64,000 nt of DNA. Source: Bacteroides caecimuris (GTDB lineage Bacteria > Bacteroidota > Bacteroidia > Bacteroidales > Bacteroidaceae). This document shows positions 1-64,000 of this stretch, one piece after another. Location: NCBI RefSeq assembly GCF_001688725.2, contig NZ_CP015401.2, positions 1,240,001 through 1,304,000 on the forward strand. The letters are read 5' to 3'. The position numbers and the translations under genes were made by a program. The stretch's first letter is position 1. Every line of letters begins with the position of its first letter. Below the pieces are notes generated by a model that saw only the letters and a program-made list of their open reading frames with translations, did not search any database and was not told the origin of the DNA.

Positions 1-1
1 T

Positions 2-376
2 CATTGGGATAGTGATGCCTCACAGTCTGTTTCCGACAGCCTGTATGTCGGGGCACCCATCTATTTCTTCTTTATCCTGAACACTGATAGGCTGACCGAT
101 ACCTCGCAACTAATCAACCTTGACGGAATAGCCCGGATCGCCAACAAGCATGGGCTGCATATCCGGGTTTCTGGAGCAGCGGACAACGCTACGGGTAATG
201 AAACGCTCAACAAATCATTGGGGCTTTACCGTGCCGAGTACATCAAGGTGCAGCTTATCAAACGTGCCGTGCCGGACAGCCATATTGAGATTGTCTCAGA
301 AGGTGGTATTGATGATTACTCACCCAATGAGGCAAACAGGAACGCTTGCGTGAGATTGCTTGCTCCTCAAAATTAA
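2..376 (+). CDS. OmpA-like C-terminal domain protein, 5' end outside window
   Basis: Only the last 124 residues are visible, in frame from base 2 to the TAA at 374-376. They contain a pattern typical of the OmpA/MotB peptidoglycan-binding domain: a strand reading IRVSGAADN, then a helix with RAEYIKVQLIKR, and a final acidic turn before CVRLL. In Bacteroidales such domains are often fused to outer-membrane or transfer-associated surface proteins. The N-terminal part, signal peptide and partners are off the left edge, so the full role cannot be read here. OmpA-like is a family-level inference from motif order only. Confidence 0.6.
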   Translation, partial: HWDSDASQSVSDSLYVGAPIYFFFILNTDRLTDTSQLINLDGIARIANKHGLHIRVSGAADNATGNETLNKSLGLYRAEYIKVQLIKRAVPDSHIEIVSEGGIDDYSPNEANRNACVRLLAPQN

Positions 377-458
377 GGATTACTTTTTGTTCATAATAAT
401 AAACTTACATTGTGTGATAGCCGGTCAGCCTGTGAGGGTCAGCCGGCTAATTTCAATT

Positions 459-1478
459 TTATTCCATTCCCCGTATTCTTGCCAATAACTCCTCTATTCG
501 ATTCATCAACTCGCCGAATGAAAGTTTTACTTCATTGTAATAAAGGAAATGCTCTGTCAGCGCATTGTAATCGTTCTCCCAATCCGGCTTGACTTCCTCA
601 GACGGGATAAAATTTACCGTGGCAGGAGCATGGGTAGTGTAATCCACAAAGCTCATCCGGTTAAATATGCTGCGATGTTTGACTATCTCATCATACAAGT
701 TTTTATCTGCCAGTGCATCTTTCCCGAATGAAGTATCCATTATCTTTTCCAAGTCATAAAGGTGGCGTGACATACGGTAACTTCTCGGCTTCTCCTTTTG
801 AAATTCCTCATGCAGCAGGAATATCTTCTCCAGAAAAGTCCTTGTAGGTATCACGGTATTGAAATTGACCGAAACATCTTCCGCTTCCGGTATGGCTTCA
901 GATATGAAGGAACGAATCGTCTTTTCTTCGACCGGTTCATCCATCGACAAGCAACTGATTTCAATCTTTACTCTCGGAAGAAGATATTCAGATGTCTCAT
1001 CAATGACGGACTTGTAATTGACATAAATGACAGAAGGATGTGTGTCTGCTCTCAATTCGTACTGCTCTCCGCCTTTGTTCTTGCTTGTTTCCGGCTCTAC
1101 AGTAAAGTCGGAAACGCCCAATGCAGATAAGGCTTTTGCCAGTTCTTCAGGTAATTCACGCACGATGTAGTGCCGTGCCATTCTTCTTGCTTTGGCCAAC
1201 TGCGTATTGGATGTACCGGATATGGCAAACCGTCCTTCACGTCTTAATGCTACATCAATATCCTCACTGAATCGTTCGATTAACGACCACCCTTTAGAAA
1301 GGGAAGTTCCGCCCTTAAAGGAAGCCAAATGAGCATATTGTGTTTGGGATAATGCTTTCAGCACCATTACCACCCACCAGTCTTTTTCTACGGCAAGTCT
1401 GGGTAAGCCCTTCTCTGCGCTGGTTATATCAAGAATTTGTAAGCGTTCTTCCAAATTATATTGTTGCCAATGTTTCAT
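459..1478 (-). CDS. AbiEii-type nucleotidyltransferase toxin
   Basis: The 339-residue protein carries the AbiEii/AbiGii nucleotidyltransferase signature near residues 55-77: FKGGTSLSKGW followed by ERFSEDIDVAL, where the acidic pair would bind metal. In characterised AbiE systems the toxin is a GTP-dependent or related nucleotidyltransferase that stops growth and can block phage. Its start overlaps the end of the upstream gene by 23 bases, so the two are translationally coupled. Pairing with an AbiEi-like regulator supports a type IV toxin-antitoxin call. Length is normal for the family and no damage is seen. Confidence 0.85.
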   Translation of the reverse strand: MKHWQQYNLEERLQILDITSAEKGLPRLAVEKDWWVVMVLKALSQTQYAHLASFKGGTSLSKGWSLIERFSEDIDVALRREGRFAISGTSNTQLAKARRMARHYIVRELPEELAKALSALGVSDFTVEPETSKNKGGEQYELRADTHPSVIYVNYKSVIDETSEYLLPRVKIEISCLSMDEPVEEKTIRSFISEAIPEAEDVSVNFNTVIPTRTFLEKIFLLHEEFQKEKPRSYRMSRHLYDLEKIMDTSFGKDALADKNLYDEIVKHRSIFNRMSFVDYTTHAPATVNFIPSEEVKPDWENDYNALTEHFLYYNEVKLSFGELMNRIEELLARIRGME

Positions 1479-2100
1479 TTTGTATATTGGTTATTATGGG
1501 TTTAACGAGGTTTTGAATCCACTGGGGAACCAGAAGAATATCTTTTAGAAAGGTATCTTTGTCCTGCGCATTGGATAAATACTGATACAGAGCCGAAAGT
1601 TCCCTTTCTCCTATATTTTCAGTTTCCAAGTCTTTAAGGGCTTGTACGACCAATGGAATGGTAGTGCCTTCATAAGCAAAGTTACGGGGAGCCGCATGGC
1701 GAAACTTAATCGCACGTTTTCCTATCTTTATGGTTCTTGATGACCCTGTTGTAAGGTAGGACACCACCATCGGTATTTGTGTCGATAGCCCCAATATATT
1801 GGCAGCCGTACTACCGGTAGGCATGATTTCCACACGATCCCTTTGCGCAATCTCTTTGGCGATTTTTTCTAAAGGTGGTGGCACTTCCCCAAATCTCGAC
1901 TGCATAGGCTTGACATAAATCCCGTGCGCTACATGAGATACAAGCCCAAGTAAACGAGCCTGTTGCAGAACCTTCCTGACGGTTTCCATAGAACCGAGTT
2001 CCACAAAATCGTTTATGAAGAAAATACTATGTTCCGGACTTTCTTCAATGCGCCTTAAAATGGCGGATTTTATGCTTGGTGTTTTTTTTATTAACATCAT
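1456..2100 (-). CDS. AbiEi-like antitoxin and repressor (DUF6088 type)
   Basis: This 214-residue protein has a winged-helix N-terminus (about residues 10-70, with SMETVRKVLQQARLLGLV) followed by a C-terminal domain typical of AbiEi antitoxins (GSTAANILGLSTQIP and LTTGSSRTIKIGKRAIKFRHA). Known AbiEi proteins neutralise AbiEii and repress their own promoter through inverted repeats. It is the first gene of a two-gene operon and overlaps the toxin gene by 23 bases. A candidate operator lies directly upstream. The call rests on motif order and on the toxin neighbour. Confidence 0.8.
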   Translation of the reverse strand: MMLIKKTPSIKSAILRRIEESPEHSIFFINDFVELGSMETVRKVLQQARLLGLVSHVAHGIYVKPMQSRFGEVPPPLEKIAKEIAQRDRVEIMPTGSTAANILGLSTQIPMVVSYLTTGSSRTIKIGKRAIKFRHAAPRNFAYEGTTIPLVVQALKDLETENIGERELSALYQYLSNAQDKDTFLKDILLVPQWIQNLVKPIITNIQNETLATI

Positions 2101-2105
2101 TTAAT

Positions 2106-2139
2106 ACCGAATTATTTCAAATTTTTCGGTGCAAAAATA
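2106..2139 (-). promoter_or_regulatory. Promoter and inverted-repeat operator of the AbiE pair
   Basis: On the minus strand a perfect Bacteroidales -7 box, TATTTTTG, lies at 2139-2132. Just downstream an inverted repeat ACCGAA...TTCGGT (2106-2111 and 2125-2130) covers the expected transcription start. AbiEi proteins are known to bind inverted repeats at their own promoter, so this is a likely autoregulatory operator. No clear -33 box was seen. Confidence 0.5.
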
Positions 2140-2190
2140 CGAAGAATATCCGAAATTCATTCGATTTTACCCCCAATTATATCTTCCTAA

Positions 2191-2402
2191 CCTCCCTTTT
2201 CTCCCATAATCCACCATTCCCACCTACCAAGCCTTCCTTTTTACTCTGCAAAGTTACGGCTCGCAAAATCCGTCAAGTACCGCTCTGCTATTTGAATATT
2301 TTAATAGACTCCCCAAGCCTGGCATCAAAATCCCCAAATTCCTTGCCTTTGTTTTGCCAGACAAGCCGTTAGGGGATTGCACGTAAAAATAGCCCCTTGG
2401 TA
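2191..2402. repeat. Dispersed leader repeat, copy 1
   Basis: About 210 bp that recur, diverged, at 5016-5230. Shared blocks include the pyrimidine-rich CCTCCCTTTT start, CTGCAAAGTTACGGCTCGC, the stretch around CCAAATTCCTTGCCTTT and the end ATTGCACGTAAAAATAG. In both cases the copy ends 60 bases before a small plus-strand gene. A minus-strand -7 box, TAACTTTG, is present in both (2256-2249 here). An open frame on the minus strand is also shared but lacks a credible start, so I treat the element as non-coding or regulatory. Confidence 0.7.
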
Positions 2403-2462
2403 GAGATGAAAATTCTCTAATGAAAGGGAAAGTACATAACCAACAATTTAAACAGTAAGACA

Positions 2463-2987
2463 ATGGAAAAGAAAATGATTTGGAGCAGTGAAATGATTTA
2501 TGATGATGAAGCACGTGCAAACTATCTGGAAGATATGCGTGCGAATACGGAAGATGAAGATTATCAACTCACGGACGAGGAATGGGTAGAAGAAGTGTAT
2601 ATCGGTCTGTCCGATGAAAGAATCAACCTTGATAAAAAGATAGAAGGTGTTATCATCGCTTTTGCCGATTTAGGGCTGTGGCAAGGCAGAAGAAATGCCT
2701 TTCAGATTTTTGGTGATAATATCGCCAATATACTCCATACCCAATGTGAGGATGCCGAATGGTACGGCGATACCTATAACATACGTGGAACGCTGCACCA
2801 CCACGACGGCACCAACTATGTGCTTTACCGCATAGCCAAAGACGAGGAAACAGCCGAACGGATAGCAGCCAAGATTTACAACGGTGAGATAGATGAGAAA
2901 GGTTTCCGCAAACTGACACGTTCCTTATATCCCGATGTGGCAAAAGTCTATGGTTGGAAAATTGCAGGACAAAAGAGCGTGGCTTAA
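2463..2987 (+). CDS. Hypothetical acidic protein behind the leader repeat
   Basis: A 174-residue, acidic, soluble protein with no signal peptide. Its N-terminus is rich in Asp and Glu (DDEARANYLED, TEDEDYQLTDEEW), and the middle reads GLWQGRRNAFQIFGDN and YNIRGTLHHHDGTNYVLYR. I do not recognise a named family. The acidic N-terminal half is reminiscent of DNA-mimic antirestriction proteins, but that is only an impression. It starts 60 bases after copy 1 of the dispersed repeat and is followed 34 bases later by the gene split by the IS982 element. Start chosen at the first ATG after AACAGTAAGACA. Confidence 0.6.
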   Translation: MEKKMIWSSEMIYDDEARANYLEDMRANTEDEDYQLTDEEWVEEVYIGLSDERINLDKKIEGVIIAFADLGLWQGRRNAFQIFGDNIANILHTQCEDAEWYGDTYNIRGTLHHHDGTNYVLYRIAKDEETAERIAAKIYNGEIDEKGFRKLTRSLYPDVAKVYGWKIAGQKSVA

Positions 2988-3359
2988 CTTACAATATTCT
3001 CAAATTTCTAAAATTACTAGTATGGCAGATTGGCGTTTCGATAAGTATCTGTTTGAAGGTAATAAAAAAGCAGTAACAAAAGCCTTCCAAGCATTGGATA
3101 GTCCTCTAAAGACCGACCGCAGTCAATGGAAAGATGCAAATTTTTTACGAGGAAGTCCGGATTGGTTAGGTTATATCATAATAGAGCTTTTGCGTAATAG
3201 TCTGGATGATTTTCTGTGTCGAGGAACATTCCGATTGACAAGTGATAACATTTTTCAAATGAAACCTGGTATTTGTGGCTTTAAAGTTGAAGCTGATAGC
3301 ACTTGGACTCCCAGTGTTTCATTATTCCAAGCCATTGCTGAATCATTTGGTATTACTCT

Positions 3360-4387
3360 ACCCGTTGGTTGAATTAAAATTCTAAATATTTACAAATGAA
3401 AAAGTTGCACAATTTGCGGATTATTATTAAATTAGTGGTAACCACACCGTTAACTACTATTGCACTGCTTATGCGCAACTTCATAGCAAATTTCGTCAGA
3501 ATCCTCGGAATCTGCAAGGATTTTGCCGGAAATCGAGTTAATGAACATGGAAACGTACCCAGGTGCGGTGTTGTTCCCAAGTTTTCCGACCTTGAAGTCA
3601 TTGCTCTCGGGATAACCGCCGAGTCCTTCGGCTTCGACAGCGAGAATCTTCTTTTTTATCGTCTGCACCATGAGTGTAAGGAGGATTTGCCTAACCTGAT
3701 CAGTCGCAGACAATTCAATGCCCGACGCAAGCTCACGGCCCGACTTGCAGAAGAAATCCGCAAGGATGTAGCCAGAGCTATTGATGGCCCCGAAGATGTA
3801 TTCTGCATTGATTCTAAACCAGTAAAGGTATGCCGGAACGCACGGGCCAAACGATGCACCATGGGACAAGACAATCCCGATGCTGCTCCCGACTGGGGAT
3901 ACTGCGCTTCGCAAGGCTTGCATTATTATGGCTATAAGCTCCATGTTGTCTGCGGAATACTTGGTGTTATCCATTCCTTTGACATGACTGCCGCAAGTGT
4001 TCATGACCTTCATTTTCTCAAGGACGTACGCTGGGAATATCATGATTGCATGATGCTTGGAGACAAGGGCTATCTCTGTGCTGAGATTCAGAAGAATCTC
4101 TTTGAGGCAGCAAATATCACTCTTGAAGTTCCATATCGGCTGAATCAGAAAAACTGGCATCCGCCTACATGGGCATACAAGAGATTCCGTAAACGTATCG
4201 AAACGATATTTTCCCAGCTCAACGACAATCTTATGATGATACGAAACTATGCAAAACAATCCTGCGGTCTTTTCACCCGCATAGCAGGCAAAATAGCAGC
4301 AATGACGTTCATGCAATATGTCAATTTCGTTAATCATCATCCGATTGGGCGGATAAAATATTCTCTAATTTAATTCAACCAACAGGT
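3360..4387 (+). mobile_element. IS982-family insertion sequence, complete
   Basis: A 1028 bp element with terminal inverted repeats ACC(C/T)GTTGGTTGAATTAAA, flanked by the 8 bp direct duplication ATTACTCT (3352-3359 and 4388-4395). The ACC termini, size and single transposase gene fit the IS982 family. It has inserted into a small gene (3022-4489). Confidence 0.92.
3396..4373 (+). CDS. IS982-family transposase
   Basis: The 325-residue transposase fills the element. The DDE-type core is visible: VFCIDSKPVKVCRNARAKR (about residues 136-154) with the first Asp, then YGYKLHVVC, LGDKGYL with the second Asp, and a C-terminal helix KRIETIFSQL with the catalytic Glu. This order is typical of IS982 enzymes, which use cut-and-paste or related DDE chemistry. 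The frame is intact, so the element may still be active. Confidence 0.92.
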   Translation: MKKLHNLRIIIKLVVTTPLTTIALLMRNFIANFVRILGICKDFAGNRVNEHGNVPRCGVVPKFSDLEVIALGITAESFGFDSENLLFYRLHHECKEDLPNLISRRQFNARRKLTARLAEEIRKDVARAIDGPEDVFCIDSKPVKVCRNARAKRCTMGQDNPDAAPDWGYCASQGLHYYGYKLHVVCGILGVIHSFDMTAASVHDLHFLKDVRWEYHDCMMLGDKGYLCAEIQKNLFEAANITLEVPYRLNQKNWHPPTWAYKRFRKRIETIFSQLNDNLMMIRNYAKQSCGLFTRIAGKIAAMTFMQYVNFVNHHPIGRIKYSLI

Positions 4388-4515
4388 ATTACTCTCTATT
4401 ATCATAGTATAGGAGAGTGGGATGATGAAATCATTTTTACCAATGATGAGGACGGGCTCGTTTTCCCTGAATTGAAATTTGCACAATAAACTAGTGAAAA
4501 TTCAAATAAACCACC

Positions 4516-4523
4516 TATATTTG
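4516..4523 (+). promoter_or_regulatory. -7 box of the orphan 5S-like gene
   Basis: TATATTTG is a perfect match to the Bacteroidales -7 consensus TAnnTTTG. It ends a few bases before the predicted 5' end of the 5S-like RNA, which is where transcription would start. No good -33 TTTG is seen at the usual distance; the nearest TTTG (4478-4481) is too far upstream. Confidence 0.5.
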
Positions 4524-4524
4524 T

Positions 4525-4638
<114 letters not shown>

Positions 4639-4721
4639 ATGAATGGGATATATGGCAAAAGAAAACGTTCCTAACTATTAATATCTTAATTAAGTATGAT
4701 ACATTATATGTATTAGATTAA

Positions 4722-4742
4722 GACTACCCAAAAAGAGTAGTC
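4722..4742 (+). other. Small hairpin downstream of the 5S-like gene
   Basis: GACTAC and GTAGTC form a 6 bp stem with a 9-base A-rich loop. There is no T-run directly after it, so it is a weak terminator candidate at best. Confidence 0.25.
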
Positions 4743-4850
4743 CTAGTCAATTGAGAAAAAACACTTTTTTGAGTTTAAGATAAGTATTAGAGAGTTTATC
4801 ACATTCTTGGTAAAACCTCTAATAAACTATTTTAGATAACTAATCTTTTT

Positions 4851-4890
4851 CAGGGAGGGTACGAGATACCCTCCCTGTTTTCATTTTTAT
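4851..4890 (+). terminator. Strong intrinsic terminator
   Basis: An 11 bp perfect stem (CAGGGAGGGTA with TACCCTCCCTG, loop of 5) is followed by TTTTCATTTTTATT. It would end transcription from the 5S-like gene region. From 4640 to 5015 I see no gene, only this hairpin and the palindrome at 4965. Confidence 0.75.
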
Positions 4891-4964
4891 TATATTATTT
4901 CCCCTTTCACATTGTAAAACCTCTTATTCCATTAGAATCGAAAGTAATCTACCACTAGCAGGCG

Positions 4965-4987
4965 TTATCGTTATCTAGTAACGATAA
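4965..4987. promoter_or_regulatory. 9 bp inverted repeat, possible protein-binding site
   Basis: TTATCGTTA and TAACGATAA are perfect inverted arms separated by TCTAG. The site lies alone between the terminator at 4851 and repeat copy 2. It could be an operator or recombination site; nothing else supports a function. Confidence 0.3.
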
Positions 4988-5015
4988 TTACCTCCTCTAT
5001 TTTAGTTCAATTCCA

Positions 5016-5230
5016 CCTCCCTTTTATACCATAATCTACCATTCTTCCCTCCCAAGCCCTCTTTTTTTACTCTGCAAAGTTACGGCTCGCAAAATCCGTC
5101 AAGTACCGCTTCGCTATTTGAAGATTTTGACAGGCTCTCCAAGCTCGGCATCAAAATCTCCAAATTCCTTGCCTTTATTTTGACTAACAAGCCGTTTGAG
5201 ATTGCACGTAAAAATAGAACTCTTGGCAGT
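5016..5230. repeat. Dispersed leader repeat, copy 2
   Basis: This is the second copy of the element at 2191-2402, roughly three-quarters identical by eye, in the same orientation and again ending 60 bases before a small plus-strand gene (5290). It keeps the CTGCAAAGTTACGGCTCGC core and the terminal ATTGCACGTAAAAATAG. Confidence 0.7.
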
Positions 5231-5289
5231 AAGAGCCGAAAGGCTTTGAAGTAAGGGAAAAAACTCAATAATAACTATAAAAACAGATT

Positions 5290-5667
5290 ATGATGAAAAA
5301 GTATGAAATGCAGATTAACAAAGACAAGTTGGTGAGTAGCAAAACCGCTTTGGCAATGCACGAACTTCGAATCTATATTCCCAGCTTATTTTGGTACGAC
5401 AAATTGGGAGGTTTGCACACAGAAAAAAACGGCTGTTATTCTCCTTATTATATGTGTGGTTGCCCGACCTTGTTGGAGTGCCTTCAGTATTTGAGCAAAG
5501 AAAGAACTATTGATTTCAAGCCGAGAAAACAGGAACGTGGTTATAAAATGGTCGCCCAAAGAGGAAAACATATCTTCTATAACTCAAAGAAAGAGGACAA
5601 GTTTTTTGCAACATTGGAAGAAGCCTTAGAAGTGGCGGCACAAAAATGTTTGGATGATTTATATTGA
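5290..5667 (+). CDS. Hypothetical 125-residue protein
   Basis: Soluble protein with no family I can name. A central segment has several cysteines (YYMCGCPTLLECLQYL, about residues 53-68), and the C-terminus ends in an acidic helix LEEALEVAAQKCLDDLY. It follows repeat copy 2 by 60 bases and precedes the next gene by 23 bases, so the two are probably one operon of the conjugative element. Two ATG codons are adjacent; the first is used here. Confidence 0.6.
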   Translation: MMKKYEMQINKDKLVSSKTALAMHELRIYIPSLFWYDKLGGLHTEKNGCYSPYYMCGCPTLLECLQYLSKERTIDFKPRKQERGYKMVAQRGKHIFYNSKKEDKFFATLEEALEVAAQKCLDDLY

Positions 5668-5690
5668 TTTTCACTAAATATTTATATACA

Positions 5691-6152
5691 ATGAGCAAGT
5701 ACGATTTTATCAAGAACGGTAATACCCTTTATTGGAACGACCCAAACAACGGTGAATCTTCAGGAGCTTACAAAGTGATTTCCGTTCCCGAAGAAATTGA
5801 CGAGGACAGCATTATCCTGATTGCCTCCGACCATTCGGAAGCCGAAGTTTTCCCTTCCAAGTTATCACCCTTTGGCATGGTTATGAGCCACAAAGAAGAT
5901 TTCTTGCGTTGGAAAGCCCGGTGTGAAGCGGAAGGTACGATTTTCTACGACCGCCTTTCCGAAGCCACCTACACAGACCGGGAATTGTCAGTCGGCGATA
6001 GGGTGATTTTCACCAACGACTACGGAGTGGTATTCGGCCCCCACGAAGTGTTGGCTTTTGGAAAGCCTGTCAATGGCAGATGTGTATATACCGACAGCGA
6101 AGCCTATTGGTTTGCCGACCGCCCGGAGCAATTAACGCTCGTAGAAGAATAA
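5691..6152 (+). CDS. Hypothetical 153-residue protein
   Basis: A soluble acidic protein beginning MSKYDFIKNGNTLYWNDP. The start is placed at ATG 5691, since a TTG-initiated extension to 5664 would be unusual. The middle contains a Glu-rich stretch (VPEEIDEDSIILIASDHSE), and the end resembles a small beta-barrel (VGDRVIFTNDYGVVFGPHEV). No family is recognised. It is the last plus-strand gene before the convergent transfer operon and shares a terminator with it. Confidence 0.6.
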   Translation: MSKYDFIKNGNTLYWNDPNNGESSGAYKVISVPEEIDEDSIILIASDHSEAEVFPSKLSPFGMVMSHKEDFLRWKARCEAEGTIFYDRLSEATYTDRELSVGDRVIFTNDYGVVFGPHEVLAFGKPVNGRCVYTDSEAYWFADRPEQLTLVEE

Positions 6153-6159
6153 AAAGAAC

Positions 6160-6192
6160 GTGCAAGGAATGTGTCCCATACACTCCTTGCAC
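6160..6192. terminator. Bidirectional terminator between convergent operons
   Basis: GTGCAAGGA...TCCTTGCAC forms a strong hairpin lying between the plus-strand gene ending at 6152 and the minus-strand gene ending at 6201. On the minus strand it is followed by GTTCTTTTTATT, so it should end the long transfer operon. Confidence 0.7.
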
Positions 6193-6200
6193 TCAATATC

Positions 6201-7976
6201 TTATCTTCCCCTGCGATAAGGCACATACTCATCCTCCTGTTCCCTTTCCTCATGCGCCACTTCCTGCGTATTGCCGTCATTGTCCGCATCCATAAGGTCT
6301 ATTTGCGGATTCACCCTTTCTTCGGCATCACCCCGGTACTGGTATTCGGGACAGGCTTTAAGGGTGGTCAGCACATCTTGCAAGTTGCTGTCAAGGTCTT
6401 GGTTATGGTTGTAGGCAAAGCTGTGCTGAACCGCCAGTCCTGCATTGGTAGCCGTGCCGACCGTAAGGCAATCTTTCTCACGGTTATACTCCAGATACAG
6501 AATATCCCCACTGGCCATTTCAAAGATTGGCGAACGGGGCAGCCTATCAAATTGCTCTGCCACCATATCCCTGGCCACCTCTTTTATTGTTTCCCCTGCA
6601 ATATCCACGCCATACTGTTTGATATGGTCACGGATTTCCTGTTCCGTGAACTTCAGCATCACCTCGTAGGTACCGCCTACGCTTCCGTTATAGACAACGG
6701 CAAAGTCTTTATCTTCAATCAGCAGGTCATCTCCCTTGTTTTGCAAGGGGGACAGATAAGTGTACTTCTCATTGATGCCGTTGCCATCGTAATACTCCCT
6801 GCCGAGTGCCAACAAGCCCTCGTAGTCGCCTTTTTCTTTAAGTTCATCGAATTGCCCGGTATCATCCGAAAACTGGAGATAAGCCACGGAACTGTAAAAC
6901 ATCCGTTCTTTTGCCTCAATCTTCTCAGCCACCGCATCAATCCGTTGTGCAATCATCGACGAAGCCTTTTTTACATCAAACAATGTGGTTTTCAGAAACT
7001 CCGGGGATTCCTTCAATACATCCAGCCAGGAACCGAGATACTGTGCGCTATCCTCCTTGATTGTCTTGGTAATACCATACTGCGAGGCTACCAAAGCACT
7101 GCCCAATTCAGCCACCAGTTCCTCACGGGCATACTCTTTGCTTCCGAAAGCGGCTGGCTTGATACGGTCTAAGCGTCCTTCAGCCCCCGTACTGTGCGTC
7201 ATTTCATGCAGCAGCGTCCCGTAAAACGATTCCCCGTTGATAAACTGGCTCTTTTCCGGCAGCACAATCGCATCTTTGGCAATGCTGTAATAAGCACTAT
7301 CCTGATGTTCCAAAGAAATCGGACACACCCACAGTTTTTTTTCAATCATCTCATCCAATGGGGCAAACGCCATTTTTTCATCGTCCAGGGAGGCCGGGCG
7401 TTTTAAGTTGTTCCGTTCACATAGCTTCTCATATAGTTCCGGACGTGCTTCTCGGAGGTTGGTTTGTGCCACATTGAATACATTATGTACGTTCAGCTTG
7501 GGATATACCGAATACTTTTTCTGTTCTTCCGGCGACAGTTTCCGGTAGTCCTCCATCTTGATTTTCTCTTTCGTCTCCTTATCCACCACGGTAAACGTGG
7601 TAATGAATACCGGAAACGATTTTTCCCCCTTCAGGACAGACACCTGCGGAAGTCTCTCCCCATTGGCATCCGTCAATGGCTTATGATTCCCCTGTCTGTC
7701 CGTTGAATAGTTCAGTCCCGACACGCGCTGAAAGGTACAGAACACCGGTAGCTTGTAGCTGTTTTCCTCGCAAAGCAACATGAGCATCAGCGCATTCATC
7801 CCGTTATATTCTCGTCCGGACAGGTTCTTCGGCCATGCCATAAAGTTCTCGGTAAACCACGGTTTCTTCCAGTCTCCCTTGATAGACGATATTTTCTTTA
7901 TCATCAGTTCCGTAAACCGTTCAAGCGCACGTTCCTCTGCACTTGGTCCATCCGGATTATATCTTTTTCCTGCCAT
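6201..7976 (-). CDS. ArdC-like antirestriction protein with zincin domain
   Basis: The 591-residue protein has an ArdC N-terminal ssDNA-binding domain (about residues 20-170, with KPWFTENFMAWPKNLSGREYNG split across it) and a zincin-like metallopeptidase domain with an intact HExxH site (LLHEMTHSTGAEGRLDR, about residue 260). A C-terminal region of about 200 residues has no clear assignment. ArdC proteins protect incoming single-stranded plasmid DNA from host restriction during conjugation. Start set at ATG 7976; a longer TTG start is unlikely. It is the last gene of the operon, two bases after the SSB-like gene. Confidence 0.88.
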   Translation of the reverse strand: MAGKRYNPDGPSAEERALERFTELMIKKISSIKGDWKKPWFTENFMAWPKNLSGREYNGMNALMLMLLCEENSYKLPVFCTFQRVSGLNYSTDRQGNHKPLTDANGERLPQVSVLKGEKSFPVFITTFTVVDKETKEKIKMEDYRKLSPEEQKKYSVYPKLNVHNVFNVAQTNLREARPELYEKLCERNNLKRPASLDDEKMAFAPLDEMIEKKLWVCPISLEHQDSAYYSIAKDAIVLPEKSQFINGESFYGTLLHEMTHSTGAEGRLDRIKPAAFGSKEYAREELVAELGSALVASQYGITKTIKEDSAQYLGSWLDVLKESPEFLKTTLFDVKKASSMIAQRIDAVAEKIEAKERMFYSSVAYLQFSDDTGQFDELKEKGDYEGLLALGREYYDGNGINEKYTYLSPLQNKGDDLLIEDKDFAVVYNGSVGGTYEVMLKFTEQEIRDHIKQYGVDIAGETIKEVARDMVAEQFDRLPRSPIFEMASGDILYLEYNREKDCLTVGTATNAGLAVQHSFAYNHNQDLDSNLQDVLTTLKACPEYQYRGDAEERVNPQIDLMDADNDGNTQEVAHEEREQEDEYVPYRRGR

Positions 7977-7978
7977 GC

Positions 7979-8596
7979 TCAAAATTCAGTTTCATTCGTT
8001 ACAGCCGGTTTCACCCATTCCCTCATTTCCTCCACCCGGCAGGAGAGGTTGATTTTATCCAGATACACCGACAGCTCCAACATTCCTTTGGCACAGATAC
8101 GTGCTTTAGGCTGGAGCCAACTCTCTTTTTCAGCGGAGAAACGGATAAAGCGCACCCACGTGAAAACAAAGTTTTCCTCATGCTTCTTTGTACTGAATGC
8201 GGAGAACACCGAGTAGGCATTACCCCTCTTATCCCTCTTTTCCTCTACCTGTTTGCCCACCGTACCCCGGAACTCGATACTGCCTTCAATCACATCACGT
8301 TCGTTTTGTGGGTGGAAATCCACGCTCTCGGCATAGAAATTGAGGTACAGGTTTTCTTCACGCTTGCGGAAGGTCAGCACCCCCTTCAGCTCAATACGCT
8401 GTCCGGCCACATAAAGAGGTAGTTCTGCAGCCGTTCCGTCCTTCGACACGAACACCTCCACTTGCTTGCTGCTGCCTGCTTTGGCAAGAATGGTCGTTTT
8501 TACGGCAAAGCCGATGTAGGATTTCCCCTCTTTGTTGGTACGCATGGAAGCCGTGCGGCTCACAATACCGTTCATTGTCACATTACATTTAATCAT
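7979..8596 (-). CDS. SSB-like protein with two OB-fold-like halves
   Basis: A 205-residue protein made of two similar beta-rich halves. The first (residues 1-100) reads like a single-strand binding OB fold (MNGIVSRTASMRTNKEGKSYIGFAV, here split: GIVSRTASM and SYIGFAVKT). The second begins near residue 105 with EFRGTVGKQVEEKRDKRGN and FTWVRFIRFS. It lacks the acidic C-terminal tail of replication SSB proteins. It probably coats or handles transferred ssDNA together with the neighbouring ArdC. Homology is inferred from fold pattern only. Confidence 0.6.
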   Translation of the reverse strand: MIKCNVTMNGIVSRTASMRTNKEGKSYIGFAVKTTILAKAGSSKQVEVFVSKDGTAAELPLYVAGQRIELKGVLTFRKREENLYLNFYAESVDFHPQNERDVIEGSIEFRGTVGKQVEEKRDKRGNAYSVFSAFSTKKHEENFVFTWVRFIRFSAEKESWLQPKARICAKGMLELSVYLDKINLSCRVEEMREWVKPAVTNETEF

Positions 8597-8642
8597 AAAT
8601 CACACTTTTAACTGTTACACAACTATTTCGTTTCTATATTCA

Positions 8643-10154
8643 CTATCGTATCTGCAAACTGTCCGACTGCCCGCGTTGTTCCATTCCCTGCTCATAGCTC
8701 TTGGTCGCACGTTCAGCCACGAGTATATGGTTCACCGCCGTACCGATTCGTTGCCGCTTGCCCTCATCCGGCATCGCCGTGTCATTCAATATCAGCGACA
8801 GTCGGTTCATCTCAGTTGCAGTCAGTTCATGCGAATAGCTGCCGGTACCGTCTTTGGCGTGCAGCATAGGTCTTGCACTGCCTTGTATCACCAGTTCACA
8901 GGATTCCAGCGAGGGGGCGAGTGGCGACAAATCAATGCGTTTTTCCAATGCTGCTTGGGTCGCAGCCGCCATTTGCTGCTCCTGCTCCTTGCCGTCAATC
9001 TGTACGGCAAGAGACATCAGCGAAGTAAACATCCCCATCACCAACTCCATAATCGGGTCGTTGCCGTTTAGTTGAATACCGCTATCCTCCGAGGATAGCA
9101 GCTTTTTCATCCAGTCTTCCGGAGAAGTGGCAGGACCAATTGCCGGAGCCTCGTTCCCTTGCGTGCGGAATTTCGCCAACAGGTCTTTGCCGTCCGACAA
9201 CAGTTGGAGTCCGATGTTCCCTTTCTGCGCTATCTCGGCAAGGTAAGCCGCAGGATTCACTTCACGCAGGGTTCCGTCCGCATGGATTTTTTTTACCTCC
9301 AGATGCAGATGTTCGCCGGTTGTCCGTGTACCGGTGTTGCCCGACACGCCAAGCTGTAACCCGGCATTCACCGTGTCACCTGTTTTTACGCCTACCGCCT
9401 CCAGATGATGATAGCTTACCTGCACCTTGCTGTTGTCTGCACGTTCGTACTCCACCGTGACAGAGCGGCCGCCCGGCGTGTTGGCATTCAGATTGACCGC
9501 CACTACCTTTCCTTTATCCTCCGTGGCAAGCACGGCTTCCCGGTTTGTCTGGATATCGATTCCTTTGTGTATTTGCTGTTTGTCCGGGTTTATCGGGTCT
9601 CCACGCATTCCGAAAGGGGAAGTTACCAACAGGAACTCATTTCTTTTCACCGGGAAGGAATAATGCGCTGTGACTGCTTCGCCTTGCGCAAGTCCGGTTT
9701 CCATCACCATACGGTCGTACCTGTCAAGTCCGTTCGCTTCGATAATCCGTTGCAGATTGGCGGCATAGTTCCCTCCGGTGGCGTATCCGGCACGTTCCAG
9801 ACCTTGCGCCCAGCCCTTGTCGTCAGCTGCCAGTTTGAAACAGCCCGCATACCGCTTGTTCTCCTTTAGGAATCGGGAATGATGCTCGTATGAATCACCC
9901 GCCGAAGCATAGCTGCAAAATTTCTCGTCGGGTTTGTCATCGGTGTACAGTCCGTATCGACCGCCACCCTCTATCCACGCCACAGTCGCCTTGATGCCGA
10001 AATGGTTGTTCTCTTTCATTGCTAGCTGGCTTTGTCCGTTGGAGCTTTCCAAAATACCTTGCGCCAACGTCACCGATGCCGGAATGCCGTACTTGTGCAT
10101 CTGCTCCATCGCAAACCCGGCGTATCGCTCTGCATATTCTTGATTCTTACTCAT
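8643..10154 (-). CDS. Glucosaminidase plus M23 peptidase, conjugative cell-wall hydrolase
   Basis: The 503-residue protein has an N-terminal glucosaminidase domain (residues 1-150; catalytic Glu in GILESSNGQSQLA) and an M23 metallopeptidase domain (about residues 170-310; zinc ligands in HKGIDIQ, HHLEAVG and HLHLEV). Such two-headed enzymes open peptidoglycan locally for the mating channel. No signal peptide is seen, so it may be exported by the transfer machinery or act when released. The last ~180 residues are helical and unassigned. It lies between the SSB-like and pseudo-ArdC genes of the operon. Confidence 0.85.
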   Translation of the reverse strand: MSKNQEYAERYAGFAMEQMHKYGIPASVTLAQGILESSNGQSQLAMKENNHFGIKATVAWIEGGGRYGLYTDDKPDEKFCSYASAGDSYEHHSRFLKENKRYAGCFKLAADDKGWAQGLERAGYATGGNYAANLQRIIEANGLDRYDRMVMETGLAQGEAVTAHYSFPVKRNEFLLVTSPFGMRGDPINPDKQQIHKGIDIQTNREAVLATEDKGKVVAVNLNANTPGGRSVTVEYERADNSKVQVSYHHLEAVGVKTGDTVNAGLQLGVSGNTGTRTTGEHLHLEVKKIHADGTLREVNPAAYLAEIAQKGNIGLQLLSDGKDLLAKFRTQGNEAPAIGPATSPEDWMKKLLSSEDSGIQLNGNDPIMELVMGMFTSLMSLAVQIDGKEQEQQMAAATQAALEKRIDLSPLAPSLESCELVIQGSARPMLHAKDGTGSYSHELTATEMNRLSLILNDTAMPDEGKRQRIGTAVNHILVAERATKSYEQGMEQRGQSDSLQIR

Positions 10155-10191
10155 TATTATATAGGTATATGTTTCTCTTATGCGTTACACA

Positions 10192-12825
10192 TTACATCCG
10201 TCGTGTCGGACGCTGTTCATTCTCAATGGGGGTGTCCAATGCGGACACCGGCACACGGGGCAGTTTATCGCATATTCCTACTCTCATTCCCGACCGTACC
10301 AGTTTGGGCAGGTGCTTGTCCAAATCCGAATTAGGAAAAGAAACCGCATGAATCCCCCCGTCACGTTCCGACACACTAATTCCAAGCACGTTTGCCACCC
10401 TGTCCGCATCCTCCTTATAAGATTCATAGCGGTCATGGTCACGGAAGAGAAGCACGGCATCCTTGTACTTATCTTTCAATTCCTCAAATATCTTCCAATC
10501 CGTCAGTTCTTTCCCTTCATTCTTCATCTCCGAAGTTTCCCTCCGGTTTTCCGCTAGCTTCGCTTCTTGCGCCTGTTTCAGCACATCTGCAAACAGCGTA
10601 GCCGCCAGCTTTGTCTTATACCCGGCCATATCCTCCGCAATCCAGAGCCGTTGCCATTGTTGCCTCGATACCTCACGGGCTTCTATTTTTCCCATTCCCT
10701 TGATTTGCGGCACACAAAGGAACTTGTCATCTTTGGCCCGGAAGATATTTGCACGTTGGATAAGCGACAAGTCCACGTCCGCAGGTGCCGTGCCGAACAA
10801 GTCTTGCCTCAGTTTGGGGCGGTCGGTGCCGAGCGCATAGTATTTTTGCGCCAGTTCCATGCGTACTTCCTGTGCCGATTTCTGTTCATTCTGTTTCACG
10901 GCAGAGAAGAAACGGTTCAAGTCCTCCTTGTCGGGATAGATGCTGAATGCTTCCCCTTCTGTGGGTCTCAGGTAGAGTGCCCAGCGGTTGTTGTCGTCAC
11001 GCAACATCTGTATGTGTTCAAACTGTACGTGGGTGGCCTTATCCACCGCTTCCTCCACATCAAGCGTCGCTTGCACCTGCAACTCCTTGTTGTTCAGCTT
11101 GGCGGTAAACACCTCCTTGTCCTTGAAGTAGCTGTCATCGGGGCGGTATCCCAGCAGGCCGTCTTTATTGAAGAAGCGCACATAGCTTGCTCCCTGCTTC
11201 ATCAGCGCACCGGCTATCTGTTGTTTGGAAAATCCGGGCAGGTTGTGGGCTACGAGCCTTGCCTGTTGTTCCGACCGTTCCTGCGCAGGCATTACCTCAT
11301 CGGGAGTCAGGTAAAACGGACGTCTGTCCGTAGCGGACAGTATCACGTGGCCCCCTGTGGTGGCACCGGCAGGCAGCACTACGTCCACAATCCCGGTCTG
11401 CCTGGCACGCACCACCACCATTTCTTTGGTGGAGCGGTCAGGCACGCTTTTCAGTTCGTCCGCTATCCGGTAACTTCCTTTTGTGTTCCATTCGGCAGGC
11501 AGGTATTCTCGGCACGCCGTAGCTATCTTCGTACCATAGGTGAGTGCCTCTGTATAGGCTATCTCCACCACGTCGGTATCCTCATCCGTCACCATCGACA
11601 AGGCTTCGTTCTTCTTCTGCTCGTAATAGCCCAGGTCGAATTTCTCCAAAAATGCATTCCGGGCTTCGGGAGAAGGAAAATTACGGCTGTCTATCGCCAT
11701 TCCTCCGGTGCGGAGAATATCTACCAGTATGGCACTCTCACGGGCGTCCACCTGCGGCCCTTGCCGTTCCTGCATTTCCGAGGTCTGGCGTTGCGTGCGC
11801 AGCGTGGCATATTCCACCTTCTCGCCCTGTTCCGCTCTGCGGATAACCCCCAGTGCATTGTTCACATCGCTCTCTATGGCCTCTATATAGTGTGGGTTCT
11901 CTTGCAATTCTCGTGTCCAGTGTTCCACCAAAGGTAGGCTGTCGTCCGCTAACCGGGCGGGCAGTCCGAGTTCCATCATCTTTACGCCGGAGACCAGTTC
12001 TGCCACCAGCCGCTCATAGTGCACGGCATCTTCCGAAGGGGCTTTGCCGCCTTTCATCACCATACCTTCACGGGCAAGCCGTTGGGCGTGACCGGTGGAG
12101 CTCGCCACTTGGCGCATCAACTCCTGCACATAATCTTCGTAGTGTTCAAACTGTTTCGGTTCGGGCATATAGACGGCATCTTTGGCAGTATCGAAGTGTG
12201 CCATACCTGCGGCATTCTTGCGCACAGGTATCAGATGTGTCCTGATTTGTGCCACAAATTGGTTCACCGTGCTTCGCAGTTGCCGTTCCTCACTTTTCAG
12301 ATATCCTCGGTCAGCACGGCTTCCGAAGCGTTGCTGCAAATCCCGGTATTTTTCCGCATCCGTCATCGGCAAGGTGGTCTGGTCAATATTGAACAGAATA
12401 ATGATTTCCCGTTGGCGCACTCCCTTGTAGAGCTTCTGCTGTTCTTCGGGTAAGGCTTGGTATGCCTCACGGGACAGCGTATCTTCCGAATTGTGTCGGT
12501 TTACATACTGATCCCATTTGTACCAGTTGAACGGCACGCCGTGTTCCTGTTGCAATATCGCTTCTCCACGCTGCTTCGCATCGGAGAACATTGTATATAG
12601 CCCGGTTGTGTAGCCGCTTTGGTCGGTATGCATACCCAGCACAAGGGCATTGAACGGGCTGACCGTAATGCCTTTCGGATAGAACTTCGGTAGGTTTCTT
12701 CCTGCCGCATTCAGCCAGTATCCGGTACTGGCAACCGCACCGTTCAGTGCGTTTACCAGGAGTGCCGCCTGTTGGTGGGCGGCAGATTGTTCACGTGGAC
12801 TTTTTTCTTTCATATCGCTCTGCAT
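10192..12825 (-). CDS. ArdC-like protein with decayed zincin site and MutS-I-like tail
   Basis: 877 residues. The N-terminal ~180 residues resemble the ArdC ssDNA-binding domain (ALLVNALNGAVASTGYW, QREIIILFNIDQTTLP). The next ~130 align with the ArdC zincin domain, but the HExxH motif reads RQVAS (LMRQVASSTGHAQRLAR), so catalysis is probably lost. The last ~100 residues (YKDAVLLFRDHDRYESYKED ... LPKLVRSGMRVGICDKL) look like the MutS mismatch-recognition domain I, with the wedge Phe replaced by Arg but the Tyr-Glu kept. It may bind DNA during transfer. The middle is unassigned. Confidence 0.65.
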   Translation of the reverse strand: MQSDMKEKSPREQSAAHQQAALLVNALNGAVASTGYWLNAAGRNLPKFYPKGITVSPFNALVLGMHTDQSGYTTGLYTMFSDAKQRGEAILQQEHGVPFNWYKWDQYVNRHNSEDTLSREAYQALPEEQQKLYKGVRQREIIILFNIDQTTLPMTDAEKYRDLQQRFGSRADRGYLKSEERQLRSTVNQFVAQIRTHLIPVRKNAAGMAHFDTAKDAVYMPEPKQFEHYEDYVQELMRQVASSTGHAQRLAREGMVMKGGKAPSEDAVHYERLVAELVSGVKMMELGLPARLADDSLPLVEHWTRELQENPHYIEAIESDVNNALGVIRRAEQGEKVEYATLRTQRQTSEMQERQGPQVDARESAILVDILRTGGMAIDSRNFPSPEARNAFLEKFDLGYYEQKKNEALSMVTDEDTDVVEIAYTEALTYGTKIATACREYLPAEWNTKGSYRIADELKSVPDRSTKEMVVVRARQTGIVDVVLPAGATTGGHVILSATDRRPFYLTPDEVMPAQERSEQQARLVAHNLPGFSKQQIAGALMKQGASYVRFFNKDGLLGYRPDDSYFKDKEVFTAKLNNKELQVQATLDVEEAVDKATHVQFEHIQMLRDDNNRWALYLRPTEGEAFSIYPDKEDLNRFFSAVKQNEQKSAQEVRMELAQKYYALGTDRPKLRQDLFGTAPADVDLSLIQRANIFRAKDDKFLCVPQIKGMGKIEAREVSRQQWQRLWIAEDMAGYKTKLAATLFADVLKQAQEAKLAENRRETSEMKNEGKELTDWKIFEELKDKYKDAVLLFRDHDRYESYKEDADRVANVLGISVSERDGGIHAVSFPNSDLDKHLPKLVRSGMRVGICDKLPRVPVSALDTPIENEQRPTRRM

Positions 12826-12833
12826 TTAAGTGG

Positions 12834-14621
12834 TTATTTGAGTACAATGCTGCGTTCTCGGCCCTCATCCCGTTCCGCTTCGGCAATCCGGTAGTTCTGC
12901 TGTGCCATCCGGTGCATTTCATCGTGTTTGGCAAGCACGGCGTTGGCGAGTGTACTCAGGGGAAGTGCACCACTACGATGGGCATCTGCCACATTATCGG
13001 TCAGTTGGATGCTGCACGGCACTTTGTCAATCACCGCAATCAGGCTGTTCCCTTGCAACACCGGGTTGGCAATGCGTGGATTAAGCGTCTCATTGGCATA
13101 TACCTTATAGGGTTTTGCCGCCTGGTTTCCCTGCCGTTCAAGGGCTTCATGTCCGGCCTTGTTCAACAGGTTCGCGCCGCCCATGCCTATCAGTATCATC
13201 TTCAGCATCGGGTTCCGCACATACATTCCGGCCAATATGGAAGCGATGGGCAACAGGTTGTTTTGCGGAAGCAGCGATTTCGACTTGCCGGTAAACAGCC
13301 CGAAAAGGATGTTGGGCAGCATGGAAACGACATAGCCCAGGTTTTGGCCGATGTTGCCCAGACCCTCCAGCCCGAAAGTGCTGAACAAGTTGCCCCAACC
13401 GTTTTCATAGTCCTTTCCTTGCGTGTCGTTGGTTTCCGTATGGTGTCCCGTCACCGTATCATCCTGCTGTACAGTCGTTTCTTCTTCCACAAGCCCCTCC
13501 GCAGCTTCGGCACGTGCCTTGCGTTCCTTTTCCTCCTGCATCATCATCAGGTATTCTTCTTCCTGGCCGGATGCCACCACCATGGGCACATCCTCGTATT
13601 CGGGTTTGCGCTCATTGGAAGGAGGCTCGTATGCCGGGAATGGCCACCCCTGCGGAACCTGCGCCTCGGCTTCCATAAGTTCCACCCAAAGCGGCTTTTC
13701 GGTCAGTATGCCCATCCTTTTATCCAACTGTTCGTTAAGCGACAAGATGTAAGGGTTCTCATACGATTTTATCTCCTTGCTTTGTGTGCGGAAGTCGGCA
13801 AATACATTGCGCTCGCTGCCGAACACGCTGCGGCTGATACAATCTTCCACCGTCATGGCCGGAGCATCCTTCGTTCCGTCCATGAATTTTCCCACCGCAT
13901 AACTTACCGCTTCCATGCCGCCCAGCTTGACAAGGCTTCCCCAAGAAGAAGTACCGCCCATCGTCACAGTATCCATACCGATACCCACCGCCATGCCCAA
14001 TGCTTGCTCCGCACCGCTTGGGCGATAGGCCGCTTCGCCACGCCGTTCTATTTCCTGTTGCAGGGGCGACTTCACCATGCCTTGCGCCAATCCTAACAGG
14101 CTGCCTTCCGCACCTTTCCGCAAGACATACTCCACGGATGATTTGGGCATCTGTTCGGCCACCATCCGGTCAATCATCATTTGTTCCACCCGGTAGTCCA
14201 CGTAGGCAAAGGCGAGGTCTCCGCCTAACTCTTTGGAAAGTTCCTCATACCGTTCCCGGCTGATTTCCGCTACAAGGGCGTTGCGCCACTCACCGGCAAG
14301 CAGGCTCAGGTCTTGTCCGGTCTCCGGGGTGGAGTCTATCCGTTCCCGGCACATCGTCACATAATCCTCTGTTGTCTTGCTGTTCCATTCGCCGGTCTGT
14401 CGGAGGTATAATAAAGAGTCGTCCGGTATTCCGTTTGCTCCGTTGGCAAGGGAGCGAAGCGTACCGGCTACACTGGATTGGTATGTACCGATTTCCTCCA
14501 CTTGTTTTTGCGCAAGGTAGGCTTTGGCCTCCTTCATTATGGGGGCCAGCCGGGTATTGAAATATTTTTGCAGGCAATATTCTATTTCTGCAAAACGCTG
14601 GGTCTGTCGGGGGGTGCTCAT
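12834..14621 (-). CDS. Transfer-operon membrane protein, family unknown
   Basis: A 595-residue protein. The first ~200 residues are helical and charged. A Gly-rich hydrophobic segment (LGMAVGIGMDTVTMGG) follows near residue 210, and a cluster of two or three likely membrane helices near residues 440-510 (LGYVVSMLPNILFGLF, LLPIASILAGMYV, MLKMILIGMGGANLL). A Glu-rich coiled segment (EEEYLMMMQEEKERKARAEA) lies between them. No family is recognised. Its start overlaps the end of the next upstream frame by four bases, showing tight coupling within the conjugative operon. Confidence 0.6.
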   Translation of the reverse strand: MSTPRQTQRFAEIEYCLQKYFNTRLAPIMKEAKAYLAQKQVEEIGTYQSSVAGTLRSLANGANGIPDDSLLYLRQTGEWNSKTTEDYVTMCRERIDSTPETGQDLSLLAGEWRNALVAEISRERYEELSKELGGDLAFAYVDYRVEQMMIDRMVAEQMPKSSVEYVLRKGAEGSLLGLAQGMVKSPLQQEIERRGEAAYRPSGAEQALGMAVGIGMDTVTMGGTSSWGSLVKLGGMEAVSYAVGKFMDGTKDAPAMTVEDCISRSVFGSERNVFADFRTQSKEIKSYENPYILSLNEQLDKRMGILTEKPLWVELMEAEAQVPQGWPFPAYEPPSNERKPEYEDVPMVVASGQEEEYLMMMQEEKERKARAEAAEGLVEEETTVQQDDTVTGHHTETNDTQGKDYENGWGNLFSTFGLEGLGNIGQNLGYVVSMLPNILFGLFTGKSKSLLPQNNLLPIASILAGMYVRNPMLKMILIGMGGANLLNKAGHEALERQGNQAAKPYKVYANETLNPRIANPVLQGNSLIAVIDKVPCSIQLTDNVADAHRSGALPLSTLANAVLAKHDEMHRMAQQNYRIAEAERDEGRERSIVLK

Positions 14622-14914
14622 GTCAGGTTCATTTGTTGCAATAGTTGTTCTTTGGTCTGTTCAATGGCGTGATGGTACACTTCCATTTGTTGGGGGAAGT
14701 ATTCTTCCAGCATCGTGTCTTTGTCAATTTGGTCTTGAATGAACCTTACCGCCACCTGCCGGCTGATTTCCACGGACGCTTCGCCTTCCTCCCGGTTGTT
14801 GAACCATGCTTTCGTCCACCAGCGCATTCCGGCCTTGTCGGGATATACCGTCACCAGCCGGGGTATGTCGAAACTCTGCACGTCTATCTCCAAATCGGCA
14901 AGCGGGTCCACCAC
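14618..14914 (-). CDS. Probable C-terminal part of the M23-like gene, in a shifted frame
   Basis: A 98-residue open frame with only GTG as a possible start. It begins directly after the end of the 275-residue M23-like gene and is open back to a run of nine A residues (minus strand, 14952-14944). Adding one A, or removing two, would fuse the two frames into one protein of about 375 residues. The sequence (PLADLEIDVQSFDIPRLVTV... QTKEQLLQQMNLT) looks like genuine coding sequence and ends with a 4-base overlap with the next gene. Read as a frameshift or slippage product rather than an independent gene. Confidence 0.5.
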   Translation of the reverse strand: MVDPLADLEIDVQSFDIPRLVTVYPDKAGMRWWTKAWFNNREEGEASVEISRQVAVRFIQDQIDKDTMLEEYFPQQMEVYHHAIEQTKEQLLQQMNLT

Positions 14915-14925
14915 GCCGCAAGTCG

Positions 14926-15753
14926 CTACGGCTTGGTCTGCCGTTTTTTTTTATCATTTTCATTCAGTGTGGAGAGAAAGAGGTTATGACGCAGGGCAAG
15001 GTAGCTCAAGAAGTCACCGATAAGCAGATTTTGCACTTTGGCGGCTATCGGCATCGAGCGGCCGCCTATCCCCAACGGGTTGGCGAGCGAGGGTATCGTT
15101 TCATAGAAATAGTTCTTCACAGCGGACAGTGAGAAGATATTCCGCAGCGATTGTTCCGTATGCTCCGGCACGCGGTAGCCGCCGTTGCCTACTTCCAGCA
15201 GGTACTCCGGATAGAAGCGCAGCATCAGTTCTTCGATTTCCTCCCGGTCATCGTCATACGCTGTCGGAATATCCATTTCCATGGTCGCCAGTTCCGGCGT
15301 ACCCGGATGTCCTTGCTGCCGCATCGTCAGCAGGTTGCCGTATAGCATGGCAAGGAACTCCATCGGATTGATTTCCTCCCCGTCATACTTTACCCCGATA
15401 TGCAGCAGGTCTCCACTGATACCCACCACGCTACCGGCTCTTACCCGTGTACCGAAGGCGGCAAGCGCGTTGGCAAGATGGGCATAGGTCACTTCATACT
15501 TGCCATAGCGTATCACTTGATACAGTCCGTGCGTGGGTGTGCTGCCGATACCCGATACCACACCGTCCGCTACGGCGGCAAGGATGTAGCGGTGTGTGGC
15601 GAAATCCACACCGTGATGAAAAAAATCCTCCTGTGTCACCGGGTGGTTCTGCTTTCCATAGCCCAATGTCATGTTCACTTCTCCGTTTCTCTCTTCAAAC
15701 GGCATACAATAGCCGCTTTTTGATACCAGGTTCATTTCTTGCGTATAGTTCAT
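14926..15753 (-). CDS. M23-like protein of the transfer operon
   Basis: 275 residues. An M23-like beta domain spans about residues 30-140 with HHGVDFATHR, then YAHLANALAAFG and DLLHIGVKYDG, so zinc ligands are largely kept. The rest is helical (REEIEELMLRFYPEYLLEVG) and ends NENDKKKRQTKP just after a run of nine A. Whether it is an active peptidase or a structural scaffold is unclear. It has no signal peptide. The downstream frame at 14618-14914 is probably its continuation. Confidence 0.6.
   Translation of the reverse strand: MNYTQEMNLVSKSGYCMPFEERNGEVNMTLGYGKQNHPVTQEDFFHHGVDFATHRYILAAVADGVVSGIGSTPTHGLYQVIRYGKYEVTYAHLANALAAFGTRVRAGSVVGISGDLLHIGVKYDGEEINPMEFLAMLYGNLLTMRQQGHPGTPELATMEMDIPTAYDDDREEIEELMLRFYPEYLLEVGNGGYRVPEHTEQSLRNIFSLSAVKNYFYETIPSLANPLGIGGRSMPIAAKVQNLLIGDFLSYLALRHNLFLSTLNENDKKKRQTKP
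14944..14952 (-). other. A9 homopolymer, possible slippage or frameshift site
   Basis: Nine consecutive A residues on the coding strand sit in the last codons of the 275-residue M23-like gene. One extra A brings the ribosome into the downstream 98-residue frame. Such tracts are prone to transcriptional slippage and to sequencing error. Confidence 0.5.
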
Positions 15754-15777
15754 TTTTCGTTCCTTTCAAGCCTGTTG

Positions 15778-17028
15778 TCAGGCGATGTTTATATTGATTT
15801 CATTTCTTAAAAAGCTGAATATGTGCGCAATCACTTCCACTGTCCAACCGTTCCCCAGCATACGGTACTGTTGCGTGTCGCTGCACTTCCAGACGTACCA
15901 GTCTGGAATGGTTTGCAGTCGTGCGCACTCCGTGGGTGTCAGGCGGCGGATGCGTCCGCACGACATACATATTTCTCCGAAGGGAAGTGAATTTCCGGTA
16001 TAAGTGTCTGTTTTCCCCTTTCCGTCAAGTCTGCATCCGTCCAGACTGGCCCATATCAGGTTGTCTTTCTGTACGCTCGTCAGGCAGTTTGTCTTGCCGT
16101 CAGTCCGGGGTTCAAGTTGTTGGATATTTTTTCGGGGTTCGGTGATTTTTCCCTTTTCGTATGCCTTGCGTATCTGTTTGCCGTACTCTGTCCTTCGGGG
16201 AGCAAGACAGGTCTCACGGCCACGCATGGCCATGCAGACATAGTTCGTGGTAAGGTTTCCTTTGGCTTGTGCGGTAGTCATCAGGCAGTGGCTTTTGTCG
16301 TTGTTGCCCAGCACGTTCATTCCGGTGTTCCGCTTCTCTCCATGCCTTTTCAGCCAGCCCAGCATTTTTTCGCTCAGGTAGTATTTCTTATCTACTTCAT
16401 CCTCCACGATGTTGCGGAGGTATATTTCCCGGTCTTTGGGCTGTGGAATGTCGGAGTGCAGTTCACCGAACAGTCCGATATTCTTTGTCCGTATGTTCGT
16501 CCAATAGATACGGGTACGATTCTGTGCCGACACCAAAGCGGAGTTGATATGCACCCCGAAAATCCCGATGGCCTCACTCAGCACGCGTTCCCATTTTTTG
16601 CCCATTTCCACATTTTCTAATAGGAACAGCACATCAGGATTATACTTGCGAATATCTGTCAGGATGCGCATATATTCCCAAAACAGGTATGATTCCCCTT
16701 CAAACAGGAAGCCTTCATGCTTCAATTCCAGGTAATGCTCCAACGTATGGATTTCCCTCTTGTCTATGGTGGACATACCGGCACGTTTACCGGCAAAGGA
16801 AAACGACTGGCAGGGACTTCCGCCTATCAGCAGGTCTATCGAATCTAGTTGGCGCACGTCTATTTGTGTGACATCACCGAGCTGTATCGTGTCCGGAAAA
16901 TTCAGTTGGGTTTGCCGGATAGCGTGTTTGTCGATTTCGGAAGCATAATACTTTTCCGATTGGATGCCAAGCCGTTTCAAGGCAATCTGTCCGCAGCTCA
17001 TTCCGTCAAATAGACTCAACACTTTCAT
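15778..17028 (-). CDS. DNA cytosine-5 methyltransferase
   Basis: 416 residues from ATG 17028. Motif I is FDGMSCGQIALKRLG, the catalytic motif IV is GGSPCQSFSFAG, and motif VI is LFLLENVEMG; the C-terminal motifs IX and X are visible as RRLTPTECARLQ and QYRMLGNGWTVEV. The target-recognition region lies between about residues 240 and 350. No restriction endonuclease is adjacent, so it is likely a solitary methylase that marks the element's DNA before transfer. It overlaps the radical SAM gene by four bases (ATGA), so the two are translated together. Confidence 0.93.
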   Translation of the reverse strand: MKVLSLFDGMSCGQIALKRLGIQSEKYYASEIDKHAIRQTQLNFPDTIQLGDVTQIDVRQLDSIDLLIGGSPCQSFSFAGKRAGMSTIDKREIHTLEHYLELKHEGFLFEGESYLFWEYMRILTDIRKYNPDVLFLLENVEMGKKWERVLSEAIGIFGVHINSALVSAQNRTRIYWTNIRTKNIGLFGELHSDIPQPKDREIYLRNIVEDEVDKKYYLSEKMLGWLKRHGEKRNTGMNVLGNNDKSHCLMTTAQAKGNLTTNYVCMAMRGRETCLAPRRTEYGKQIRKAYEKGKITEPRKNIQQLEPRTDGKTNCLTSVQKDNLIWASLDGCRLDGKGKTDTYTGNSLPFGEICMSCGRIRRLTPTECARLQTIPDWYVWKCSDTQQYRMLGNGWTVEVIAHIFSFLRNEININIA

Positions 17029-17960
17029 GCCGTCTCTGTTTTTGAGTTGAAATATGCGCCGCACTTGAAGCCCTTTCTTGGCGTGAAATCCTCGAATTCG
17101 CAGCTTAGGAATATCCATTTCTTATCGGCCCAGCCTGCCAGGTCCTTCTGCCATTGAGGTATGCTTTGGTGGGGATTATGCAAATCCCGGTATGGCTGGC
17201 AGTAGGGCAAGAAGCGTTTCCCTTTACGTTTCCAATGGTTCACACGGGAAAATGATTCTTCAAAATCATCGAGCAGGATGCAGTAAAAGAAGTATTCCCC
17301 CTTGTAGCCGTATTTATCTATCAAGGTAGTAGCACGCTCGCACTCCGCTATCTGCGCTTGCGTGTCGCAACCGAAGCGGATATATTTCAGCCATTTCACC
17401 TGCGCAAGCCGCCTTGCAATTTCGTCCGTCACTAACCGGGCGTCAAGCCCTTGGTTGAAATCCACACGCAACCCCATCCGGATAATCTTTTCAATCTGTT
17501 CCAGCCCATAGTTTGAAGCCAACACATTGTTATCCATGAGGGTGATACGGTTTCGTCCGTCCACCGCAATCTCCGCTATATCCATGTAAGGCGTGATTCT
17601 CCCTTCTTTCTGAGGCACCACACACCATTTGCACCGGTTCGGGCAACCTCTTGTCAGAAAGCCGTAAGCCACTCTTTTGTCTATCTCATACAGGCTGTAG
17701 TCCGGCACAGCCCTGTCTATCTCCGGTGGCAGCACCTTTCCTATGTCATAGCCGGTTCCCCCTCGTTCCGCTTCATCGGCATTCAGGAAGTAAGCGTAAT
17801 CCGGAGTAAAGGTGAACACTTTCGCCAGATACACCTTATCGTATCGGTTGAGCGGATTGTACCACTCCACACGATCGCCCTGTGCCTTGTGGTAGCTGCT
17901 TATCTTCATCAGCGCAAGGTTAGGGTAACGGCTGTCTACTGCCAATAATCCGATATTCAT
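17025..17960 (-). CDS. Radical SAM protein with CxxxCxxC cluster
   Basis: 311 residues from ATG 17960. The iron-sulfur motif is in FLTRGCPNRCKWCVVPQKEG (about residues 105-124), preceded by a B12-binding-like segment (GLLAVDSRYPNLALMKI) and followed by a TIM-barrel pattern (NRITLMDNNVLAS, VDFNQGLDARLVTDE). The layout resembles B12-binding-domain radical SAM proteins of mobile elements with no defined substrate. It directly precedes and overlaps the cytosine methyltransferase. A role in DNA or tRNA modification is possible but not shown by the sequence. Confidence 0.8.
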   Translation of the reverse strand: MNIGLLAVDSRYPNLALMKISSYHKAQGDRVEWYNPLNRYDKVYLAKVFTFTPDYAYFLNADEAERGGTGYDIGKVLPPEIDRAVPDYSLYEIDKRVAYGFLTRGCPNRCKWCVVPQKEGRITPYMDIAEIAVDGRNRITLMDNNVLASNYGLEQIEKIIRMGLRVDFNQGLDARLVTDEIARRLAQVKWLKYIRFGCDTQAQIAECERATTLIDKYGYKGEYFFYCILLDDFEESFSRVNHWKRKGKRFLPYCQPYRDLHNPHQSIPQWQKDLAGWADKKWIFLSCEFEDFTPRKGFKCGAYFNSKTETA

Positions 17961-18018
17961 TGTCTTTTGTCTTTTTTGTGTTTGTCTGGAATCATAAATT
18001 TCAGAACTAAATTTTTCA

Positions 18019-18660
18019 TTATCTCCGCATTCCTCCCGACCGTTCCTGTTCCTCACTCACCACAGATGCCAATGGTTGCGCCACTTTGGAGTTATTGCCA
18101 ATCAGCATCATGCCCAACAACGCACCGGCGATTTTCCCCAACCACCCGAAGCGGCCGAATATCAGCATGGCAGAGGCCAACAGCCCGAAGATGCCCAATC
18201 CCGACACGTTCCCCTTGCCGAGATTGCCGAAGAAGTTTCCCAGCATATCCATCCCGTTGCCGCCGGTCATGTTCCGCAGGAAGGTGCTCACGCCGTTCAA
18301 CGTCTCGTTGGCCGATGACACGGACTGTTCCACTCCCTCCATACTTTTGGCAGTCTTGTTTGCCACGTCCGCTATTTTATCCGCAGCGTTCCCGGCAAGT
18401 TCCAGCCCTTTGTCCACCGTTTCTTCTCCCACAAGCACCTCCGCAGCCGCCCGTACTACCGGCTTGTCGTTCACAAGATTCTCCCAAGCGAGATACCCCA
18501 TGCCGCCGCCCACTACCGCCGCTTTCGCACCGTGCCCCAAGCCGATAAGCGTGCGCCGGGGATGCACGAGTGCGTCCCCAATATTGCGTGCCGTGGCTTG
18601 TGTTGCCGGATGTCCGGCTACCTTTTTACCTATTCCCAAGATTGTTGCCCATTTTCCCAT
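18019..18660 (-). CDS. Small membrane protein of the transfer operon
   Basis: 213 residues with Gly/Ala-rich helices. A hydrophobic stretch near residue 45 (AAVVGGGMGYLAWENLV) and two more near the C-terminus (VSGLGIFGLLASAMLIFG, IAGALLGMMLIG) suggest two or three membrane passes. Between them is an amphipathic coiled segment (DKIADVANKTAKSMEGVEQS). No family recognised. It starts 35 bases after the stop of the upstream secreted protein gene and is likely part of the inner-membrane transfer complex. Confidence 0.55.
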   Translation of the reverse strand: MGKWATILGIGKKVAGHPATQATARNIGDALVHPRRTLIGLGHGAKAAVVGGGMGYLAWENLVNDKPVVRAAAEVLVGEETVDKGLELAGNAADKIADVANKTAKSMEGVEQSVSSANETLNGVSTFLRNMTGGNGMDMLGNFFGNLGKGNVSGLGIFGLLASAMLIFGRFGWLGKIAGALLGMMLIGNNSKVAQPLASVVSEEQERSGGMRR

Positions 18661-18695
18661 TGTCGTGTCCGATTATGTTATTCATTTTATAGTCG

Positions 18696-19382
18696 TTATC
18701 TGTTTCCGTTCCGTTTCCACCGCCGCATGGCAGCCTGCACGATTTCAGCCTTGTTTGCCGGTTTCGGACGGCTTCCTTCGTCAATCCCGGCCCACACATC
18801 GGCAAACGAGGTGTATTTTACGGCGAGTGCCAGATGCTTCAGCTTCTTGTTCATCCGTTTCAGCTTGGGGCGTATGGCGAATACAATCTCTATACGCTGC
18901 TTTTCCGTCATTTTCGTGTCGCTCATGCACACCTGCCGGATATCGTTCACGATTTCCACGCTTCCCAATATCAGGTCACGATATATTTGGTTTCTCCGGG
19001 GTGTCAGTGCCACGGCAAAAGCCCCATCAGCGTATTGCCTCAGTTGTTTCGACAAGTCTCCCATGTTGTCCGACAGCCGTCCTATCTCATGGTAGAAGCC
19101 ATAAATCTGTGCGGCATAGCACACAATATCCCGGAACGAATCAAGGTAGTCGTTGAATTTCCGTTGCAGGTCGGTCATGCCTTCCACTTCCTCCCGTATC
19201 CAGAGATGTCCGGTTGTCTGCATCAGCATCGCCCTCTCTTGACTTTTCAGTTCCTTTTCTGCCTTGTTGGTGTAGCCCAGTATCATTCCGGCCAGTGTCG
19301 GGTCTGTCTGTGCCTGTATCTTTGCCGTTCCCACAAACAGCAGCAGGATAAGCCAGGTGTAGTATGTAAGCAACCTTTTCAT
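18696..19382 (-). CDS. Secreted helical transfer protein, paralogue of the next gene
   Basis: 228 residues with a clear signal peptide (MKRLLTYYTWLILLLFVGTAKIQAQ). The mature part is mostly helical. Its C-terminal region (LKHLALAVKYTSFADVWAGI) matches the equivalent part of the upstream gene (LNRLCLSIRYHTMTDVWNNI), so the two are tandem paralogues 16 bases apart. Periplasmic helical proteins of this type accompany Bacteroidales conjugation genes; the exact role is unknown. Confidence 0.6.
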   Translation of the reverse strand: MKRLLTYYTWLILLLFVGTAKIQAQTDPTLAGMILGYTNKAEKELKSQERAMLMQTTGHLWIREEVEGMTDLQRKFNDYLDSFRDIVCYAAQIYGFYHEIGRLSDNMGDLSKQLRQYADGAFAVALTPRRNQIYRDLILGSVEIVNDIRQVCMSDTKMTEKQRIEIVFAIRPKLKRMNKKLKHLALAVKYTSFADVWAGIDEGSRPKPANKAEIVQAAMRRWKRNGNR

Positions 19383-19398
19383 AATCCCTTCTCTTGCA

Positions 19399-20091
19399 TC
19401 AATGCCTCGCCGCCCTTGCAGCCCGTCTCCACCGGTCTAGGGCAAGGTGCGCTATCTCGCTGTTGTTTCGGTCAATCATCCCGGCGGTGATGTTGTTCCA
19501 CACGTCCGTCATCGTATGGTAACGTATGCTCAGGCACAGGCGGTTGAGCTTTTTATTGAACGCTCCCAGCTTATCTGCCAACGCCCACATCGTTTCACTC
19601 CGTTCCGCACCGGTCAGCATATTTTGCGGTCCTCCGGCAGCTACGGCATTCCGTAGCAGCGTATAGACTGTCACCAGCTCCGTGGCGGTCTCGATATACA
19701 GGTTGTTCATCGACGACGTGGCGAGGATACCCTGTGGGTTTTCGCCCGCCGCCTTGCGCAACCTTCCCAATGAAATGAAGATGCGCACGCCTTCCTCATA
19801 CAGAGTGGTGGCGGCTTTCAGCGAGGAGGCGTACCCGCTGGCCGTTTGCAGGTAGCCGCTATATTTCCGTTCCCACTCGTGGATTTTGTTGAACTCGGCG
19901 GCAATGGTGTTCTGCAAGGCGGCCGTGCGGAGTTGTCCGTCCGTCTGGTTCTCTATCTCGCCGTTGATGGCCTCATTGCCCTCTGCCAGTGCCATCCACT
20001 CCAAAGGGTTGGTCTGTACAAATTGCGCACGGGTATGCGATGCCCACAGAAGGCTCACGAAAAGCAGCAGGCTAACGGTTCGTAATCTCAT
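19399..20091 (-). CDS. Secreted helical transfer protein, tandem paralogue
   Basis: 230 residues from ATG 20091, chosen because AAAGGATAT precedes it and it gives a good signal peptide (MRLRTVSLLLFVSLLWASHTRAQ, here in parts MRLRTVSLLLF and SHTRAQ). Its start overlaps the PH-domain gene by 20 bases. The mature protein is helical and shares the YHTMTDVWNNI block with its downstream paralogue. Likely a periplasmic part of the transfer apparatus; function unknown. Confidence 0.6.
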   Translation of the reverse strand: MRLRTVSLLLFVSLLWASHTRAQFVQTNPLEWMALAEGNEAINGEIENQTDGQLRTAALQNTIAAEFNKIHEWERKYSGYLQTASGYASSLKAATTLYEEGVRIFISLGRLRKAAGENPQGILATSSMNNLYIETATELVTVYTLLRNAVAAGGPQNMLTGAERSETMWALADKLGAFNKKLNRLCLSIRYHTMTDVWNNITAGMIDRNNSEIAHLALDRWRRAARAARH

Positions 20092-20566
20092 ATATCCTTT
20101 TTTGTTGTTTGGCATTTTCCACTCGTTCACGGATATGCCCGACAAGATCCATCCGATATTCCACGCCGCATATATCCAGTTTGGGAGTCATGCGGTCTCC
20201 CGAATACACGCTCACCGTTTTCAGCCCGGACAGTTGTTGCAGGAAGCTGCGGTGTTCCCTGAAATCTACCACACGGTACAGCTCCATGTAGTCACAGCTT
20301 CGTGTGAACACGCCATGCCGGTAGATTATCTGTTCGCTGCTGATAAGGTATTCGGTACGGCGCAGGTAGATGAATCGGTACAGCAGGCAAAGGCTGCACA
20401 GTACGGAAGCTCCTGACAGCATACCGCTATTGACAAAGTTCTCCATCCCGGCACAGCCATACCCGGCAAGGCAAAGCAGAAGCAGGGGCAGTTCATCAAT
20501 GACGAATTGCATGGAGTGCGGTCGGATGACAAGGGTTCCGTAGTGGGTGGTCTGCATAGGTTTCAT
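20072..20566 (-). CDS. Membrane protein with bacterial PH-like domain
   Basis: 164 residues. Two hydrophobic segments near the N-terminus (ELPLLLLCLAGYGCAG and GASVLCSLCLLYRFIYL) precede a bacterial PH-like (YdbT/bPH2) domain: RTEYLISSEQIIYRHGVFT, YMELYRVVDFREHRS and LKTVSVYSGD. These proteins sit in the inner membrane. It lies between the Toprim gene and the secreted paralogues and overlaps the latter. Confidence 0.7.
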   Translation of the reverse strand: MKPMQTTHYGTLVIRPHSMQFVIDELPLLLLCLAGYGCAGMENFVNSGMLSGASVLCSLCLLYRFIYLRRTEYLISSEQIIYRHGVFTRSCDYMELYRVVDFREHRSFLQQLSGLKTVSVYSGDRMTPKLDICGVEYRMDLVGHIRERVENAKQQKRIYEITNR

Positions 20567-20571
20567 GGGGA

Positions 20572-22257
20572 TTATCGGTGAAAACTGGATTGGTATTCTT
20601 CTCTCATGCCCGAAAGGGAGTTGGTTATATCCGTTTCCAACCGGGCAAGTTCTTCCTGTATCTCATACATCTCCTGAAAGCCTTTATCCGGCATTCCTTT
20701 GTCATTGACTTCAAAAGACTGCACGACTTTCTCCGCCCGCTCAATCCGTTTGCGTACAGCTTCATGGTCTGCTTCATCATACAGGCCGGTACGGATATGT
20801 TCGGGATTGATTTCGGGCAAATCGGACAAGGCGCGATTCAGGGTAGCCTTGCCACTGATTTCCCAATCATCAGGTTTCTTTTCTTCCGTTTCCATCCGTT
20901 TGTCAAGCAATTGGTCGTTCCAGTCCTTGTAACCTTCCGCCGCAGGCTCATAGATGATACGTCTCATGGCAGGTGTGCCGGGCTGGGATAGTATCTGTAG
21001 AGCTTCCGAGATAGCGTGCAGATCGTTTTTCATTTCCTCCAATTCCTCCTTGCTTGTCGAACCGTCAGTACGGCTGATTTCATAATTATCCCTACGATTC
21101 ATATACATCTCCTGCAAATATCCGTCGCCCATTTTCATGTATTTGAGAACCGCATCTTCCAAATCGGGGCTCAGGGCATATATGCCCAAACTCGCTGTCA
21201 CTTTCTTGAAGTCAAACGGTTCCAGTGCTATTTCATGACGTTGATACCCCTTACTACAATCTTGCACGATTAGTTTCTCGGCTTTCGACAGATAACTGGA
21301 GAACTCCCTTCCGGCATGAACCAGCGCAAAATTAATAGCGAATACCTGTCCGGCACGGTCACGGTCAAAACAAAGGTGGTGGACGGCATCCAGTGTTTCC
21401 GCTATCATTCCCTTAAATTGTTGTTGGCTCGGCGCCCCTCCGGTGGAGACAAACACCGAATCCTCCATATTCAGTTTGCCTGCGTTCAACTGGCAGAAAG
21501 CCATCGCGTCGAGCGCACTCTCAAACCAGTACATGTTTCTCACCTCTGTCAAAGCCAAGTGTTCCGGATTGCCTATCCATATTCCTTGCGTGGTGTTACT
21601 TCCGGCAGCCATACCCTTATATGCCATTTTTCCCTCTTGGTTCGGGCGGCTTCGTTCCTCCAATCCTACTTTCTCATCCGGCTTGCCCGGTAAGGTCAAA
21701 GGAAACGAGAGGTTGGTATATCGCTTGCCGTCCGTCCGTTGCTTCGTGGTCAGGAAGATGTCGTTGGCAAACAGCCGTTGGGTGGCGAGGTCGATCCCAC
21801 GGTTCTTGAAGTAAGGATAGAATTTCTTCTGGCTCTCCCAGTTGCCCAAGTCAAAGCCTTGCCATTCGTAATCGTTGGCATTGAAGGGCTTGTTTTGCTT
21901 CTCCGGATTCAAGACACGGGTATTCCGTTCCGTTATGGGTTGGTTCAGCAGGCGGTTGCACACAAGGTTCACCAGCCTGTCCTTCGACATCCCCGGCGTG
22001 TATTCCGCGAAGAAATGCGGATGCTCCTTGATAAAGGATATGATGTTGTAGTTCCGTTGTTCAGGCGGCTGGAAGCAGCACATACCGTTTCGGGTGACAA
22101 TGAACTTGTCACCCCGAATACGGCGGCCGTTGCTGTCCAGGCGCACGTAAGAGGGATATCGGATGCCGTCCTTGCGGTTCAGGTGGTACCCGGCATCTTG
22201 CAACACCTCTTGGATGTTGATGCGTTGCTTGAAATTTTCGTAGGTAAGTTCCGACAT
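20572..22257 (-). CDS. Toprim-domain primase-like transfer protein
   Basis: 561 residues. The Toprim core is visible near residues 240-310: ALTEVRNMYWFESALDAMAF with the first Glu, VSTGGAPSQQQF, and HHLCFDRDRAGQ with the DxD motif. The N-terminal ~90 residues resemble the small DNA-binding head of DnaG-like mobile-element primases but lack a CHC2 zinc site. The C-terminus is helical. It likely primes or processes the transferred strand. It starts 41 bases after the DUF3945-type gene ends. Confidence 0.8.
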   Translation of the reverse strand: MSELTYENFKQRINIQEVLQDAGYHLNRKDGIRYPSYVRLDSNGRRIRGDKFIVTRNGMCCFQPPEQRNYNIISFIKEHPHFFAEYTPGMSKDRLVNLVCNRLLNQPITERNTRVLNPEKQNKPFNANDYEWQGFDLGNWESQKKFYPYFKNRGIDLATQRLFANDIFLTTKQRTDGKRYTNLSFPLTLPGKPDEKVGLEERSRPNQEGKMAYKGMAAGSNTTQGIWIGNPEHLALTEVRNMYWFESALDAMAFCQLNAGKLNMEDSVFVSTGGAPSQQQFKGMIAETLDAVHHLCFDRDRAGQVFAINFALVHAGREFSSYLSKAEKLIVQDCSKGYQRHEIALEPFDFKKVTASLGIYALSPDLEDAVLKYMKMGDGYLQEMYMNRRDNYEISRTDGSTSKEELEEMKNDLHAISEALQILSQPGTPAMRRIIYEPAAEGYKDWNDQLLDKRMETEEKKPDDWEISGKATLNRALSDLPEINPEHIRTGLYDEADHEAVRKRIERAEKVVQSFEVNDKGMPDKGFQEMYEIQEELARLETDITNSLSGMREEYQSSFHR

Positions 22258-22298
22258 ATATAATAAAGGTGTGTTTGTGTTGTGTTCTTTTTACAGGT

Positions 22299-23873
22299 TT
22301 ACATTCCGTGGCGCATCTCGTGGCGGATATGCTCATTCGCCGCCGCCTCGAAGTTACGTGCGGCCACATCCATAGGCGTATCCACCCCGGGTTTGAAATA
22401 GGGGAGTGGCGTAGGCCCATGGTGATGATGCTCGGTGAATACCACCGGTCTTGAATGACAGTGGTGGTCATGTCCCAGCTCTGCAGCCACGGTTACGCCG
22501 GCAAGCAGGGCAGCCCCGATTTTCGCCCCCAACGGTGTCTGGTCTCTCGACTTCATATCCACTTCGCCGAACACTTTGGAGAACAGTTTCATGCGGTGGT
22601 AGTCGTCAATGGCCATAAACTTGTCGTATTGCTTCTGTGTAATCTCGTGGCTCACCCGTTCGCCGTCGATGATGGCGGTCATCTTGTATGTTCCCTCTTG
22701 TCCGGACGGTTCCACACGGATATCATCTACTGTCACCTCTCTGCCATGCCTTCCTTCGCGGTACCAACCTTTATCGGGACGGATTGCTGCAAGGTCATTG
22801 CCGTTCATCATCACGCCCTCCCTCGGCAAATCTTCTCTTAGTCCTTGTTCCGCTTTCGCCTGTTGCAGTCCGATTGAGTGTTGCCGGTTCAAGTCCTCCA
22901 GCACTTCCGGATGTAAGGGCAAGTTCACTGTTTCCCTGCCATTCAGCATTTCCAATGTTACTTTGCCGTCATAATCATCTTGGATTACCCCGTTGATGAT
23001 TTCCAGCCGTTTCTCTACCGTGGCTTCTTCCAATGTGTTGGCGGTCAGTGCGGCAAGTTCCTCCGCTGTCAGGTCATATTGCAGGTCTGCCTCCACCGTG
23101 GCCGACTGCACGGTCAGCGTTTGTGTTTCGCTATCCACGATAATACCGTGGCTTGCTAAGCACTCCTGCCATTTCTCGTTGGTGAAATACACCGTCGAGG
23201 CTACCAGTTCCTTGTAGGGCTTGGCTGGTTCGTTGCTTCTCTGTCGGGTTTTTACAGGTGTCACCACGGTTTGCAACTCCTTCAGCACATCCTTCTCCGT
23301 TACCAGGGCGGTGGTGTGTCCTTTGTAATAGAAGCCGTAGCCGCCCGATTGTAGTTCCCCCGGCTTCATGCGTCCGTCCGGACGGTTCGGCACGATAGGC
23401 GCACCGGGATAGTAGAGGTTTCCGCCGATGCGCCGCAGGTGGAAGCCCCCTTGTTGCCGGGGTGTCCAGCCGAGAAAGCCGTGGCAGATTGGATGAAAAG
23501 GACGCATGGGCATTCCCACACGTCCGTATTCCCCGGTGCCGATACGGTAGCCGTGCAGCCCCATGGCAACCCGTCCGTTGGCGTTCCGGGCGTGTACGAA
23601 GTCTTTCGGCAGGTCGAAGTCGGCGGCCACGATGCTCGCAAAGGTATTGTAACACCGTTTGTTGGCAGAGTTCGTGCCCCAGTCGGTCAGCGCACGCAGT
23701 TGCTTTTCGCTGATAGGATAGGTCAGCAAGGGCGAATCATGCCCCTGCACAATCAAGGCAAACCCCTCGCTGCTTCCTGACAGGTATCCACGCATACCGT
23801 TACGCATTAGCAGGTCTTGCATTTCCGGTGGTAAGTCCAGCGGTCGGGGATTGGTATTCTTTCGGATTGACAT
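22299..23873 (-). CDS. DUF3945/DUF4099-type protein
   Basis: 524 residues. The middle and C-terminal parts carry repeated short blocks typical of DUF3945-type proteins in Bacteroidales elements (GKVTLEMLNGRETVNLPLH, ITQKQYDKFMAIDDYHRM). The N-terminus reads LLMRNGMRGYLSGSSEGFAL. Near the C-terminus a His-rich stretch (ELGHDHHCHSRPVVFTEHHH) could bind metal. Function unknown; its place between primase and small genes suggests a role in DNA processing. Confidence 0.6.
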   Translation of the reverse strand: MSIRKNTNPRPLDLPPEMQDLLMRNGMRGYLSGSSEGFALIVQGHDSPLLTYPISEKQLRALTDWGTNSANKRCYNTFASIVAADFDLPKDFVHARNANGRVAMGLHGYRIGTGEYGRVGMPMRPFHPICHGFLGWTPRQQGGFHLRRIGGNLYYPGAPIVPNRPDGRMKPGELQSGGYGFYYKGHTTALVTEKDVLKELQTVVTPVKTRQRSNEPAKPYKELVASTVYFTNEKWQECLASHGIIVDSETQTLTVQSATVEADLQYDLTAEELAALTANTLEEATVEKRLEIINGVIQDDYDGKVTLEMLNGRETVNLPLHPEVLEDLNRQHSIGLQQAKAEQGLREDLPREGVMMNGNDLAAIRPDKGWYREGRHGREVTVDDIRVEPSGQEGTYKMTAIIDGERVSHEITQKQYDKFMAIDDYHRMKLFSKVFGEVDMKSRDQTPLGAKIGAALLAGVTVAAELGHDHHCHSRPVVFTEHHHHGPTPLPYFKPGVDTPMDVAARNFEAAANEHIRHEMRHGM

Positions 23874-23903
23874 ATTGTATTCTCTTATTTTAATGGTTCA
23901 AAA

Positions 23904-24134
23904 TCAAGCGTCTCCGTTCGCTATCGCTTCCTCCAGTTCCTTTTGCTTCATTTGCAGGAATCTTTCGGCGGTTCCGTCATTCATCGGCAGTTCACGCAGG
24001 CGGCAATACTGCTCATACTCCTGCTTCCATGCCTTTGAGTGATGGGTCACATACCCCAGCCACCCGAACACGCCGCTCTGCACTTTCTCCACAAGCGTTT
24101 CTTCCGGATAAAACCTCTCTAATTCATCATTCAT
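23904..24134 (-). CDS. Small hypothetical protein of the transfer operon
   Basis: 76 residues, soluble, helical and acidic (MNDELERFYPEETLVEKVQ ... LQMKQKELEEAIANGDA). No family recognised. It lies 21 bases after one operon gene and 30 bases before the next, on the same strand, which supports it as real. Confidence 0.5.
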   Translation of the reverse strand: MNDELERFYPEETLVEKVQSGVFGWLGYVTHHSKAWKQEYEQYCRLRELPMNDGTAERFLQMKQKELEEAIANGDA

Positions 24135-24155
24135 AATCCCAAATTCATAATTGAG

Positions 24156-24911
24156 TTAATTCTTCATTCTTAATTTGTTCGTCCCGTTCTTCTTCATTTC
24201 CTCCCACATTTCTTCACTGTACTCCTTTTCCTCCACATAGTCCCAATTGCCCCGTTCGTCCATCATCCAACAGCCGAAGCACCCGAAGTTGTATTTTTTC
24301 AGCCCCTTCTTGCTCTGTTCACGCCACTGGCGTTCATCCCCGATACCGATGCGGATGCCGGTAGGGTCATGCAAGTCAATGCCGAGTGTCAGCATATTGC
24401 CTTCATCAACCAGTGTCAAAGGCTCACCGTTCTGCAGGCAGTTCAGTTCGGCGTTGCTCAGTTCAAAATAATCGCAGAAGTATTGCAGGTTGCGTCCGAT
24501 GACGGGTGTCGGCACGGAAAGAATCTGTCCGGTGCCTTCGTCTATCTGGTGGAAGGCTTGCACCTGTCTGCCGTCCGCATCGGTCAGGGTGTCTATCACC
24601 GCTTTCCCGGCTTCCAGCTTTTGGCGGTTTGCCTCGCTAAATTGCTCCAATCGGCTTTGGGCAAGCACCGGATAAAACAGGATGTCCGCTTCCCTTGTTT
24701 CGGTTCTGACCAATGCGAAGCGTGTGCGCCCTTGTATGATATTCCCTCCTTCATCCGTGATATGGATAGGCAGCACTGGCGAACGGTAGCCGTCACATAC
24801 CTGTTGCAACACCGATTGCGGCAAGTCGCCAATCATTTCACGGGTCAGTCCGAATTTTTCGAGGATGCTGTAAGGTATTTCTTCCTCTTTGAATTTGTGT
24901 TGATAGTTCAT
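24156..24911 (-). CDS. DUF4099-like protein, first gene of the transfer operon
   Basis: 251 residues. The N-terminus (EEIPYSILEKFGLTREMIGDLP) is the typical DUF4099 head, followed by a DUF3945-like part (GYRSPVLPIHITDEGGNI, GRTRFALVRTETREADI). The C-terminus contains a Cys pair (FGCFGCWMMDERG). Proteins of this type recur through Bacteroidales conjugative elements with no known activity. It is the upstream-most gene of the minus-strand operon that runs to 6201. Confidence 0.65.
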   Translation of the reverse strand: MNYQHKFKEEEIPYSILEKFGLTREMIGDLPQSVLQQVCDGYRSPVLPIHITDEGGNIIQGRTRFALVRTETREADILFYPVLAQSRLEQFSEANRQKLEAGKAVIDTLTDADGRQVQAFHQIDEGTGQILSVPTPVIGRNLQYFCDYFELSNAELNCLQNGEPLTLVDEGNMLTLGIDLHDPTGIRIGIGDERQWREQSKKGLKKYNFGCFGCWMMDERGNWDYVEEKEYSEEMWEEMKKNGTNKLRMKN

Positions 24912-25191
24912 AATCCTTTGGGTATAAGTTCACTTTTGGGGGCAAAATAAATTCATCGTCTGCGCCTGCACCGGGCGGAAACGATAAATCGTTCCGTTTT
25001 TGAAGTTATTTATGGAAACACGGAAAAATCAGACTGTCAATCATACTCCATACAGAAAATTCAACCCATTTCCGGCGTGTGTCGGTTGTAAGTATGATTA
25101 CCGGGTATGATGGCTTATACAAGGTTAAAGTTCAGTGCTTTTCCTCCGTTATATATCAAGTAGTCGAAGTTCTCTCCCTACTTTTGCCCGT
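24912..25191. other. Divergent intergenic region
   Basis: Holds the regulatory sequence for the minus-strand transfer operon and the plus-strand M23 gene. A near-palindrome CGGAAACGATAAATCGTTCC lies at about 24975-24996 and could be an operator or short hairpin. A plus-strand -7 box TACTTTTG is at 25179-25186. I see no gene in it. Confidence 0.4.
25179..25186 (+). promoter_or_regulatory. -7 box directly upstream of the M23 gene
   Basis: TACTTTTG matches TAnnTTTG and ends six bases before ATG 25192. Transcription would start at or next to the A of the ATG, so the mRNA may be leaderless. No -33 box was found. Confidence 0.4.
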
Positions 25192-25833
25192 ATGAAAGTG
25201 ATTCTTATATTATCCATGCTGTCGGTGTGTCTGTCCGCTAAAGCGCAGTTCCACACCGTAGCTAGGCATCAGCCTGTCTGTCGCATAGACACAAAAAAAG
25301 CCCTTTCCCCTGTAGGAAAGGTTTCCAATCCAAATAAGGAATCTGTCTCTACGGCAGGGAAATCCACAGCCCATGAGCATAGCGAGTGGGTACGGCGATA
25401 CATGAGCGTGTCCTATCCGTTGAAGCGCATTACTGTCACTTCGCCTTACGGTTACCGTACCGACCCTTTCAGCAAGAAGCGCAGCCGGCACAACGGAATC
25501 GATCTGCGTGCCAAAGGCGAAGAAGCCTACGCCATGCTGTCAGGCGTGGTGGGCAGGGTGGGGCAGGACAAACGTTCGGGCAAGTTCGTCACCCTCCGTC
25601 ACGGCGGTTACACCGTCAGCTATTGCCACCTTTCCCAAGTATTGGTTCGGCAAGGGACTTCCGTCATGCCCGGCGAGGTGATTGCCATTACCGGCAACAC
25701 GGGACGCAGTACCGGCCCTCATTTGCATCTTACCTGCAAATATAAGAATCATTGTGTCGACCCGGATATTCTTTTGCAGTTCATCCGTGAAACGAAGAAT
25801 GAAGCGGTAACACAATTGGGTGTTTTGGAGTGA
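25192..25833 (+). CDS. Secreted M23 family peptidase
   Basis: 213 residues from ATG 25192, which gives a signal peptide MKVILILSMLSVCLSAKAQ. The M23 domain covers about residues 75-195: zinc ligands in RHNGIDLRAKG, YCHLSQVLV and GPHLHLTC. It should cleave peptidoglycan cross-links in the periplasm. It is divergent from the transfer operon and, with the two other M23-like proteins of that operon, probably helps open the wall for mating. The shorter start avoids an N-terminal extension that would mask the signal peptide. Confidence 0.85.
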   Translation: MKVILILSMLSVCLSAKAQFHTVARHQPVCRIDTKKALSPVGKVSNPNKESVSTAGKSTAHEHSEWVRRYMSVSYPLKRITVTSPYGYRTDPFSKKRSRHNGIDLRAKGEEAYAMLSGVVGRVGQDKRSGKFVTLRHGGYTVSYCHLSQVLVRQGTSVMPGEVIAITGNTGRSTGPHLHLTCKYKNHCVDPDILLQFIRETKNEAVTQLGVLE

Positions 25834-25963
25834 TTTTTTTATATTGTACTTTTGGGGGAAGCAGCTCTTAAGTGAAGCAATTATATTATCTATCAGTTAA
25901 ATCCTAACGAAGACAATTCGTCCCTGTCTTATACAGGGACTTGGCCAAGTTTTTTCTTCAAAT
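25824..25963 (+). ncRNA. Candidate small RNA opposite the ptuB 3' end
   Basis: A good promoter, TTTG (25824-25827), 19 bases, TACTTTTG (25847-25854), points to a start near 25861. No coding frame follows. About 70 bases on, GTCCCTGT and ACAGGGAC form a stem, then TTGGCCAA and a T6 run. The transcript would be roughly 100 nt and overlap the end of ptuB in antisense. The promoter is convincing; the RNA itself is inferred. Confidence 0.35.
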
Positions 25964-26561
25964 ACCAGACGACAATTCCATTGTAGGGTTTATACTTGCC
26001 GTCACGGTCTTTCGTATTCCAGTGGTTTAATAGGTTCCTTATTTGGGTCGCTTTCCAATGCCTTTTTTTTTGCAGTTGCTGAATCACCCCTTTCAAAGTG
26101 GACTTGCGGTTGTTCTTCAACAAAGAATGGTTTAGATTGAGAATTTCATTTATTTCTGTATCATACTGTTCTATTCCACACTTTATTGTCCCGTCCTTAG
26201 TGCTATATGATAGTGTGTCAATGAAAGATTGGTCAAACAAGTTGAAAGAAACATCATTGTTCCCTTTTGATTTGTCACAGTGGAATTTGCAGTCGATTGC
26301 ACCGGGACAGCAAATCACCATGTTTCGGTAATCAAGTTTGCGGTCCTCATGCTTCTCCCTGCAAAGTATATGGTCGATTCGGGTTGTTTCATTACTATTA
26401 GCGTCCTTGGCAGGAATCCGCCGCATGCAATATGCGCATATATAACCTTGTTCTTTTAATAGGGAAGAACGTAATTCGGGTTTAGATTGGTAAACCGCTC
26501 CAGGAGTCTGGCGATAAGCAGTCCATTCCTTAGGTTCCGCATTCTTATCAATTTTCCTCAT
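25929..26561 (-). CDS. ptuB: PtuB-like HNH nuclease of a Septu defence system
   Basis: 210 residues. The nuclease core shows CAYCMRRIP, then RIDHILCREKHEDRKLDYRN, where the DH pair and the following Asn fit an HNH site, and CCPGAIDCKFHCDKSKG with further Cys/His zinc ligands. This layout (TIGR02646-like) is that of PtuB, which degrades DNA on infection. It overlaps the ATPase gene by 14 bases. Septu is known as a two-gene anti-phage system; the same pair also serves as effector of some retrons, but no reverse transcriptase is nearby. Confidence 0.82.
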   Translation of the reverse strand: MRKIDKNAEPKEWTAYRQTPGAVYQSKPELRSSLLKEQGYICAYCMRRIPAKDANSNETTRIDHILCREKHEDRKLDYRNMVICCPGAIDCKFHCDKSKGNNDVSFNLFDQSFIDTLSYSTKDGTIKCGIEQYDTEINEILNLNHSLLKNNRKSTLKGVIQQLQKKRHWKATQIRNLLNHWNTKDRDGKYKPYNGIVVWYLKKKLGQVPV

Positions 26562-27867
26562 CGTCCTCTACAATAGAAAAATCCAACATAGCCTCGGCTT
26601 CGGCCAGCTCTGGCAACTTGTCTCCAAAACGTGCTTGCATCTCTCGTAAGAACGTACGGGCTTCTTCCGAACCGGAATCTATTAAATCGAACAGTTTGCC
26701 CAACAGGTTGTCTACCTCTTGTGCTCTTGGAGTTTGATTCAATATCACATCGGTTATTGTGGATGCATCCATGCCGTATGTCTGTCTTTCCTGGATATGA
26801 TAGTTCTCATTCTCATAGTTCAATTGATAAACAATATTATCAGCATTATTTTCAATACTGGTCATTACCATTGGAGCATGAGTTGTCACTATGAACTGAA
26901 TCATAGGAAAAGCATTATGCAATCCTTGCAACACCCTTGCCTGAAGAGTAGGATGCAAGTGCATATCTATCTCATCAATCAATACTGTGCCTTTTGTCAG
27001 TAATGCAGATTCGGCACCGTATAGACGGCCGTTGAGCAAGGCGCAGCGAAAGGCGATATCCGTAACGATATTCACCAGACGTCTGTAGCCGTCTGACAAG
27101 TGGTCGGCATCTACTTCGCGTCCATCGGAGAATACATAATATACTTTCCCCTGATTGTGCCGGATGTGCATATCCTGAATGATACCGCATCCCTTGTTAT
27201 TGGTTCCCAAAGCATTGGCAATGGCTGTTCGTACCGTCTCTATTTCGTGCAGGTTCTTTTGTCCTTCTTGCAATATCAGCAGTCGTTTCAACCAATAGCG
27301 GAAGAAGCCGTCTCCATTCAGACACTCATAGTAACCAAAGGAGGTTTTCTGTGCATATTCCTTGAATTTGCTCGCATTGATATTCCGGTTGGCATGGATA
27401 TCTTCTGTTGAGAAGCTGCACCACACAGGCAATGCTTCATTGCTACTTATTATTGTTTTGGCGTAATTGCGGTAATTCTCGATACCACCGATTAAGGCAC
27501 GGTTGTTCTTTTTGCTGTTTTTCTGGATGATATATTCTTCTTCTTTCTGTCCGGGAATGAAATCCCCGTCTGCCATTGCAGTTGCCGCATATTGATTGGA
27601 ATCAGGAACAAAGTAAATCTTCACCGGCTGTTCCGGTTGGATGTTTCCATTGATTATCTGTACGGTAAAATCGTCATCTCCCGGACTGGTCCAACGCGTA
27701 TTTTCATCACTGTATCCTGCAAAAAAGGAACTCAATACATACTGGCAAGCTTTTAAAACGGTTGTTTTTCCACTTGCATTATCACCGATAAGCAAATTTA
27801 TTCCGGATTTGAAGTCAATGCTCAAATCCGTGTAGCATCTAAAATGTTCCAGTCGTATCTGTTTCAT
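26548..27867 (-). CDS. ptuA: PtuA-like ATPase of a Septu defence system
   Basis: 439 residues from ATG 27867. The Walker A motif is NLLIGDNASGKTTVLKACQ (about residues 24-42), the ABC-like signature region is LSDGYRRLVNIV, and Walker B is GTVLIDEIDMHLHP, followed by a switch His in IVTTHAPMVM. This is an OLD/SMC-like ATPase of the PtuA type. It is encoded first and overlaps the HNH gene. PtuA is thought to hold PtuB inactive until infection. Confidence 0.85.
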   Translation of the reverse strand: MKQIRLEHFRCYTDLSIDFKSGINLLIGDNASGKTTVLKACQYVLSSFFAGYSDENTRWTSPGDDDFTVQIINGNIQPEQPVKIYFVPDSNQYAATAMADGDFIPGQKEEEYIIQKNSKKNNRALIGGIENYRNYAKTIISSNEALPVWCSFSTEDIHANRNINASKFKEYAQKTSFGYYECLNGDGFFRYWLKRLLILQEGQKNLHEIETVRTAIANALGTNNKGCGIIQDMHIRHNQGKVYYVFSDGREVDADHLSDGYRRLVNIVTDIAFRCALLNGRLYGAESALLTKGTVLIDEIDMHLHPTLQARVLQGLHNAFPMIQFIVTTHAPMVMTSIENNADNIVYQLNYENENYHIQERQTYGMDASTITDVILNQTPRAQEVDNLLGKLFDLIDSGSEEARTFLREMQARFGDKLPELAEAEAMLDFSIVEDDEEN

Positions 27868-27902
27868 ACTATTTATATATGGTTTCCTTTGATTTCTTAT
27901 GG

Positions 27903-27910
27903 CAAAAATA
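27903..27910 (-). promoter_or_regulatory. -7 box of the Septu operon
   Basis: TATTTTTG on the minus strand (27910-27903) matches TAnnTTTG about 35 bases before ATG 27867. No clear -33 TTTG was found. From here to 28062 the sequence is AT-rich with no gene visible. Confidence 0.4.
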
Positions 27911-28062
27911 ATCATTTCTAAAAACAATATCTAAAAAATGCTCGTTAATCTTACACAATCTACAGTTCAATGGCAATATCCCCGTATTCTTTCTCTATTT
28001 GAGACAATAAACTGAAAGCTATATTTTTTTTTATCTTTTTCTTGCAAAATACACGCTAATCA

Positions 28063-28094
28063 TTTGTCAGTATGGACTTTGTTTGTTACCTTTA
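28063..28094 (+). promoter_or_regulatory. Promoter of the 62-residue gene
   Basis: TTTG (28063-28066), 20 bases, TACCTTTA (28087-28094; one mismatch to TAnnTTTG). Start expected near 28100, giving a short leader before ATG 28127. Confidence 0.5.
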
Positions 28095-28126
28095 CATTCT
28101 AATCAACCACTTAAATACTAAAATGT

Positions 28127-28315
28127 ATGGACACTCTGATTATACTCTTGGTAGGCTATGTAATACTCAAAAGCATTTTCTCTGGTGGGGATGACTACGA
28201 TAAAAAGCCCAAACATCGCAAAAGAAGAAAGAAATCATCCTTTTGGGATGATACCCCTACGTATTCCGATTACGATACATGGAACCGCTCGCATGGAGAT
28301 AAGAACAGGCTGTAA
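28127..28315 (+). CDS. Small membrane-anchored basic protein
   Basis: 62 residues with one N-terminal membrane helix (MDTLIILLVGYVILKSIFSG) and a very basic tail (KKPKHRKRRKKSSFW). A promoter lies just upstream. No family is recognised. It ends 41 bases before the left end of the IS21 element. It may be an independent small gene or part of the defence region. Confidence 0.5.
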   Translation: MDTLIILLVGYVILKSIFSGGDDYDKKPKHRKRRKKSSFWDDTPTYSDYDTWNRSHGDKNRL

Positions 28316-28475
28316 AATAGTTAAAAATGAATTTCTTTGTCCGAATGGAAAATTTAAAGTCGATTGACCCACTATTATACTCTAAATTGACCCATCAAAA
28401 AAAATATTAGCTTTAAATAAAGAAAAATGCATTTTAACCCGGGTCATTTTCAATTATAATAATCTACAATATATA

Positions 28476-29249
28476 CTATTTCTTTTTAGCATTAATCTTT
28501 CTTACAGAATCCCCGGTAAGTTCAATCTTGTGTGCTGTATGTACAATTCTGTCCAGGATTGCGTCAGCTACTGTAGGATCACCAATTGCATCATACCGGC
28601 TTTCGACAGGAAGTTGTGATGTTATTATGATTGATTTTAATCCGTGTCTGTCTTCTATTATTTCCATAAGGATTGACCTTTCCCTGGCATCCAGTCCTAT
28701 AAGAAACAGATCGTCAAGAATCAGCAGTTGACACTTTTCTATTTTTTTCATCTCAGATTCTATAGTGCCCTTGTTTTTGGCAATTTTAAGCTGTCCCATA
28801 AGCTTTGACGCATTTGAATACAAAGTCTTTATTCCATTCTTACATGCCTCATATCCTATGGCTGAAGCTATATAGCTTTTACCTGTACCGGAGCTTCCCG
28901 TGATGAAAACATTCTGTCCGTCTCTTATAAAATCAAGAGATGCAAGTCTCTCAAGCTGGTTACGGTCAAGGTTACGTTTTATGGTATAGTCTATTTTTTC
29001 CATATATGCCTTATATCTGAAGTTTGCAGACTTTATCAGTCTCTCAATGCTTACATTGCGTCTGTAATCATATTCGCTTTCAAGAAGCCATTTAAGAAAC
29101 TCATCGTTTGTCATACCATCAGAGGATGTGGTCCTGCAGTCATTTCTATATGTTTCAAGCATACCGTAAAAACGTAACTTGGAGAGTAGTTCCATTATTC
29201 TGTCCATATTTTTTCCGACAGTTCTGCTTGTTTTATTATTACTTGTCAT
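28476..29249 (-). CDS. istB: IS21-family helper ATPase IstB
   Basis: 257 residues from ATG 29249, which overlaps the istA stop region, as is usual for IS21. Walker A is ITGSSGTGKSYIASAIGYEA and Walker B is QLLILDDLFLIGLD. IstB is a DnaA-like AAA+ protein that selects target sites for IstA. Longer in-frame starts lie inside istA and are unlikely. Confidence 0.93.
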   Translation of the reverse strand: MTSNNKTSRTVGKNMDRIMELLSKLRFYGMLETYRNDCRTTSSDGMTNDEFLKWLLESEYDYRRNVSIERLIKSANFRYKAYMEKIDYTIKRNLDRNQLERLASLDFIRDGQNVFITGSSGTGKSYIASAIGYEACKNGIKTLYSNASKLMGQLKIAKNKGTIESEMKKIEKCQLLILDDLFLIGLDARERSILMEIIEDRHGLKSIIITSQLPVESRYDAIGDPTVADAILDRIVHTAHKIELTGDSVRKINAKKK

Positions 29250-30804
29250 TTTTATCCATGTTTTTAGAGTTAAAATAATCCTTGCCTCTGAGATTTCTGT
29301 GTTTGGGGGTAAGTTCTGGAGCCTGTCCCTCCATCTGTACATGATACTTCTCATCTTCCCTGTTTACCAGAATACTTTCAAGTTCGTTGTATCCGAACAT
29401 ACCGAATTCCATTGCCACCTGACATGAAAGAACCACCCTGTCATGTCCGAAACGCTCCACAAGACTTAATATGCCATCGGCTGAACGTACGGCCTGGACC
29501 GGATATTTCTTGGCAACGGCCACACGCTTTATGTACTCTTCCAATACCGGATCAATTCCACATGCCTTGCGGTATATATCATCCATTCTGATTCTGTATT
29601 CATGTGGCACTCCCGAAAGTTTGTGGGACGGTTTTTCTGAATAAGTGAAAGGTGTATCATCCTTTCGATGTGTCGTTATGTGTCTGAACTTATGATATAT
29701 CTCCACTGTGTCCCCATCATACAGTAATTCTACAGTATCGCCGATATACTCTTTAGGAACACTGTAATAGTGATTGTTAAGCGATACATAACTGTTTCTC
29801 ATGACAGTTGCCGTTTTCCGGCTTTTTGATATAAATTTTGTTGCCGGCAATGTATGCAGCCTGTCTTTCTCGACTTCGAGGAAACGTTCCCGACGGCTGT
29901 AGTTGCGATTGTACATCTTTCGGCTGTTCAACGCATCCGTATGCTTCATTATTTCTATGTTCAAGGCTTCAAGATCATTGAATTTCAATCCCGTCATCTT
30001 TGAATACACCTCCCTGTAGAGCAGTCTTACAGCATTCTCAACCAGAGCTTTGTCTTTAGGCTTTCGTACTCTTGCCGGGAAGACAACACATCCATAATGG
30101 TCTGCAAATGCAGCAAAGTCGTCATTGATTACAGGTTCAACACCTCCAGGCTTTGTTACGGCTGATCTCAGGTTGTCTGGAACTATGGCATTGGGGACAC
30201 CTCCAAAATAATGGAAAGCATTTTCACATGCCTGGATAAGGTGTTCTTTCTTTTGTGATGGTACAGCCTCGTAATAGGTAATCTGGCTGCATGGAAGTAT
30301 GGCGGCAAATACTTCTACGGGAACCTTATTGCCTGTTCTTTCGTATGAGAGATAAAGTTTGTCACCGGCAAAATCCACATACATCTGATCACCGGCTATA
30401 TGATCTATGCGTCCAACAGGAATCTTTACTTCCCTTTCTCGTCTGATATACAAACAAAAAGAACAGTAGCTGTAACCTTGTGGACGATTTTTAAGATATT
30501 CCTCATACAAGGACCTTCTTGTTGTCCCACGGACCTTAAGTCGTTTCATGTAATCAGGTATACGTTCTTGAAGATACTTATACTCTGCAGATCCAGACGA
30601 TTCTTTGTCAGTCTCCGTACCGAAAAGCTCATGCAGATGCTGCTCGTCCATTTTCAACAGACGCTCAAGTTCTATACCCATATCTTCGTATATACGGATA
30701 TAACGTTTGACTGTATTACGTGAAACAAGGAGAGAAGAACTGATACCGCGGATACTCATTCCTGACTGATAACACCGCAGTATGTGCTTGATTCTTATTT
30801 TCAT
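29239..30804 (-). CDS. istA: IS21-family transposase IstA
   Basis: 521 residues. An N-terminal helix-turn-helix (MKIRIKHILRCYQSGMSIRG) is followed by an integrase catalytic core: DHIAGDQMYVDFAGDKLYL with the first Asp, IVPDNLRSAV with the second, and KDKALVENAVRLLYREV with the Glu. The C-terminus has the beta-barrel typical of IstA. The frame is intact, so the element may be mobile. Confidence 0.93.
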   Translation of the reverse strand: MKIRIKHILRCYQSGMSIRGISSSLLVSRNTVKRYIRIYEDMGIELERLLKMDEQHLHELFGTETDKESSGSAEYKYLQERIPDYMKRLKVRGTTRRSLYEEYLKNRPQGYSYCSFCLYIRREREVKIPVGRIDHIAGDQMYVDFAGDKLYLSYERTGNKVPVEVFAAILPCSQITYYEAVPSQKKEHLIQACENAFHYFGGVPNAIVPDNLRSAVTKPGGVEPVINDDFAAFADHYGCVVFPARVRKPKDKALVENAVRLLYREVYSKMTGLKFNDLEALNIEIMKHTDALNSRKMYNRNYSRRERFLEVEKDRLHTLPATKFISKSRKTATVMRNSYVSLNNHYYSVPKEYIGDTVELLYDGDTVEIYHKFRHITTHRKDDTPFTYSEKPSHKLSGVPHEYRIRMDDIYRKACGIDPVLEEYIKRVAVAKKYPVQAVRSADGILSLVERFGHDRVVLSCQVAMEFGMFGYNELESILVNREDEKYHVQMEGQAPELTPKHRNLRGKDYFNSKNMDKNDK

Positions 30805-31172
30805 TCTTTAAAATTTTATTCGGTTAATAATACCGGGTTAAAATGCTTTGTAAAGTACGAAAACAAGACTGAAATATGGTAATTATATAGGGGCAATTTT
30901 TATTATAATCACAGCGGATCAGTTTCGGTTATAAAGGTGGGTCAGAAGACTTTTATAATAGTGGGTCAATCGACTTTAAATTTTCCAGACAGATAGTTAT
31001 AAATACCCCTAACCAAAAACGGAAAGTAGTAGGACCTAATTCTTCGAGTAACTTGTTCCATCCATAAGAACCGTTCCCCTTATACGTCCACTTCCAATTG
31101 AATATAAGCCCGATGAGTCAAATTGACAATAAAAATATACCAATTAGGGATATTCAGTAAATGTCTCTAAAA

Positions 31173-31228
31173 AATAAGATGGCATATGAAGATGATAGGG
31201 CATGACCATTTCATATGCCATTCTTATT
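31173..31228 (-). terminator. Terminator after the IS1182-like transposase
   Basis: An AATAAGATGGCATATGAA arm pairs with TTCATATGCCATTCTTATT; on the minus strand the stem is followed by TTTTTTAGAGAC. It lies inside the element, downstream of the transposase stop. Confidence 0.6.
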
Positions 31229-31326
31229 GTCATTTTTCCGTGCTTTCTCACATACTTCTATCCGACAGGACATGACGTTCCGGAAGAAGTCTGATGACCT
31301 CTTCTGATTCTGTGAGTAAAATCATC

Positions 31327-32685
31327 TCATGCTGCTTTAGCTGTTTTGTTTCTGATTTTTTCTATCATCAGTATGGCATTTGCCGTATGTATTCCAAAGA
31401 AAATCCACAGTATTTCCGTCTTCCTGTTTCTGGCCTTTATCCTTGAGAGCGAGTAATGTTGCTTTTGAGTGCCGAAGCTTCCTTCAAGCCGTGTTGCCCT
31501 TTCTTTTGAGAGTTCGCTTCTAAGCACCTTCCTCAAAGGCTCATCTTTGGCCGCCCTTCCCTTGCGCACAAAGGATGTGGATATCCCATATTTTGTACAG
31601 AACTTTCTGTTGGCATTATTGGCATATATGGAATCGGCAGCCACACATCTTACCCTTACATTCATAAGCTTCTGCTGCATACGGATACAGTCCTTCAAGC
31701 GTATACCCTCATTGAATGCCTTGAACGAGAGGTGTTCGATGAACGATATGCCGTCTATCTGTATATTATTGACCTTTGCACCGAACTCGACGGACTTGGT
31801 TTCCTTGCCTCTGACGATGGGACGTACATAATGACGGTCAATGCTGACGATGCGGTCACTGACTTTCCGCCCTTCAAACATTTCCTTTTCTTGTACAAGC
31901 ACCTTTCTGATGATGGAAAGACGCTTATGGTAATCCTGGGTATATCGGAGTAAAGCACCGTACTCGCTATGGATCCCATCCCTTTGACTGAGGAGCTTTT
32001 CAAGAAGCTTGATCATACGGCGCTTAAGCATTCTTGTCCTTGAAGCTCTCCTCTTTCTTTTCTTGCAGTAGGACAGATAGGATTCCGCCACATTCCTGTA
32101 TTTGTTGCGCGGACGCCTTATGCCCAGCTCCCTGCAATGCCGGCATATATGCCTGTAGAGCCATTCGAGGCTTTCCCAAAGGAGTTTCATGTCCGTAGGA
32201 AAACGCATGTGGCTTTCATAGCATGTGGCATCGGTCATGCAGACGTGAAGGTTATCAAGATAAGGTTTCCAGTGTGAAGCCAGGAGCTCCTGGAAAGAAT
32301 CAATGTCAAGGCGGGATGCTATCTCATTACGGATGGCACTGACTATCTTGAAGTTGGTTATGGGAAGGGACGGGGGAATCATAATTCCACAGAAAATCTG
32401 GTAGTGTATGTTCCCGTTCAGATGTTCCACCAGTTGCCTGTCGGAGAATCCGGTGTATGCCTTCAGGACCATAAGGGCGATCTTTGCGGAAGGACTGAAT
32501 CTGTTCCTGCGTCCCAGGCGCCGGTCCGACAGGCCGGCGGCTTTTGCCATACATTCAAACGGAAAGACCGAATGAAGCTTGCCAAGCTCACTCTCATTAA
32601 AACTCTTGCGGTATTTTTCCAGAATATCAAATTCTGTAAAACCCAAAGTAGGGTGAATTTCTGAAATATTCACTATCTTTGCCAT
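31327..32685 (-). CDS. DUF772/DDE transposase, IS1182-like
   Basis: 452 residues. The N-terminal DUF772 block is clear (RFSPSAKIALMVLKAYTGFS and LVEHLNGNIHYQIFCGI). Catalytic residues are suggested by CMTDATCYE, by VSIDRHYVRPIVRGK with VEFGAKVN, and by a C-terminal ATRLEGSFGTQKQHYSL carrying the Glu. This arrangement fits the IS1182/IS5 superfamily. The frame is complete. Confidence 0.85.
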   Translation of the reverse strand: MAKIVNISEIHPTLGFTEFDILEKYRKSFNESELGKLHSVFPFECMAKAAGLSDRRLGRRNRFSPSAKIALMVLKAYTGFSDRQLVEHLNGNIHYQIFCGIMIPPSLPITNFKIVSAIRNEIASRLDIDSFQELLASHWKPYLDNLHVCMTDATCYESHMRFPTDMKLLWESLEWLYRHICRHCRELGIRRPRNKYRNVAESYLSYCKKRKRRASRTRMLKRRMIKLLEKLLSQRDGIHSEYGALLRYTQDYHKRLSIIRKVLVQEKEMFEGRKVSDRIVSIDRHYVRPIVRGKETKSVEFGAKVNNIQIDGISFIEHLSFKAFNEGIRLKDCIRMQQKLMNVRVRCVAADSIYANNANRKFCTKYGISTSFVRKGRAAKDEPLRKVLRSELSKERATRLEGSFGTQKQHYSLSRIKARNRKTEILWIFFGIHTANAILMIEKIRNKTAKAA

Positions 32686-32761
32686 ATCTTATTAGTTTGG
32701 ATATTTCCCCCGTTTTGGCCGTCAAACCTTATTTTCGGGGGAATACCTAAAGATACAAAAA

Positions 32762-32803
32762 AGCCAACTAATTCGCAATACTTTGTGTATGAATTAGTTG
32801 GCT
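32762..32803 (-). terminator. Hairpin at the upstream end of the IS1182-like element
   Basis: A 13 bp perfect stem (AGCCAACTAATTC with GAATTAGTTGGCT); on the minus strand it is followed by TTTTTTG. It sits upstream of the transposase and would stop incoming transcripts from the immunity array, a common way for an IS to avoid impinging transcription. Confidence 0.6.
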
Positions 32804-32994
32804 GATTTTGTAATATTTAATGAATGTCCCCAATTAAATGACCTACTTTAGGATTTGATTGAATATATTGGGCTAAATCTGATAGTAGCCCTTCAAAATT
32901 CTGATATATGTTGTTCAGCCATTCCATTTACTTATAATATTATATTTACACAGAAATACTTATGGGATTCTTTAGATGCAGTTACCGTTTTTTT

Positions 32995-33042
32995 TATTAG
33001 CTGACAATCAATCTTTCAGAGAGATTTATCTGCTTGTTATAA
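32995..33042. repeat. attC-like site 14 (after cassette 14)
   Basis: Degenerate member of the intergenic palindrome family, reading TTAGCTGACAATC...GATTTATCTGCTTGTTAT on the plus strand. It ends three bases before the stop codon of the SUKH cassette gene. The right half fits the family better than the left. Confidence 0.5.
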
Positions 33043-33044
33043 AC

Positions 33045-33539
33045 CTATTTGAAATTTGTCAGTATATCATTCTTTTTATTGGAAGACAACATTTCTAATA
33101 AATGATTAAAGCTATCGCAAACAAATTCTGCCGAATCTTCAAATTCAGGTTCAACTCCATAATAGATTTTACCGTAATTTTCCGGAGATAAATCTATGCA
33201 CAAATATTGGTATCCATCTTTTACTGACATAAGAATAGGAATATGGCTATCCCAAAACAGGCGTATCATATCACAGGATTCCTTATCATCTGCCAACGCC
33301 TCAAGTCCCATCAGCTCAAATTCATTCCAACGGAATCCGCTATCGCTTTCTCCGTTAAAGTCCTCTATGGAATTAAACCAAACATTATCACTTTCATTCG
33401 TGATTGTCTGAAACCGTTGTAAAAACTCCTGATAGTCCGCAGGAAGTTCGGAATACCGATTTTGTAAATCAGAGCTTAACTCTTTTCTTTCCAATCGTTC
33501 TGTAACGACGAATCCTATATTTTTCAGTGCTTCAATCAT
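33045..33539 (-). CDS. Cassette 14: SUKH (SMI1/KNR4) immunity-type protein
   Basis: 164 residues. It has the SUKH layout: a helical start, LPADYQEFLQRFQTI, a charged loop and a C-terminal YLCIDLSPENYGKIYY ... SFNHLLEML. SUKH proteins are the commonest immunity family against contact-dependent and type VI toxins. It is a single-gene cassette in the array headed by the recombinase at 43903, with a palindromic site on each side. The cognate toxin is not in the window, as expected for orphan immunity. Confidence 0.75.
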   Translation of the reverse strand: MIEALKNIGFVVTERLERKELSSDLQNRYSELPADYQEFLQRFQTITNESDNVWFNSIEDFNGESDSGFRWNEFELMGLEALADDKESCDMIRLFWDSHIPILMSVKDGYQYLCIDLSPENYGKIYYGVEPEFEDSAEFVCDSFNHLLEMLSSNKKNDILTNFK

Positions 33540-33556
33540 ATTTTATTTTACGAATT

Positions 33557-33612
33557 TATAATGTTCTGTGGCTAACCAATCTTGTTTAGGGAGTTGAACC
33601 ATTTGTTAATAG
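33557..33612. repeat. attC-like site 13 (after cassette 13)
   Basis: Plus strand TAATGTTCTGTGGCTAACC ... GGGAGTTGAACCATTTGTTA. The arms GTGGCTAAC and GTTGAACCAT pair imperfectly. The stop codon of the cassette gene (33572-33574) and its last codons lie inside the site. Confidence 0.65.
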
Positions 33613-34522
33613 CATCCAATCTGTTATTCTGTTTAATGGTATCTTCATTTCTACATAATTTGATTTGCCGAATAACGGAGTTCTGCATAATTGAATCGGA
33701 TTTGAAAAGCAGTTCTAAAACGGCTTCATAACATTTGGAATATCTGGACAATTCATCCAATATATTTGCGTCTTTTAGAATATACAGGTTGAAATTGTAC
33801 ACAAATGACTTGTAACTGAAAATCTCCGACTGTAATGCTGCTGTATCAAGACAAGTATAAAACAATTCCTTATCGTGCTGATATAGCCACATATAATCAG
33901 ATGGGTTCAGGTTGTAGTGCAATAAAGTTTCCGAACGGACAAATGGAAGCCCCGTATTTGAGCCTACCAGATAACGGTATGTCTCATTGACTATTGACTC
34001 AACTATTTCAATGGATTCTGATTGTTTGTCCGATTCCCGTATTTCTGTAAATGTATCGGCAATAAGAACTTCCACATCCTGCGATTTGTAATATATACCG
34101 TTTTTTTGCCAGCGGAATCTACGGATATATTCTTCAGAAGTCGGACAACAGAATAGTAAAGTGTTTAACAATCGGTTCAGATATATTCGCTTATCTGGAA
34201 TATGACAACGGTGTAACCCTATTATGGAGCCATAAGCGTATAGCTTTCCAAACTCGTTTTCCTCCGAATTTGAATTTTTAGGCATGTAATACAACCGCAC
34301 GATATTGTCAATGAAATAATACATATCAAGATATTTCAATGTATCAGCCGATTCTCCATATTTGTTAAGTAAATGCCGCTCCAGTTTCTTGCCATACCAT
34401 AAGTAGCCATCGGGATTTATTTGAAACAACTGATGAAACTTAGGTCTTGATAATGAAAAGTTCTTGTTTCTACTTTTCATTCGTTCCAGTAAGGCGACAA
34501 TAATTCTATTCGTTATATCCAT
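33572..34522 (-). CDS. Cassette 13: hypothetical helical protein
   Basis: 316 residues, the largest cassette product. Soluble, helical, rich in Leu and Tyr, with no motif I can assign (SLSRPKFHQLFQINPDGYLW ... LLFCCPTSEEYIRRFRW). Its position in the array and the flanking palindromes suggest an immunity or defence role, but this is inferred from neighbours only. Its final codons are formed by the 3' recombination site. Confidence 0.55.
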   Translation of the reverse strand: MDITNRIIVALLERMKSRNKNFSLSRPKFHQLFQINPDGYLWYGKKLERHLLNKYGESADTLKYLDMYYFIDNIVRLYYMPKNSNSEENEFGKLYAYGSIIGLHRCHIPDKRIYLNRLLNTLLFCCPTSEEYIRRFRWQKNGIYYKSQDVEVLIADTFTEIRESDKQSESIEIVESIVNETYRYLVGSNTGLPFVRSETLLHYNLNPSDYMWLYQHDKELFYTCLDTAALQSEIFSYKSFVYNFNLYILKDANILDELSRYSKCYEAVLELLFKSDSIMQNSVIRQIKLCRNEDTIKQNNRLDAINKWFNSLNKIG

Positions 34523-34525
34523 AGC

Positions 34526-34580
34526 TGTAATATTTATTGGCTAACCGACCTTTCAGGGGAGATTAATCCGTATGTTATTT
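34526..34580. repeat. attC-like site 12 (after cassette 12)
   Basis: Class I palindrome, plus strand TTGGCTAACCGACCTTTCAG ... GGGGAGATTAATCCG, then TATGTTATTTGC. It ends just before the stop codon of the 101-residue cassette gene. Confidence 0.75.
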
Positions 34581-34586
34581 GCTTTT

Positions 34587-34892
34587 TTAGTCTCCTACGA
34601 GGAATAAAGTTGTTTCTTTTGGGGTTACAGACTTAAATTTCTCGTATAATTCTTTTAATTGGTTATATTCTTTATCATAACAAAATTGCCGCTCCTTATT
34701 TCCCATCATAATTTGGATATTATCGCAGATGAAATTTATATGGTCAATATAAAGCATCGTATCGCCATACGGATCAATATATGGCAATACTCCTTCGGGT
34801 AAATTATTCATTACCTGTAATTCTTGTTCAGTAATACCGAACAAGGGGTGCTCCAATTTGTGCCTGTCAGTTATGAAATATACTTGTATCAT
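34587..34892 (-). CDS. Cassette 12: small hypothetical protein
   Basis: 101 residues, soluble, starting MIQVYFITDRHKLEHPLFGI and ending KSVTPKETTLFLVGD. No family recognised. Short single-domain product typical of the array; assumed immunity protein by context. Confidence 0.55.
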   Translation of the reverse strand: MIQVYFITDRHKLEHPLFGITEQELQVMNNLPEGVLPYIDPYGDTMLYIDHINFICDNIQIMMGNKERQFCYDKEYNQLKELYEKFKSVTPKETTLFLVGD

Positions 34893-34906
34893 ATTATCAT
34901 TTATGC

Positions 34907-34959
34907 GAATAATGTCCGGCAGCGTGCCACTTGTTCAGTCGGTTTGCTGTTTGTTATCG
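34907..34959. repeat. attC-like site 11 (after cassette 11), overlapping the gene end
   Basis: Plus strand AATAATGTCCGGCAGCG ... GGTTTGCTGTTTGTTATC: the outer arms of the class II palindrome are kept (CAGC with GCTG) but the centre differs. The stop codon of the ankyrin cassette (34935) and its last residues DNKQQTD are encoded by the right half of the site. Confidence 0.6.
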
Positions 34960-35447
34960 TTGTTAAAGAATCTTCTTACATCATAATTTGCGATAGTTCT
35001 TGCCAATGATTTAGGAGATACTCCATTGTTGTTCTCTATATCGGGATTAGCTCCATTTTTCAAAAGGTGTTCGATAAAAAAGCCATCTCCCTTGTATTGC
35101 ATAACAGCTTCCCATAAAGGAGTATTACCATTTGCATTTTGCATATCTATATCTGCATTATGATTCAGGAGTAATTCAAAAATACCTTTCAACTGATATT
35201 GAACAGAAAGATATAATGCAGTGCGTCCGTCTTTCCTTTTTTCATTTATATCCAACCCTTTTTTTACAAATTCGGGTATAATTACACCTGCGGGATGTAC
35301 GATACTCTTGTAATTCATTATATAGTAATGAAGTAGATTACTCCCATATTTATCTTTACTATTTATGTCATAATCTATTAGAGCTTGTATAAACCTGTTT
35401 GAGTCATCACTCAATAATTCAAGTTTCATATCTTCTATTGTTCTCAT
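34935..35447 (-). CDS. Cassette 11: ankyrin-repeat protein
   Basis: 170 residues with about three ankyrin repeats: DGRTALYLSVQYQLKGIFELLLNHNADID (in parts, DGRTALYLSVQ and LLLNHNADIDMQNANGNTPL) and FIEHLLKNGANPDIENNNG. Ankyrin proteins occur among polymorphic-toxin immunity genes and bind partners directly. The C-terminal residues come from the recombination site, so moving the cassette could change the protein's tail. Confidence 0.75.
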   Translation of the reverse strand: MRTIEDMKLELLSDDSNRFIQALIDYDINSKDKYGSNLLHYYIMNYKSIVHPAGVIIPEFVKKGLDINEKRKDGRTALYLSVQYQLKGIFELLLNHNADIDMQNANGNTPLWEAVMQYKGDGFFIEHLLKNGANPDIENNNGVSPKSLARTIANYDVRRFFNNDNKQQTD

Positions 35448-35456
35448 TTCTTTGAT

Positions 35457-35512
35457 TCTAATGTTTGGTGGCTAACCGACCTTTAAGGGGAGGTTAAGCC
35501 GCTTGTTAGCAA
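35457..35512. repeat. attC-like site 10 (after cassette 10)
   Basis: Class I palindrome, plus strand TAATGTTTGGTGGCTAACCG ... GGGGAGGTTAAGCCGCTTG, then TTAGC. The stop codon of the cassette gene (35506) overlaps its right end. Confidence 0.75.
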
Positions 35513-36126
35513 CTTCTTTTCGTTTTATAGATTATTTCAGAATATCCATTTGGAAATGATTTGGTAATACTTTCTAAAGCCCCATCGTCTTGATATTGGA
35601 ATATATGAATTAAATCATTACCACTATTACCCTCAATATCATATTGTTTGACTTCAATATGTGTCAAAGCATTTTCTTTATAGATATAATTCTCTTCACG
35701 GCAACCATACCTACCACATAACTGTGACCGTTTCAGCTTTCCGCCCTCAAAAAAGTAATGGCATACATTCATCAAATGTTTACCATTATCGTATAAAATA
35801 CTTTTCACAAGATTGTCTGTATAATACAGGAAGGTGTGATAAAACTGATTTTCAATAGAACAACCAACCTTAACTTCTACGATTTGATTTTGATTATTAA
35901 ATCCATAGATACAAAGATTTTTGGTGCTTTTTACTGTATCAGGACGCTTTACAGTTTTTCCTTGTCTGAAACCATTACGCTGATAGGAATATGGGGTAAG
36001 CTCATAAAACTCGCCCTTATACAACTCAGTCCTGACAACATCGCTTTCTATTTGTTGTCTTATGATTTCAAAGTCATTTTTCAATGCTTCAAATTCAGTT
36101 CTTAAAGTCTCTTCAATCATTTCCAT
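35506..36126 (-). CDS. Cassette 10: beta-rich hypothetical protein
   Basis: 206 residues. A helical start (ETLRTEFEALKNDFEIIRQQ) is followed by repeated Tyr-rich beta segments (NLCIYGFNNQNQIVEVKVG, HTFLYYTDNLVKSILYDNG, IHIFQYQDDGALESITKSF) resembling YD/MORN-like sheet repeats seen in toxin-immunity proteins. No named family. Cassette position suggests immunity. Confidence 0.55.
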   Translation of the reverse strand: MEMIEETLRTEFEALKNDFEIIRQQIESDVVRTELYKGEFYELTPYSYQRNGFRQGKTVKRPDTVKSTKNLCIYGFNNQNQIVEVKVGCSIENQFYHTFLYYTDNLVKSILYDNGKHLMNVCHYFFEGGKLKRSQLCGRYGCREENYIYKENALTHIEVKQYDIEGNSGNDLIHIFQYQDDGALESITKSFPNGYSEIIYKTKRSC

Positions 36127-36137
36127 TTATTTTGGGT

Positions 36138-36192
36138 TGCTAATGTTCAGCGAATAATCGACCTTTTTGGAGATTAATTCGTTTATTATCAA
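36138..36192. repeat. attC-like site 9 (after cassette 9)
   Basis: Class I palindrome, plus strand GCTAATGTTCAGCGAATAAT ... GGAGATTAATTCGTTTATTA. It ends eight bases before the stop codon of the Zn-ribbon cassette gene. Confidence 0.75.
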
Positions 36193-36836
36193 CCAGCTAT
36201 TAATAGTATTTTTCTATTTTCACCATTTCATTTCCATTATCATCCCAAAATAATGTTCCGCAATCACTACAACTTTTTCCTGCCAGATCTTTTTCGTCTA
36301 TGTCTGTGTCTAACCCAAAAAATTGTACATTGCCACATTTCGGACAATTTGCGACATAAAGCGGAGTTTTATTTTGAAAAGAAACTAATTTGAACTTCCA
36401 GAAAGTTGATTTTATTTTCGTTAATCTATCAGCATCCGTTTTAGGTGCGACAAATATGTAATATGTATCATTACCCATATCCAACAAAACAACTCTCAAA
36501 CCATTTGATTTAAGATGTTTGTCAAAGTATTCAAGTGCAAAAGGCACGAAATCACCTCTTTTAGGTGTATCTATATCTTTATCAAATTGCTGACATACTT
36601 CATTGCTTGATATATCTAACTGCCTACCCAATAGAGAAACAGTTCTTTGATTAAAGAAATTGAATAAATAATTATCTCCTTCTTCTCCGCTCCAATCCAC
36701 AACTAAAGCATATTCTTTACGAATTAGCTCTTCGAGGAGAGCATCGTCCTCCTTGATTTTCTTTATATCCATATCTGCAAGTTCTTTCTCTGAAAGAATC
36801 TTAGCGAGCGTAATCATTCTATTTTCCGCCACGACA

Positions 36837-36867
36837 ATTTTATCGGCTGTTTTTCAGCCGATAAAAT
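36837..36867 (-). terminator. Terminator after IS66 tnpC
   Basis: A 13 bp stem (ATTTTATCGGCTG with CAGCCGATAAAAT, loop of 5) lies 30 bases downstream of the tnpC stop, inside the IS end. Confidence 0.6.
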
Positions 36868-36896
36868 AAAAATGCCCGCAAGAAAATATTTTTGTT

Positions 36897-38657
36897 TTAA
36901 CATTCCGGTTTATAAAAACATGGTAGAAGAGTCTTCTTGTCGCAGTCCTTACCATGAAGAATACATTCGAACAGGTGCTTCAGGTAATCCTGAGGGTCTA
37001 TGCCATTAAGCTTGCAGCTTTCTATCAGAGAGAAGATGAATGCCGAGTTTTCTGCCGCATCCTCACTGCCTATGTTCATACAGTTCTTGAGCAACAGCTT
37101 TACCGGTTTCATCCTTTGTTCACAGAGGTTGTTCGATATTTCCGCTGCACCGTCCTTGAGGATATTTCTCAGGGACTTCCACTGGTTTAACGTATAATTG
37201 ACAGCCTTTCTCATCAGTTCGTTAGCCATAATCTTCGCATCCTGCATCATCATGACCACCTTATGATGGATACTTTCAAGGATCGGTCCTGTAAGCTGCC
37301 GTCTTTTCCCCTTTATCTGCTCACCGCTGAGCTTCATGGTGCGGAACAGCTCTTCATTCATGAACATATCGCCGATGGAGTCTATTATCTCCATCGCTGT
37401 CCTGTCCGAAGGCAAGGCGTCAACCCACAACCTTCTGCAGTGCGTCCAGCATCCTATATGCAGCACCTTTGAGTCTTCTCCATCAAACATTCTGTAAACC
37501 GTATATCCGTCAGTGGACAGGGTCCCCATAAAATGTTCCAGGAACGACTTCGCCACATCGGATGACCTGCTGCCGTTGTTATAGTGATAATAGACCATCT
37601 TCATATGCTTTGCAAAGAATGCCCATAAGTACTTTCTCCTGTAAGCCTTGCCTTCCTTTGTTTCGATGCCTACAAGTTCGGTCGTCTCATCAACCATAAG
37701 ATATTCAGCCTGCTGTACAAACCCCTTGAATACCTCTCCGATAAAACCCTTGAGTTTGGCGATTCCGTTATGGATATAGCTGTTCAGTGTGGTATTGCTT
37801 ATGTGGATGCCCTCTCTGGCAAGCAGTCTTATCTGCCTGTTCTCCGGCATGCTGAAGTCATATTTCAGACAGAGCAGACGGGCAAGCAGTTCAGGAGAGA
37901 AGATGCCTCCAAGGTCTTTCAGCGGATGTTCCATCGTGTTCGCGAAAGTGCCGTCCGCAAGCTTCACCCTTGCCACCTTGTAGACATGCTCCACGTTATG
38001 AGCCCTTACATGTTCTATGACCCTGTATTCCCACACATCAGGCATACCGTTGCGGTTCATGAACCGTCCTCCTTCGGGAAGCGTGTAATACTCGTCCACT
38101 TCATGTACTACCACTTTGTCAACTTTCAATTTGGTTTTCACGGCACGTGGTGCAGTTTCCTTTCTTCTTGAAGGTTGGCTGTCCTGTGCAGGTGTGCTAC
38201 CAGAAGTGGTACTGCTGCCGGTTTCGTTACCGTCAGCCTTATCGTTGTCATCATCCTTTCTGTCAGAACCGTCATATTCGGACTTATGCAGTGCAGACTT
38301 GTCAAGGTTACGGTTGTTCAGCAGTTTTCTTTGCTCGGATGTACGGCCGAAACGGTGTTTCCTGCTGTCCTCAAGCTGAAGCCTGAGATTGGATATCTCG
38401 TTTGCCAGCATCCGGTTCACCTCGTCTTTCGCTTCAAGCTGCTTTCTCATAAGCTCCATTTCTTTTCGATAGTTCTCGACTGTTACGGATAATTCATTGA
38501 TTGTATCAACCAGAGCCTTGGAGTTCTCCTTATTGGATTCTTCAATGGCCTTAAGCCTCGCAATCAGTTCGTTTACCTGTTTGCGAAGCCCTGCCTTTTC
38601 CTCATTCGCCAGACCCAACTGGCAGCAAAGTAACTCGTATGCCCTTTCATCAATCAT
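36897..38657 (-). CDS. tnpC: IS66-family transposase TnpC
   Basis: 586 residues. A long N-terminal coiled coil (residues 10-95) and a charged linker precede the IS66 domain: zinc-finger-like head region, catalytic LMVDETTELVGIETKEGKAY with the first Asp, LSTDGYTVYRMFDGE with the second and WTHCRRLWVDAL, then ISNNLCEQRMKPVKLLLKN with the Glu. C-terminal IS66 helix present. The frame is intact. Confidence 0.93.
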   Translation of the reverse strand: MIDERAYELLCCQLGLANEEKAGLRKQVNELIARLKAIEESNKENSKALVDTINELSVTVENYRKEMELMRKQLEAKDEVNRMLANEISNLRLQLEDSRKHRFGRTSEQRKLLNNRNLDKSALHKSEYDGSDRKDDDNDKADGNETGSSTTSGSTPAQDSQPSRRKETAPRAVKTKLKVDKVVVHEVDEYYTLPEGGRFMNRNGMPDVWEYRVIEHVRAHNVEHVYKVARVKLADGTFANTMEHPLKDLGGIFSPELLARLLCLKYDFSMPENRQIRLLAREGIHISNTTLNSYIHNGIAKLKGFIGEVFKGFVQQAEYLMVDETTELVGIETKEGKAYRRKYLWAFFAKHMKMVYYHYNNGSRSSDVAKSFLEHFMGTLSTDGYTVYRMFDGEDSKVLHIGCWTHCRRLWVDALPSDRTAMEIIDSIGDMFMNEELFRTMKLSGEQIKGKRRQLTGPILESIHHKVVMMMQDAKIMANELMRKAVNYTLNQWKSLRNILKDGAAEISNNLCEQRMKPVKLLLKNCMNIGSEDAAENSAFIFSLIESCKLNGIDPQDYLKHLFECILHGKDCDKKTLLPCFYKPEC

Positions 38658-38744
38658 GATATAAAGGTACGAAAAACCAGGCAGTTACGCAAACTTTTTA
38701 TCGTTTATTTTTATATTATTTTACTGATAGTCAATATGTTAATA

Positions 38745-39089
38745 TTAATCTTTTGAACTAACGTACATCTTGTCAACTACAATACTTTCCGTAAGATAGG
38801 CCATGTCTGACCATTGTATCCGGTAGCATTTGGAGACCTCATCAAATACCGGTTTCTTGAACTTTCCCATGACAGGACGTTTCTCGTAAAGCACATAAAA
38901 ACCGCGTTCGTAATGAAGTATCTTCACAACCTTCCGGTTACGGGACATGAACATATATACATTGGATGCATCGCTCGGGTCAAGTGACATCTCTTCCCTT
39001 ATACTCTCACACAGACGGAAAATGCCTTTCCGCAAATCCACATTACCGTTGAACAGATAATAGTTCAGGTTAGCACTCAGTCCAAGCAT
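38745..39089 (-). CDS. tnpB: IS66 accessory protein TnpB
   Basis: 114 residues with the IS66 Orf2 pattern: YLFNGNVDLRKGIFRLCESI, NVYMFMSRNRKVVKILHYE and a C-terminal KPVFDEVSKCYRIQWSDM. Required together with TnpA and TnpC for transposition. It starts two bases before the tnpA stop. Confidence 0.9.
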   Translation of the reverse strand: MLGLSANLNYYLFNGNVDLRKGIFRLCESIREEMSLDPSDASNVYMFMSRNRKVVKILHYERGFYVLYEKRPVMGKFKKPVFDEVSKCYRIQWSDMAYLTESIVVDKMYVSSKD

Positions 39090-39090
39090 A

Positions 39091-39459
39091 TCATCCTATC
39101 ATTTTATTAAGCAACAAGCTCAAATCAAGAACTGTGGTGTTTCTCAGAAACAGTGTGGCACCTGATGTCAATTGCAACTTAACCCATCTTATAGGAGGCT
39201 CACCTTCAAGCTGTTTCACTTCCATTTTCACGGTTGGACTGTTGCAGGGATTGCCGGTTATCTGCACCTTGGCTACCTTGGGCTGTTCCACCCGGACTGT
39301 CTTGCCTAACTTCTCACTCCACAGCTGGTGGCGCTGCCAGTTCATGAACTTGTCGTAATTCACTCCATAATCCGCACAGAACTCGCGAAGGTCTTTGGTT
39401 TCGCAGCACAGCTGATAGAGGTCGTACACCTCCTGGTAGTTTACTTTTTCTTTTGCCAT
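39091..39459 (-). CDS. tnpA: IS66 accessory protein TnpA
   Basis: 122 residues from ATG 39459 (MAKEKVNYQEVYDLYQL). The helix-turn-helix region FCADYGVNYDKFMNWQRHQL and a C-terminal beta part with GATLFLRNTTVLDLSLLLNK fit IS66 Orf1 of Bacteroidetes elements. Confidence 0.85.
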   Translation of the reverse strand: MAKEKVNYQEVYDLYQLCCETKDLREFCADYGVNYDKFMNWQRHQLWSEKLGKTVRVEQPKVAKVQITGNPCNSPTVKMEVKQLEGEPPIRWVKLQLTSGATLFLRNTTVLDLSLLLNKMIG

Positions 39460-39580
39460 AATCTTTGTTAGTAATTGGTTATGGCGCAAAGATATGCTGG
39501 GTTGCGATGCGTGTCAAGGCGGAAAATAGAATGGTTACTTAGCGAGCATTACTTTGTAATTCATATAGTCTTTTTTCCGT

Positions 39581-39633
39581 TGATAATGTTTGGCAGCGTT
39601 CCGCTTTAAGCGGTAGTGCTGTTTGTTAGCTAC
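39581..39633. repeat. attC-like site 8 (after cassette 8)
   Basis: Class II palindrome, plus strand TAATGTTTGGCAGCG, TTCCGCTTTAAGCGG, TAGTGCTGTTTGTTAGC. The stem pairs CCGCTT with AAGCGG and CAGC with GCTG, leaving unpaired bases on one side as in integron attC. Nearly identical to site 3. Confidence 0.8.
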
Positions 39634-39634
39634 T

Positions 39635-40354
39635 TTACCAATTTAGCAAAGGCAACATTTCCTTAAGTTTTTCTTCATTTCCTTTTTTCAGAAATCTTGG
39701 TAAGATAGATAAATGCTTTAGCTTTTTAAGGGGAAATAGTGATGAAATATCATAATTCCGATTCTCAACTGTTACACAAAAATGTAAATATTCAAGTTCA
39801 AGTAAACGGGAAAGCGGCTCCATGCTTTTAACGGGCTTACCGACTCCGCACATTCCTCCATTAGGTAAAAACAATTCTTGCAAACTTCTCAATTCGGCTA
39901 TCGGAGATAAATCATAAAGATGATTAAGGTCGGCTATATAAAGAGTCTTCAAATCAGAAAGTCCTTTCAGAAATTCAATATTATCTACTCGTTTTATGTT
40001 GGCAAGTACAAGGATCTGCAATGATTTTAATGTAGATAGTTCCGGGAACTCATCTTGTTTATTACAGCTGATCTCCAAGTATTTCAAATTGGGCAATGAA
40101 GACAAAACATCAATGCGTTCTTCGTCAATATCACCCAATTTTATTGCCTCAATTTCATCATTATTCCTTAGAGCGTTCCAATTACTGTAAGATAGTTTGG
40201 TTCTCTTTAATGGTGTAGGTAAGGACAAAATTTTAGTACCCTTTGGAACTTGGGATAAATCCCAATATCCCCACACCTCTCCTTCCAATACCCCTAAATG
40301 CGCATATGGAGGCGAAGGACATTTTTTATCTGATAGATAATTACTCCAATTCAT
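39635..40354 (-). CDS. Cassette 8: leucine-rich-repeat protein
   Basis: 239 residues with about five leucine-rich repeats between residues 60 and 200 (LPNLKYLEISCN, LKSLQILVLAN, LSDLKTLYIADL, LRSLQELFLPNG, LLELEYLHFCV). The short N-terminus (MNWSNYLSDKKCPSPPYAHL) has no signal peptide. LRR proteins are among the recurrent members of immunity arrays. The gene stop abuts site 8. Confidence 0.75.
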   Translation of the reverse strand: MNWSNYLSDKKCPSPPYAHLGVLEGEVWGYWDLSQVPKGTKILSLPTPLKRTKLSYSNWNALRNNDEIEAIKLGDIDEERIDVLSSLPNLKYLEISCNKQDEFPELSTLKSLQILVLANIKRVDNIEFLKGLSDLKTLYIADLNHLYDLSPIAELRSLQELFLPNGGMCGVGKPVKSMEPLSRLLELEYLHFCVTVENRNYDISSLFPLKKLKHLSILPRFLKKGNEEKLKEMLPLLNW

Positions 40355-40376
40355 ATTTTTCTTTTTATTACAAGTA

Positions 40377-40430
40377 GCTAATGTCTGGCGGCTAACCGAC
40401 CTTTCAGGGGAGGTTTATCCGTGTGTTACC
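40377..40430. repeat. attC-like site 7 (after cassette 7)
   Basis: Class I palindrome, plus strand GCTAATGTCTGGCGGCTAAC, CGACCTTTCAGGGGAGG and TTTATCCGTGTGTTACC. Ends three bases before the cassette stop codon. Confidence 0.8.
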
Positions 40431-40432
40431 AA

Positions 40433-40768
40433 TTATTCATGCACAAACATATCTATATCATCAATGGCATCTCCAATTCTGTCATTGATGAAAGGATTAT
40501 CTTTTTGTTGATTAAACACTTCAAAGATTCTCTCTTTTTCTATTTTTCCGTGTATTCGAGCCAAATGTCCGATACACGTAACTGCTAATCCACATATATT
40601 CTTTTCTCTATTACTGTTGATAATATCAATGCAAACGTTCTGAATCCATTTCCAGTCATCACAGTTAAATGTTATTTTCAATAAAAGTTTGCAACAAAAA
40701 TCTATATCTTCATCACACAGCAATATTTCTCGAATACTATTGTATATGTCTTGTGTCATTATATTCAT
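40433..40768 (-). CDS. Cassette 7: small HEAT-like helical protein
   Basis: 111 residues, all helical with a HEAT-like pattern (FCCKLLLKITFNCDDWKWIQ, GLAVTCIGHLARIHGKIEKE). HEAT-repeat proteins are known among immunity families. No closer assignment possible. Two in-frame ATG codons lie near the start; the first is used. Confidence 0.6.
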   Translation of the reverse strand: MNIMTQDIYNSIREILLCDEDIDFCCKLLLKITFNCDDWKWIQNVCIDIINSNREKNICGLAVTCIGHLARIHGKIEKERIFEVFNQQKDNPFINDRIGDAIDDIDMFVHE

Positions 40769-40773
40769 TTATT

Positions 40774-40830
40774 GGTAATGTTCGGCGGATAATCGACCAT
40801 TTAGGGAGATTCTTCCGCTTGTTATGTGCC
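40774..40830. repeat. attC-like site 6 (after cassette 6)
   Basis: Class I palindrome, plus strand GGTAATGTTCGGCGGATAAT, CGACCATTTAGGGAGATTC and TTCCGCTTGTTATG. Ends eight bases before the cassette stop. Confidence 0.78.
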
Positions 40831-40837
40831 TTACTTA

Positions 40838-41368
40838 CTATTCCTCATATTTCTCAGCATTTTCAAGCCCTCGTATAAAATCCTCAAAATTTTCTGCTAA
40901 TGTAGTTATTTTGAAATCTGATTCTTGATCGATATGCACAACTTTTGGTTCTCCGAATGGACCACATTCTCGATAATCCAAGAAAATCATATCATGCCCA
41001 GCACTCGGACAGTCACAAATAGCCACACCTATTTCCGGATATCCCCATTCATCAATCATAAACTGACTGCCAATTTCTCCACATAGTGAATAGTCCTTTT
41101 CCCTACCTATACCGTAAATGCCAGTTATAGCAATATGGTCTTCAGCCCAATTTGTGGGTGAATCAGTAGGGAAGCATGTATTGAAAGGGATGCCTCCATT
41201 ATGCTGCTTCATCAGCCATATATAGGAAGCTGGCAACTTGTATCCTAATTCTTTCTCTACATCAGCTATCAATTCATCAGTTGGGGCATCACTGATATAC
41301 TCTTTGCGGGCATAGTAATTATCATCCCAAAAGTTTGTAAAATCAAAACCTTCAAATTCTTGTTTCAT
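40838..41368 (-). CDS. Cassette 6: SUKH (SMI1/KNR4) protein
   Basis: 176 residues with a full SUKH domain: DELIADVEKELGYKLPASYI, WLMKQHNGGIPFNTCFP, the loop EWGYPEIGVAICDCPSAGHD with MIFLDYRECG, and the C-terminal NFEDFIRGL. This is the classic immunity fold. Cassette boundaries are the palindromes at 40774 and 41397. Confidence 0.88.
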   Translation of the reverse strand: MKQEFEGFDFTNFWDDNYYARKEYISDAPTDELIADVEKELGYKLPASYIWLMKQHNGGIPFNTCFPTDSPTNWAEDHIAITGIYGIGREKDYSLCGEIGSQFMIDEWGYPEIGVAICDCPSAGHDMIFLDYRECGPFGEPKVVHIDQESDFKITTLAENFEDFIRGLENAEKYEE

Positions 41369-41396
41369 ATTCTCATTTTCTTTTTTTGTGGCACAT

Positions 41397-41452
41397 AACT
41401 AATGGCTTGTGGATAACTGACCGTTAGGGCAGTTTATTCGTTTGTTAGCAAT
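41397..41452. repeat. attC-like site 5 (after cassette 5)
   Basis: Plus strand CTAATGGCTTGTGGATAACT, GACCGTTAGGGCAG and TTTATTCGTTTGTTAGC. Divergent class I member; GGATAACTG pairs with CAGTTTATTC with one extra base. Confidence 0.7.
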
Positions 41453-41458
41453 ATCTTA

Positions 41459-41887
41459 TTATAATTCAAAATACCATTCCAAAAAAGAATTGAAGTCTTT
41501 CCATTGTGGCGATAACTTTCCATTCTGAAAATTGATTAGTTTTTCTCCCAATGCAATTTCGAGAACTTCTCCCGTATTACGGTTATAGAAAAAACCGTCT
41601 TCACCTTCAAAGCTATCAAGAGGTAAGTATTCGGAAGGGATGCCTAATACTGCTTGCCTTTCTATACCATAACTTAAATCATTAGAGTAAATTTTAAACC
41701 AACATACATTATAGATTTCGCCACATTGTCCTCGAAATGTTATTTCGGTAGTATTTAGATTAAACAGTGCAAAATCACTATTCAAATCAATCCCTAAATC
41801 TATCAAAGCCTTTTTATATGCTTTATCTTCTTTTTCTGAATATATACCTTGTTTATTCAAATAGTCTATCACTTTATTACTTAGCAT
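41459..41887 (-). CDS. Cassette 5: SUKH-like immunity-type protein
   Basis: 142 residues from ATG 41887; a longer TTG start would reach into site 4. The C-terminal part (GEDGFFYNRNTGEVLEIALG and WKDFNSFLEWYFEL) is the typical end of the SUKH superfamily. Cassette context supports an immunity role. Confidence 0.65.
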   Translation of the reverse strand: MLSNKVIDYLNKQGIYSEKEDKAYKKALIDLGIDLNSDFALFNLNTTEITFRGQCGEIYNVCWFKIYSNDLSYGIERQAVLGIPSEYLPLDSFEGEDGFFYNRNTGEVLEIALGEKLINFQNGKLSPQWKDFNSFLEWYFEL

Positions 41888-41918
41888 GATTTGATGGTAT
41901 TTTATTTGTTTTACTTTA

Positions 41919-41975
41919 TTGCTAATGTCCAGCAGATAAACTGCCTTCAATGTTTCATCTGTTTGTTAGCAACCG
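41919..41975. repeat. attC-like site 4 (after cassette 4)
   Basis: Plus strand GCTAATGTCCAGCAGATAAA, CTGCCTTCAATG and TTTCATCTGTTTGTTAGC. CAGATAAAC pairs with GTTTCATCTG with a single bulge, and GCTAA pairs with TTAGC at the outer ends. Confidence 0.75.
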
Positions 41976-41978
41976 CTT

Positions 41979-42383
41979 TTACCATTCAGGAAAATTATCT
42001 TCGATATACTGTTCTAACGATGGAGCTATGATTTCTATTTCGGCATCACTATCATGATAGTATATTTCGACCTCTCCTTTAGGATTTATCATTATGGGAT
42101 TGCCTGAACCATCATCTGATATCACATAAGTATCTGTAACTTCAGGATGAACTTCTCTGAATGATTTAGTTTCATCGACCACATTTTCATTGCCGTCTAA
42201 AGAATTAATCATCATTCCAGCGTATGCTTTGCCGAAATTCTTGACAAAATCTATATAGTCAGGACTAAATTTCACTCCTAACTCTTGTTCAGCGCATACC
42301 ACCTGTTCATCAGATGCAGGTGTACCCATCATATCATGTGCAGAGAGAAATCTTCTCAATCGTTCTATAAGTTCCTTTTTCAT
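41979..42383 (-). CDS. Cassette 4: SUKH (SMI1/KNR4) protein
   Basis: 134 residues, a complete small SUKH domain: PASDEQVVCAEQELGVKFSP, DYIDFVKNFGKAYAGMMINS, VTDTYVISDDGSGNPIMINP and the C-terminal SLEQYIEDNFPEW. Typical immunity protein without a toxin partner in the window. Confidence 0.85.
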   Translation of the reverse strand: MKKELIERLRRFLSAHDMMGTPASDEQVVCAEQELGVKFSPDYIDFVKNFGKAYAGMMINSLDGNENVVDETKSFREVHPEVTDTYVISDDGSGNPIMINPKGEVEIYYHDSDAEIEIIAPSLEQYIEDNFPEW

Positions 42384-42395
42384 ATTTATTCCTCG

Positions 42396-42450
42396 GTTGC
42401 TAATGTCTGGCAGCGTTCCGCTTTAAGCGGTAGTGCTGTTTGTTACTAAC
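42396..42450. repeat. attC-like site 3 (after cassette 3)
   Basis: Class II palindrome, plus strand GCTAATGTCTGGCAGCG, TTCCGCTTTAAGCGG, TAGTGCTGTTTGTTAC. Nearly identical to site 8 although about 2.8 kb away, which suggests recent duplication or shared origin. Contains the cassette stop codon. Confidence 0.8.
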
Positions 42451-42970
42451 GTTTACACATCGAATAGAGATTCATTTTATCTTTGAGCATCTGTTCCGGT
42501 TCTTCATATCCTTGCAATTTATAATATTCAAGTAAAATATCCGAATGTTCAGTCAGTAAATAATAATCTACTAAATGATTTGCAACTTCAAGATAATCAT
42601 GCGTTTTGCAACGTTGCTTATACTCGTCCTCTGACATTCCAAGCTCTTGTAATATATAATCTTGCTCCGATTCATCTATAATAATTTCAGTATTTTCAGT
42701 TTCCAATAAATCCTGTTTACAAAAAACTTCAAAACTATACAATGAAAGATAAGTATATAAATCTTTTATTGATATTTCTTGAAAGTTGCACTTACAGAGC
42801 AAAGTATTACATTCGGAGATATAATTTTCAAGGTAATCAATTCGTGCTTCCTCCCAAGAGTCATTTTCTTTATAAAAATGAAGCTGTGGCAACTCTTGTT
42901 GAATTGTTTGCCATAGTTCCTTCATTTCCTTACTTTGAAGTAGCCTTTCAATTTCTATTCGATTTACCAT
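42446..42970 (-). CDS. Cassette 3: hypothetical acidic protein
   Basis: 174 residues, helical and acidic (IIIDESEQDYILQELGMSED, HLVDYYLLTEHSDILLEYYK). No family recognised. The stop codon falls within site 3. Immunity role by context only. Confidence 0.55.
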   Translation of the reverse strand: MVNRIEIERLLQSKEMKELWQTIQQELPQLHFYKENDSWEEARIDYLENYISECNTLLCKCNFQEISIKDLYTYLSLYSFEVFCKQDLLETENTEIIIDESEQDYILQELGMSEDEYKQRCKTHDYLEVANHLVDYYLLTEHSDILLEYYKLQGYEEPEQMLKDKMNLYSMCKR

Positions 42971-42983
42971 ATATCTTTCAGCG

Positions 42984-43040
42984 TTAGTAATGTCCGGCGG
43001 ATAATCGACCTTTTAAGGGAGATTTATCCGTTTGTTACTG
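42984..43040. repeat. attC-like site 2 (after cassette 2)
   Basis: Class I palindrome, plus strand TAGTAATGTCCGGCGGATAA, TCGACCTTTTAAGGGAG and ATTTATCCGTTTGTTACT. CGGATAA pairs with TTTATCCG and AGTAA with TTACT. The cassette stop codon (43035-43037) is part of its right end. Confidence 0.8.
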
Positions 43041-43337
43041 ACTTTTCTCTGAATTATTAAGTTCAACAAAAGATTGTGCCATTCTATTGTATAATCTATC
43101 ACGTAGCTGGTCTAATTTATTGTTTTCATCAATACAAAAGATACCATTTCTCATTAAAACCAAATCTGTAAATGACCCCATTCCACCAAATAGACTTTTA
43201 ATTTTTCTTAGCCAATCCTTTTGAGGAGAAACATTGTCTGCATACAATCTTTTGAGAGTAGTTGTCCAATTATATTCACCCACAATTTCTAATAATTCTA
43301 TTATTTCTAAAAGGATTTTTCTTATTTCTTTTTCCAT
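43035..43337 (-). CDS. Cassette 2: small DUF6966-like protein
   Basis: 100 residues. The block LFGGMGSFTDLVLMRNG near residue 48 recalls small immunity-associated proteins (DUF6966 type), but I hold this loosely. Soluble and helical. Stop codon lies inside site 2. Confidence 0.55.
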   Translation of the reverse strand: MEKEIRKILLEIIELLEIVGEYNWTTTLKRLYADNVSPQKDWLRKIKSLFGGMGSFTDLVLMRNGIFCIDENNKLDQLRDRLYNRMAQSFVELNNSEKSQ

Positions 43338-43360
43338 ATTTCCTTTTTATTTCTTAAGTC

Positions 43361-43416
43361 AGTAATGGGATGCAGATAGCAACCCGTTGAGGTTGCTTAT
43401 CTGCATGTTAGTTGCC
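43361..43416. repeat. attC-like site 1 (after cassette 1)
   Basis: Plus strand AGTAATGGGATGCAGATAGC, AACCCGTTGAGGTTGC and TTATCTGCATGTTAGTTGCC. It forms the longest stem of the family: ATGCAGATA pairs with TATCTGCAT and GCAACC with GGTTGC. Its right end, CATGTTAGTTGCC, recurs inverted at 43860-43872. Confidence 0.75.
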
Positions 43417-43821
43417 TTATTCCATTAAATTGCCATCAGGCAAAATAATACCGTCATCACCGCTCACATCGTAGAAGCCGACACCATGTTTCTGTGCCAG
43501 GTCTTTCATCTTTTCGTAGGCTTCATCCGCTACAGACCAAGAAAAAGCAGCATAAATTATATGATGTCCTATACTGTAATCGGTCAGATGTGCTTCTGCA
43601 TCTTCATCATCCAGATCATCATCTGGGGCGTCTGGTCCATTCATGTTTGGAAATGTTTTAATCATTTCTTCATACCAATTTCGTAAAGCCGGTGATGTGA
43701 CGGCAGGATTGTCGTAACCATGTTCTTCCGCCCATTCAGTTTCCTTGTCATACCATACAAGGAACTCCTTACGCTTTTGTGGAGCTTTTGTCCGCTCGAA
43801 AACCATTAAATCGTAACTCAT
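43417..43821 (-). CDS. Cassette 1: hypothetical immunity-type protein
   Basis: 134 residues. The sequence MSYDLMVFERTKAPQKRKEF, FPNMNGPDAPDDDLDDEDAE and YSIGHHIIYAAFSWSVADEA matches a widespread small-protein type found next to polymorphic toxins and in immunity arrays; it has no agreed function. It is the cassette nearest the recombinase and, as in integrons, may be the most recently acquired. It is bounded by 13 bp inverted repeats (43404-43416 and 43860-43872). Confidence 0.6.
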   Translation of the reverse strand: MSYDLMVFERTKAPQKRKEFLVWYDKETEWAEEHGYDNPAVTSPALRNWYEEMIKTFPNMNGPDAPDDDLDDEDAEAHLTDYSIGHHIIYAAFSWSVADEAYEKMKDLAQKHGVGFYDVSGDDGIILPDGNLME

Positions 43822-43859
43822 AATTTATTTTTCTTATGTTTCTATTATTTTGTTATATT

Positions 43860-43900
43860 GGCAACTAACATGTAATTATCAGCGGTTTTCGCTGTTATTT
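43860..43900. repeat. Recombinase-proximal site, attI-like candidate
   Basis: Between the recombinase stop and cassette 1. It begins GGCAACTAACATG, the inverse of the end of site 1, and contains a hairpin CAGCG-GTTT-TCGCTG. It does not fit the full cassette-site consensus, as attI differs from attC in integrons. Role inferred from position. Confidence 0.45.
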
Positions 43901-43902
43901 TC

Positions 43903-45033
43903 TTATTTAACTATCTCATTATCACTTTCAAGAATATCATCCAATGGAGTGCGGATGCTGCTCTTGAAAGTGTCGGCTATATGCACATACATTTCCGTCG
44001 TTTTCAGTTGGTTGTGCCCCAACAGCTCTTTTACGATTTTCAAGTCCGTGCCCTGCTCGATCAGATGCGTGACGAACGAGTGCCGCAACAGGTGGGGGTA
44101 CACCCGCTTGGTGATTCCGGCTTCCTTCGCCGCCTCTTTCAGCTTCTTCGACACGATGCTCTCCGTGAACGGTTCGCCCTTGTACCGCTCGAACAGCCAT
44201 TCCTGCGGCTTGTACAGCTTGGTGTACTCGCTCAGCTTCCTGACAAGGGGCTTCGACAGCAGCGTGTAGCGGTCTTTCCTCCCTTTGCCCTGCCGTACCC
44301 GTATCAGCGAACGGCTCACGTTGATGTCGTGAGGTTTCAAGTCCAGCAGCTCGCTGATTCTCAACCCGGCGGAGTAGAGCAGCGAGAACATGCAGAACAG
44401 CCGGATGTCCGGACCGGTTGCGTCAAGGATGGATTTTATCTCCTCCTTGCTCAGCACGTCGGGCAGCGTCCGTTCCCGTTTGGCTCGCTTTACCTCGTAA
44501 CATTTCCGTTCCAATCCCAGCACCTTCTCGAAATAAAACTTGATCGAGTTGATGCGCAGGTTCTGTTGGCACGACGAGATCCCCCGTGTGTCAATCAGGT
44601 GTACGATGTAGGCGTTGATTTCTTCCGGTCGGATGTAGCGGAGATTTCTTCCCGCAAAGTATTGCTGGAACTCCTTGAAGTAAGTGGTGTACGCACGGAC
44701 GGTATGCTCGCTGTACCGCAGTTGCCGCAGCGTCTCGGCATAGCCGGGCGGGATGGCGGGGCTGGTTTTCCCGCTCTTCTTGGGCTGGGTGTTTTTCAGG
44801 GCGGAGTAGTCAATAAACGCCGTTTCCACATGGCGGTCGAAAAAACCGGACAGGTCGAACCCTTCTTCCGGCAGGTAGGCTCTGTCCTCCTCGAACCGCA
44901 CACCCTTCTCTTTCGACAGCGACAGCCGGATGGCATCGTCCTCGTCGAACTCCACTTCCACGTATTTCTGCCCGTCACGGATGGCAGGTGAAAGTTTTAT
45001 TCTCGGTTTGCTCTGATAGACTTTCATACGCAT
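43903..45033 (-). CDS. IntI/XerD-like tyrosine recombinase heading the cassette array
   Basis: 376 residues. An N-terminal extension of ~95 residues is followed by a SAM-like core-binding domain (SEHTVRAYTTYFKEFQQYF) and a catalytic domain with Arg in LLYSAGLRISELLDL, Lys in RVRQGKGRKDRYT, HxxR in YPHLLRHSFVTHLIEQG, His in LLGHNQLKTTEMY and the Tyr nucleophile in EMYVHIAD. The end, SSIRTPLDDI, recalls the SPLD tail of integron integrases. It lies at the head of about 15 co-oriented immunity cassettes with palindromic sites, so it probably inserts and excises them. This is the hallmark of rAID clusters. Confidence 0.85.
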   Translation of the reverse strand: MRMKVYQSKPRIKLSPAIRDGQKYVEVEFDEDDAIRLSLSKEKGVRFEEDRAYLPEEGFDLSGFFDRHVETAFIDYSALKNTQPKKSGKTSPAIPPGYAETLRQLRYSEHTVRAYTTYFKEFQQYFAGRNLRYIRPEEINAYIVHLIDTRGISSCQQNLRINSIKFYFEKVLGLERKCYEVKRAKRERTLPDVLSKEEIKSILDATGPDIRLFCMFSLLYSAGLRISELLDLKPHDINVSRSLIRVRQGKGRKDRYTLLSKPLVRKLSEYTKLYKPQEWLFERYKGEPFTESIVSKKLKEAAKEAGITKRVYPHLLRHSFVTHLIEQGTDLKIVKELLGHNQLKTTEMYVHIADTFKSSIRTPLDDILESDNEIVK

Positions 45034-45116
45034 CTCATGGGTGGCAACGACAAAGCGTGTTTCCCGTTACCGGATTTTCAATCAGGCACGGCATGACCGC
45101 ACCTGTATTTAGGTTC

Positions 45117-45124
45117 CAAATATA
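45117..45124 (-). promoter_or_regulatory. -7 box of the cassette-array recombinase
   Basis: TATATTTG on the minus strand (45124-45117), about 85 bases before the ATG. It could serve both the recombinase and, by read-through, the first cassettes, since the intergenic sites show no other promoters. No -33 match found. Confidence 0.45.
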
Positions 45125-45185
45125 ACGAAAACAACGAATTATCACCGCTTCCCGGAGGAAAAAAATACGTGCCGGACATGATTTT

Positions 45186-45295
45186 TTTGCATTTTTCGTT
45201 TTTTATTCCTACCTTTGCAGTGCCCATCTACAATTAGAAGGGGTTTCGAGGCTCGTTTTGGCAAGATCCAATTCGGAGCCTTGCGTTTTTTATAG
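45186..45295 (+). ncRNA. Candidate small RNA with promoter and terminator
   Basis: TTTG (45186-45189), 20 bases, TACCTTTG (45210-45217) is a near-ideal promoter. About 65 bases later AGGCTC and GAGCCT form a stem followed by TGCGTTTTTTAT. No coding frame fits. The RNA would start near 45224, and its T-run overlaps the stop region of the convergent 177-residue gene. It lies between the recombinase and the BECR-like gene. Confidence 0.5.
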
Positions 45296-45823
45296 CACTT
45301 CCTCCAACTTCTTTTTCAGCATTTTTTTCATCTTCTTTTCGCCACCCGGCATATTCAGGTAATAGGCGGTCAACAGATAATACCCGTAAGGGCTTCGCTG
45401 TGGTTCGAGGACGATCACATATTTTTCCGCTGTGTCATACACGTATGTCCGGTAGATGTTCTTACGGTGTTTCATATCCCTTTCCTCACAACTGAATATC
45501 TCCAGTACATGGGAAGTCCTTTCCTCGATATGGTGGCGAATCCAATGCAGACGGCGGGAACGGTCTGGCTCGAAGACTCTTTTCTTCGTCGCAGCGCCTT
45601 CCGCTTCCTTGTCATCAGTTGTCGTTAGGTGCATGAACTCCCGCTGCATATCTATCTCTCCATCCGATTTGATGGGATAGACACGCTTTTCCCGAAACTT
45701 GAACGCTTCGTTGTCTTCGATGTCCCGGCGATACACCCTATATAATGAAGCCTTGCGCTCCTTGTCTCCCAAATGCAGGATTTCCAGCAGCTCCGGATAT
45801 TTCTTTAACAAGTTGAATGGCAT
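45290..45823 (-). CDS. BECR-fold-like protein, possible RNase toxin
   Basis: 177 residues. The C-terminal half (HWIRHHIEERTSHVLEIFSC, KNIYRTYVYDTAEKYVIVLE, GYYLLTAYYLN) has the strand order and Tyr/His-rich pattern of phage-barnase/EndoU/colicin/RelE (BECR) nucleases. The N-terminal half (YPELLEILHLGDKERKASLY) is unassigned. It is the second gene of a pair, four bases after a DUF3800 gene. Function as toxin or tRNA/mRNA nuclease is inferred from fold pattern. Confidence 0.5.
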   Translation of the reverse strand: MPFNLLKKYPELLEILHLGDKERKASLYRVYRRDIEDNEAFKFREKRVYPIKSDGEIDMQREFMHLTTTDDKEAEGAATKKRVFEPDRSRRLHWIRHHIEERTSHVLEIFSCEERDMKHRKNIYRTYVYDTAEKYVIVLEPQRSPYGYYLLTAYYLNMPGGEKKMKKMLKKKLEEVL

Positions 45824-45827
45824 AGGT

Positions 45828-46523
45828 TTACTTTTGCAGGTTGATAAAGAAAAGGTTGAACTTCTTGTTTTTCAGAGGAGTGGTACATAATAACGAAAGA
45901 TTTGTCTGTCTCTTTATCTTCTCGACAATCAGGCGTTTTGCCCGTACCTTTCCCTCAATGGTTCCCCGCTGGATGCGTAAATGGTAGTTTATCGCTCCCA
46001 TAAGAATGTCTGCCAACTGGATAAAATGTACCTGATGCGACTTGACAAAATTGAAGTCCCGTATAGCCGAATTGTATTTCAATATCTCCGCCAGCTTATG
46101 CAGTTTCCGTTGGCTGCACGTGTCCTTGATGTCGAAATAGACATTATAGGTGCTGTCCATGTCCATTTGATGATGCAATAGCTGGTAATACATCCGAAAA
46201 TAAAAATCATTGTAGCTGTATTCTGCCCGTGTGTTGTCTATCTCCGATTTATCCACGATGACCGCCCTAAATTTCATGTTGGTCATAAAGAAATAATCCA
46301 CTATTTCGTTATAAAGGGCAAAGGTCTTGTCCGAGATGTTCGTCCATTTCAATTCCCCCTCATATCCGTGCTTTTGCTTGATTTCCCGTATCTGCTTTTT
46401 GGCGAGAGCCATTTCGTTGTACGGTATGCTTACATAACCGTATATCATGTAAGGCTGTCCGTCATTTTCCAGATGCGTACTCTCGTCGCAATATATGTTA
46501 TAGGTTTTGTGGCTGCACTCCAT
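45828..46523 (-). CDS. DUF3800 protein
   Basis: 231 residues. The RNase H-like DUF3800 pattern is visible: YNIYCDESTHLENDGQPYMI at the N-terminus with an Asp-Glu pair, VYFDIKDTCSQRK in the middle, and VHFIQLADILMGAINYHL near the end with a further Asp. DUF3800 proteins occur often in defence and mobile loci; their activity is not known. It is first in a two-gene operon with a strong promoter and precedes a BECR-like gene by four bases. Confidence 0.75.
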   Translation of the reverse strand: MECSHKTYNIYCDESTHLENDGQPYMIYGYVSIPYNEMALAKKQIREIKQKHGYEGELKWTNISDKTFALYNEIVDYFFMTNMKFRAVIVDKSEIDNTRAEYSYNDFYFRMYYQLLHHQMDMDSTYNVYFDIKDTCSQRKLHKLAEILKYNSAIRDFNFVKSHQVHFIQLADILMGAINYHLRIQRGTIEGKVRAKRLIVEKIKRQTNLSLLCTTPLKNKKFNLFFINLQK

Positions 46524-46550
46524 TATATTATTTGTTTAATTATCAATACG

Positions 46551-46581
46551 CAAAGATAGTGAAAAATTCTTGTGCGACAAA
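46551..46581 (-). promoter_or_regulatory. Promoter of the DUF3800/BECR-like pair
   Basis: Minus strand TTTG (46581-46578), 19 bases, TATCTTTG (46558-46551): a perfect Bacteroidales promoter. Start near 46545, about 20 bases before the ATG. Confidence 0.7.
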
Positions 46582-46709
46582 CCTGCGAACCGGACGACAA
46601 GTGCGGACAGCCCGCCCCGGACTTGCAGGTTTCCCGTCTGCTTCCCTCTATATTTACGCCCGGTTTCGTTTGAGAACCAATAGTATTCACCATTTAAATT
46701 TTTCAGATT

Positions 46710-48230
46710 ATGGACGAACGACCGGACAGCAGCCAACAGTTGATGGACATCCTGCTCGTCATGGACGAGAAAGGCACGCTCCGAGCCGTCAGCGGAGTAA
46801 AGGACGGCGAGTTACAGACCAAGAACCCCTTGGAGGACAACAACGACCTCCTGCGGGTGGATCGCCACGGCGATATGTTTTCAAATTTCTTTTCCAACCT
46901 CTGGAGCCAGTTGAAAGACCCGACCCGCTTCCATTTCTTCCGTGTGCCGGAAGAGGAGGTGCAGCGGGTAGCCGCCGATTTCCGGCAGAGGGAGAGCCAG
47001 TCCGTCAAAACGGGCGAGCCGCTCGTTGCGCAGTACGAGGTGCAGCCGCCTGTGCAGGCACAGCAGCAAAACCAAGCCGGGCAGCAGCAACAGCCCGAAG
47101 GTGCGCCGCAGCAGTCCGCCGGGCAGACCGAACAGAACCCGCAGTACAAGTATCGTCCGGAGGACATCGACTGGAACAGCCTCGCCGCACTCGGCGTGCA
47201 GCGGGAGCAGATCGAGGGCAACGGGATGCTTGATCAGATGCTACGGGGCTTCCAGACCGACAAGACCGTCCGGGTGCATTTCCACTTCGACGGCATCTCG
47301 CACAGCAACGACAGCCAGCTCTCGCTCAAGCCCGGCACGGACGGCAGGCTGACCGTGTGCAGCCACGGCATCCTCGACCCGGAGAAGATGCAGAAGCAGT
47401 TCTTCGGCTACGACATCACCGACTCCGACAAGCAGGTGCTCCGGCAGACGGGCAACATGGGACACCCGGCGACCGTCACCAACCGGGCGGGCGAGCAGGT
47501 CGAAGCCCTTGTCAGCCGCAACCTCAAGACCAACGAGCTGGTCGCCTTCCCGCTCTCCAAGGTCAATATCCCGGCGGAGAAGAACGGGCATACCTTCACC
47601 CCGAACGAGATAGCCCGGCTCAAACAGGGCGAGGCGGTGGTCTGCCGGTTCCTTTCCAGAGCCAAGGAGGGGGAGCAGCCCAAGATCTATCCGGCTCCCG
47701 TGCAATTCAGCGCAGCCAAGATGCAGCTCGAATTTCTCTTCGGCGACCGGGGTAGGCTGGCGATGGATGCGTACAAGGCGAACCTGAAACAGACCGCCAA
47801 TCAGGAGGTGCCGAAGACTTTCCGCAAGCAGGAGCTTACCGAGAAGTCTCGCCTCGAACTCGAAGCCGGGGGAACGGTCAAGGTCTCCGGTCTGGTGGAC
47901 AAGAAAGGAAAAGCCTACCAAGGCTACATCACATGGAAGCCCGGCGAGAAGCCCGCCTTCATGTTCCCCAAGGACTACAATGCGGCGCTCGAAGAGGGGC
48001 GTGTCAAGCCCGCCGTGGAGAACGAGGTGCAGGTGGCCATCAATTCCGAGGGCAAGACCGTCGAGACGACCCGCAACCTGAAAGAAGCCCTGCAATCCGC
48101 ACAGCAGCGACCCACCGGGGAGCAGAAACAGCAGCAGGAGCGCAGGCAGGAGCAGAAAGAGGACCGGAAACAGGCACAGAAGCAGGAGCAGCCCGACAAG
48201 CCTAAGCGCAGCCGGGGTGTCCGCCGCTGA
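46710..48230 (+). CDS. DUF4099/DUF3945 protein of the topB module
   Basis: 506 residues, GC-rich. An N-terminal ~95 residues (QLMDILLVMDEKGTLRAVSG, SNLWSQLKDPTRFHFFRVPE), a Gln/Pro-rich linker (QPPVQAQQQNQAGQQQQPEG), a DUF4099-like segment (DIDWNSLAALGVQREQIEG) and repeated DUF3945 units (NRAGEQVEALVSRNLKTNEL, GLVDKKGKAYQGYITWKPGE). The C-terminus is a Gln/Glu/Lys-rich coil. Such genes lie directly upstream of topoisomerase III in CTnDOT-like elements. It has its own terminator before topB. Confidence 0.75.
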   Translation: MDERPDSSQQLMDILLVMDEKGTLRAVSGVKDGELQTKNPLEDNNDLLRVDRHGDMFSNFFSNLWSQLKDPTRFHFFRVPEEEVQRVAADFRQRESQSVKTGEPLVAQYEVQPPVQAQQQNQAGQQQQPEGAPQQSAGQTEQNPQYKYRPEDIDWNSLAALGVQREQIEGNGMLDQMLRGFQTDKTVRVHFHFDGISHSNDSQLSLKPGTDGRLTVCSHGILDPEKMQKQFFGYDITDSDKQVLRQTGNMGHPATVTNRAGEQVEALVSRNLKTNELVAFPLSKVNIPAEKNGHTFTPNEIARLKQGEAVVCRFLSRAKEGEQPKIYPAPVQFSAAKMQLEFLFGDRGRLAMDAYKANLKQTANQEVPKTFRKQELTEKSRLELEAGGTVKVSGLVDKKGKAYQGYITWKPGEKPAFMFPKDYNAALEEGRVKPAVENEVQVAINSEGKTVETTRNLKEALQSAQQRPTGEQKQQQERRQEQKEDRKQAQKQEQPDKPKRSRGVRR

Positions 48231-48261
48231 TTTCCCCCGCCATTCTGTAAATGAATTACCG

Positions 48262-48293
48262 GTTATCCCGTCCGATCGGCGGGATAACTTTTG
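48262..48293 (+). terminator. Terminator between the DUF3945 gene and topB
   Basis: GTTATCCCG and CGGGATAAC are perfect 9 bp arms followed by TTTTGTC. It sits 31 bases after the DUF3945 stop and before the start of topB. Confidence 0.6.
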
Positions 48294-48339
48294 TCAAATC
48301 GTTAAACTTTAAAGAAATATGATTACAGCAGTCATCGCT

Positions 48340-48370
48340 GAGAAGTTATCATAACTTGTGATAACTTCTC
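48340..48370. repeat. 12 bp palindrome at the left RIT/topB junction
   Basis: GAGAAGTTATCA and TGATAACTTCTC are perfect inverted arms around a 7-base loop. The left arm is half target (topB codons 8-9, GAGAAG) and half element, so the crossover site is probably here. Confidence 0.6.
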
Positions 48371-48399
48371 TTATCACAAGTAAATTGTTATCCAAAGCT
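48365..48399. repeat. Left inverted repeat of the RIT element
   Basis: Inverse of 51852-51886 with about four mismatches; the inner part reads AATTGTTATCCAAAGCT. Confidence 0.75.
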
Positions 48400-48516
48400 A
48401 TAGGCTAATACATCAAATAACTGACAGATAATCAATCAAACTCGTGATAATAATGTTCTGATAATAATATGCTATATTGTGGAGAGAGTAATGTTGCTCC
48501 CTCCAAATATAGTATT

Positions 48517-49746
48517 ATGGACAATAAAAATCATTTTGAATCCAAAGTTTCGGATTTTTTAGAAGCGTTGCGTAAAGCCGGATATTCAGAATCGACTATC
48601 CGACAGTATAAAAAGACCTGTCGTCTTTTTATCGTTTACATGGATATAAACTACATACAAGACTGTAATGTAGAATCCATCAATTTGTTTTTAAAGACTA
48701 TGCCACAAGAAAAAACGCGGTTGATACATGGAACCAATTATCGATTGCTGCTATTCGTTAATTATCTTACGGATAGAACTATCCAAAAACCAGTTGTGAG
48801 ATACGTTATACGCAAATTCTCAGGAGAAATAGGAGGCATTATGACAAAATACCTTCATCTCTTGGAAGAACAAAGACTATCTCCTAAAACGATAGATGGC
48901 TACGAACATGTATTTAGCTATTTTCTCAGGCATTTGTCTTTGAGGAATGTATTCCGTATCTCAGATATAGGTGAGGATGATGTGCTAACTTTTATATCTT
49001 CCAGCCAAAACAGTAAACAAAGAGTATTGGCAACGATGCGTGTATTTTGTCGTTACCTGTACGAACAAAAGCTTATCAATAAGAATATTGATTATGTGAT
49101 AGGAAGAAACCGTTATGTTGTAAAAGAAAAACTACCGTCAACATACACTTGTGAAGAAGTCTTGCAAATAGAATCTTCGGTAAATCAATCCACTCCTGTA
49201 GGAAAACGAGATTACGCCATGCTCCTATTAGCGACACGGTTAGGACTACGTTCCTCCGATATTGCTGGATTACAATTCAGTAATTTAGATTGGGATAGAA
49301 ACATTATCCGCCTGATACAGTACAAGACTAAGCGTGAAATAGAATTGCCGCTATTAAAGGATGTGGGGGAAGCTATTATAAATTATGTAAAATATGGCAG
49401 ACCAAGTTCTTCTTCCAAACAGATATTCCTATCCTCTTTAGCCCCATATAATCCTGTGAATGGGGCGGTAGTTTCTTTGTCGGTCAGAAAGATTATCTGC
49501 CATTCAAGAATAGATACAAGGGATAGAAAAAAAGGCCCTCACGCAATGAGACATACTTTAGCCAGCCAGCTATTGCGTAATGGCGTATCACTGCCCGTCA
49601 TTTCTGAAACATTGGGACACAAAACTACGCAAACGACAATGGGCTATCTTCGGATAGACATTGATGGTTTGATGAAATGTGTCCTTGAAGTTCCGGATGT
49701 CCCATCCGATTTCTACACACAGAAAGGAGGTTTGTTCTATGTCTGA
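48517..49746 (+). CDS. RIT recombinase A (tyrosine recombinase)
   Basis: 409 residues from ATG 48517 (MDNKNHFESKVSDFLEAL); a longer start at 48469 is possible. Catalytic residues: Arg in LATRLGLRSSDIAGL, His/Arg in PHAMRHTLASQLLRNGV, His in LGHKTTQTTMGYL with the Tyr in GYLRID. It overlaps the next gene by eight bases. The three recombinases act together in RIT elements, each from a different subfamily. Confidence 0.88.
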   Translation: MDNKNHFESKVSDFLEALRKAGYSESTIRQYKKTCRLFIVYMDINYIQDCNVESINLFLKTMPQEKTRLIHGTNYRLLLFVNYLTDRTIQKPVVRYVIRKFSGEIGGIMTKYLHLLEEQRLSPKTIDGYEHVFSYFLRHLSLRNVFRISDIGEDDVLTFISSSQNSKQRVLATMRVFCRYLYEQKLINKNIDYVIGRNRYVVKEKLPSTYTCEEVLQIESSVNQSTPVGKRDYAMLLLATRLGLRSSDIAGLQFSNLDWDRNIIRLIQYKTKREIELPLLKDVGEAIINYVKYGRPSSSSKQIFLSSLAPYNPVNGAVVSLSVRKIICHSRIDTRDRKKGPHAMRHTLASQLLRNGVSLPVISETLGHKTTQTTMGYLRIDIDGLMKCVLEVPDVPSDFYTQKGGLFYV

Positions 49747-50746
49747 ACAATTCATATATCAAAGCGTGTTCGCTCCTTATTTTAAGGATTTTCTTGCGAT
49801 GAAAGAGAGTCAAGTTTCCGACATTGGACGGATAAAGTGGATGCTCTTGGAGTTTGACAAGTTCTTCGTTAATAGCAACATCAGGGATGTGTTCATAACT
49901 AAAAGCATGATTGATGCATGGAAGTGCACCCGCATACATGACAAAAAGAAAACCCTCTATGACAAGGTGTCCATGTTCCGGCAGTTTTGCCTATACTTAT
50001 GCCACATAGGAAAAGAATGCTATATACCCAAGTTACCAAAGAAGGAATATTCGGATTTTACTCCTTATGTGTTTACTCGTGGACAGATACAGGATATATT
50101 TGAAACCTGTGACAAGCAAAGGATGTATAGTCATAATATATATTGTAATCTTTTTGCATTACCTACTTTATATAGAATCTTATATGCTACAGGGATTAGA
50201 ATCGGAGAAGCCATATCCATTAGGAATCGGGATGTTGATTTGAGAAGGAATTGCATCATTGTTCGGAAGACAAAGAACAAGATGGAAAGGCTTATTCCTT
50301 TAAGTGGCTCCCTGTCCAAGGTTCTACAACAGTATTTGGAATATCGCAATAAGATGCCCTTGCCAGATGTTGATGCCCCGGACAAGTTCCTGTTAATATC
50401 TCCATCAGGACGACCGTTATCTTCTTGCACTGTCTTGGGCGGTTTTAAGAAAGTGTTGGAAAAATGCAATATACCCTGTTCGAGCAACCGTTCCGGAGGA
50501 GCCTGCATACATAGTCTCAGACATACTTTTGCCGTCCATTCCCTTGCAAAGATGGTGCAAGAAGGAATGGACATATATTGTGCGCTTCCCCTTTTGTCGG
50601 TCTTCTTGGGGCATAAGACGTTGAAAGGGACTGAAACCTACGTGCGCCTGACACAAGACATGTTTCCCGATATTCTATTGAAACAAACTACCATAACACG
50701 GTTTGTATATCCTGAAATGAACGTAATAACAGATTCAAACATATAG
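49739..50746 (+). CDS. RIT recombinase B (tyrosine recombinase)
   Basis: 335 residues from ATG 49739, chosen because AGAAAGGAGG lies upstream and the start overlaps the first recombinase's stop. Catalytic Arg in YATGIRIGEAISI, HxxR in HSLRHTFAVHSLAKMV, His in VFLGHKTLKGTETYVRL with the Tyr nucleophile. Intact. Confidence 0.88.
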   Translation: MSEQFIYQSVFAPYFKDFLAMKESQVSDIGRIKWMLLEFDKFFVNSNIRDVFITKSMIDAWKCTRIHDKKKTLYDKVSMFRQFCLYLCHIGKECYIPKLPKKEYSDFTPYVFTRGQIQDIFETCDKQRMYSHNIYCNLFALPTLYRILYATGIRIGEAISIRNRDVDLRRNCIIVRKTKNKMERLIPLSGSLSKVLQQYLEYRNKMPLPDVDAPDKFLLISPSGRPLSSCTVLGGFKKVLEKCNIPCSSNRSGGACIHSLRHTFAVHSLAKMVQEGMDIYCALPLLSVFLGHKTLKGTETYVRLTQDMFPDILLKQTTITRFVYPEMNVITDSNI

Positions 50747-50750
50747 GCTT

Positions 50751-51776
50751 ATGAGAACAACAGATTCTGCAAAGCATTTAACGTCCTTTTTCACAGAGTA
50801 CCTTATCGGAGAAAAGGGCGTAAGCCCTAATACCATACGGTCATACAGCGAATCATTTAGCTTGCTGTTAAACTTTCTGGACGAACAGGTAAACATAAAG
50901 GCTGATAATCTTAGATTGGAACATATTACCAGAAAAATGGTTTTAAACTTCCTTGATTGGTTACAAGACACGAAAAAATCGAGTAACGCGACAAGAAATC
51001 AAAGATTGGCGGCATTACGTTCTTTTTGTACGTATATGCAATATGAGGATGTAAAGCATCTGGAACAATGGCAAGAGATATTATCCATCAAGGTAAAAAC
51101 ACATGAAAAAAGAAGTGTCAATTATCTCAGCATAGATGGTATTAGGCTTTTATTGGCACAAATACCAATCAACACGAAAAAAGGACGGCGGGATTTAGCT
51201 TTGATATCCCTACTCTATGATAGTGGAGCCAGAGTACAAGAATTAATAGACTTGACACCCGCATCTTTGAAATTGGAAAAGCCTTGTCATGTCACCTTAT
51301 TTGGTAAAGGACGCAAAAAAAGAATTGTCCCTTTACAAGACGAACAAGTGAATTTACTACGCAGTTATATGGAAGAAAATCGTTTAGACCTGTCCGGTTT
51401 TAATCAAAGACCTCTTTTCTTTAACAGTTGTGGCAGAAAGCTGACAAACTCTGGCATATCTTATATCTTGAACAATTATATTAATCACGCCCGAATACAA
51501 AATCCGGAACTTATACCGGAAAAAATAAGCCCGCATACTTTACGGCACAGTAAAGCTATGCACTTGTTACAAGCTGGTGTAAATTTGGTCTATATTCGTG
51601 ATATTTTAGGACATGTATCTATACAAACTACTGAAATATATGCTCGGGCTGATTCTAAACAAAAAAGAGAGGCTTTGGAATCAGCTTATGTTAATATGAT
51701 ACCAAACGATATAACAGAACGTTCATGGGAAAAAGACCAAGAACTTAAGATATGGCTAAGGAATCTATCTAAATGA
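50751..51776 (+). CDS. RIT recombinase C (tyrosine recombinase)
   Basis: 341 residues, starting four bases after the second recombinase ends. Core-binding domain (SPNTIRSYSESFSLLLNFLD), then Arg in LLYDSGARVQELIDL, HxxR in HTLRHSKAMHLLQAGV, His in ILGHVSIQTTEIYARAD with the Tyr. It is the most XerD-like of the three. All three frames are open, so the element may be active. Confidence 0.88.
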   Translation: MRTTDSAKHLTSFFTEYLIGEKGVSPNTIRSYSESFSLLLNFLDEQVNIKADNLRLEHITRKMVLNFLDWLQDTKKSSNATRNQRLAALRSFCTYMQYEDVKHLEQWQEILSIKVKTHEKRSVNYLSIDGIRLLLAQIPINTKKGRRDLALISLLYDSGARVQELIDLTPASLKLEKPCHVTLFGKGRKKRIVPLQDEQVNLLRSYMEENRLDLSGFNQRPLFFNSCGRKLTNSGISYILNNYINHARIQNPELIPEKISPHTLRHSKAMHLLQAGVNLVYIRDILGHVSIQTTEIYARADSKQKREALESAYVNMIPNDITERSWEKDQELKIWLRNLSK

Positions 51777-51851
51777 AGATGATTATTATCCAAAGCTGTA
51801 ATATAAAGTAATGTATTTAATTAGCTGATATACAGACTAACAAAAAATAAG

Positions 51852-51886
51852 AGCTTTGGATAATAATTTACTTATGATAAGAAAAG
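51852..51886. repeat. Right inverted repeat of the RIT element
   Basis: Begins AGCTTTGGATAATAATTTAC and ends ATGATAAGAAAAG, directly before topB codon 10 (CCT). Inverse of 48365-48399. Confidence 0.75.
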
Positions 51887-53958
51887 CCTTCCGTAGCGAA
51901 GGATATAGCAAACGTGTTGAATGTCCGGGAGCGGCACGATGGCTACCTCTCAGGTAACGGCTACCTCGTTACCTGGGCGTTCGGCCATCTCGTCCAGCTC
52001 GCCATGCCCGAAGCATACGGCTATGCGGGCTTCCGGCGTGAGAACCTGCCCATTCTGCCGCAGGAGTTCAAGTACATCCCCCGCCAGATACGGGAGGACA
52101 AGGAATACAAGCCCGATCCCGGCGTGCTCAAACAGTTGAAGGTCATCAAAGAGGTTTTCGACCGTTCCGACCGTATCGTCGTGGCGACCGATGCCGGGCG
52201 TGAGGGCGAAGCCATTCATCGGTACATCTACAATTACCTTGGCTGCTGCAAGCCCTGCCTGCGCCTCTGGATCTCCTCGCTGACCGACCGTGCCATCCGG
52301 GAAGGGCTGAACAACCTCAAGCCCGGCAGCGACTACGATAACCTCTACCGTGCCGCCGAAGCCCGTGCCATCGCCGACTGGGAGATTGGGCTGAACGCCA
52401 CCCAAGCTCTCAGCATCGCCGCCGGGCAGGGCATCTACTCCCTCGGAAGGGTGCAGACGCCCACCTTGATGATGATCTGCTCCCGTTATCTGGAGAACAG
52501 GGATTTCACCCCGCAGACCTATTACCGGCTGAAGGTCACGGCGGAAAAGGACGGCACGCCCTTCGCCGCCATCTCCGAATTGCGTTACGAAACCCTTCCG
52601 GCGGCAAACGCCGCCCTCGCCGCTGTTACCACAACGGGAACGGTGGAGGTTGCCGACGTGCAGCGCAGGGAGGTGAGCCAAGAGCCTCCCTTGCTCTACG
52701 ACCTGACCGCCTTGCAGAAAGAGGCGAACGGCAGGTACGGCTTCTCGGCAGACAAGACCCTCTCCGTCGCCCAGTCGCTTTACGAGAAGAAGCTGCTGAG
52801 CTACCCCCGTACCGGCTCCCGCTATCTCTCGGACGATGTGTTCGACGAGATACCCGACCGCATCGCCCTGCTGGAGCGGTACCCGGCTCTCGCCGCCCAT
52901 GCCGCCGCCCTAAAAGGGGCTTCGCTCAACCGCCGCAGCGTGGATGCGGGGAAAGTTACCGACCACCATGCGCTCATCATCACCGAGTGTCTGCCCGGCG
53001 AGCTGTCCGCCGACGAGCGCACGGTGTACGACATGGTAGCTGCCCGCCTGCTCGAAGCCTTCTCCGCCCGTTGCCTCAAGGACGTTACCACCGTCTCTTT
53101 CACGGCGGGGAACAGCGTGTTCACCGCCAAGGGGACGGTCGTCAGGTCTGCCGGATGGCGTGCCGTGCGGGACGAGCGGGACGAGGACGACGAGGGTACA
53201 GCCGCTTTGCCGCCCTTGCAGCCCGGCGAGGCTTTCCCCCTGCAATCGGCGGAGTGTGTGGAGAAACAGACCAAGCCCCGTCCCCTGCACACCGAGAGCA
53301 GCCTGCTTTCGGCGATGGAGCATTGCGGCAGGGAGTTGCAGGACAACGAGCTGCGGGACAGCCTGAAAGGAAACGGTATCGGCACGCCCGCCACCCGTGC
53401 CTCCATCATCGAGACCCTCTTTGCCCGTAACTACGTGCGCCGGGAGAAGAAGAGCCTCGTGCCGACCGACAAGGGGCTTGCCGTGTATCAGATAGTGAAG
53501 GACAAGCGCATCGCCGATGTCGAGATGACCGGGCAGTGGGAGACCGCCCTCGCCAAGATCGAGAGCGGGGAGATGAATCCCGACACCTTCCGCAAGGGCA
53601 TCGAGATCTATGCCGCCCAGATTACCGAAGAACTCCTGCAAGTGCAGGTATCGGTGGCGGACGGCGGACATATCCCGTGCCCCAAGTGCCGTTCCGGTCG
53701 CATCCTCCTTTACCCGAAGGTCGCCAAGTGCAGCAACGTCGATTGTGGGCTTACCGTCTTCCGTGGCAAGGGGGAGAAGCAACTCACCGACAGCCAGATT
53801 ACCGACCTTGTAACCAAAGGCAAAACATCCCTTATCAAAGGCTTCAGGAGCAGGGAGGGCAAGCCCTTCGATGCGTACCTCACCTTCGACAAGGACTTCC
53901 GCACCGTGTACGGGTTCCCGCCCCGCACGGACAAGCCCAAAGGAAAGGAGCGCAGGCG

Positions 53959-54435
53959 ATGAACGGCATCGGTTGGATCACCGTGGCGGAAGCCGCCCGG
54001 CTCTGCGGCACGGACGAGCTGCGCATCACCCTCTGGATGAACGGCAACCACATCGCCTACGCCCGTTTCGACGGCATCCTGATGATCGACGGCGCATCCA
54101 TTGCCGCCCTGTTCAGCCGCAACCGGGTCGCCACCATCTACGAGGACGTGGCACAGCAGCGGGGCAAGCCCGGCAGACCGGGCAGGCTCCGCCGCCTGCT
54201 CGACACCCCGCTTGATGCCTTCGGCTTGTCGCAGCGCATTGTCCGGGCGTGCCGGGAACTGGGCGTCTTCACCGTGGAGCACCTGCTCGTCCACCTCCGC
54301 CGCTTCCGCTTCTCCCGCCTGTACTGTGTCCGCAACTTCGGCAGCGGATCGGCAGCCGAGACCCTCCGGCGGCTCCGGCAGGACGGCTTGACAGACGACG
54401 GCAGCCCACGGGATTTCAAGGTCTTGTACCCGTAA
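53959..54435 (+). CDS. Excisionase-like head with RNA polymerase alpha-CTD-like tail
   Basis: 158 residues, overlapping the topB stop by four bases (ATGA). The first ~50 residues look like a MerR/excisionase helix-turn-helix (WITVAEAARLCGTDELRITL, DGILMIDGASIAALF). The last ~60 (LSQRIVRACRELGVFTVEHL, RNFGSGSAAETLRRLRQDGL) follow the helix-hairpin-helix pattern of the RNA polymerase alpha C-terminal domain, with the RNFG motif. It might bind DNA next to the element's excision or transfer functions. The tail assignment is by pattern only. Confidence 0.55.
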   Translation: MNGIGWITVAEAARLCGTDELRITLWMNGNHIAYARFDGILMIDGASIAALFSRNRVATIYEDVAQQRGKPGRPGRLRRLLDTPLDAFGLSQRIVRACRELGVFTVEHLLVHLRRFRFSRLYCVRNFGSGSAAETLRRLRQDGLTDDGSPRDFKVLYP

Positions 54436-54639
54436 TCCCGGCAATATTCACTATCTTTGTCAGCCGATTATATAAGAAGGCGGATTTGTCTTTCCCATAA
54501 CCGACTGGCAAATACTCGAAAGGATTTCGAACCTATTCTGTTCATAATATGAAGCGTTCCATTTCCCTTTAAACAGCCTTTTTACAGCTCAAAAAGGGTT
54601 AAATGCTTGAATTTGTGGACATATATTCGAAAAATATTG

Positions 54640-54647
54640 TATTTTTG
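54640..54647 (+). promoter_or_regulatory. -7 box of the RnlA/RnlB operon
   Basis: TATTTTTG matches TAnnTTTG 20 bases before the rnlA ATG. No -33 match at the usual distance. A second box, TATCTTTG, lies further upstream at 54452-54459. Confidence 0.45.
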
Positions 54648-54667
54648 TACCCGAAAATAGGACAACA

Positions 54668-55717
54668 ATGGCTAAAAAGCACTCATTATCTGTTGAAAAC
54701 ATAGATCAGGTTGCTATTGATTTTATAGCGACAAAACCTTCATATTCAATCAAAATAACAGATTGCCAAGAAGGTAAATTAAAAAAAATAGCAATAACTC
54801 ATAATAAGGAAACAGGTATCTTAAACTGTTTTATTAATGGCGGGCAAGTTTCTTACAGTACGCAAGGAAAAGCACATTTAAAAGGAATATGTGAAGAATG
54901 TTGGAACGTTATCCTTCAAAATACTTCAATTCCTTGCCCTGATAAGAAAAGCTTTACGGCAAAAGGAATAAGTGAAGAAGATTTTGATGCTTTTATAGAT
55001 GTATTATCGGAAAGTGATGAAATCGAAATAACTACGGTCAATACAGATAACAATCCTGCTATCAGGAACCAATATCATTTAAAGGGGAAATATGATGCCA
55101 AGGTATCTATTATTTTTTATAATAATGGGACTTTATTTTTACAGGGAGCTGTAACAGCTTTTTATATTGAGCTTATTACAGAAATAATGGAGACAATATC
55201 TTCTGTTCCAACCGAAGTAATGGAAGACTTCTTGGCTATTCAACCTTTAGTTGGATGTGTGATAGAAAAAGATTTGAATAAGCATTTCACGAAAACTGAA
55301 AACATTGAAGGAAGTATTCTTGAAGATTTTCTGAAAACATCTATTGCTCTTGCTAACTCCGGTGTTGTGGTTGATGATTACGGGTGTTATACATTCGGTA
55401 TAATGAAGGCTTTGGATGGCTTGATTAGCAAAAGACTCTTGGAAGACGCACCGGATTTTAAAGATTATGGTACATATTTTGAGAGAGGTAAAGACGGAAA
55501 CTACCATTTTTTGGAGAATGTGGGAACTTACAATGGTAATCCCTCGTTAAAAAGAGCATTGGAAAAAGCGTATGACTTTTATAACAAGAATCGGCATACA
55601 ACTTTCCATATTGATCGCAGGAACTTAGAAACAAGCAGAACCTTATATTATGATGAAGCGGTAAACATAATAAAGGACGGACTTGTTATTATAAATGACT
55701 TATGTACTAATTGGTAA
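54668..55717 (+). CDS. rnlA: RnlA-like toxin (RNase LS family)
   Basis: 349 residues, close to the usual RnlA length. The N-terminal part has repeated small alpha/beta domains (SYSIKITDCQEGKLKKIAIT, KGISEEDFDAFIDVLSESDE). The C-terminal HEPN-like domain ends with FYNKNRHTTFHIDRRNLETS, which holds the RxxxxH catalytic pattern of HEPN RNases. RnlA cleaves mRNA when phage infection removes its antitoxin. It is followed by an RnlB-like gene four bases on. AT-rich, unlike the topB module before it. Confidence 0.75.
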   Translation: MAKKHSLSVENIDQVAIDFIATKPSYSIKITDCQEGKLKKIAITHNKETGILNCFINGGQVSYSTQGKAHLKGICEECWNVILQNTSIPCPDKKSFTAKGISEEDFDAFIDVLSESDEIEITTVNTDNNPAIRNQYHLKGKYDAKVSIIFYNNGTLFLQGAVTAFYIELITEIMETISSVPTEVMEDFLAIQPLVGCVIEKDLNKHFTKTENIEGSILEDFLKTSIALANSGVVVDDYGCYTFGIMKALDGLISKRLLEDAPDFKDYGTYFERGKDGNYHFLENVGTYNGNPSLKRALEKAYDFYNKNRHTTFHIDRRNLETSRTLYYDEAVNIIKDGLVIINDLCTNW

Positions 55718-55721
55718 AGAA

Positions 55722-56108
55722 ATGAAGACAAAAGATTATCAAATAATCTCTTTAGGAGAACGAAGTTTTTTAGTAGTAGTTCTGTCATTGGAAATGACGG
55801 ATTACTATTGGACTGCTCTCCAATCAGAATTGGCAAAATATAATGTTGCCGATGCTGAAGTTTATTTTGATTTTCTATACCGTAACGGATTAAAAAATAG
55901 ATTTTTCAAAACTAAGCTCATGGGAGTTAGTCTATTGAATAATTCTTTGAGAAAATGTAAAGCTACACAAGAGTGTATTAGTGCTTCTGATAAATTCTTT
56001 ACTTTGCATAAGGATGTGATTGAACATAGCGTATTATCGTCTATTCAAAAAACATTCTTTAGAAAGAAATTAGACAGAACTAATATTCTTCCGACAAATG
56101 TACTTTAA
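55722..56108 (+). CDS. rnlB: RnlB-like antitoxin
   Basis: 128 residues from ATG 55722 (a start at 55695 would overlap rnlA). The sequence YQIISLGERSFLVVVLSLEM and VYFDFLYRNGLKNRFFKTKL fits the RnlB pattern, and the length is near the known 123 residues. It should hold RnlA inactive and be unstable. A strong terminator follows. Confidence 0.65.
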   Translation: MKTKDYQIISLGERSFLVVVLSLEMTDYYWTALQSELAKYNVADAEVYFDFLYRNGLKNRFFKTKLMGVSLLNNSLRKCKATQECISASDKFFTLHKDVIEHSVLSSIQKTFFRKKLDRTNILPTNVL

Positions 56109-56135
56109 CATTATAAAGGAATCAATATATTAGAA

Positions 56136-56170
56136 CAAAAGGTGCATCAATGATGCACCTTTTGTTTATA
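56136..56170 (+). terminator. Terminator of the RnlA/RnlB operon
   Basis: CAAAAGGTGCATC and GATGCACCTTTTG form a perfect 13 bp stem with a 3-base loop, followed by TTTATA. Confidence 0.75.
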
Positions 56171-56211
56171 CTTCAAATTTAGGCAACGGTATTACCTAAA
56201 TTTAATATTCT

Positions 56212-56305
56212 TTTGTCTTTCAAAGAATTTACCTTATCTTTGCACCAATAGAACCCGCCAAGCCTCTTGATAATGCTCAAATAGGCGGGTCGTTTTTTAT
56301 TCTGC
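56212..56305 (+). ncRNA. Candidate small RNA or attenuator leader
   Basis: TTTG (56212-56215), 19 bases, TATCTTTG (56235-56242) is a perfect promoter. From the start near 56249, ACCCGCC and GGCGGGT pair about 30 bases apart and are followed by CGTTTTTTATT, an intrinsic terminator. Transcription would end before the HipA_N gene at 56338 unless read-through occurs, so this is either a ~50 nt RNA or an attenuator. Confidence 0.5.
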
Positions 56306-56337
56306 TTTAGAATACCACTATAATGAAATTATAATAA

Positions 56338-56688
56338 ATGAATAGAACGATGAAAAAACAGGCTATTCATTCGGGCAAAGGGCAGGCTGACTTCATCTTG
56401 ACATTGAACAAACTGGAGGTCGGTACGTTGTTGTATGCCGATAATGTTTGGTTTTTCTCTTACTCGGAAGAGTTCAAGAGGCAGAGAGACATCCTGCCGT
56501 TGGTAAATTTCCCGACGGTAGATAAAGAATACTCATCCAGCGAGTTGTGGCCCTTCTTTGTTTCCCGCATACCGAGCCGTGCACAACTCCAAGCTCCCAA
56601 AGGTACAGAAAGGCAGGATTTGGTTTCTCTGCTTAAAAACTACGGTCGTAAGACGATAGCGAACCCGTATCAACTCATTCCGGCTTAG
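56338..56688 (+). CDS. Lone HipA N-terminal-domain protein
   Basis: 116 residues. The block KLEVGTLLYADNVWFFSYSE, then LPLVNFPTVDKEYSSSELWP and FFVSRIPSRAQ matches the N-terminal subdomain of HipA kinases. In many Bacteroidales this domain is a separate short gene followed by the kinase body, but no kinase follows here; after a terminator (56798) comes the invertase gene. It is probably a leftover of a HipA-type module. Confidence 0.6.
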   Translation: MNRTMKKQAIHSGKGQADFILTLNKLEVGTLLYADNVWFFSYSEEFKRQRDILPLVNFPTVDKEYSSSELWPFFVSRIPSRAQLQAPKGTERQDLVSLLKNYGRKTIANPYQLIPA

Positions 56689-57081
56689 AACGATAACATA
56701 CTTACCCCGCTTCCCGTCCGTTCAGCGTACTTTGGGTAAATCTCTTATAAGAGTGCGGCAACCGATTGTCGTACTCTTGTTATATATTCCCGTTGTCATT
56801 CCAAGAATTTTATGTAATTCTGGAATAGTTTTCTTTTCGCCTTATTATAAAGGCTTTGGGAGGAATGCCCGATTTTGAGGTAACGAGTTGGCAACCGTGC
56901 TTATTGCTGCGCTCTGCTGTGAGTTGCTATCAAGTCAGTCGTTCTATGCGCAAATATATGAATAAAAATCAAATTGTATTATATAAAAATGGAAATTGAA
57001 GGTTAGTCAAAGACGAAACGGCAAAAAATTAAATGTAAAATCAACGCACTCTTAGGTTTATCATGAAAAACTATCCATATT
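56689..57081. other. Intergenic region with no gene seen
   Basis: About 390 bases. It holds a terminator hairpin at 56798-56836 and otherwise no frame or RNA motif I can support. It may be the remains of a lost hipA kinase region. Confidence 0.4.
56798..56836 (+). terminator. Terminator downstream of the HipA_N gene
   Basis: ATTCCAAGAATT and AATTCTGGAAT form a stem with one bulge, followed by AGTTTTCTTTT. Confidence 0.55.
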
Positions 57082-57113
57082 ATATATCTATAAACATTTA
57101 TAATTAGATATAT
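57082..57113. promoter_or_regulatory. Inverted repeat at the invertase start
   Basis: ATATATCTA (57082-57090) and TAGATATAT (57105-57113) are perfect 9 bp arms that end directly before the invertase ATG. Possible operator controlling the recombinase. Confidence 0.4.
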
Positions 57114-57722
57114 ATGATATACGGATACATTAGAGTAAGCAGTGACAAGCAGACGGTAGAAAACCAACGTTTTGAAATCAATAATTTCTGCGACAATCAA
57201 AACATGAAAATTGATGGTTGGATTGAGGAAACCATTAGTGGAACAAAAGCCTACAACAAACGGGAACTTGGAAAGTTGCTCAACAAAGTACAGAAAGATG
57301 ATTTGATTATCTGTGCTGAATTGTCCAGATTGGGCCGTAATCTCTTTATGATAATGGAAATTCTGAATATTTGCATGGGCAAGGAATGTAGGGTTTGGAC
57401 TATCAAGGACAACTATCGGTTGGGGGAGGACATTCAAAGTAAGGTGTTGGCTTTTGCTTTTGGACTGTCAGCTGAAATTGAGCGTAACCTTATTAGCCAA
57501 CGAACCAAAGAAGCTTTGGCACGAAAAAAAACAGAGGGGGTGGTATTGGGACGTCCTAAAGGGAAAAAGAGTGCTCCAGAGAAGTACAAGCTCCACGATA
57601 AGAAAATTCTCATACAAGAACTATTGAAAGCAGAAGTTTCACAGCGCAAAATCGCTAAAATTTGTAAAGTGGATAGAAATACGCTCGCCCGATTTATCAA
57701 GACTTTTATGGTAGAAACATAA
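57114..57722 (+). CDS. Serine DNA invertase, Mpi/Hin type
   Basis: 202 residues, the normal length of invertases. The N-terminal catalytic domain begins MIYGYIRVSSDKQTVENQRF with the serine nucleophile in RVSS; ELSRLGRN and ERNLISQRTKEALARKK are typical, as is GVVLGRPKG at the linker. The C-terminal helix-turn-helix (VSQRKIAKICKVDRNTLARF) binds the crossover sites. Members include Mpi of Bacteroides fragilis, which flips promoter segments. It ends one base before the 22 bp inverted repeat that borders the invertible segment, so it is the likely switch for the restriction-modification gene. Confidence 0.92.
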   Translation: MIYGYIRVSSDKQTVENQRFEINNFCDNQNMKIDGWIEETISGTKAYNKRELGKLLNKVQKDDLIICAELSRLGRNLFMIMEILNICMGKECRVWTIKDNYRLGEDIQSKVLAFAFGLSAEIERNLISQRTKEALARKKTEGVVLGRPKGKKSAPEKYKLHDKKILIQELLKAEVSQRKIAKICKVDRNTLARFIKTFMVET

Positions 57723-57723
57723 G

Positions 57724-57745
57724 GAGCGATTTTGTGCAGCAAGAG
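57724..57745 (+). repeat. Invertase crossover site, copy 1
   Basis: 22 bases beginning GAGCGATTTTGTGC and ending AGCAAGAG, starting just after the invertase stop. A dyad T-TTG...CAA-A lies within it. In the cassette frame it encodes SDFVQQE, the same residues as at copy 2. Confidence 0.85.
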
Positions 57746-58648
57746 TGTGTGGTGTGCGACTTCGTTTCCTCAGATTCGTGGGTGATACTCTCGCCTATTG
57801 AGCAGAGTATCAAACGGAAAATTGATGCTGTGGGAACTCCATTGAAGGACTGGAACATTCAAATCAACTACGGTATTAAGACAGGATTCAATGACGCATT
57901 TATCATCAACACTAAAAAGCGTGATGAGATATTGGCGAATTGTCAGACAGAAGATGAGCGTCAAAAAACGGCTGAACTTATACGACCGATTCTCCGTGGC
58001 AGGGATATCAAAAGATATGAATATGAGTGGGCGGACTTGTGGATTATAGCCACATTTCCTTCGCGGCATTATGATATAGAAAGTTATCCTGCGGTGAAAA
58101 ATTATCTTCTGTCAATTGGCATAGAGCGTTTGGAACAAACAGGAGAAACTCATATTGTTAATGGCAAAAAAATAAAAGCCCGAAAGAAAACCTGTAACGA
58201 GTGGTTTGAAACACAAGATAGCATCAGTTATTGGGAGGATTTTTCTAAGCCAAAAATTGTGTGGGGAGAAATATCTGATAAATCAAAATTTGCTTTCGAC
58301 TTTTTAGGGGAATATATACCAGAAGCAACTTCTTTTTACATGAAAGGCGAATGCATTGAATACCTTTTGTCTGCTTTAAATTCGTCTGTGTCTGAATGGT
58401 TGTTTTCTAAAGTAGGAACAACTACAGGAGTGGGGACAATTAGATGGAAAAAGTATACCATAGAACAGCTTATTGTTGCTAAGCTATCTACTGAACAACT
58501 AAATACTCATCTTGCTGCTTTCAATGATTTGAAAGTAGGCAAGATGAGTATTACGGATTTTGAATGTTTTAGCAATAAGTTGATGTATGATATTTATAAG
58601 CTTACCTCAGATGAAATTCAATATATTGAAAACCAGCAAACTTTCTAA
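57725..58648 (+). pseudogene. Silent alternative C-terminal specificity cassette
   Basis: Open frame of ~308 codons with no start codon of its own beyond GTG, no promoter and no methylase domain. From SDFVQQE it follows the expressed gene's C-terminus (DSWVILSPIEQSIKRKIDA, then EILANCQTEDERQKTAELIR) but then diverges strongly in the target-recognition part (FPSRHYDIESYPAVKNYLLS) and keeps only the framework (YWEDFSKPKIVW). It ends TAA one base before the stop of the expressed gene on the other strand. Best read as an unexpressed alternative module, not an independent gene. Confidence 0.85.
57915..57991 (+). repeat. 77 bp perfect inverted repeat inside the specificity region, copy 1
   Basis: Identical to the inverse of 59331-59407. 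Encodes the conserved KRDEILANCQTEDERQKTAE part of both alternative C-termini. The identity stands out against diverged flanks and suggests gene conversion. Confidence 0.8.
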
Positions 58649-58649
58649 T

Positions 58650-61600
58650 CTAAATAGACTTTCGGAGTGAAGAAACAAATGAATGTAGAAAATTAGTTTC
58701 TTCACTCGTGAATCCATATACCATTGAAACCAAACTCTCTATTTTAGAGTCAATGAATGGTAGATTGATATTTTTATTTGTTATACGTTTTGCAAGTTCA
58801 GCTAATTCAACAAGTTCTATTTTGTTTGCATCATAAAGAGGTATAGGGAAAGTCGCTATATTTTGACCTCCAACTTGAACATCTCCAACGCCAGTTTTAT
58901 TCATATTAGTCACATAGCTATACCATGTTATAGCTTGTGAATTCAGTACAGCCAACAGATAATCCAAATGATTGCCTGTCATAATATAACACGCATTGTT
59001 CATTACATAATTGTTGGTATCATATGCAAAAGCCATTTGGTTCCCGATTATTTTCCATACAATTTTTGGCTTAGAAAAATCCTCCATATATGCGCAGTTT
59101 CGTAGGTTATATGGCGTATCACCTCGGTCAGACCGTTTCTCTATTTGTGAGAATCCCTTATACATCTTACCGCTATAGGCTATACCTCCATTATCCAACC
59201 ATTCTTTAATTGCAGGATAATCATTTATATTTACAGGCTTTATTCCCTTATTTTTCAATCCATTATGTGTATTAATAAGCCAAAGACCAGCCCAATCATA
59301 TCCGTAACGTTTCACATCGCGTCCTCTCAAAATCGGTCGTATAAGTTCAGCCGTTTTTTGACGCTCATCTTCTGTCTGACAATTCGCCAATATCTCATCA
59401 CGCTTTTCGGTAGAAATGATAAACGCATCGTTATACCCAGTAAGGACTCCTCGATAAATGTTTATATTCCAATCTTTGAGTGGTGTACCAATAGACTCAA
59501 TCTTACGCCTGATACTTTGCTCGATTGGCGACAATATTACCCAACTGTCACTACCGGAGAAATCGCAAATGGTATGCTCTTGCTGCACAAAATCGCTCAA
59601 ATTATTCAATCCATTCGCATCTTGTACCAAACAAGCTTGTGTGTTAAAAATATTTGCTGCTTTTTGAGATAAAAGAATATTTGCTTCTACCGTTATTGCA
59701 TCGAATATTTTTATACCTGCAAAATCTATCAACATAATAGGATTCGTTTGGCTTGCAAAGTAATCTCGTAAGGCTTCACCGTATCCTGCACGCATCCATT
59801 TATTAGACGTGATATAGCAAAGATAACCATTAGGACTAAGTAGATTCATACCCAACTCATAGAAGAGACAGTAAATATCACCAGTACGTGCATAAGTTAC
59901 GTAACCCATGCGTTCCAATACATCGGCACTCTTACCCATAGATTGTAACTGAATGTAAGGTGGATTGCCAATGATACAGTCAAATCCCAAGAAGTTACCT
60001 TCGGCATCGAGTACTTCTGGAAATTCTATACGCCATTCGAATGCGCCAAGGTAAATTTTGTTGGAACGTATCTCCTCAAATATATTTTCTAAAGTTGCAA
60101 CCTCTTTCTTTAAGTCGGCAATGCGCTTGTCTAACGCTTTCTTTTCCTTTTTTGTCGGTTCAAACAGTTGAGGTGCTTGTAAGGTTGCCAACTCAGAGCG
60201 GCGTTTGTTCAATCTAACCAATCGTGCATCCCTGCGGCTAATCTCTGTTCTCAGTTTCGACTTGATTTCAGTGATAAGCGTTTCCAAATCCTGCTTTTCG
60301 CTTTTACTTTGGGCATTTTTATATTTAGCTACAGCCTCCTTATATTGGCTGATGCTAATACCAGACTCTCGCAGTACGGTCTGAATACTGTCAGTCAAAG
60401 CGAATCGGTGAAGCAAAGAATTTCCACACTTGATATTAATGTCGATATTTGGCAAGGTCTCCAAATAGGTATAGTTACTTTCAGCCGTATAATAAGCATT
60501 CTTCAACAATTCAATCCACAGCCGTAGACGGCAGATTTTCACAGAGTTGGGATTAATATCAACGCCAAACAAACAGTTCTCAATGATTTGACGCTTCTCC
60601 TTGAAAAGGGTTTCCTGCATGCGGCGACTTTCCGCATTGAGTGTGTTGTAAGCAAATAAGTTGCCTTCGGCATCGGTCACAATCAGCTCATCATTTTCAA
60701 TGGCAAGTTGATAGTCAGCTTTGCGGATACGCTTACCGGTAGCATCTACCAAAATACCCAATTCGTATTTCAAGAGTATCAGTTCATTGAGAGCAGACAC
60801 AAGAAAGTGCCCCGAACCAACAGCAGGGTCACATAGGTGTAAATTGTTAATCAGTTCATTGGCTTCGGCTATATTGTCGATACGGTTGTATAAGTCTGTA
60901 CGGGTGGCACAATTCCAGCCATAGCAATCATTAAACTTTTGCAGTACGGTCTTGGTGATTGCTTCGCGGCACATAAACATAGTGATAAAGCCTGGTGTGA
61001 ATACTGAACCATCTTTGTGGCCGTTTATTTTTTCGAATATGAGACCTAAAACAGAGGCATTGATGAGTGTTTTAGCCTCTTCTTGCACTTCTTCACTGCC
61101 TTCGCTCGCAAAGTTATAAGCATCAAGAAAAGCAAACAAGTATTGCAGGGTAGGCAATGCGCTGACTTGCAGATTACGTTTGGGGTTCCGCAATACGCTA
61201 CTTGTCAAGACGGGAAGTTCCGTACGCTGTGAAAGGCTGTTTATCTTGATTGTTTTACTTTCCAAATCTGTCACCTCGAAAAGAGAACTGTTGAGATAGG
61301 GAACGTAAGCAAAATCACGCATAATGGACTGTGTGCGGTGGCTCATGTCACGTGCAAGCACTTGGAAAAAAAGTGTGTTGAGGTCATCATAGTCATGAAT
61401 CTTGGCTGTTGAAAGAAATTTATAGATAACATCTCCATTGTGGTATTTCAACATCTGAGCCTCCAACAGTTTCAAGAAAAGGATGCGATTCATCCAAGTG
61501 ATGCACAGTTCCATTGCAACATTAAATAACCGTTCCTCATAATCGTTCCCATACAGACTACCATTTACGTGGCGCAAACAATCCTCTGCATCCAGTTGGT

Positions 61601-62462
61601 TAATAGTATTCTCCAGTAATGAAGCCTCGTCACGCCGTTCCACAGCTTTGCGTACAATCACGGTCTTGTTATTCTCTTTGCGTTCCTCAATACCAATAAT
61701 GTGTAGCAGCTCAGTGTAGAATCCACGGTTGAGCGAATTGCTGTCGTTCTGGAACGATAGCTTCAAAAGGTGTGTGTCGCTGAATATCTTATAAAGTTCG
61801 ATAAGTTTACGTGAAGTACTGCCGTCTGTTTTATCAAGCAGGTGTCGATAGTCCTGTAAGTTGAAGTAAGTGTATTCAAGGCTGTCTTTCACCTCCTCAA
61901 TATAGGTTGTTGCAATTTCAGTATAGAAGAAGTCGGTTTTACTACTGGTCTTGCGCCCATCCACAAAATCTTGAAACTCACGATGTAGTTGTCTGTTAAG
62001 ATAGAATTTGCGTTCAAACTCATGGGCGTCAAAAATAAAGAATTCATGAATATTAGTAGCGATGAGATATTTAATATCGTTGTTCTTCTTACTGACACGT
62101 TCTTTGAGATAGTATAGCAATAATTCCTGCAAAGCTTTACGATTGAGATTGTCATTAGAAATCATCTCACTTTTGTTGGTGGTGCTCTTTACCTCAATCA
62201 ATAACCCAATATTGGACTTGGTAGTTTTATCCAACCGGATAGCCAAATCAATATCTTCTTCGGGAGCCATGTAGTATGTCTTGTAGAACGTTTCGCTTAG
62301 GAAATTACGTAAATGTTCTTTCTGCGTTTCTTCTCTTTGCCCATCCACTACATTGTCTCTCAATGTGCGAAGGGCATTTTTGAATAGGTCAAAATCTGTT
62401 GTTTCAATCGCAACCTGTCTATATGCTTTGTTCAGAACTTGATTCGGTTTGAGTAGTCCCAT
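58650..62462 (-). CDS. Type IIG restriction-modification enzyme, phase-variable
   Basis: 1270 residues. N-terminal PD-(D/E)xK-like nuclease (EEDIDLAIRLDKT ... IGLLIEVKSTTNKS, residues ~60-90), a long helical part, then an N6-adenine methyltransferase: motif I LCDPAVGSGHFLVSALNE (~residue 545) and motif IV IGNPPYIQLQSMGK (~residue 840). The C-terminal ~330 residues are the target-recognition part. The sequence IR encoding SDFVQQE joins methylase and recognition regions. Both cutting and methylation lie in one chain, as in Eco57I/MmeI-type enzymes, so swapping the recognition part changes both together. It faces the invertase across the invertible segment. Confidence 0.9.
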   Translation of the reverse strand: MGLLKPNQVLNKAYRQVAIETTDFDLFKNALRTLRDNVVDGQREETQKEHLRNFLSETFYKTYYMAPEEDIDLAIRLDKTTKSNIGLLIEVKSTTNKSEMISNDNLNRKALQELLLYYLKERVSKKNNDIKYLIATNIHEFFIFDAHEFERKFYLNRQLHREFQDFVDGRKTSSKTDFFYTEIATTYIEEVKDSLEYTYFNLQDYRHLLDKTDGSTSRKLIELYKIFSDTHLLKLSFQNDSNSLNRGFYTELLHIIGIEERKENNKTVIVRKAVERRDEASLLENTINQLDAEDCLRHVNGSLYGNDYEERLFNVAMELCITWMNRILFLKLLEAQMLKYHNGDVIYKFLSTAKIHDYDDLNTLFFQVLARDMSHRTQSIMRDFAYVPYLNSSLFEVTDLESKTIKINSLSQRTELPVLTSSVLRNPKRNLQVSALPTLQYLFAFLDAYNFASEGSEEVQEEAKTLINASVLGLIFEKINGHKDGSVFTPGFITMFMCREAITKTVLQKFNDCYGWNCATRTDLYNRIDNIAEANELINNLHLCDPAVGSGHFLVSALNELILLKYELGILVDATGKRIRKADYQLAIENDELIVTDAEGNLFAYNTLNAESRRMQETLFKEKRQIIENCLFGVDINPNSVKICRLRLWIELLKNAYYTAESNYTYLETLPNIDINIKCGNSLLHRFALTDSIQTVLRESGISISQYKEAVAKYKNAQSKSEKQDLETLITEIKSKLRTEISRRDARLVRLNKRRSELATLQAPQLFEPTKKEKKALDKRIADLKKEVATLENIFEEIRSNKIYLGAFEWRIEFPEVLDAEGNFLGFDCIIGNPPYIQLQSMGKSADVLERMGYVTYARTGDIYCLFYELGMNLLSPNGYLCYITSNKWMRAGYGEALRDYFASQTNPIMLIDFAGIKIFDAITVEANILLSQKAANIFNTQACLVQDANGLNNLSDFVQQEHTICDFSGSDSWVILSPIEQSIRRKIESIGTPLKDWNINIYRGVLTGYNDAFIISTEKRDEILANCQTEDERQKTAELIRPILRGRDVKRYGYDWAGLWLINTHNGLKNKGIKPVNINDYPAIKEWLDNGGIAYSGKMYKGFSQIEKRSDRGDTPYNLRNCAYMEDFSKPKIVWKIIGNQMAFAYDTNNYVMNNACYIMTGNHLDYLLAVLNSQAITWYSYVTNMNKTGVGDVQVGGQNIATFPIPLYDANKIELVELAELAKRITNKNINLPFIDSKIESLVSMVYGFTSEETNFLHSFVSSLRKSI
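59331..59407 (-). repeat. 77 bp perfect inverted repeat inside the specificity region, copy 2
   Basis: Partner of 57915-57991, lying in the expressed type IIG gene. Confidence 0.8.
59577..59598 (-). repeat. Invertase crossover site, copy 2
   Basis: Inverse of 57724-57745, inside the type IIG gene at the junction of methylase and recognition regions (codons for SDFVQQE). Confidence 0.85.
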
Positions 62463-62490
62463 AATGCTTGGTAAATGAGTTAATAAAATA

Positions 62491-62498
62491 CAAAATTA
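62491..62498 (-). promoter_or_regulatory. -7 box of the type IIG gene
   Basis: TAATTTTG on the minus strand, about 30 bases before the ATG at 62462. It lies outside the invertible segment, so expression is constant while specificity changes. No -33 match found. Confidence 0.45.
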
Positions 62499-62521
62499 TA
62501 TAGAAAAATCGATTTTTTCTA

Positions 62522-63929
62522 CACCGGCACAATAAAAACCGAGGCCAACCCTCAAACTCTGCTTCATACTTCGTTTAATTGTTACGAATGTCCTATATTT
62601 AAGGAGTGTAACTAAAAAATCTCAAATATGGACAAAGACAGAATCGTGGCCGGCCTTGATGTCCACAAAGATACAATTTATCTCTGTGTGATGGATAATA
62701 CCGAGGCCGTTATTTTTGCAAAAGTTTATGGTACATTGACTCCTGATTTAGAACTTGTGTGTTCCGAGATGGTTTCTCATGGGGTGACAGAGGCAGCCAT
62801 GGAAAGCACTTCAACCTATTGGGTCCCTGTGTGGAATGCCTTGTGCGAGAGCATGTCTCTCAAATTGGTAAATCCTTATTTTATAAAGCAGCTTCCCGGT
62901 CGCAAGAGTGATGTGAAGGATGCCCAATGGATAGCGGAATGCTTGTTGAAGAATCTGATTCGTGGAAGTTTTGTGCCGGATAAGACAGTGCAGGACATGC
63001 GCAAGTATAACCGTCGCATCTTCGACCTGAATGAAGACCTGACGTATAACAGCAATAAACAGGACGCTGCTTTACAGCGATGTGGCTTCCGGTTAAGTAA
63101 CTATGTCTCCCGAGTCAATGGAAAAAGCTATCAGAAGTGCGTCCGTGCAATAATAACCGGGATAACCGACCCTGAGGAGCTGGTGAAACTCATTCATGGA
63201 AAAACTCTACGGAAATACGGACGTAACATCATAAAGGATGCCGTAACGGGTGACTTTCACCAGGCAGACATCTGTTTGTTAAAGCAATACGCAGAGCTTA
63301 TAGGGGTAATCGAGCGACAAATCGAAGAATGCAGGAATGCTCTCATTTCCATGTGCCAGGAACACTTCCCGAAACAATTCAAACGTCTACAGAGCATCCC
63401 CGGTGTTAAAGAACGCGCCGCTTCGGCTATAATTGCGGAGACTGGGGCTGACATGAAACCGTTTGAAAAAGCAACAAACCTTGTGGGATGGTGTGGATTG
63501 AAACCACGCAATGATATAAGCAACAATAAAGTCAAAAGCAACAGGACGACGCATGGGAACCGATTCCTGCGTCAGATATTGATTGAAATATCCTGGGTCG
63601 CATCAAGAACCCGAAACTGCTTTTTCTCAAACTTCAGCTACGTGCAATGCACCCAACGCCATAAGAACAAGATGAAGATACAAGTAGCCATCGCCCGAAA
63701 GTTATTGGTCGCAGTATGGCACATGCTGACAAAAGACGAGGATTTTATAGATGTTTACCTCAAGCGGCTTGAAAAGCAGGCGGAATGGCAAAATGATCTT
63801 CAAGCATTAGAATCGTTATTGGTCGGATAGACCTTTCCGATATACCTCTATCGACAACATAATTACCTTTGTGCTGCCACATGAGCGCGTTTACAAAATT
63901 ATTGTATCCATAGAGGGATTGGACACCGG
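62522..63929 (+). mobile_element. IS110-family element, ends tentative
   Basis: About 1.4 kb around an IS110 transposase. ACACCGGC occurs on both sides (62522-62529 and ~63922-63929) and may mark the recombination core, as these elements make no target duplication and lack ordinary inverted ends. The downstream flank has a long-range pair CCTCTAT (63847) with ATAGAGG (63912), a possible part of a guide (bridge) RNA. Boundaries need comparison with another copy. Confidence 0.5.
62628..63830 (+). CDS. IS110-family DEDD transposase
   Basis: 400 residues. The N-terminal DEDD RuvC-like domain begins VAGLDVHKDTIYLCVMDN with Asp, then AAMESTSTYWVPVWNAL with Glu, and RKSDVKDAQWIAECLL with the Asp pair. 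The C-terminal IS116/IS110/IS902 domain has LQSIPGVKERAASAIIAETG and KATNLVGWCGLKPRNDISNN, with a later Ser-containing helix. A -7 box TATATTTA (62594-62601) and AAGGAG precede the start. The frame is intact. IS110 enzymes use a structured RNA encoded in the element to choose target and donor. Confidence 0.9.
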   Translation: MDKDRIVAGLDVHKDTIYLCVMDNTEAVIFAKVYGTLTPDLELVCSEMVSHGVTEAAMESTSTYWVPVWNALCESMSLKLVNPYFIKQLPGRKSDVKDAQWIAECLLKNLIRGSFVPDKTVQDMRKYNRRIFDLNEDLTYNSNKQDAALQRCGFRLSNYVSRVNGKSYQKCVRAIITGITDPEELVKLIHGKTLRKYGRNIIKDAVTGDFHQADICLLKQYAELIGVIERQIEECRNALISMCQEHFPKQFKRLQSIPGVKERAASAIIAETGADMKPFEKATNLVGWCGLKPRNDISNNKVKSNRTTHGNRFLRQILIEISWVASRTRNCFFSNFSYVQCTQRHKNKMKIQVAIARKLLVAVWHMLTKDEDFIDVYLKRLEKQAEWQNDLQALESLLVG

Positions 63930-64000
63930 CGTAGTCCTTTTAGGCTGAAGAGGAAAGTAACAAACTTTACTAGTTCAGACGACAAAATACTTGTTGTCTT
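63831..64000. other. IS110 downstream flank to window end
   Basis: 170 bases with no gene. Contains the possible right end of the IS110 element and the CCTCTAT/ATAGAGG pairing. Beyond ~63930 nothing can be assigned. Confidence 0.3.

What the first reader, a model, noticed from the sequence alone, without database searches (positions are those of the whole stretch)
57114..62462. Phase-variable type IIG restriction-modification system switched by its own serine invertase
Seen: a Hin/Mpi-type invertase gene ends one base before a 22 bp sequence whose exact inverse lies inside a type IIG gene 1.85 kb away, where methylase meets target-recognition region. Both copies encode SDFVQQE in frame. Between them lie two tail-to-tail alternative C-termini with different recognition sequence but shared framework. 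Inversion would therefore swap specificity while keeping nuclease and methylase. Known: phase-variable type I HsdS and BREX PglX loci use related logic. A single-chain type IIG enzyme with a dedicated adjacent serine invertase is, as far as I know, much less described.
Basis: partly seen in the sequence, partly recalled or inferred. Interest (0 to 1): 0.9.

Follow-up and report, generated by a model that had tools for sequence, protein, structure and literature searches.

The report
Restriction enzyme with shuffling recognition parts
A gut bacterium's single-chain DNA-cutting and DNA-marking enzyme sits next to a DNA-flipping enzyme and a spare copy of its recognition part, and sequence comparisons indicate that three nested flips can mix the parts into up to eight different enzymes rather than the two first suspected.

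Summary
A 22-bp exact inverted repeat (57724-57745 / 59577-59598) links an Mpi-type serine invertase gene to the methylase/recognition border of a type IIG enzyme (58650-62462, minus), and inverting it keeps the frame (1270 to 1262 aa). The two-state reading is incomplete. The recognition region carries three nested site pairs (S1, S2, S3) bounding three modules; all eight inversion states stay in frame. Across genera the sites are peaks of synonymous-codon conservation and resemble each other; in some relatives the silent cassette starts at S2. Natural recombinants exist: B. oleiciplenus shows the reciprocal S3 exchange, and in one lineage of 89 listed proteins 80 carry two alleles per module in all eight combinations, with no significant linkage. 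The layout recurs in Bacteroides, Chryseobacterium, Mucilaginibacter and an Opitutales MAG. Most likely: an invertase-driven three-site shuffler of type IIG specificity. Not shown: inversion within one culture, that this invertase acts at all three sites, and any change of DNA motif. The window's own inverted form was not found. Programmed inversion of type II enzymes is, as I recall, already reported (Milman 2023, not readable here); I found no description of the three-module design.

The parts
57114..57722 (+). Mpi-family serine DNA invertase, 202 aa
   Evidence: NCBIfam NF009949 349.7 bits against cutoff 272; Ser9 and the RLGR motif align with the PDB DNA-invertase 4m6f
57724..57745 (+). 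Site S1, silent copy
   Evidence: exact 22-bp inverted repeat
59577..59598 (-). Site S1, active copy, methylase/recognition border
   Evidence: lies in model helix 174-181
57724..58648 (+). Silent cassette: alternative recognition modules M1-M2-M3, no methylase part
   Evidence: TaqI_C 44.7 bits; open from S1, 307 aa
57971..57991 (+). Site S2, silent copy
   Evidence: GCTGAACTTATACGACCGATT, one copy per strand; end of a 77-bp exact inverted repeat
59331..59351 (-). Site S2, active copy
   Evidence: synonymous conservation
58234..58260 (+). Site S3, silent copy
   Evidence: GGAGGATTTTTCTAAGCCAAAAATTGT, one copy per strand
59059..59085 (-). Site S3, active copy; the exchange point between the window and B. 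oleiciplenus
58650..62462 (-). Type IIG restriction-modification enzyme, 1270 aa
   Evidence: PADLOC REase_MTase_IIG 1022 bits; DUF7149, DUF7814, Eco57I, TaqI_C; NPPY at residue 833 and a D..ExK stretch from residue 70
57724..59598 (.). Outer invertible segment (S1 to S1); S2 and S3 segments are nested inside it
   Evidence: in-silico inversions, 8 of 8 states in frame

Best explanation
The locus is a combinatorial specificity switch. A serine invertase recombines three nested pairs of inverted sites: S1 at the start of the recognition region, S2 and S3 within it. Inversion at S1 exchanges modules M1, M2 and M3 between the expressed gene and the silent cassette, S2 exchanges M2 and M3, and S3 exchanges M3 alone. 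Together they reach eight enzymes that share one nuclease-methylase body. SHOWN: the sites, the frame, natural recombinants at the module boundaries in relatives, and DNA-level conservation of all three sites. INFERRED: that the adjacent invertase acts at all three; that sites pair only with their own kind (perhaps through different central bases); and that each combination recognises and methylates a different DNA motif.
For: Eight distinct open proteins of 1262-1270 aa from the three site pairs. Among divergent recognition regions overall synonymous identity is 0.49, but it reaches 1.00 (rounded) at codons in each of S1, S2 and S3. At S2, 30 of 32 copies in 16 invertible loci use CGA (Arg); of 73 loci without a detected cassette the motif was found in 53, and 47 of those have Lys. 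A matrix from 29 S1 copies finds S2 at rank 1 of 580 offsets and S3 at rank 1 of 780; S2 reads in a different frame. In L165, L167, L169 and L022 the cassette begins at S2, in L167 with only 13 exactly shared bases. B. oleiciplenus L002 shows the reciprocal S3 exchange. One lineage of 89 listed proteins has 80 in all 2x2x2 combinations, with no significant association between modules. Proteins 0-2 substitutions from the B. ndongoniae body carry reassortments of that isolate's own two cassettes.
Against: No culture, read set or methylome was examined. The window's own fully inverted form was not found: the best-scoring of the 120 listed proteins match its recognition region at 77-78%. Most combinations come from metagenome assemblies; the rarest two were seen 2 and 1 times, and M1 against M3 gives p 0.06. 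In a held-out scan of the whole window active S2 and S3 rank 5 and 7 of 127,954 positions, but an unrelated place ranks 3 (15.9), their scores (9.1, 8.0) lie inside the range of shuffle maxima (5.5-14.5), and the silent S2 and S3 copies are not among the 16 places printed. Not every codon of the sites is fixed (TTT in S1 0.50, CCG in S2 0.60). No exact repeat of 13 bp or more was listed at S2 in L165. Three of 10 close invertase relatives have no type IIG gene in the stretch fetched. L009, L011 and L073 have an invertase relative but no detected silent cassette.
Confidence: 0.78

Rival explanations
1. Generic homologous recombination between the active gene and the silent cassette makes the combinations; the invertase acts at most at S1.
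For: Long shared stretches exist: 77 bp exact in the window, 136 bp in L093, 111 and 96 bp in L101.
Against: L167 shares only 13 bp exactly at S2, with unrelated outer flanks. Conservation peaks sit at the three boundaries while other conserved framework codons vary. S1, S2 and S3 resemble one another.
Confidence: 0.25
2. Simple two-state switch at S1 only; inner-module mixtures are metagenome assembly chimeras.
For: Most combination data are from assembled metagenomes.
Against: The isolate genome of B. oleiciplenus shows a reciprocal S3 exchange relative to the window's one-contig genome. Each of the eight combinations has a representative whose longest contig is at least 31.7 kb (lengths, labels). 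Half cassettes beginning at S2 exist.
Confidence: 0.07
3. The silent cassette is a decaying duplication with no present switching.
For: No inversion was observed directly in the window's organism.
Against: The cassette is fully open. The layout recurs in many loci with different bodies. Proteins with the same body differ by module combination.
Confidence: 0.06

Closest known systems
Phase-variable type I HsdS loci (pneumococcus, Mycoplasma, Bacteroidota)
   Same: Inversion between expressed and silent specificity sequence; modular target recognition; several specificities per locus.
   Different: There a separate S subunit is shuffled; here the recognition domain of a single-chain enzyme, with three exchange points. 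In a gut-community study the restriction subunit S invertons went with tyrosine-type recombinases (PMC11892184, passages); here the neighbour is a serine invertase.
Gene-altering programmed inversions of type II systems (Milman et al. 2023, NAR)
   Same: From memory: predicted type II restriction-modification targets of inversion.
   Different: Not readable here, so whether it includes this family, its sites or its three modules could not be checked. I saw only its title, in the references of PMC11892184.
Shufflons (R64 type, tyrosine recombinase Rci; recalled)
   Same: Several inversion sites let one locus make many C-terminal variants.
   Different: Serine invertase; nested site pairs inside one domain; each pair appears (inference) to recombine with its own kind.
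Mpi / Hin-type serine invertases
   Same: Same recombinase family as Mpi.
   Different: Mpi of B. fragilis is described as inverting at least thirteen scattered regions (PMC5903667, passages); this one sits beside coding-sequence sites.
Campylobacter jejuni phase-variable type IIG enzyme (Anjum 2016; title seen in reference lists)
   Same: Phase-variable type IIG enzyme.
   Different: There, by recall, switching at a homopolymeric tract; here a change of recognition modules by inversion.

Membership tests
Type IIG restriction-modification enzyme | Methylase and recognition domain in one chain | tested here: met
Type IIG restriction-modification enzyme | Endonuclease domain in the same chain | tested here: inconclusive
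   A D..ExK stretch from residue 70 within DUF7149; no fold or activity test of that part
Type IIG restriction-modification enzyme | Cleavage at a fixed distance from the recognition site | not testable with these tools
   needs enzyme
Mpi-family serine invertase | Family profile above curated cutoff and catalytic serine | tested here: met
   349.7 bits against 272; Ser9 aligned to the serine of PDB invertase 4m6f; that this serine is the catalytic one is recalled
Mpi-family serine invertase | Catalyses inversion at its sites | not testable with these tools
   needs assay
Invertible specificity switch | Inverted repeats joining expressed and silent alternatives, frame kept | tested here: met
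Invertible specificity switch | Alternative states seen in nature | tested here: met
   in relatives only; the window's own inverted form was not found
BREX PglX/BrxX | PglX family profile above cutoff | tested here: not met
   best 70.9 bits against cutoff 500

The most novel reading that the evidence does not exclude
One serine invertase recognises three related but mutually exclusive sites hidden in coding sequence. It independently reassorts three sub-modules of a single recognition domain, so each locus is a three-bit switch giving eight restriction specificities and methylomes, and the design is shared across Bacteroidota and perhaps beyond.
Probability: 0.55. Interest if true: 0.87.

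Novelty: new variant of a known kind. Interest (0 to 1): 0.77.

Why it matters
A single-chain enzyme that changes specificity by reassorting pieces of one recognition domain would give gut bacteria many defence and methylation states from one locus. It would also supply natural cut points for building new type IIG specificities, since the same boundaries recur in many combinations. It sharpens an open question: how a cell survives when an enzyme that cuts and methylates changes target on an unmodified chromosome. The eight natural forms make that testable.

Tried and rejected
Viral-contig scans with two lineage proteins (P0187, P0099) each gave one distant locus, on the same contig. A first structure model was poor (pLDDT 62); a more diverse alignment gave 88.5. 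On dyad symmetry: the reverse S1 matrix also hits S2 (offset -12), suggesting a centre at GA|GC; I do not press it. The S1 copies were picked by requiring GAGCG, so the active copy of L005 (GAGCA) is left out of them. In one search my S1 pattern mis-hit two rows (L053 and L145, plus strand), so the S1 within-locus figure there is unreliable. BREX PglX was considered and rejected on profile score.

Literature searches that turned up no description of three-site inversion in a type IIG gene: (held open-licence library only; one search matched 423 papers and one search matched 53, of which 20 each were listed; one search matched 28, of which 20 were listed).

Full report
OBSERVATION. The 22-bp sequence GAGCGATTTTGTGCAGCAAGAG occurs once on each strand of the window (57724-57745 and 59577-59598). 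The invertase stop codon ends at 57722, one base before the first copy. Both copies encode SDFVQQE in frame, and inverting the segment gives an open 1262-aa protein in place of 1270 aa. The large gene is a type IIG enzyme (PADLOC model 1022 bits) with DUF7149, DUF7814, Eco57I and TaqI_C domains. The silent cassette matches TaqI_C alone. The invertase passes the Mpi-family profile (349.7 against 272 bits). In the whole 4.84-Mb genome the two S1 copies are the best matches to the core, with one more at three mismatches.

THREE SITES, NOT ONE. The repeat search reported further inverted pairs inside the segment, including one with a 77-bp exact core ending at 57991 and 59331. Aligning the window with its closest named relative, B. 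oleiciplenus (L002, 98% identical in the body), showed that the two distal parts of the recognition region are exchanged reciprocally between the active gene and the silent cassette, with the switch inside EDFSKPKIVW (DNA). The recognition region therefore splits into M1 (S1 to S2), M2 (S2 to S3) and M3 (S3 to end). In silico, S1, S2 and S3 inversions alone and combined give eight distinct open proteins of 1262, 1263, 1269 or 1270 aa.

NATURAL RECOMBINANTS. Searches list the best 120 of 3453 and of 1139 proteins; together 239. Of 244 sequences (these, the window's own, and four from loci, two of which are one place), 220 could be divided into modules; 24 were dropped as short or lacking a motif. 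In one lineage of 89 proteins, bodies at least 96% identical, two alleles at each module account for 80 proteins in all eight combinations (19, 18, 14, 14, 7, 5, 2, 1); nine carry further alleles. Fisher tests on the 80 give p 0.62 (M1-M2), 0.21 (M2-M3) and 0.06 (M1-M3). All 89 come from the search with the methylase part (checked), so they were not chosen by recognition sequence. Each of the eight combinations has a representative whose longest contig is at least 31.7 kb (lengths, labels). Of 26 groups of proteins sharing an identical body of 900 aa or more, 25 show more than one combination. The database merges near-identical proteins, which inflates this, and one group holds the same locus twice. 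The isolate B. ndongoniae carries cassettes (1,1,1) active and (2,3,3) silent, the silent M1 matching allele 2 at 88% and M2 and M3 at 98-99%. Proteins with bodies 0, 1 and 2 substitutions away show (1,3,3), (2,1,3) and (2,3,3): what inversion at S2, at all three sites, and at S1 would give.

SITES ARE CONSERVED AS DNA. Thirty-two distinct recognition regions from 17 loci (15 with both copies, one silent copy, one active copy of a locus without a detected cassette) gave 496 pairs, of which the 448 divergent ones have overall synonymous identity 0.49. Codons reaching 1.00 (rounded) lie at S1 (AAT, AGC, GAT), S2 (GAA, ATT) and S3 (TAT, GAG, GAT), with only one other at that level, a Tyr codon in M3. 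Not every site codon is fixed: TTT in S1 is 0.50 and CCG in S2 0.60. At S2, 30 of 32 copies in 16 invertible loci use CGA and two CGT. Of 73 loci without a detected cassette the motif was found in 53: 47 have lysine, six arginine, and the only two with CGA are L003 and L004, close relatives of the window. A matrix from 29 S1 copies (chosen by the string GAGCG), slid along the recognition regions, finds S2 at rank 1 of 580 offsets and S3 at rank 1 of 780. S2 is read in another frame, so protein homology does not explain that match. With the window and its nearest relatives held out, the S1 copies rank 1 and 2 among 127,954 positions, active S2 rank 5 and active S3 rank 7. An unrelated place ranks 3, the S2 and S3 scores lie within the range of shuffle maxima, and their silent copies are not among the 16 places printed, so this scan alone would not find them.

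DISTRIBUTION. Of 111 loci held, 18 rows (14 distinct places besides the window) have an invertase relative and recognition sequences on both strands. They include 6 of the 80 named loci: B. oleiciplenus, B. ndongoniae, two Chryseobacterium, and MAGs of Mucilaginibacter and Opitutales. In the genus, 25 of 158 genomes (own included) have a match to the cassette, and 10 show two opposed copies close together; in one of these (G522) the matches are only 51-52 residues, and an eleventh (G507) has two short overlapping ones. In the phylum, 9 of 392 genomes (own included) have a close invertase relative, at 10 places; 7 places lie beside a type IIG gene and 3 do not within the stretch fetched. In L165, L167 and L169 (and L022, whose contig shows no invertase and whose active copy matches only to about S2) the cassette starts at S2. 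In L167 the shared exact sequence at S2 is 13 bp, in L169 19 bp; in L165 none of 13 bp or more was listed at S2, but 24 bp at S3. These half cassettes are independent evidence that S2 is a site of its own.

KNOWN AND NEW. Papers were seen as passages only: PMC5903667, PMC5608340, PMC11892184, PMC11868660, PMC12707154, PMC13076061 (reference list only), PMC10333322. The passages of the first four speak of inversion in type I systems or surface loci; in none of the seven did I see inversion of a type IIG gene. PMC5608340 reports several related motifs around a two-gene Prevotella type IIG locus without invoking inversion for it in the passages seen. Milman et al. 2023 could not be read; from memory it names type II systems among new inversion targets, so I do not claim the basic idea as new. 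The three-site, three-module design is what I did not find described.

LIMITS. Inversion was not seen within one culture, the window's own inverted form was not found, the enzyme's motif is untested, and the role of the invertase at S2 and S3 is inferred from site resemblance and gene association.

Noticed in passing
window 56254-56290 (+) and 56338-56688 (+): An abiF RNA (Rfam RF03085, 57.3 bits) lies just upstream of a 116-aa gene with a HipA N-terminal domain, to my mind an unexpected partner for that RNA.
   Followed up: no
window 54668-56108 (+): RnlA/RnlB-type toxin-antitoxin pair near the restriction locus.
   Followed up: no
window 62628-63830 (+): IS110-family transposase immediately upstream of the type IIG gene, a possible source of mobility or promoter effects.
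   Followed up: no
window 4527-4638 (+): A 5S rRNA hit without other rRNA families at gathering score in the window.
   Followed up: no
L111 (15.5-kb circular record, B. finegoldii), L003, L004, L051, L104, L106: Close relatives (88-93% in the best segment) of the enzyme for which one search reported no opposed silent cassette; for L104 and L106 only about 1.5 and 0.7 kb downstream were held. L003 and L004 keep a strong S1-like site. Possibly frozen forms on a mobile element.
   Followed up: partly
P0121-P0124 and P0128-P0132 (P0121 read): Nine 1398-aa proteins; in P0121 the type IIG body runs through M1 into M2 and is then followed by unrelated sequence (PF14092 listed for six of the nine).
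   Followed up: no
L107 (viral-collection contig): A 94% relative whose active recognition region and invertase are interrupted; left as it is.
   Followed up: no
L170 (G621): A divergent type IIG gene beside a close invertase relative, with a different 20-bp inverted repeat (GGTGAATTTTATTCGACAAC): perhaps another site class.
   Followed up: no
L009, L011, L073: Type IIG gene followed by an Mpi-like gene but no detected silent cassette.
   Followed up: partly
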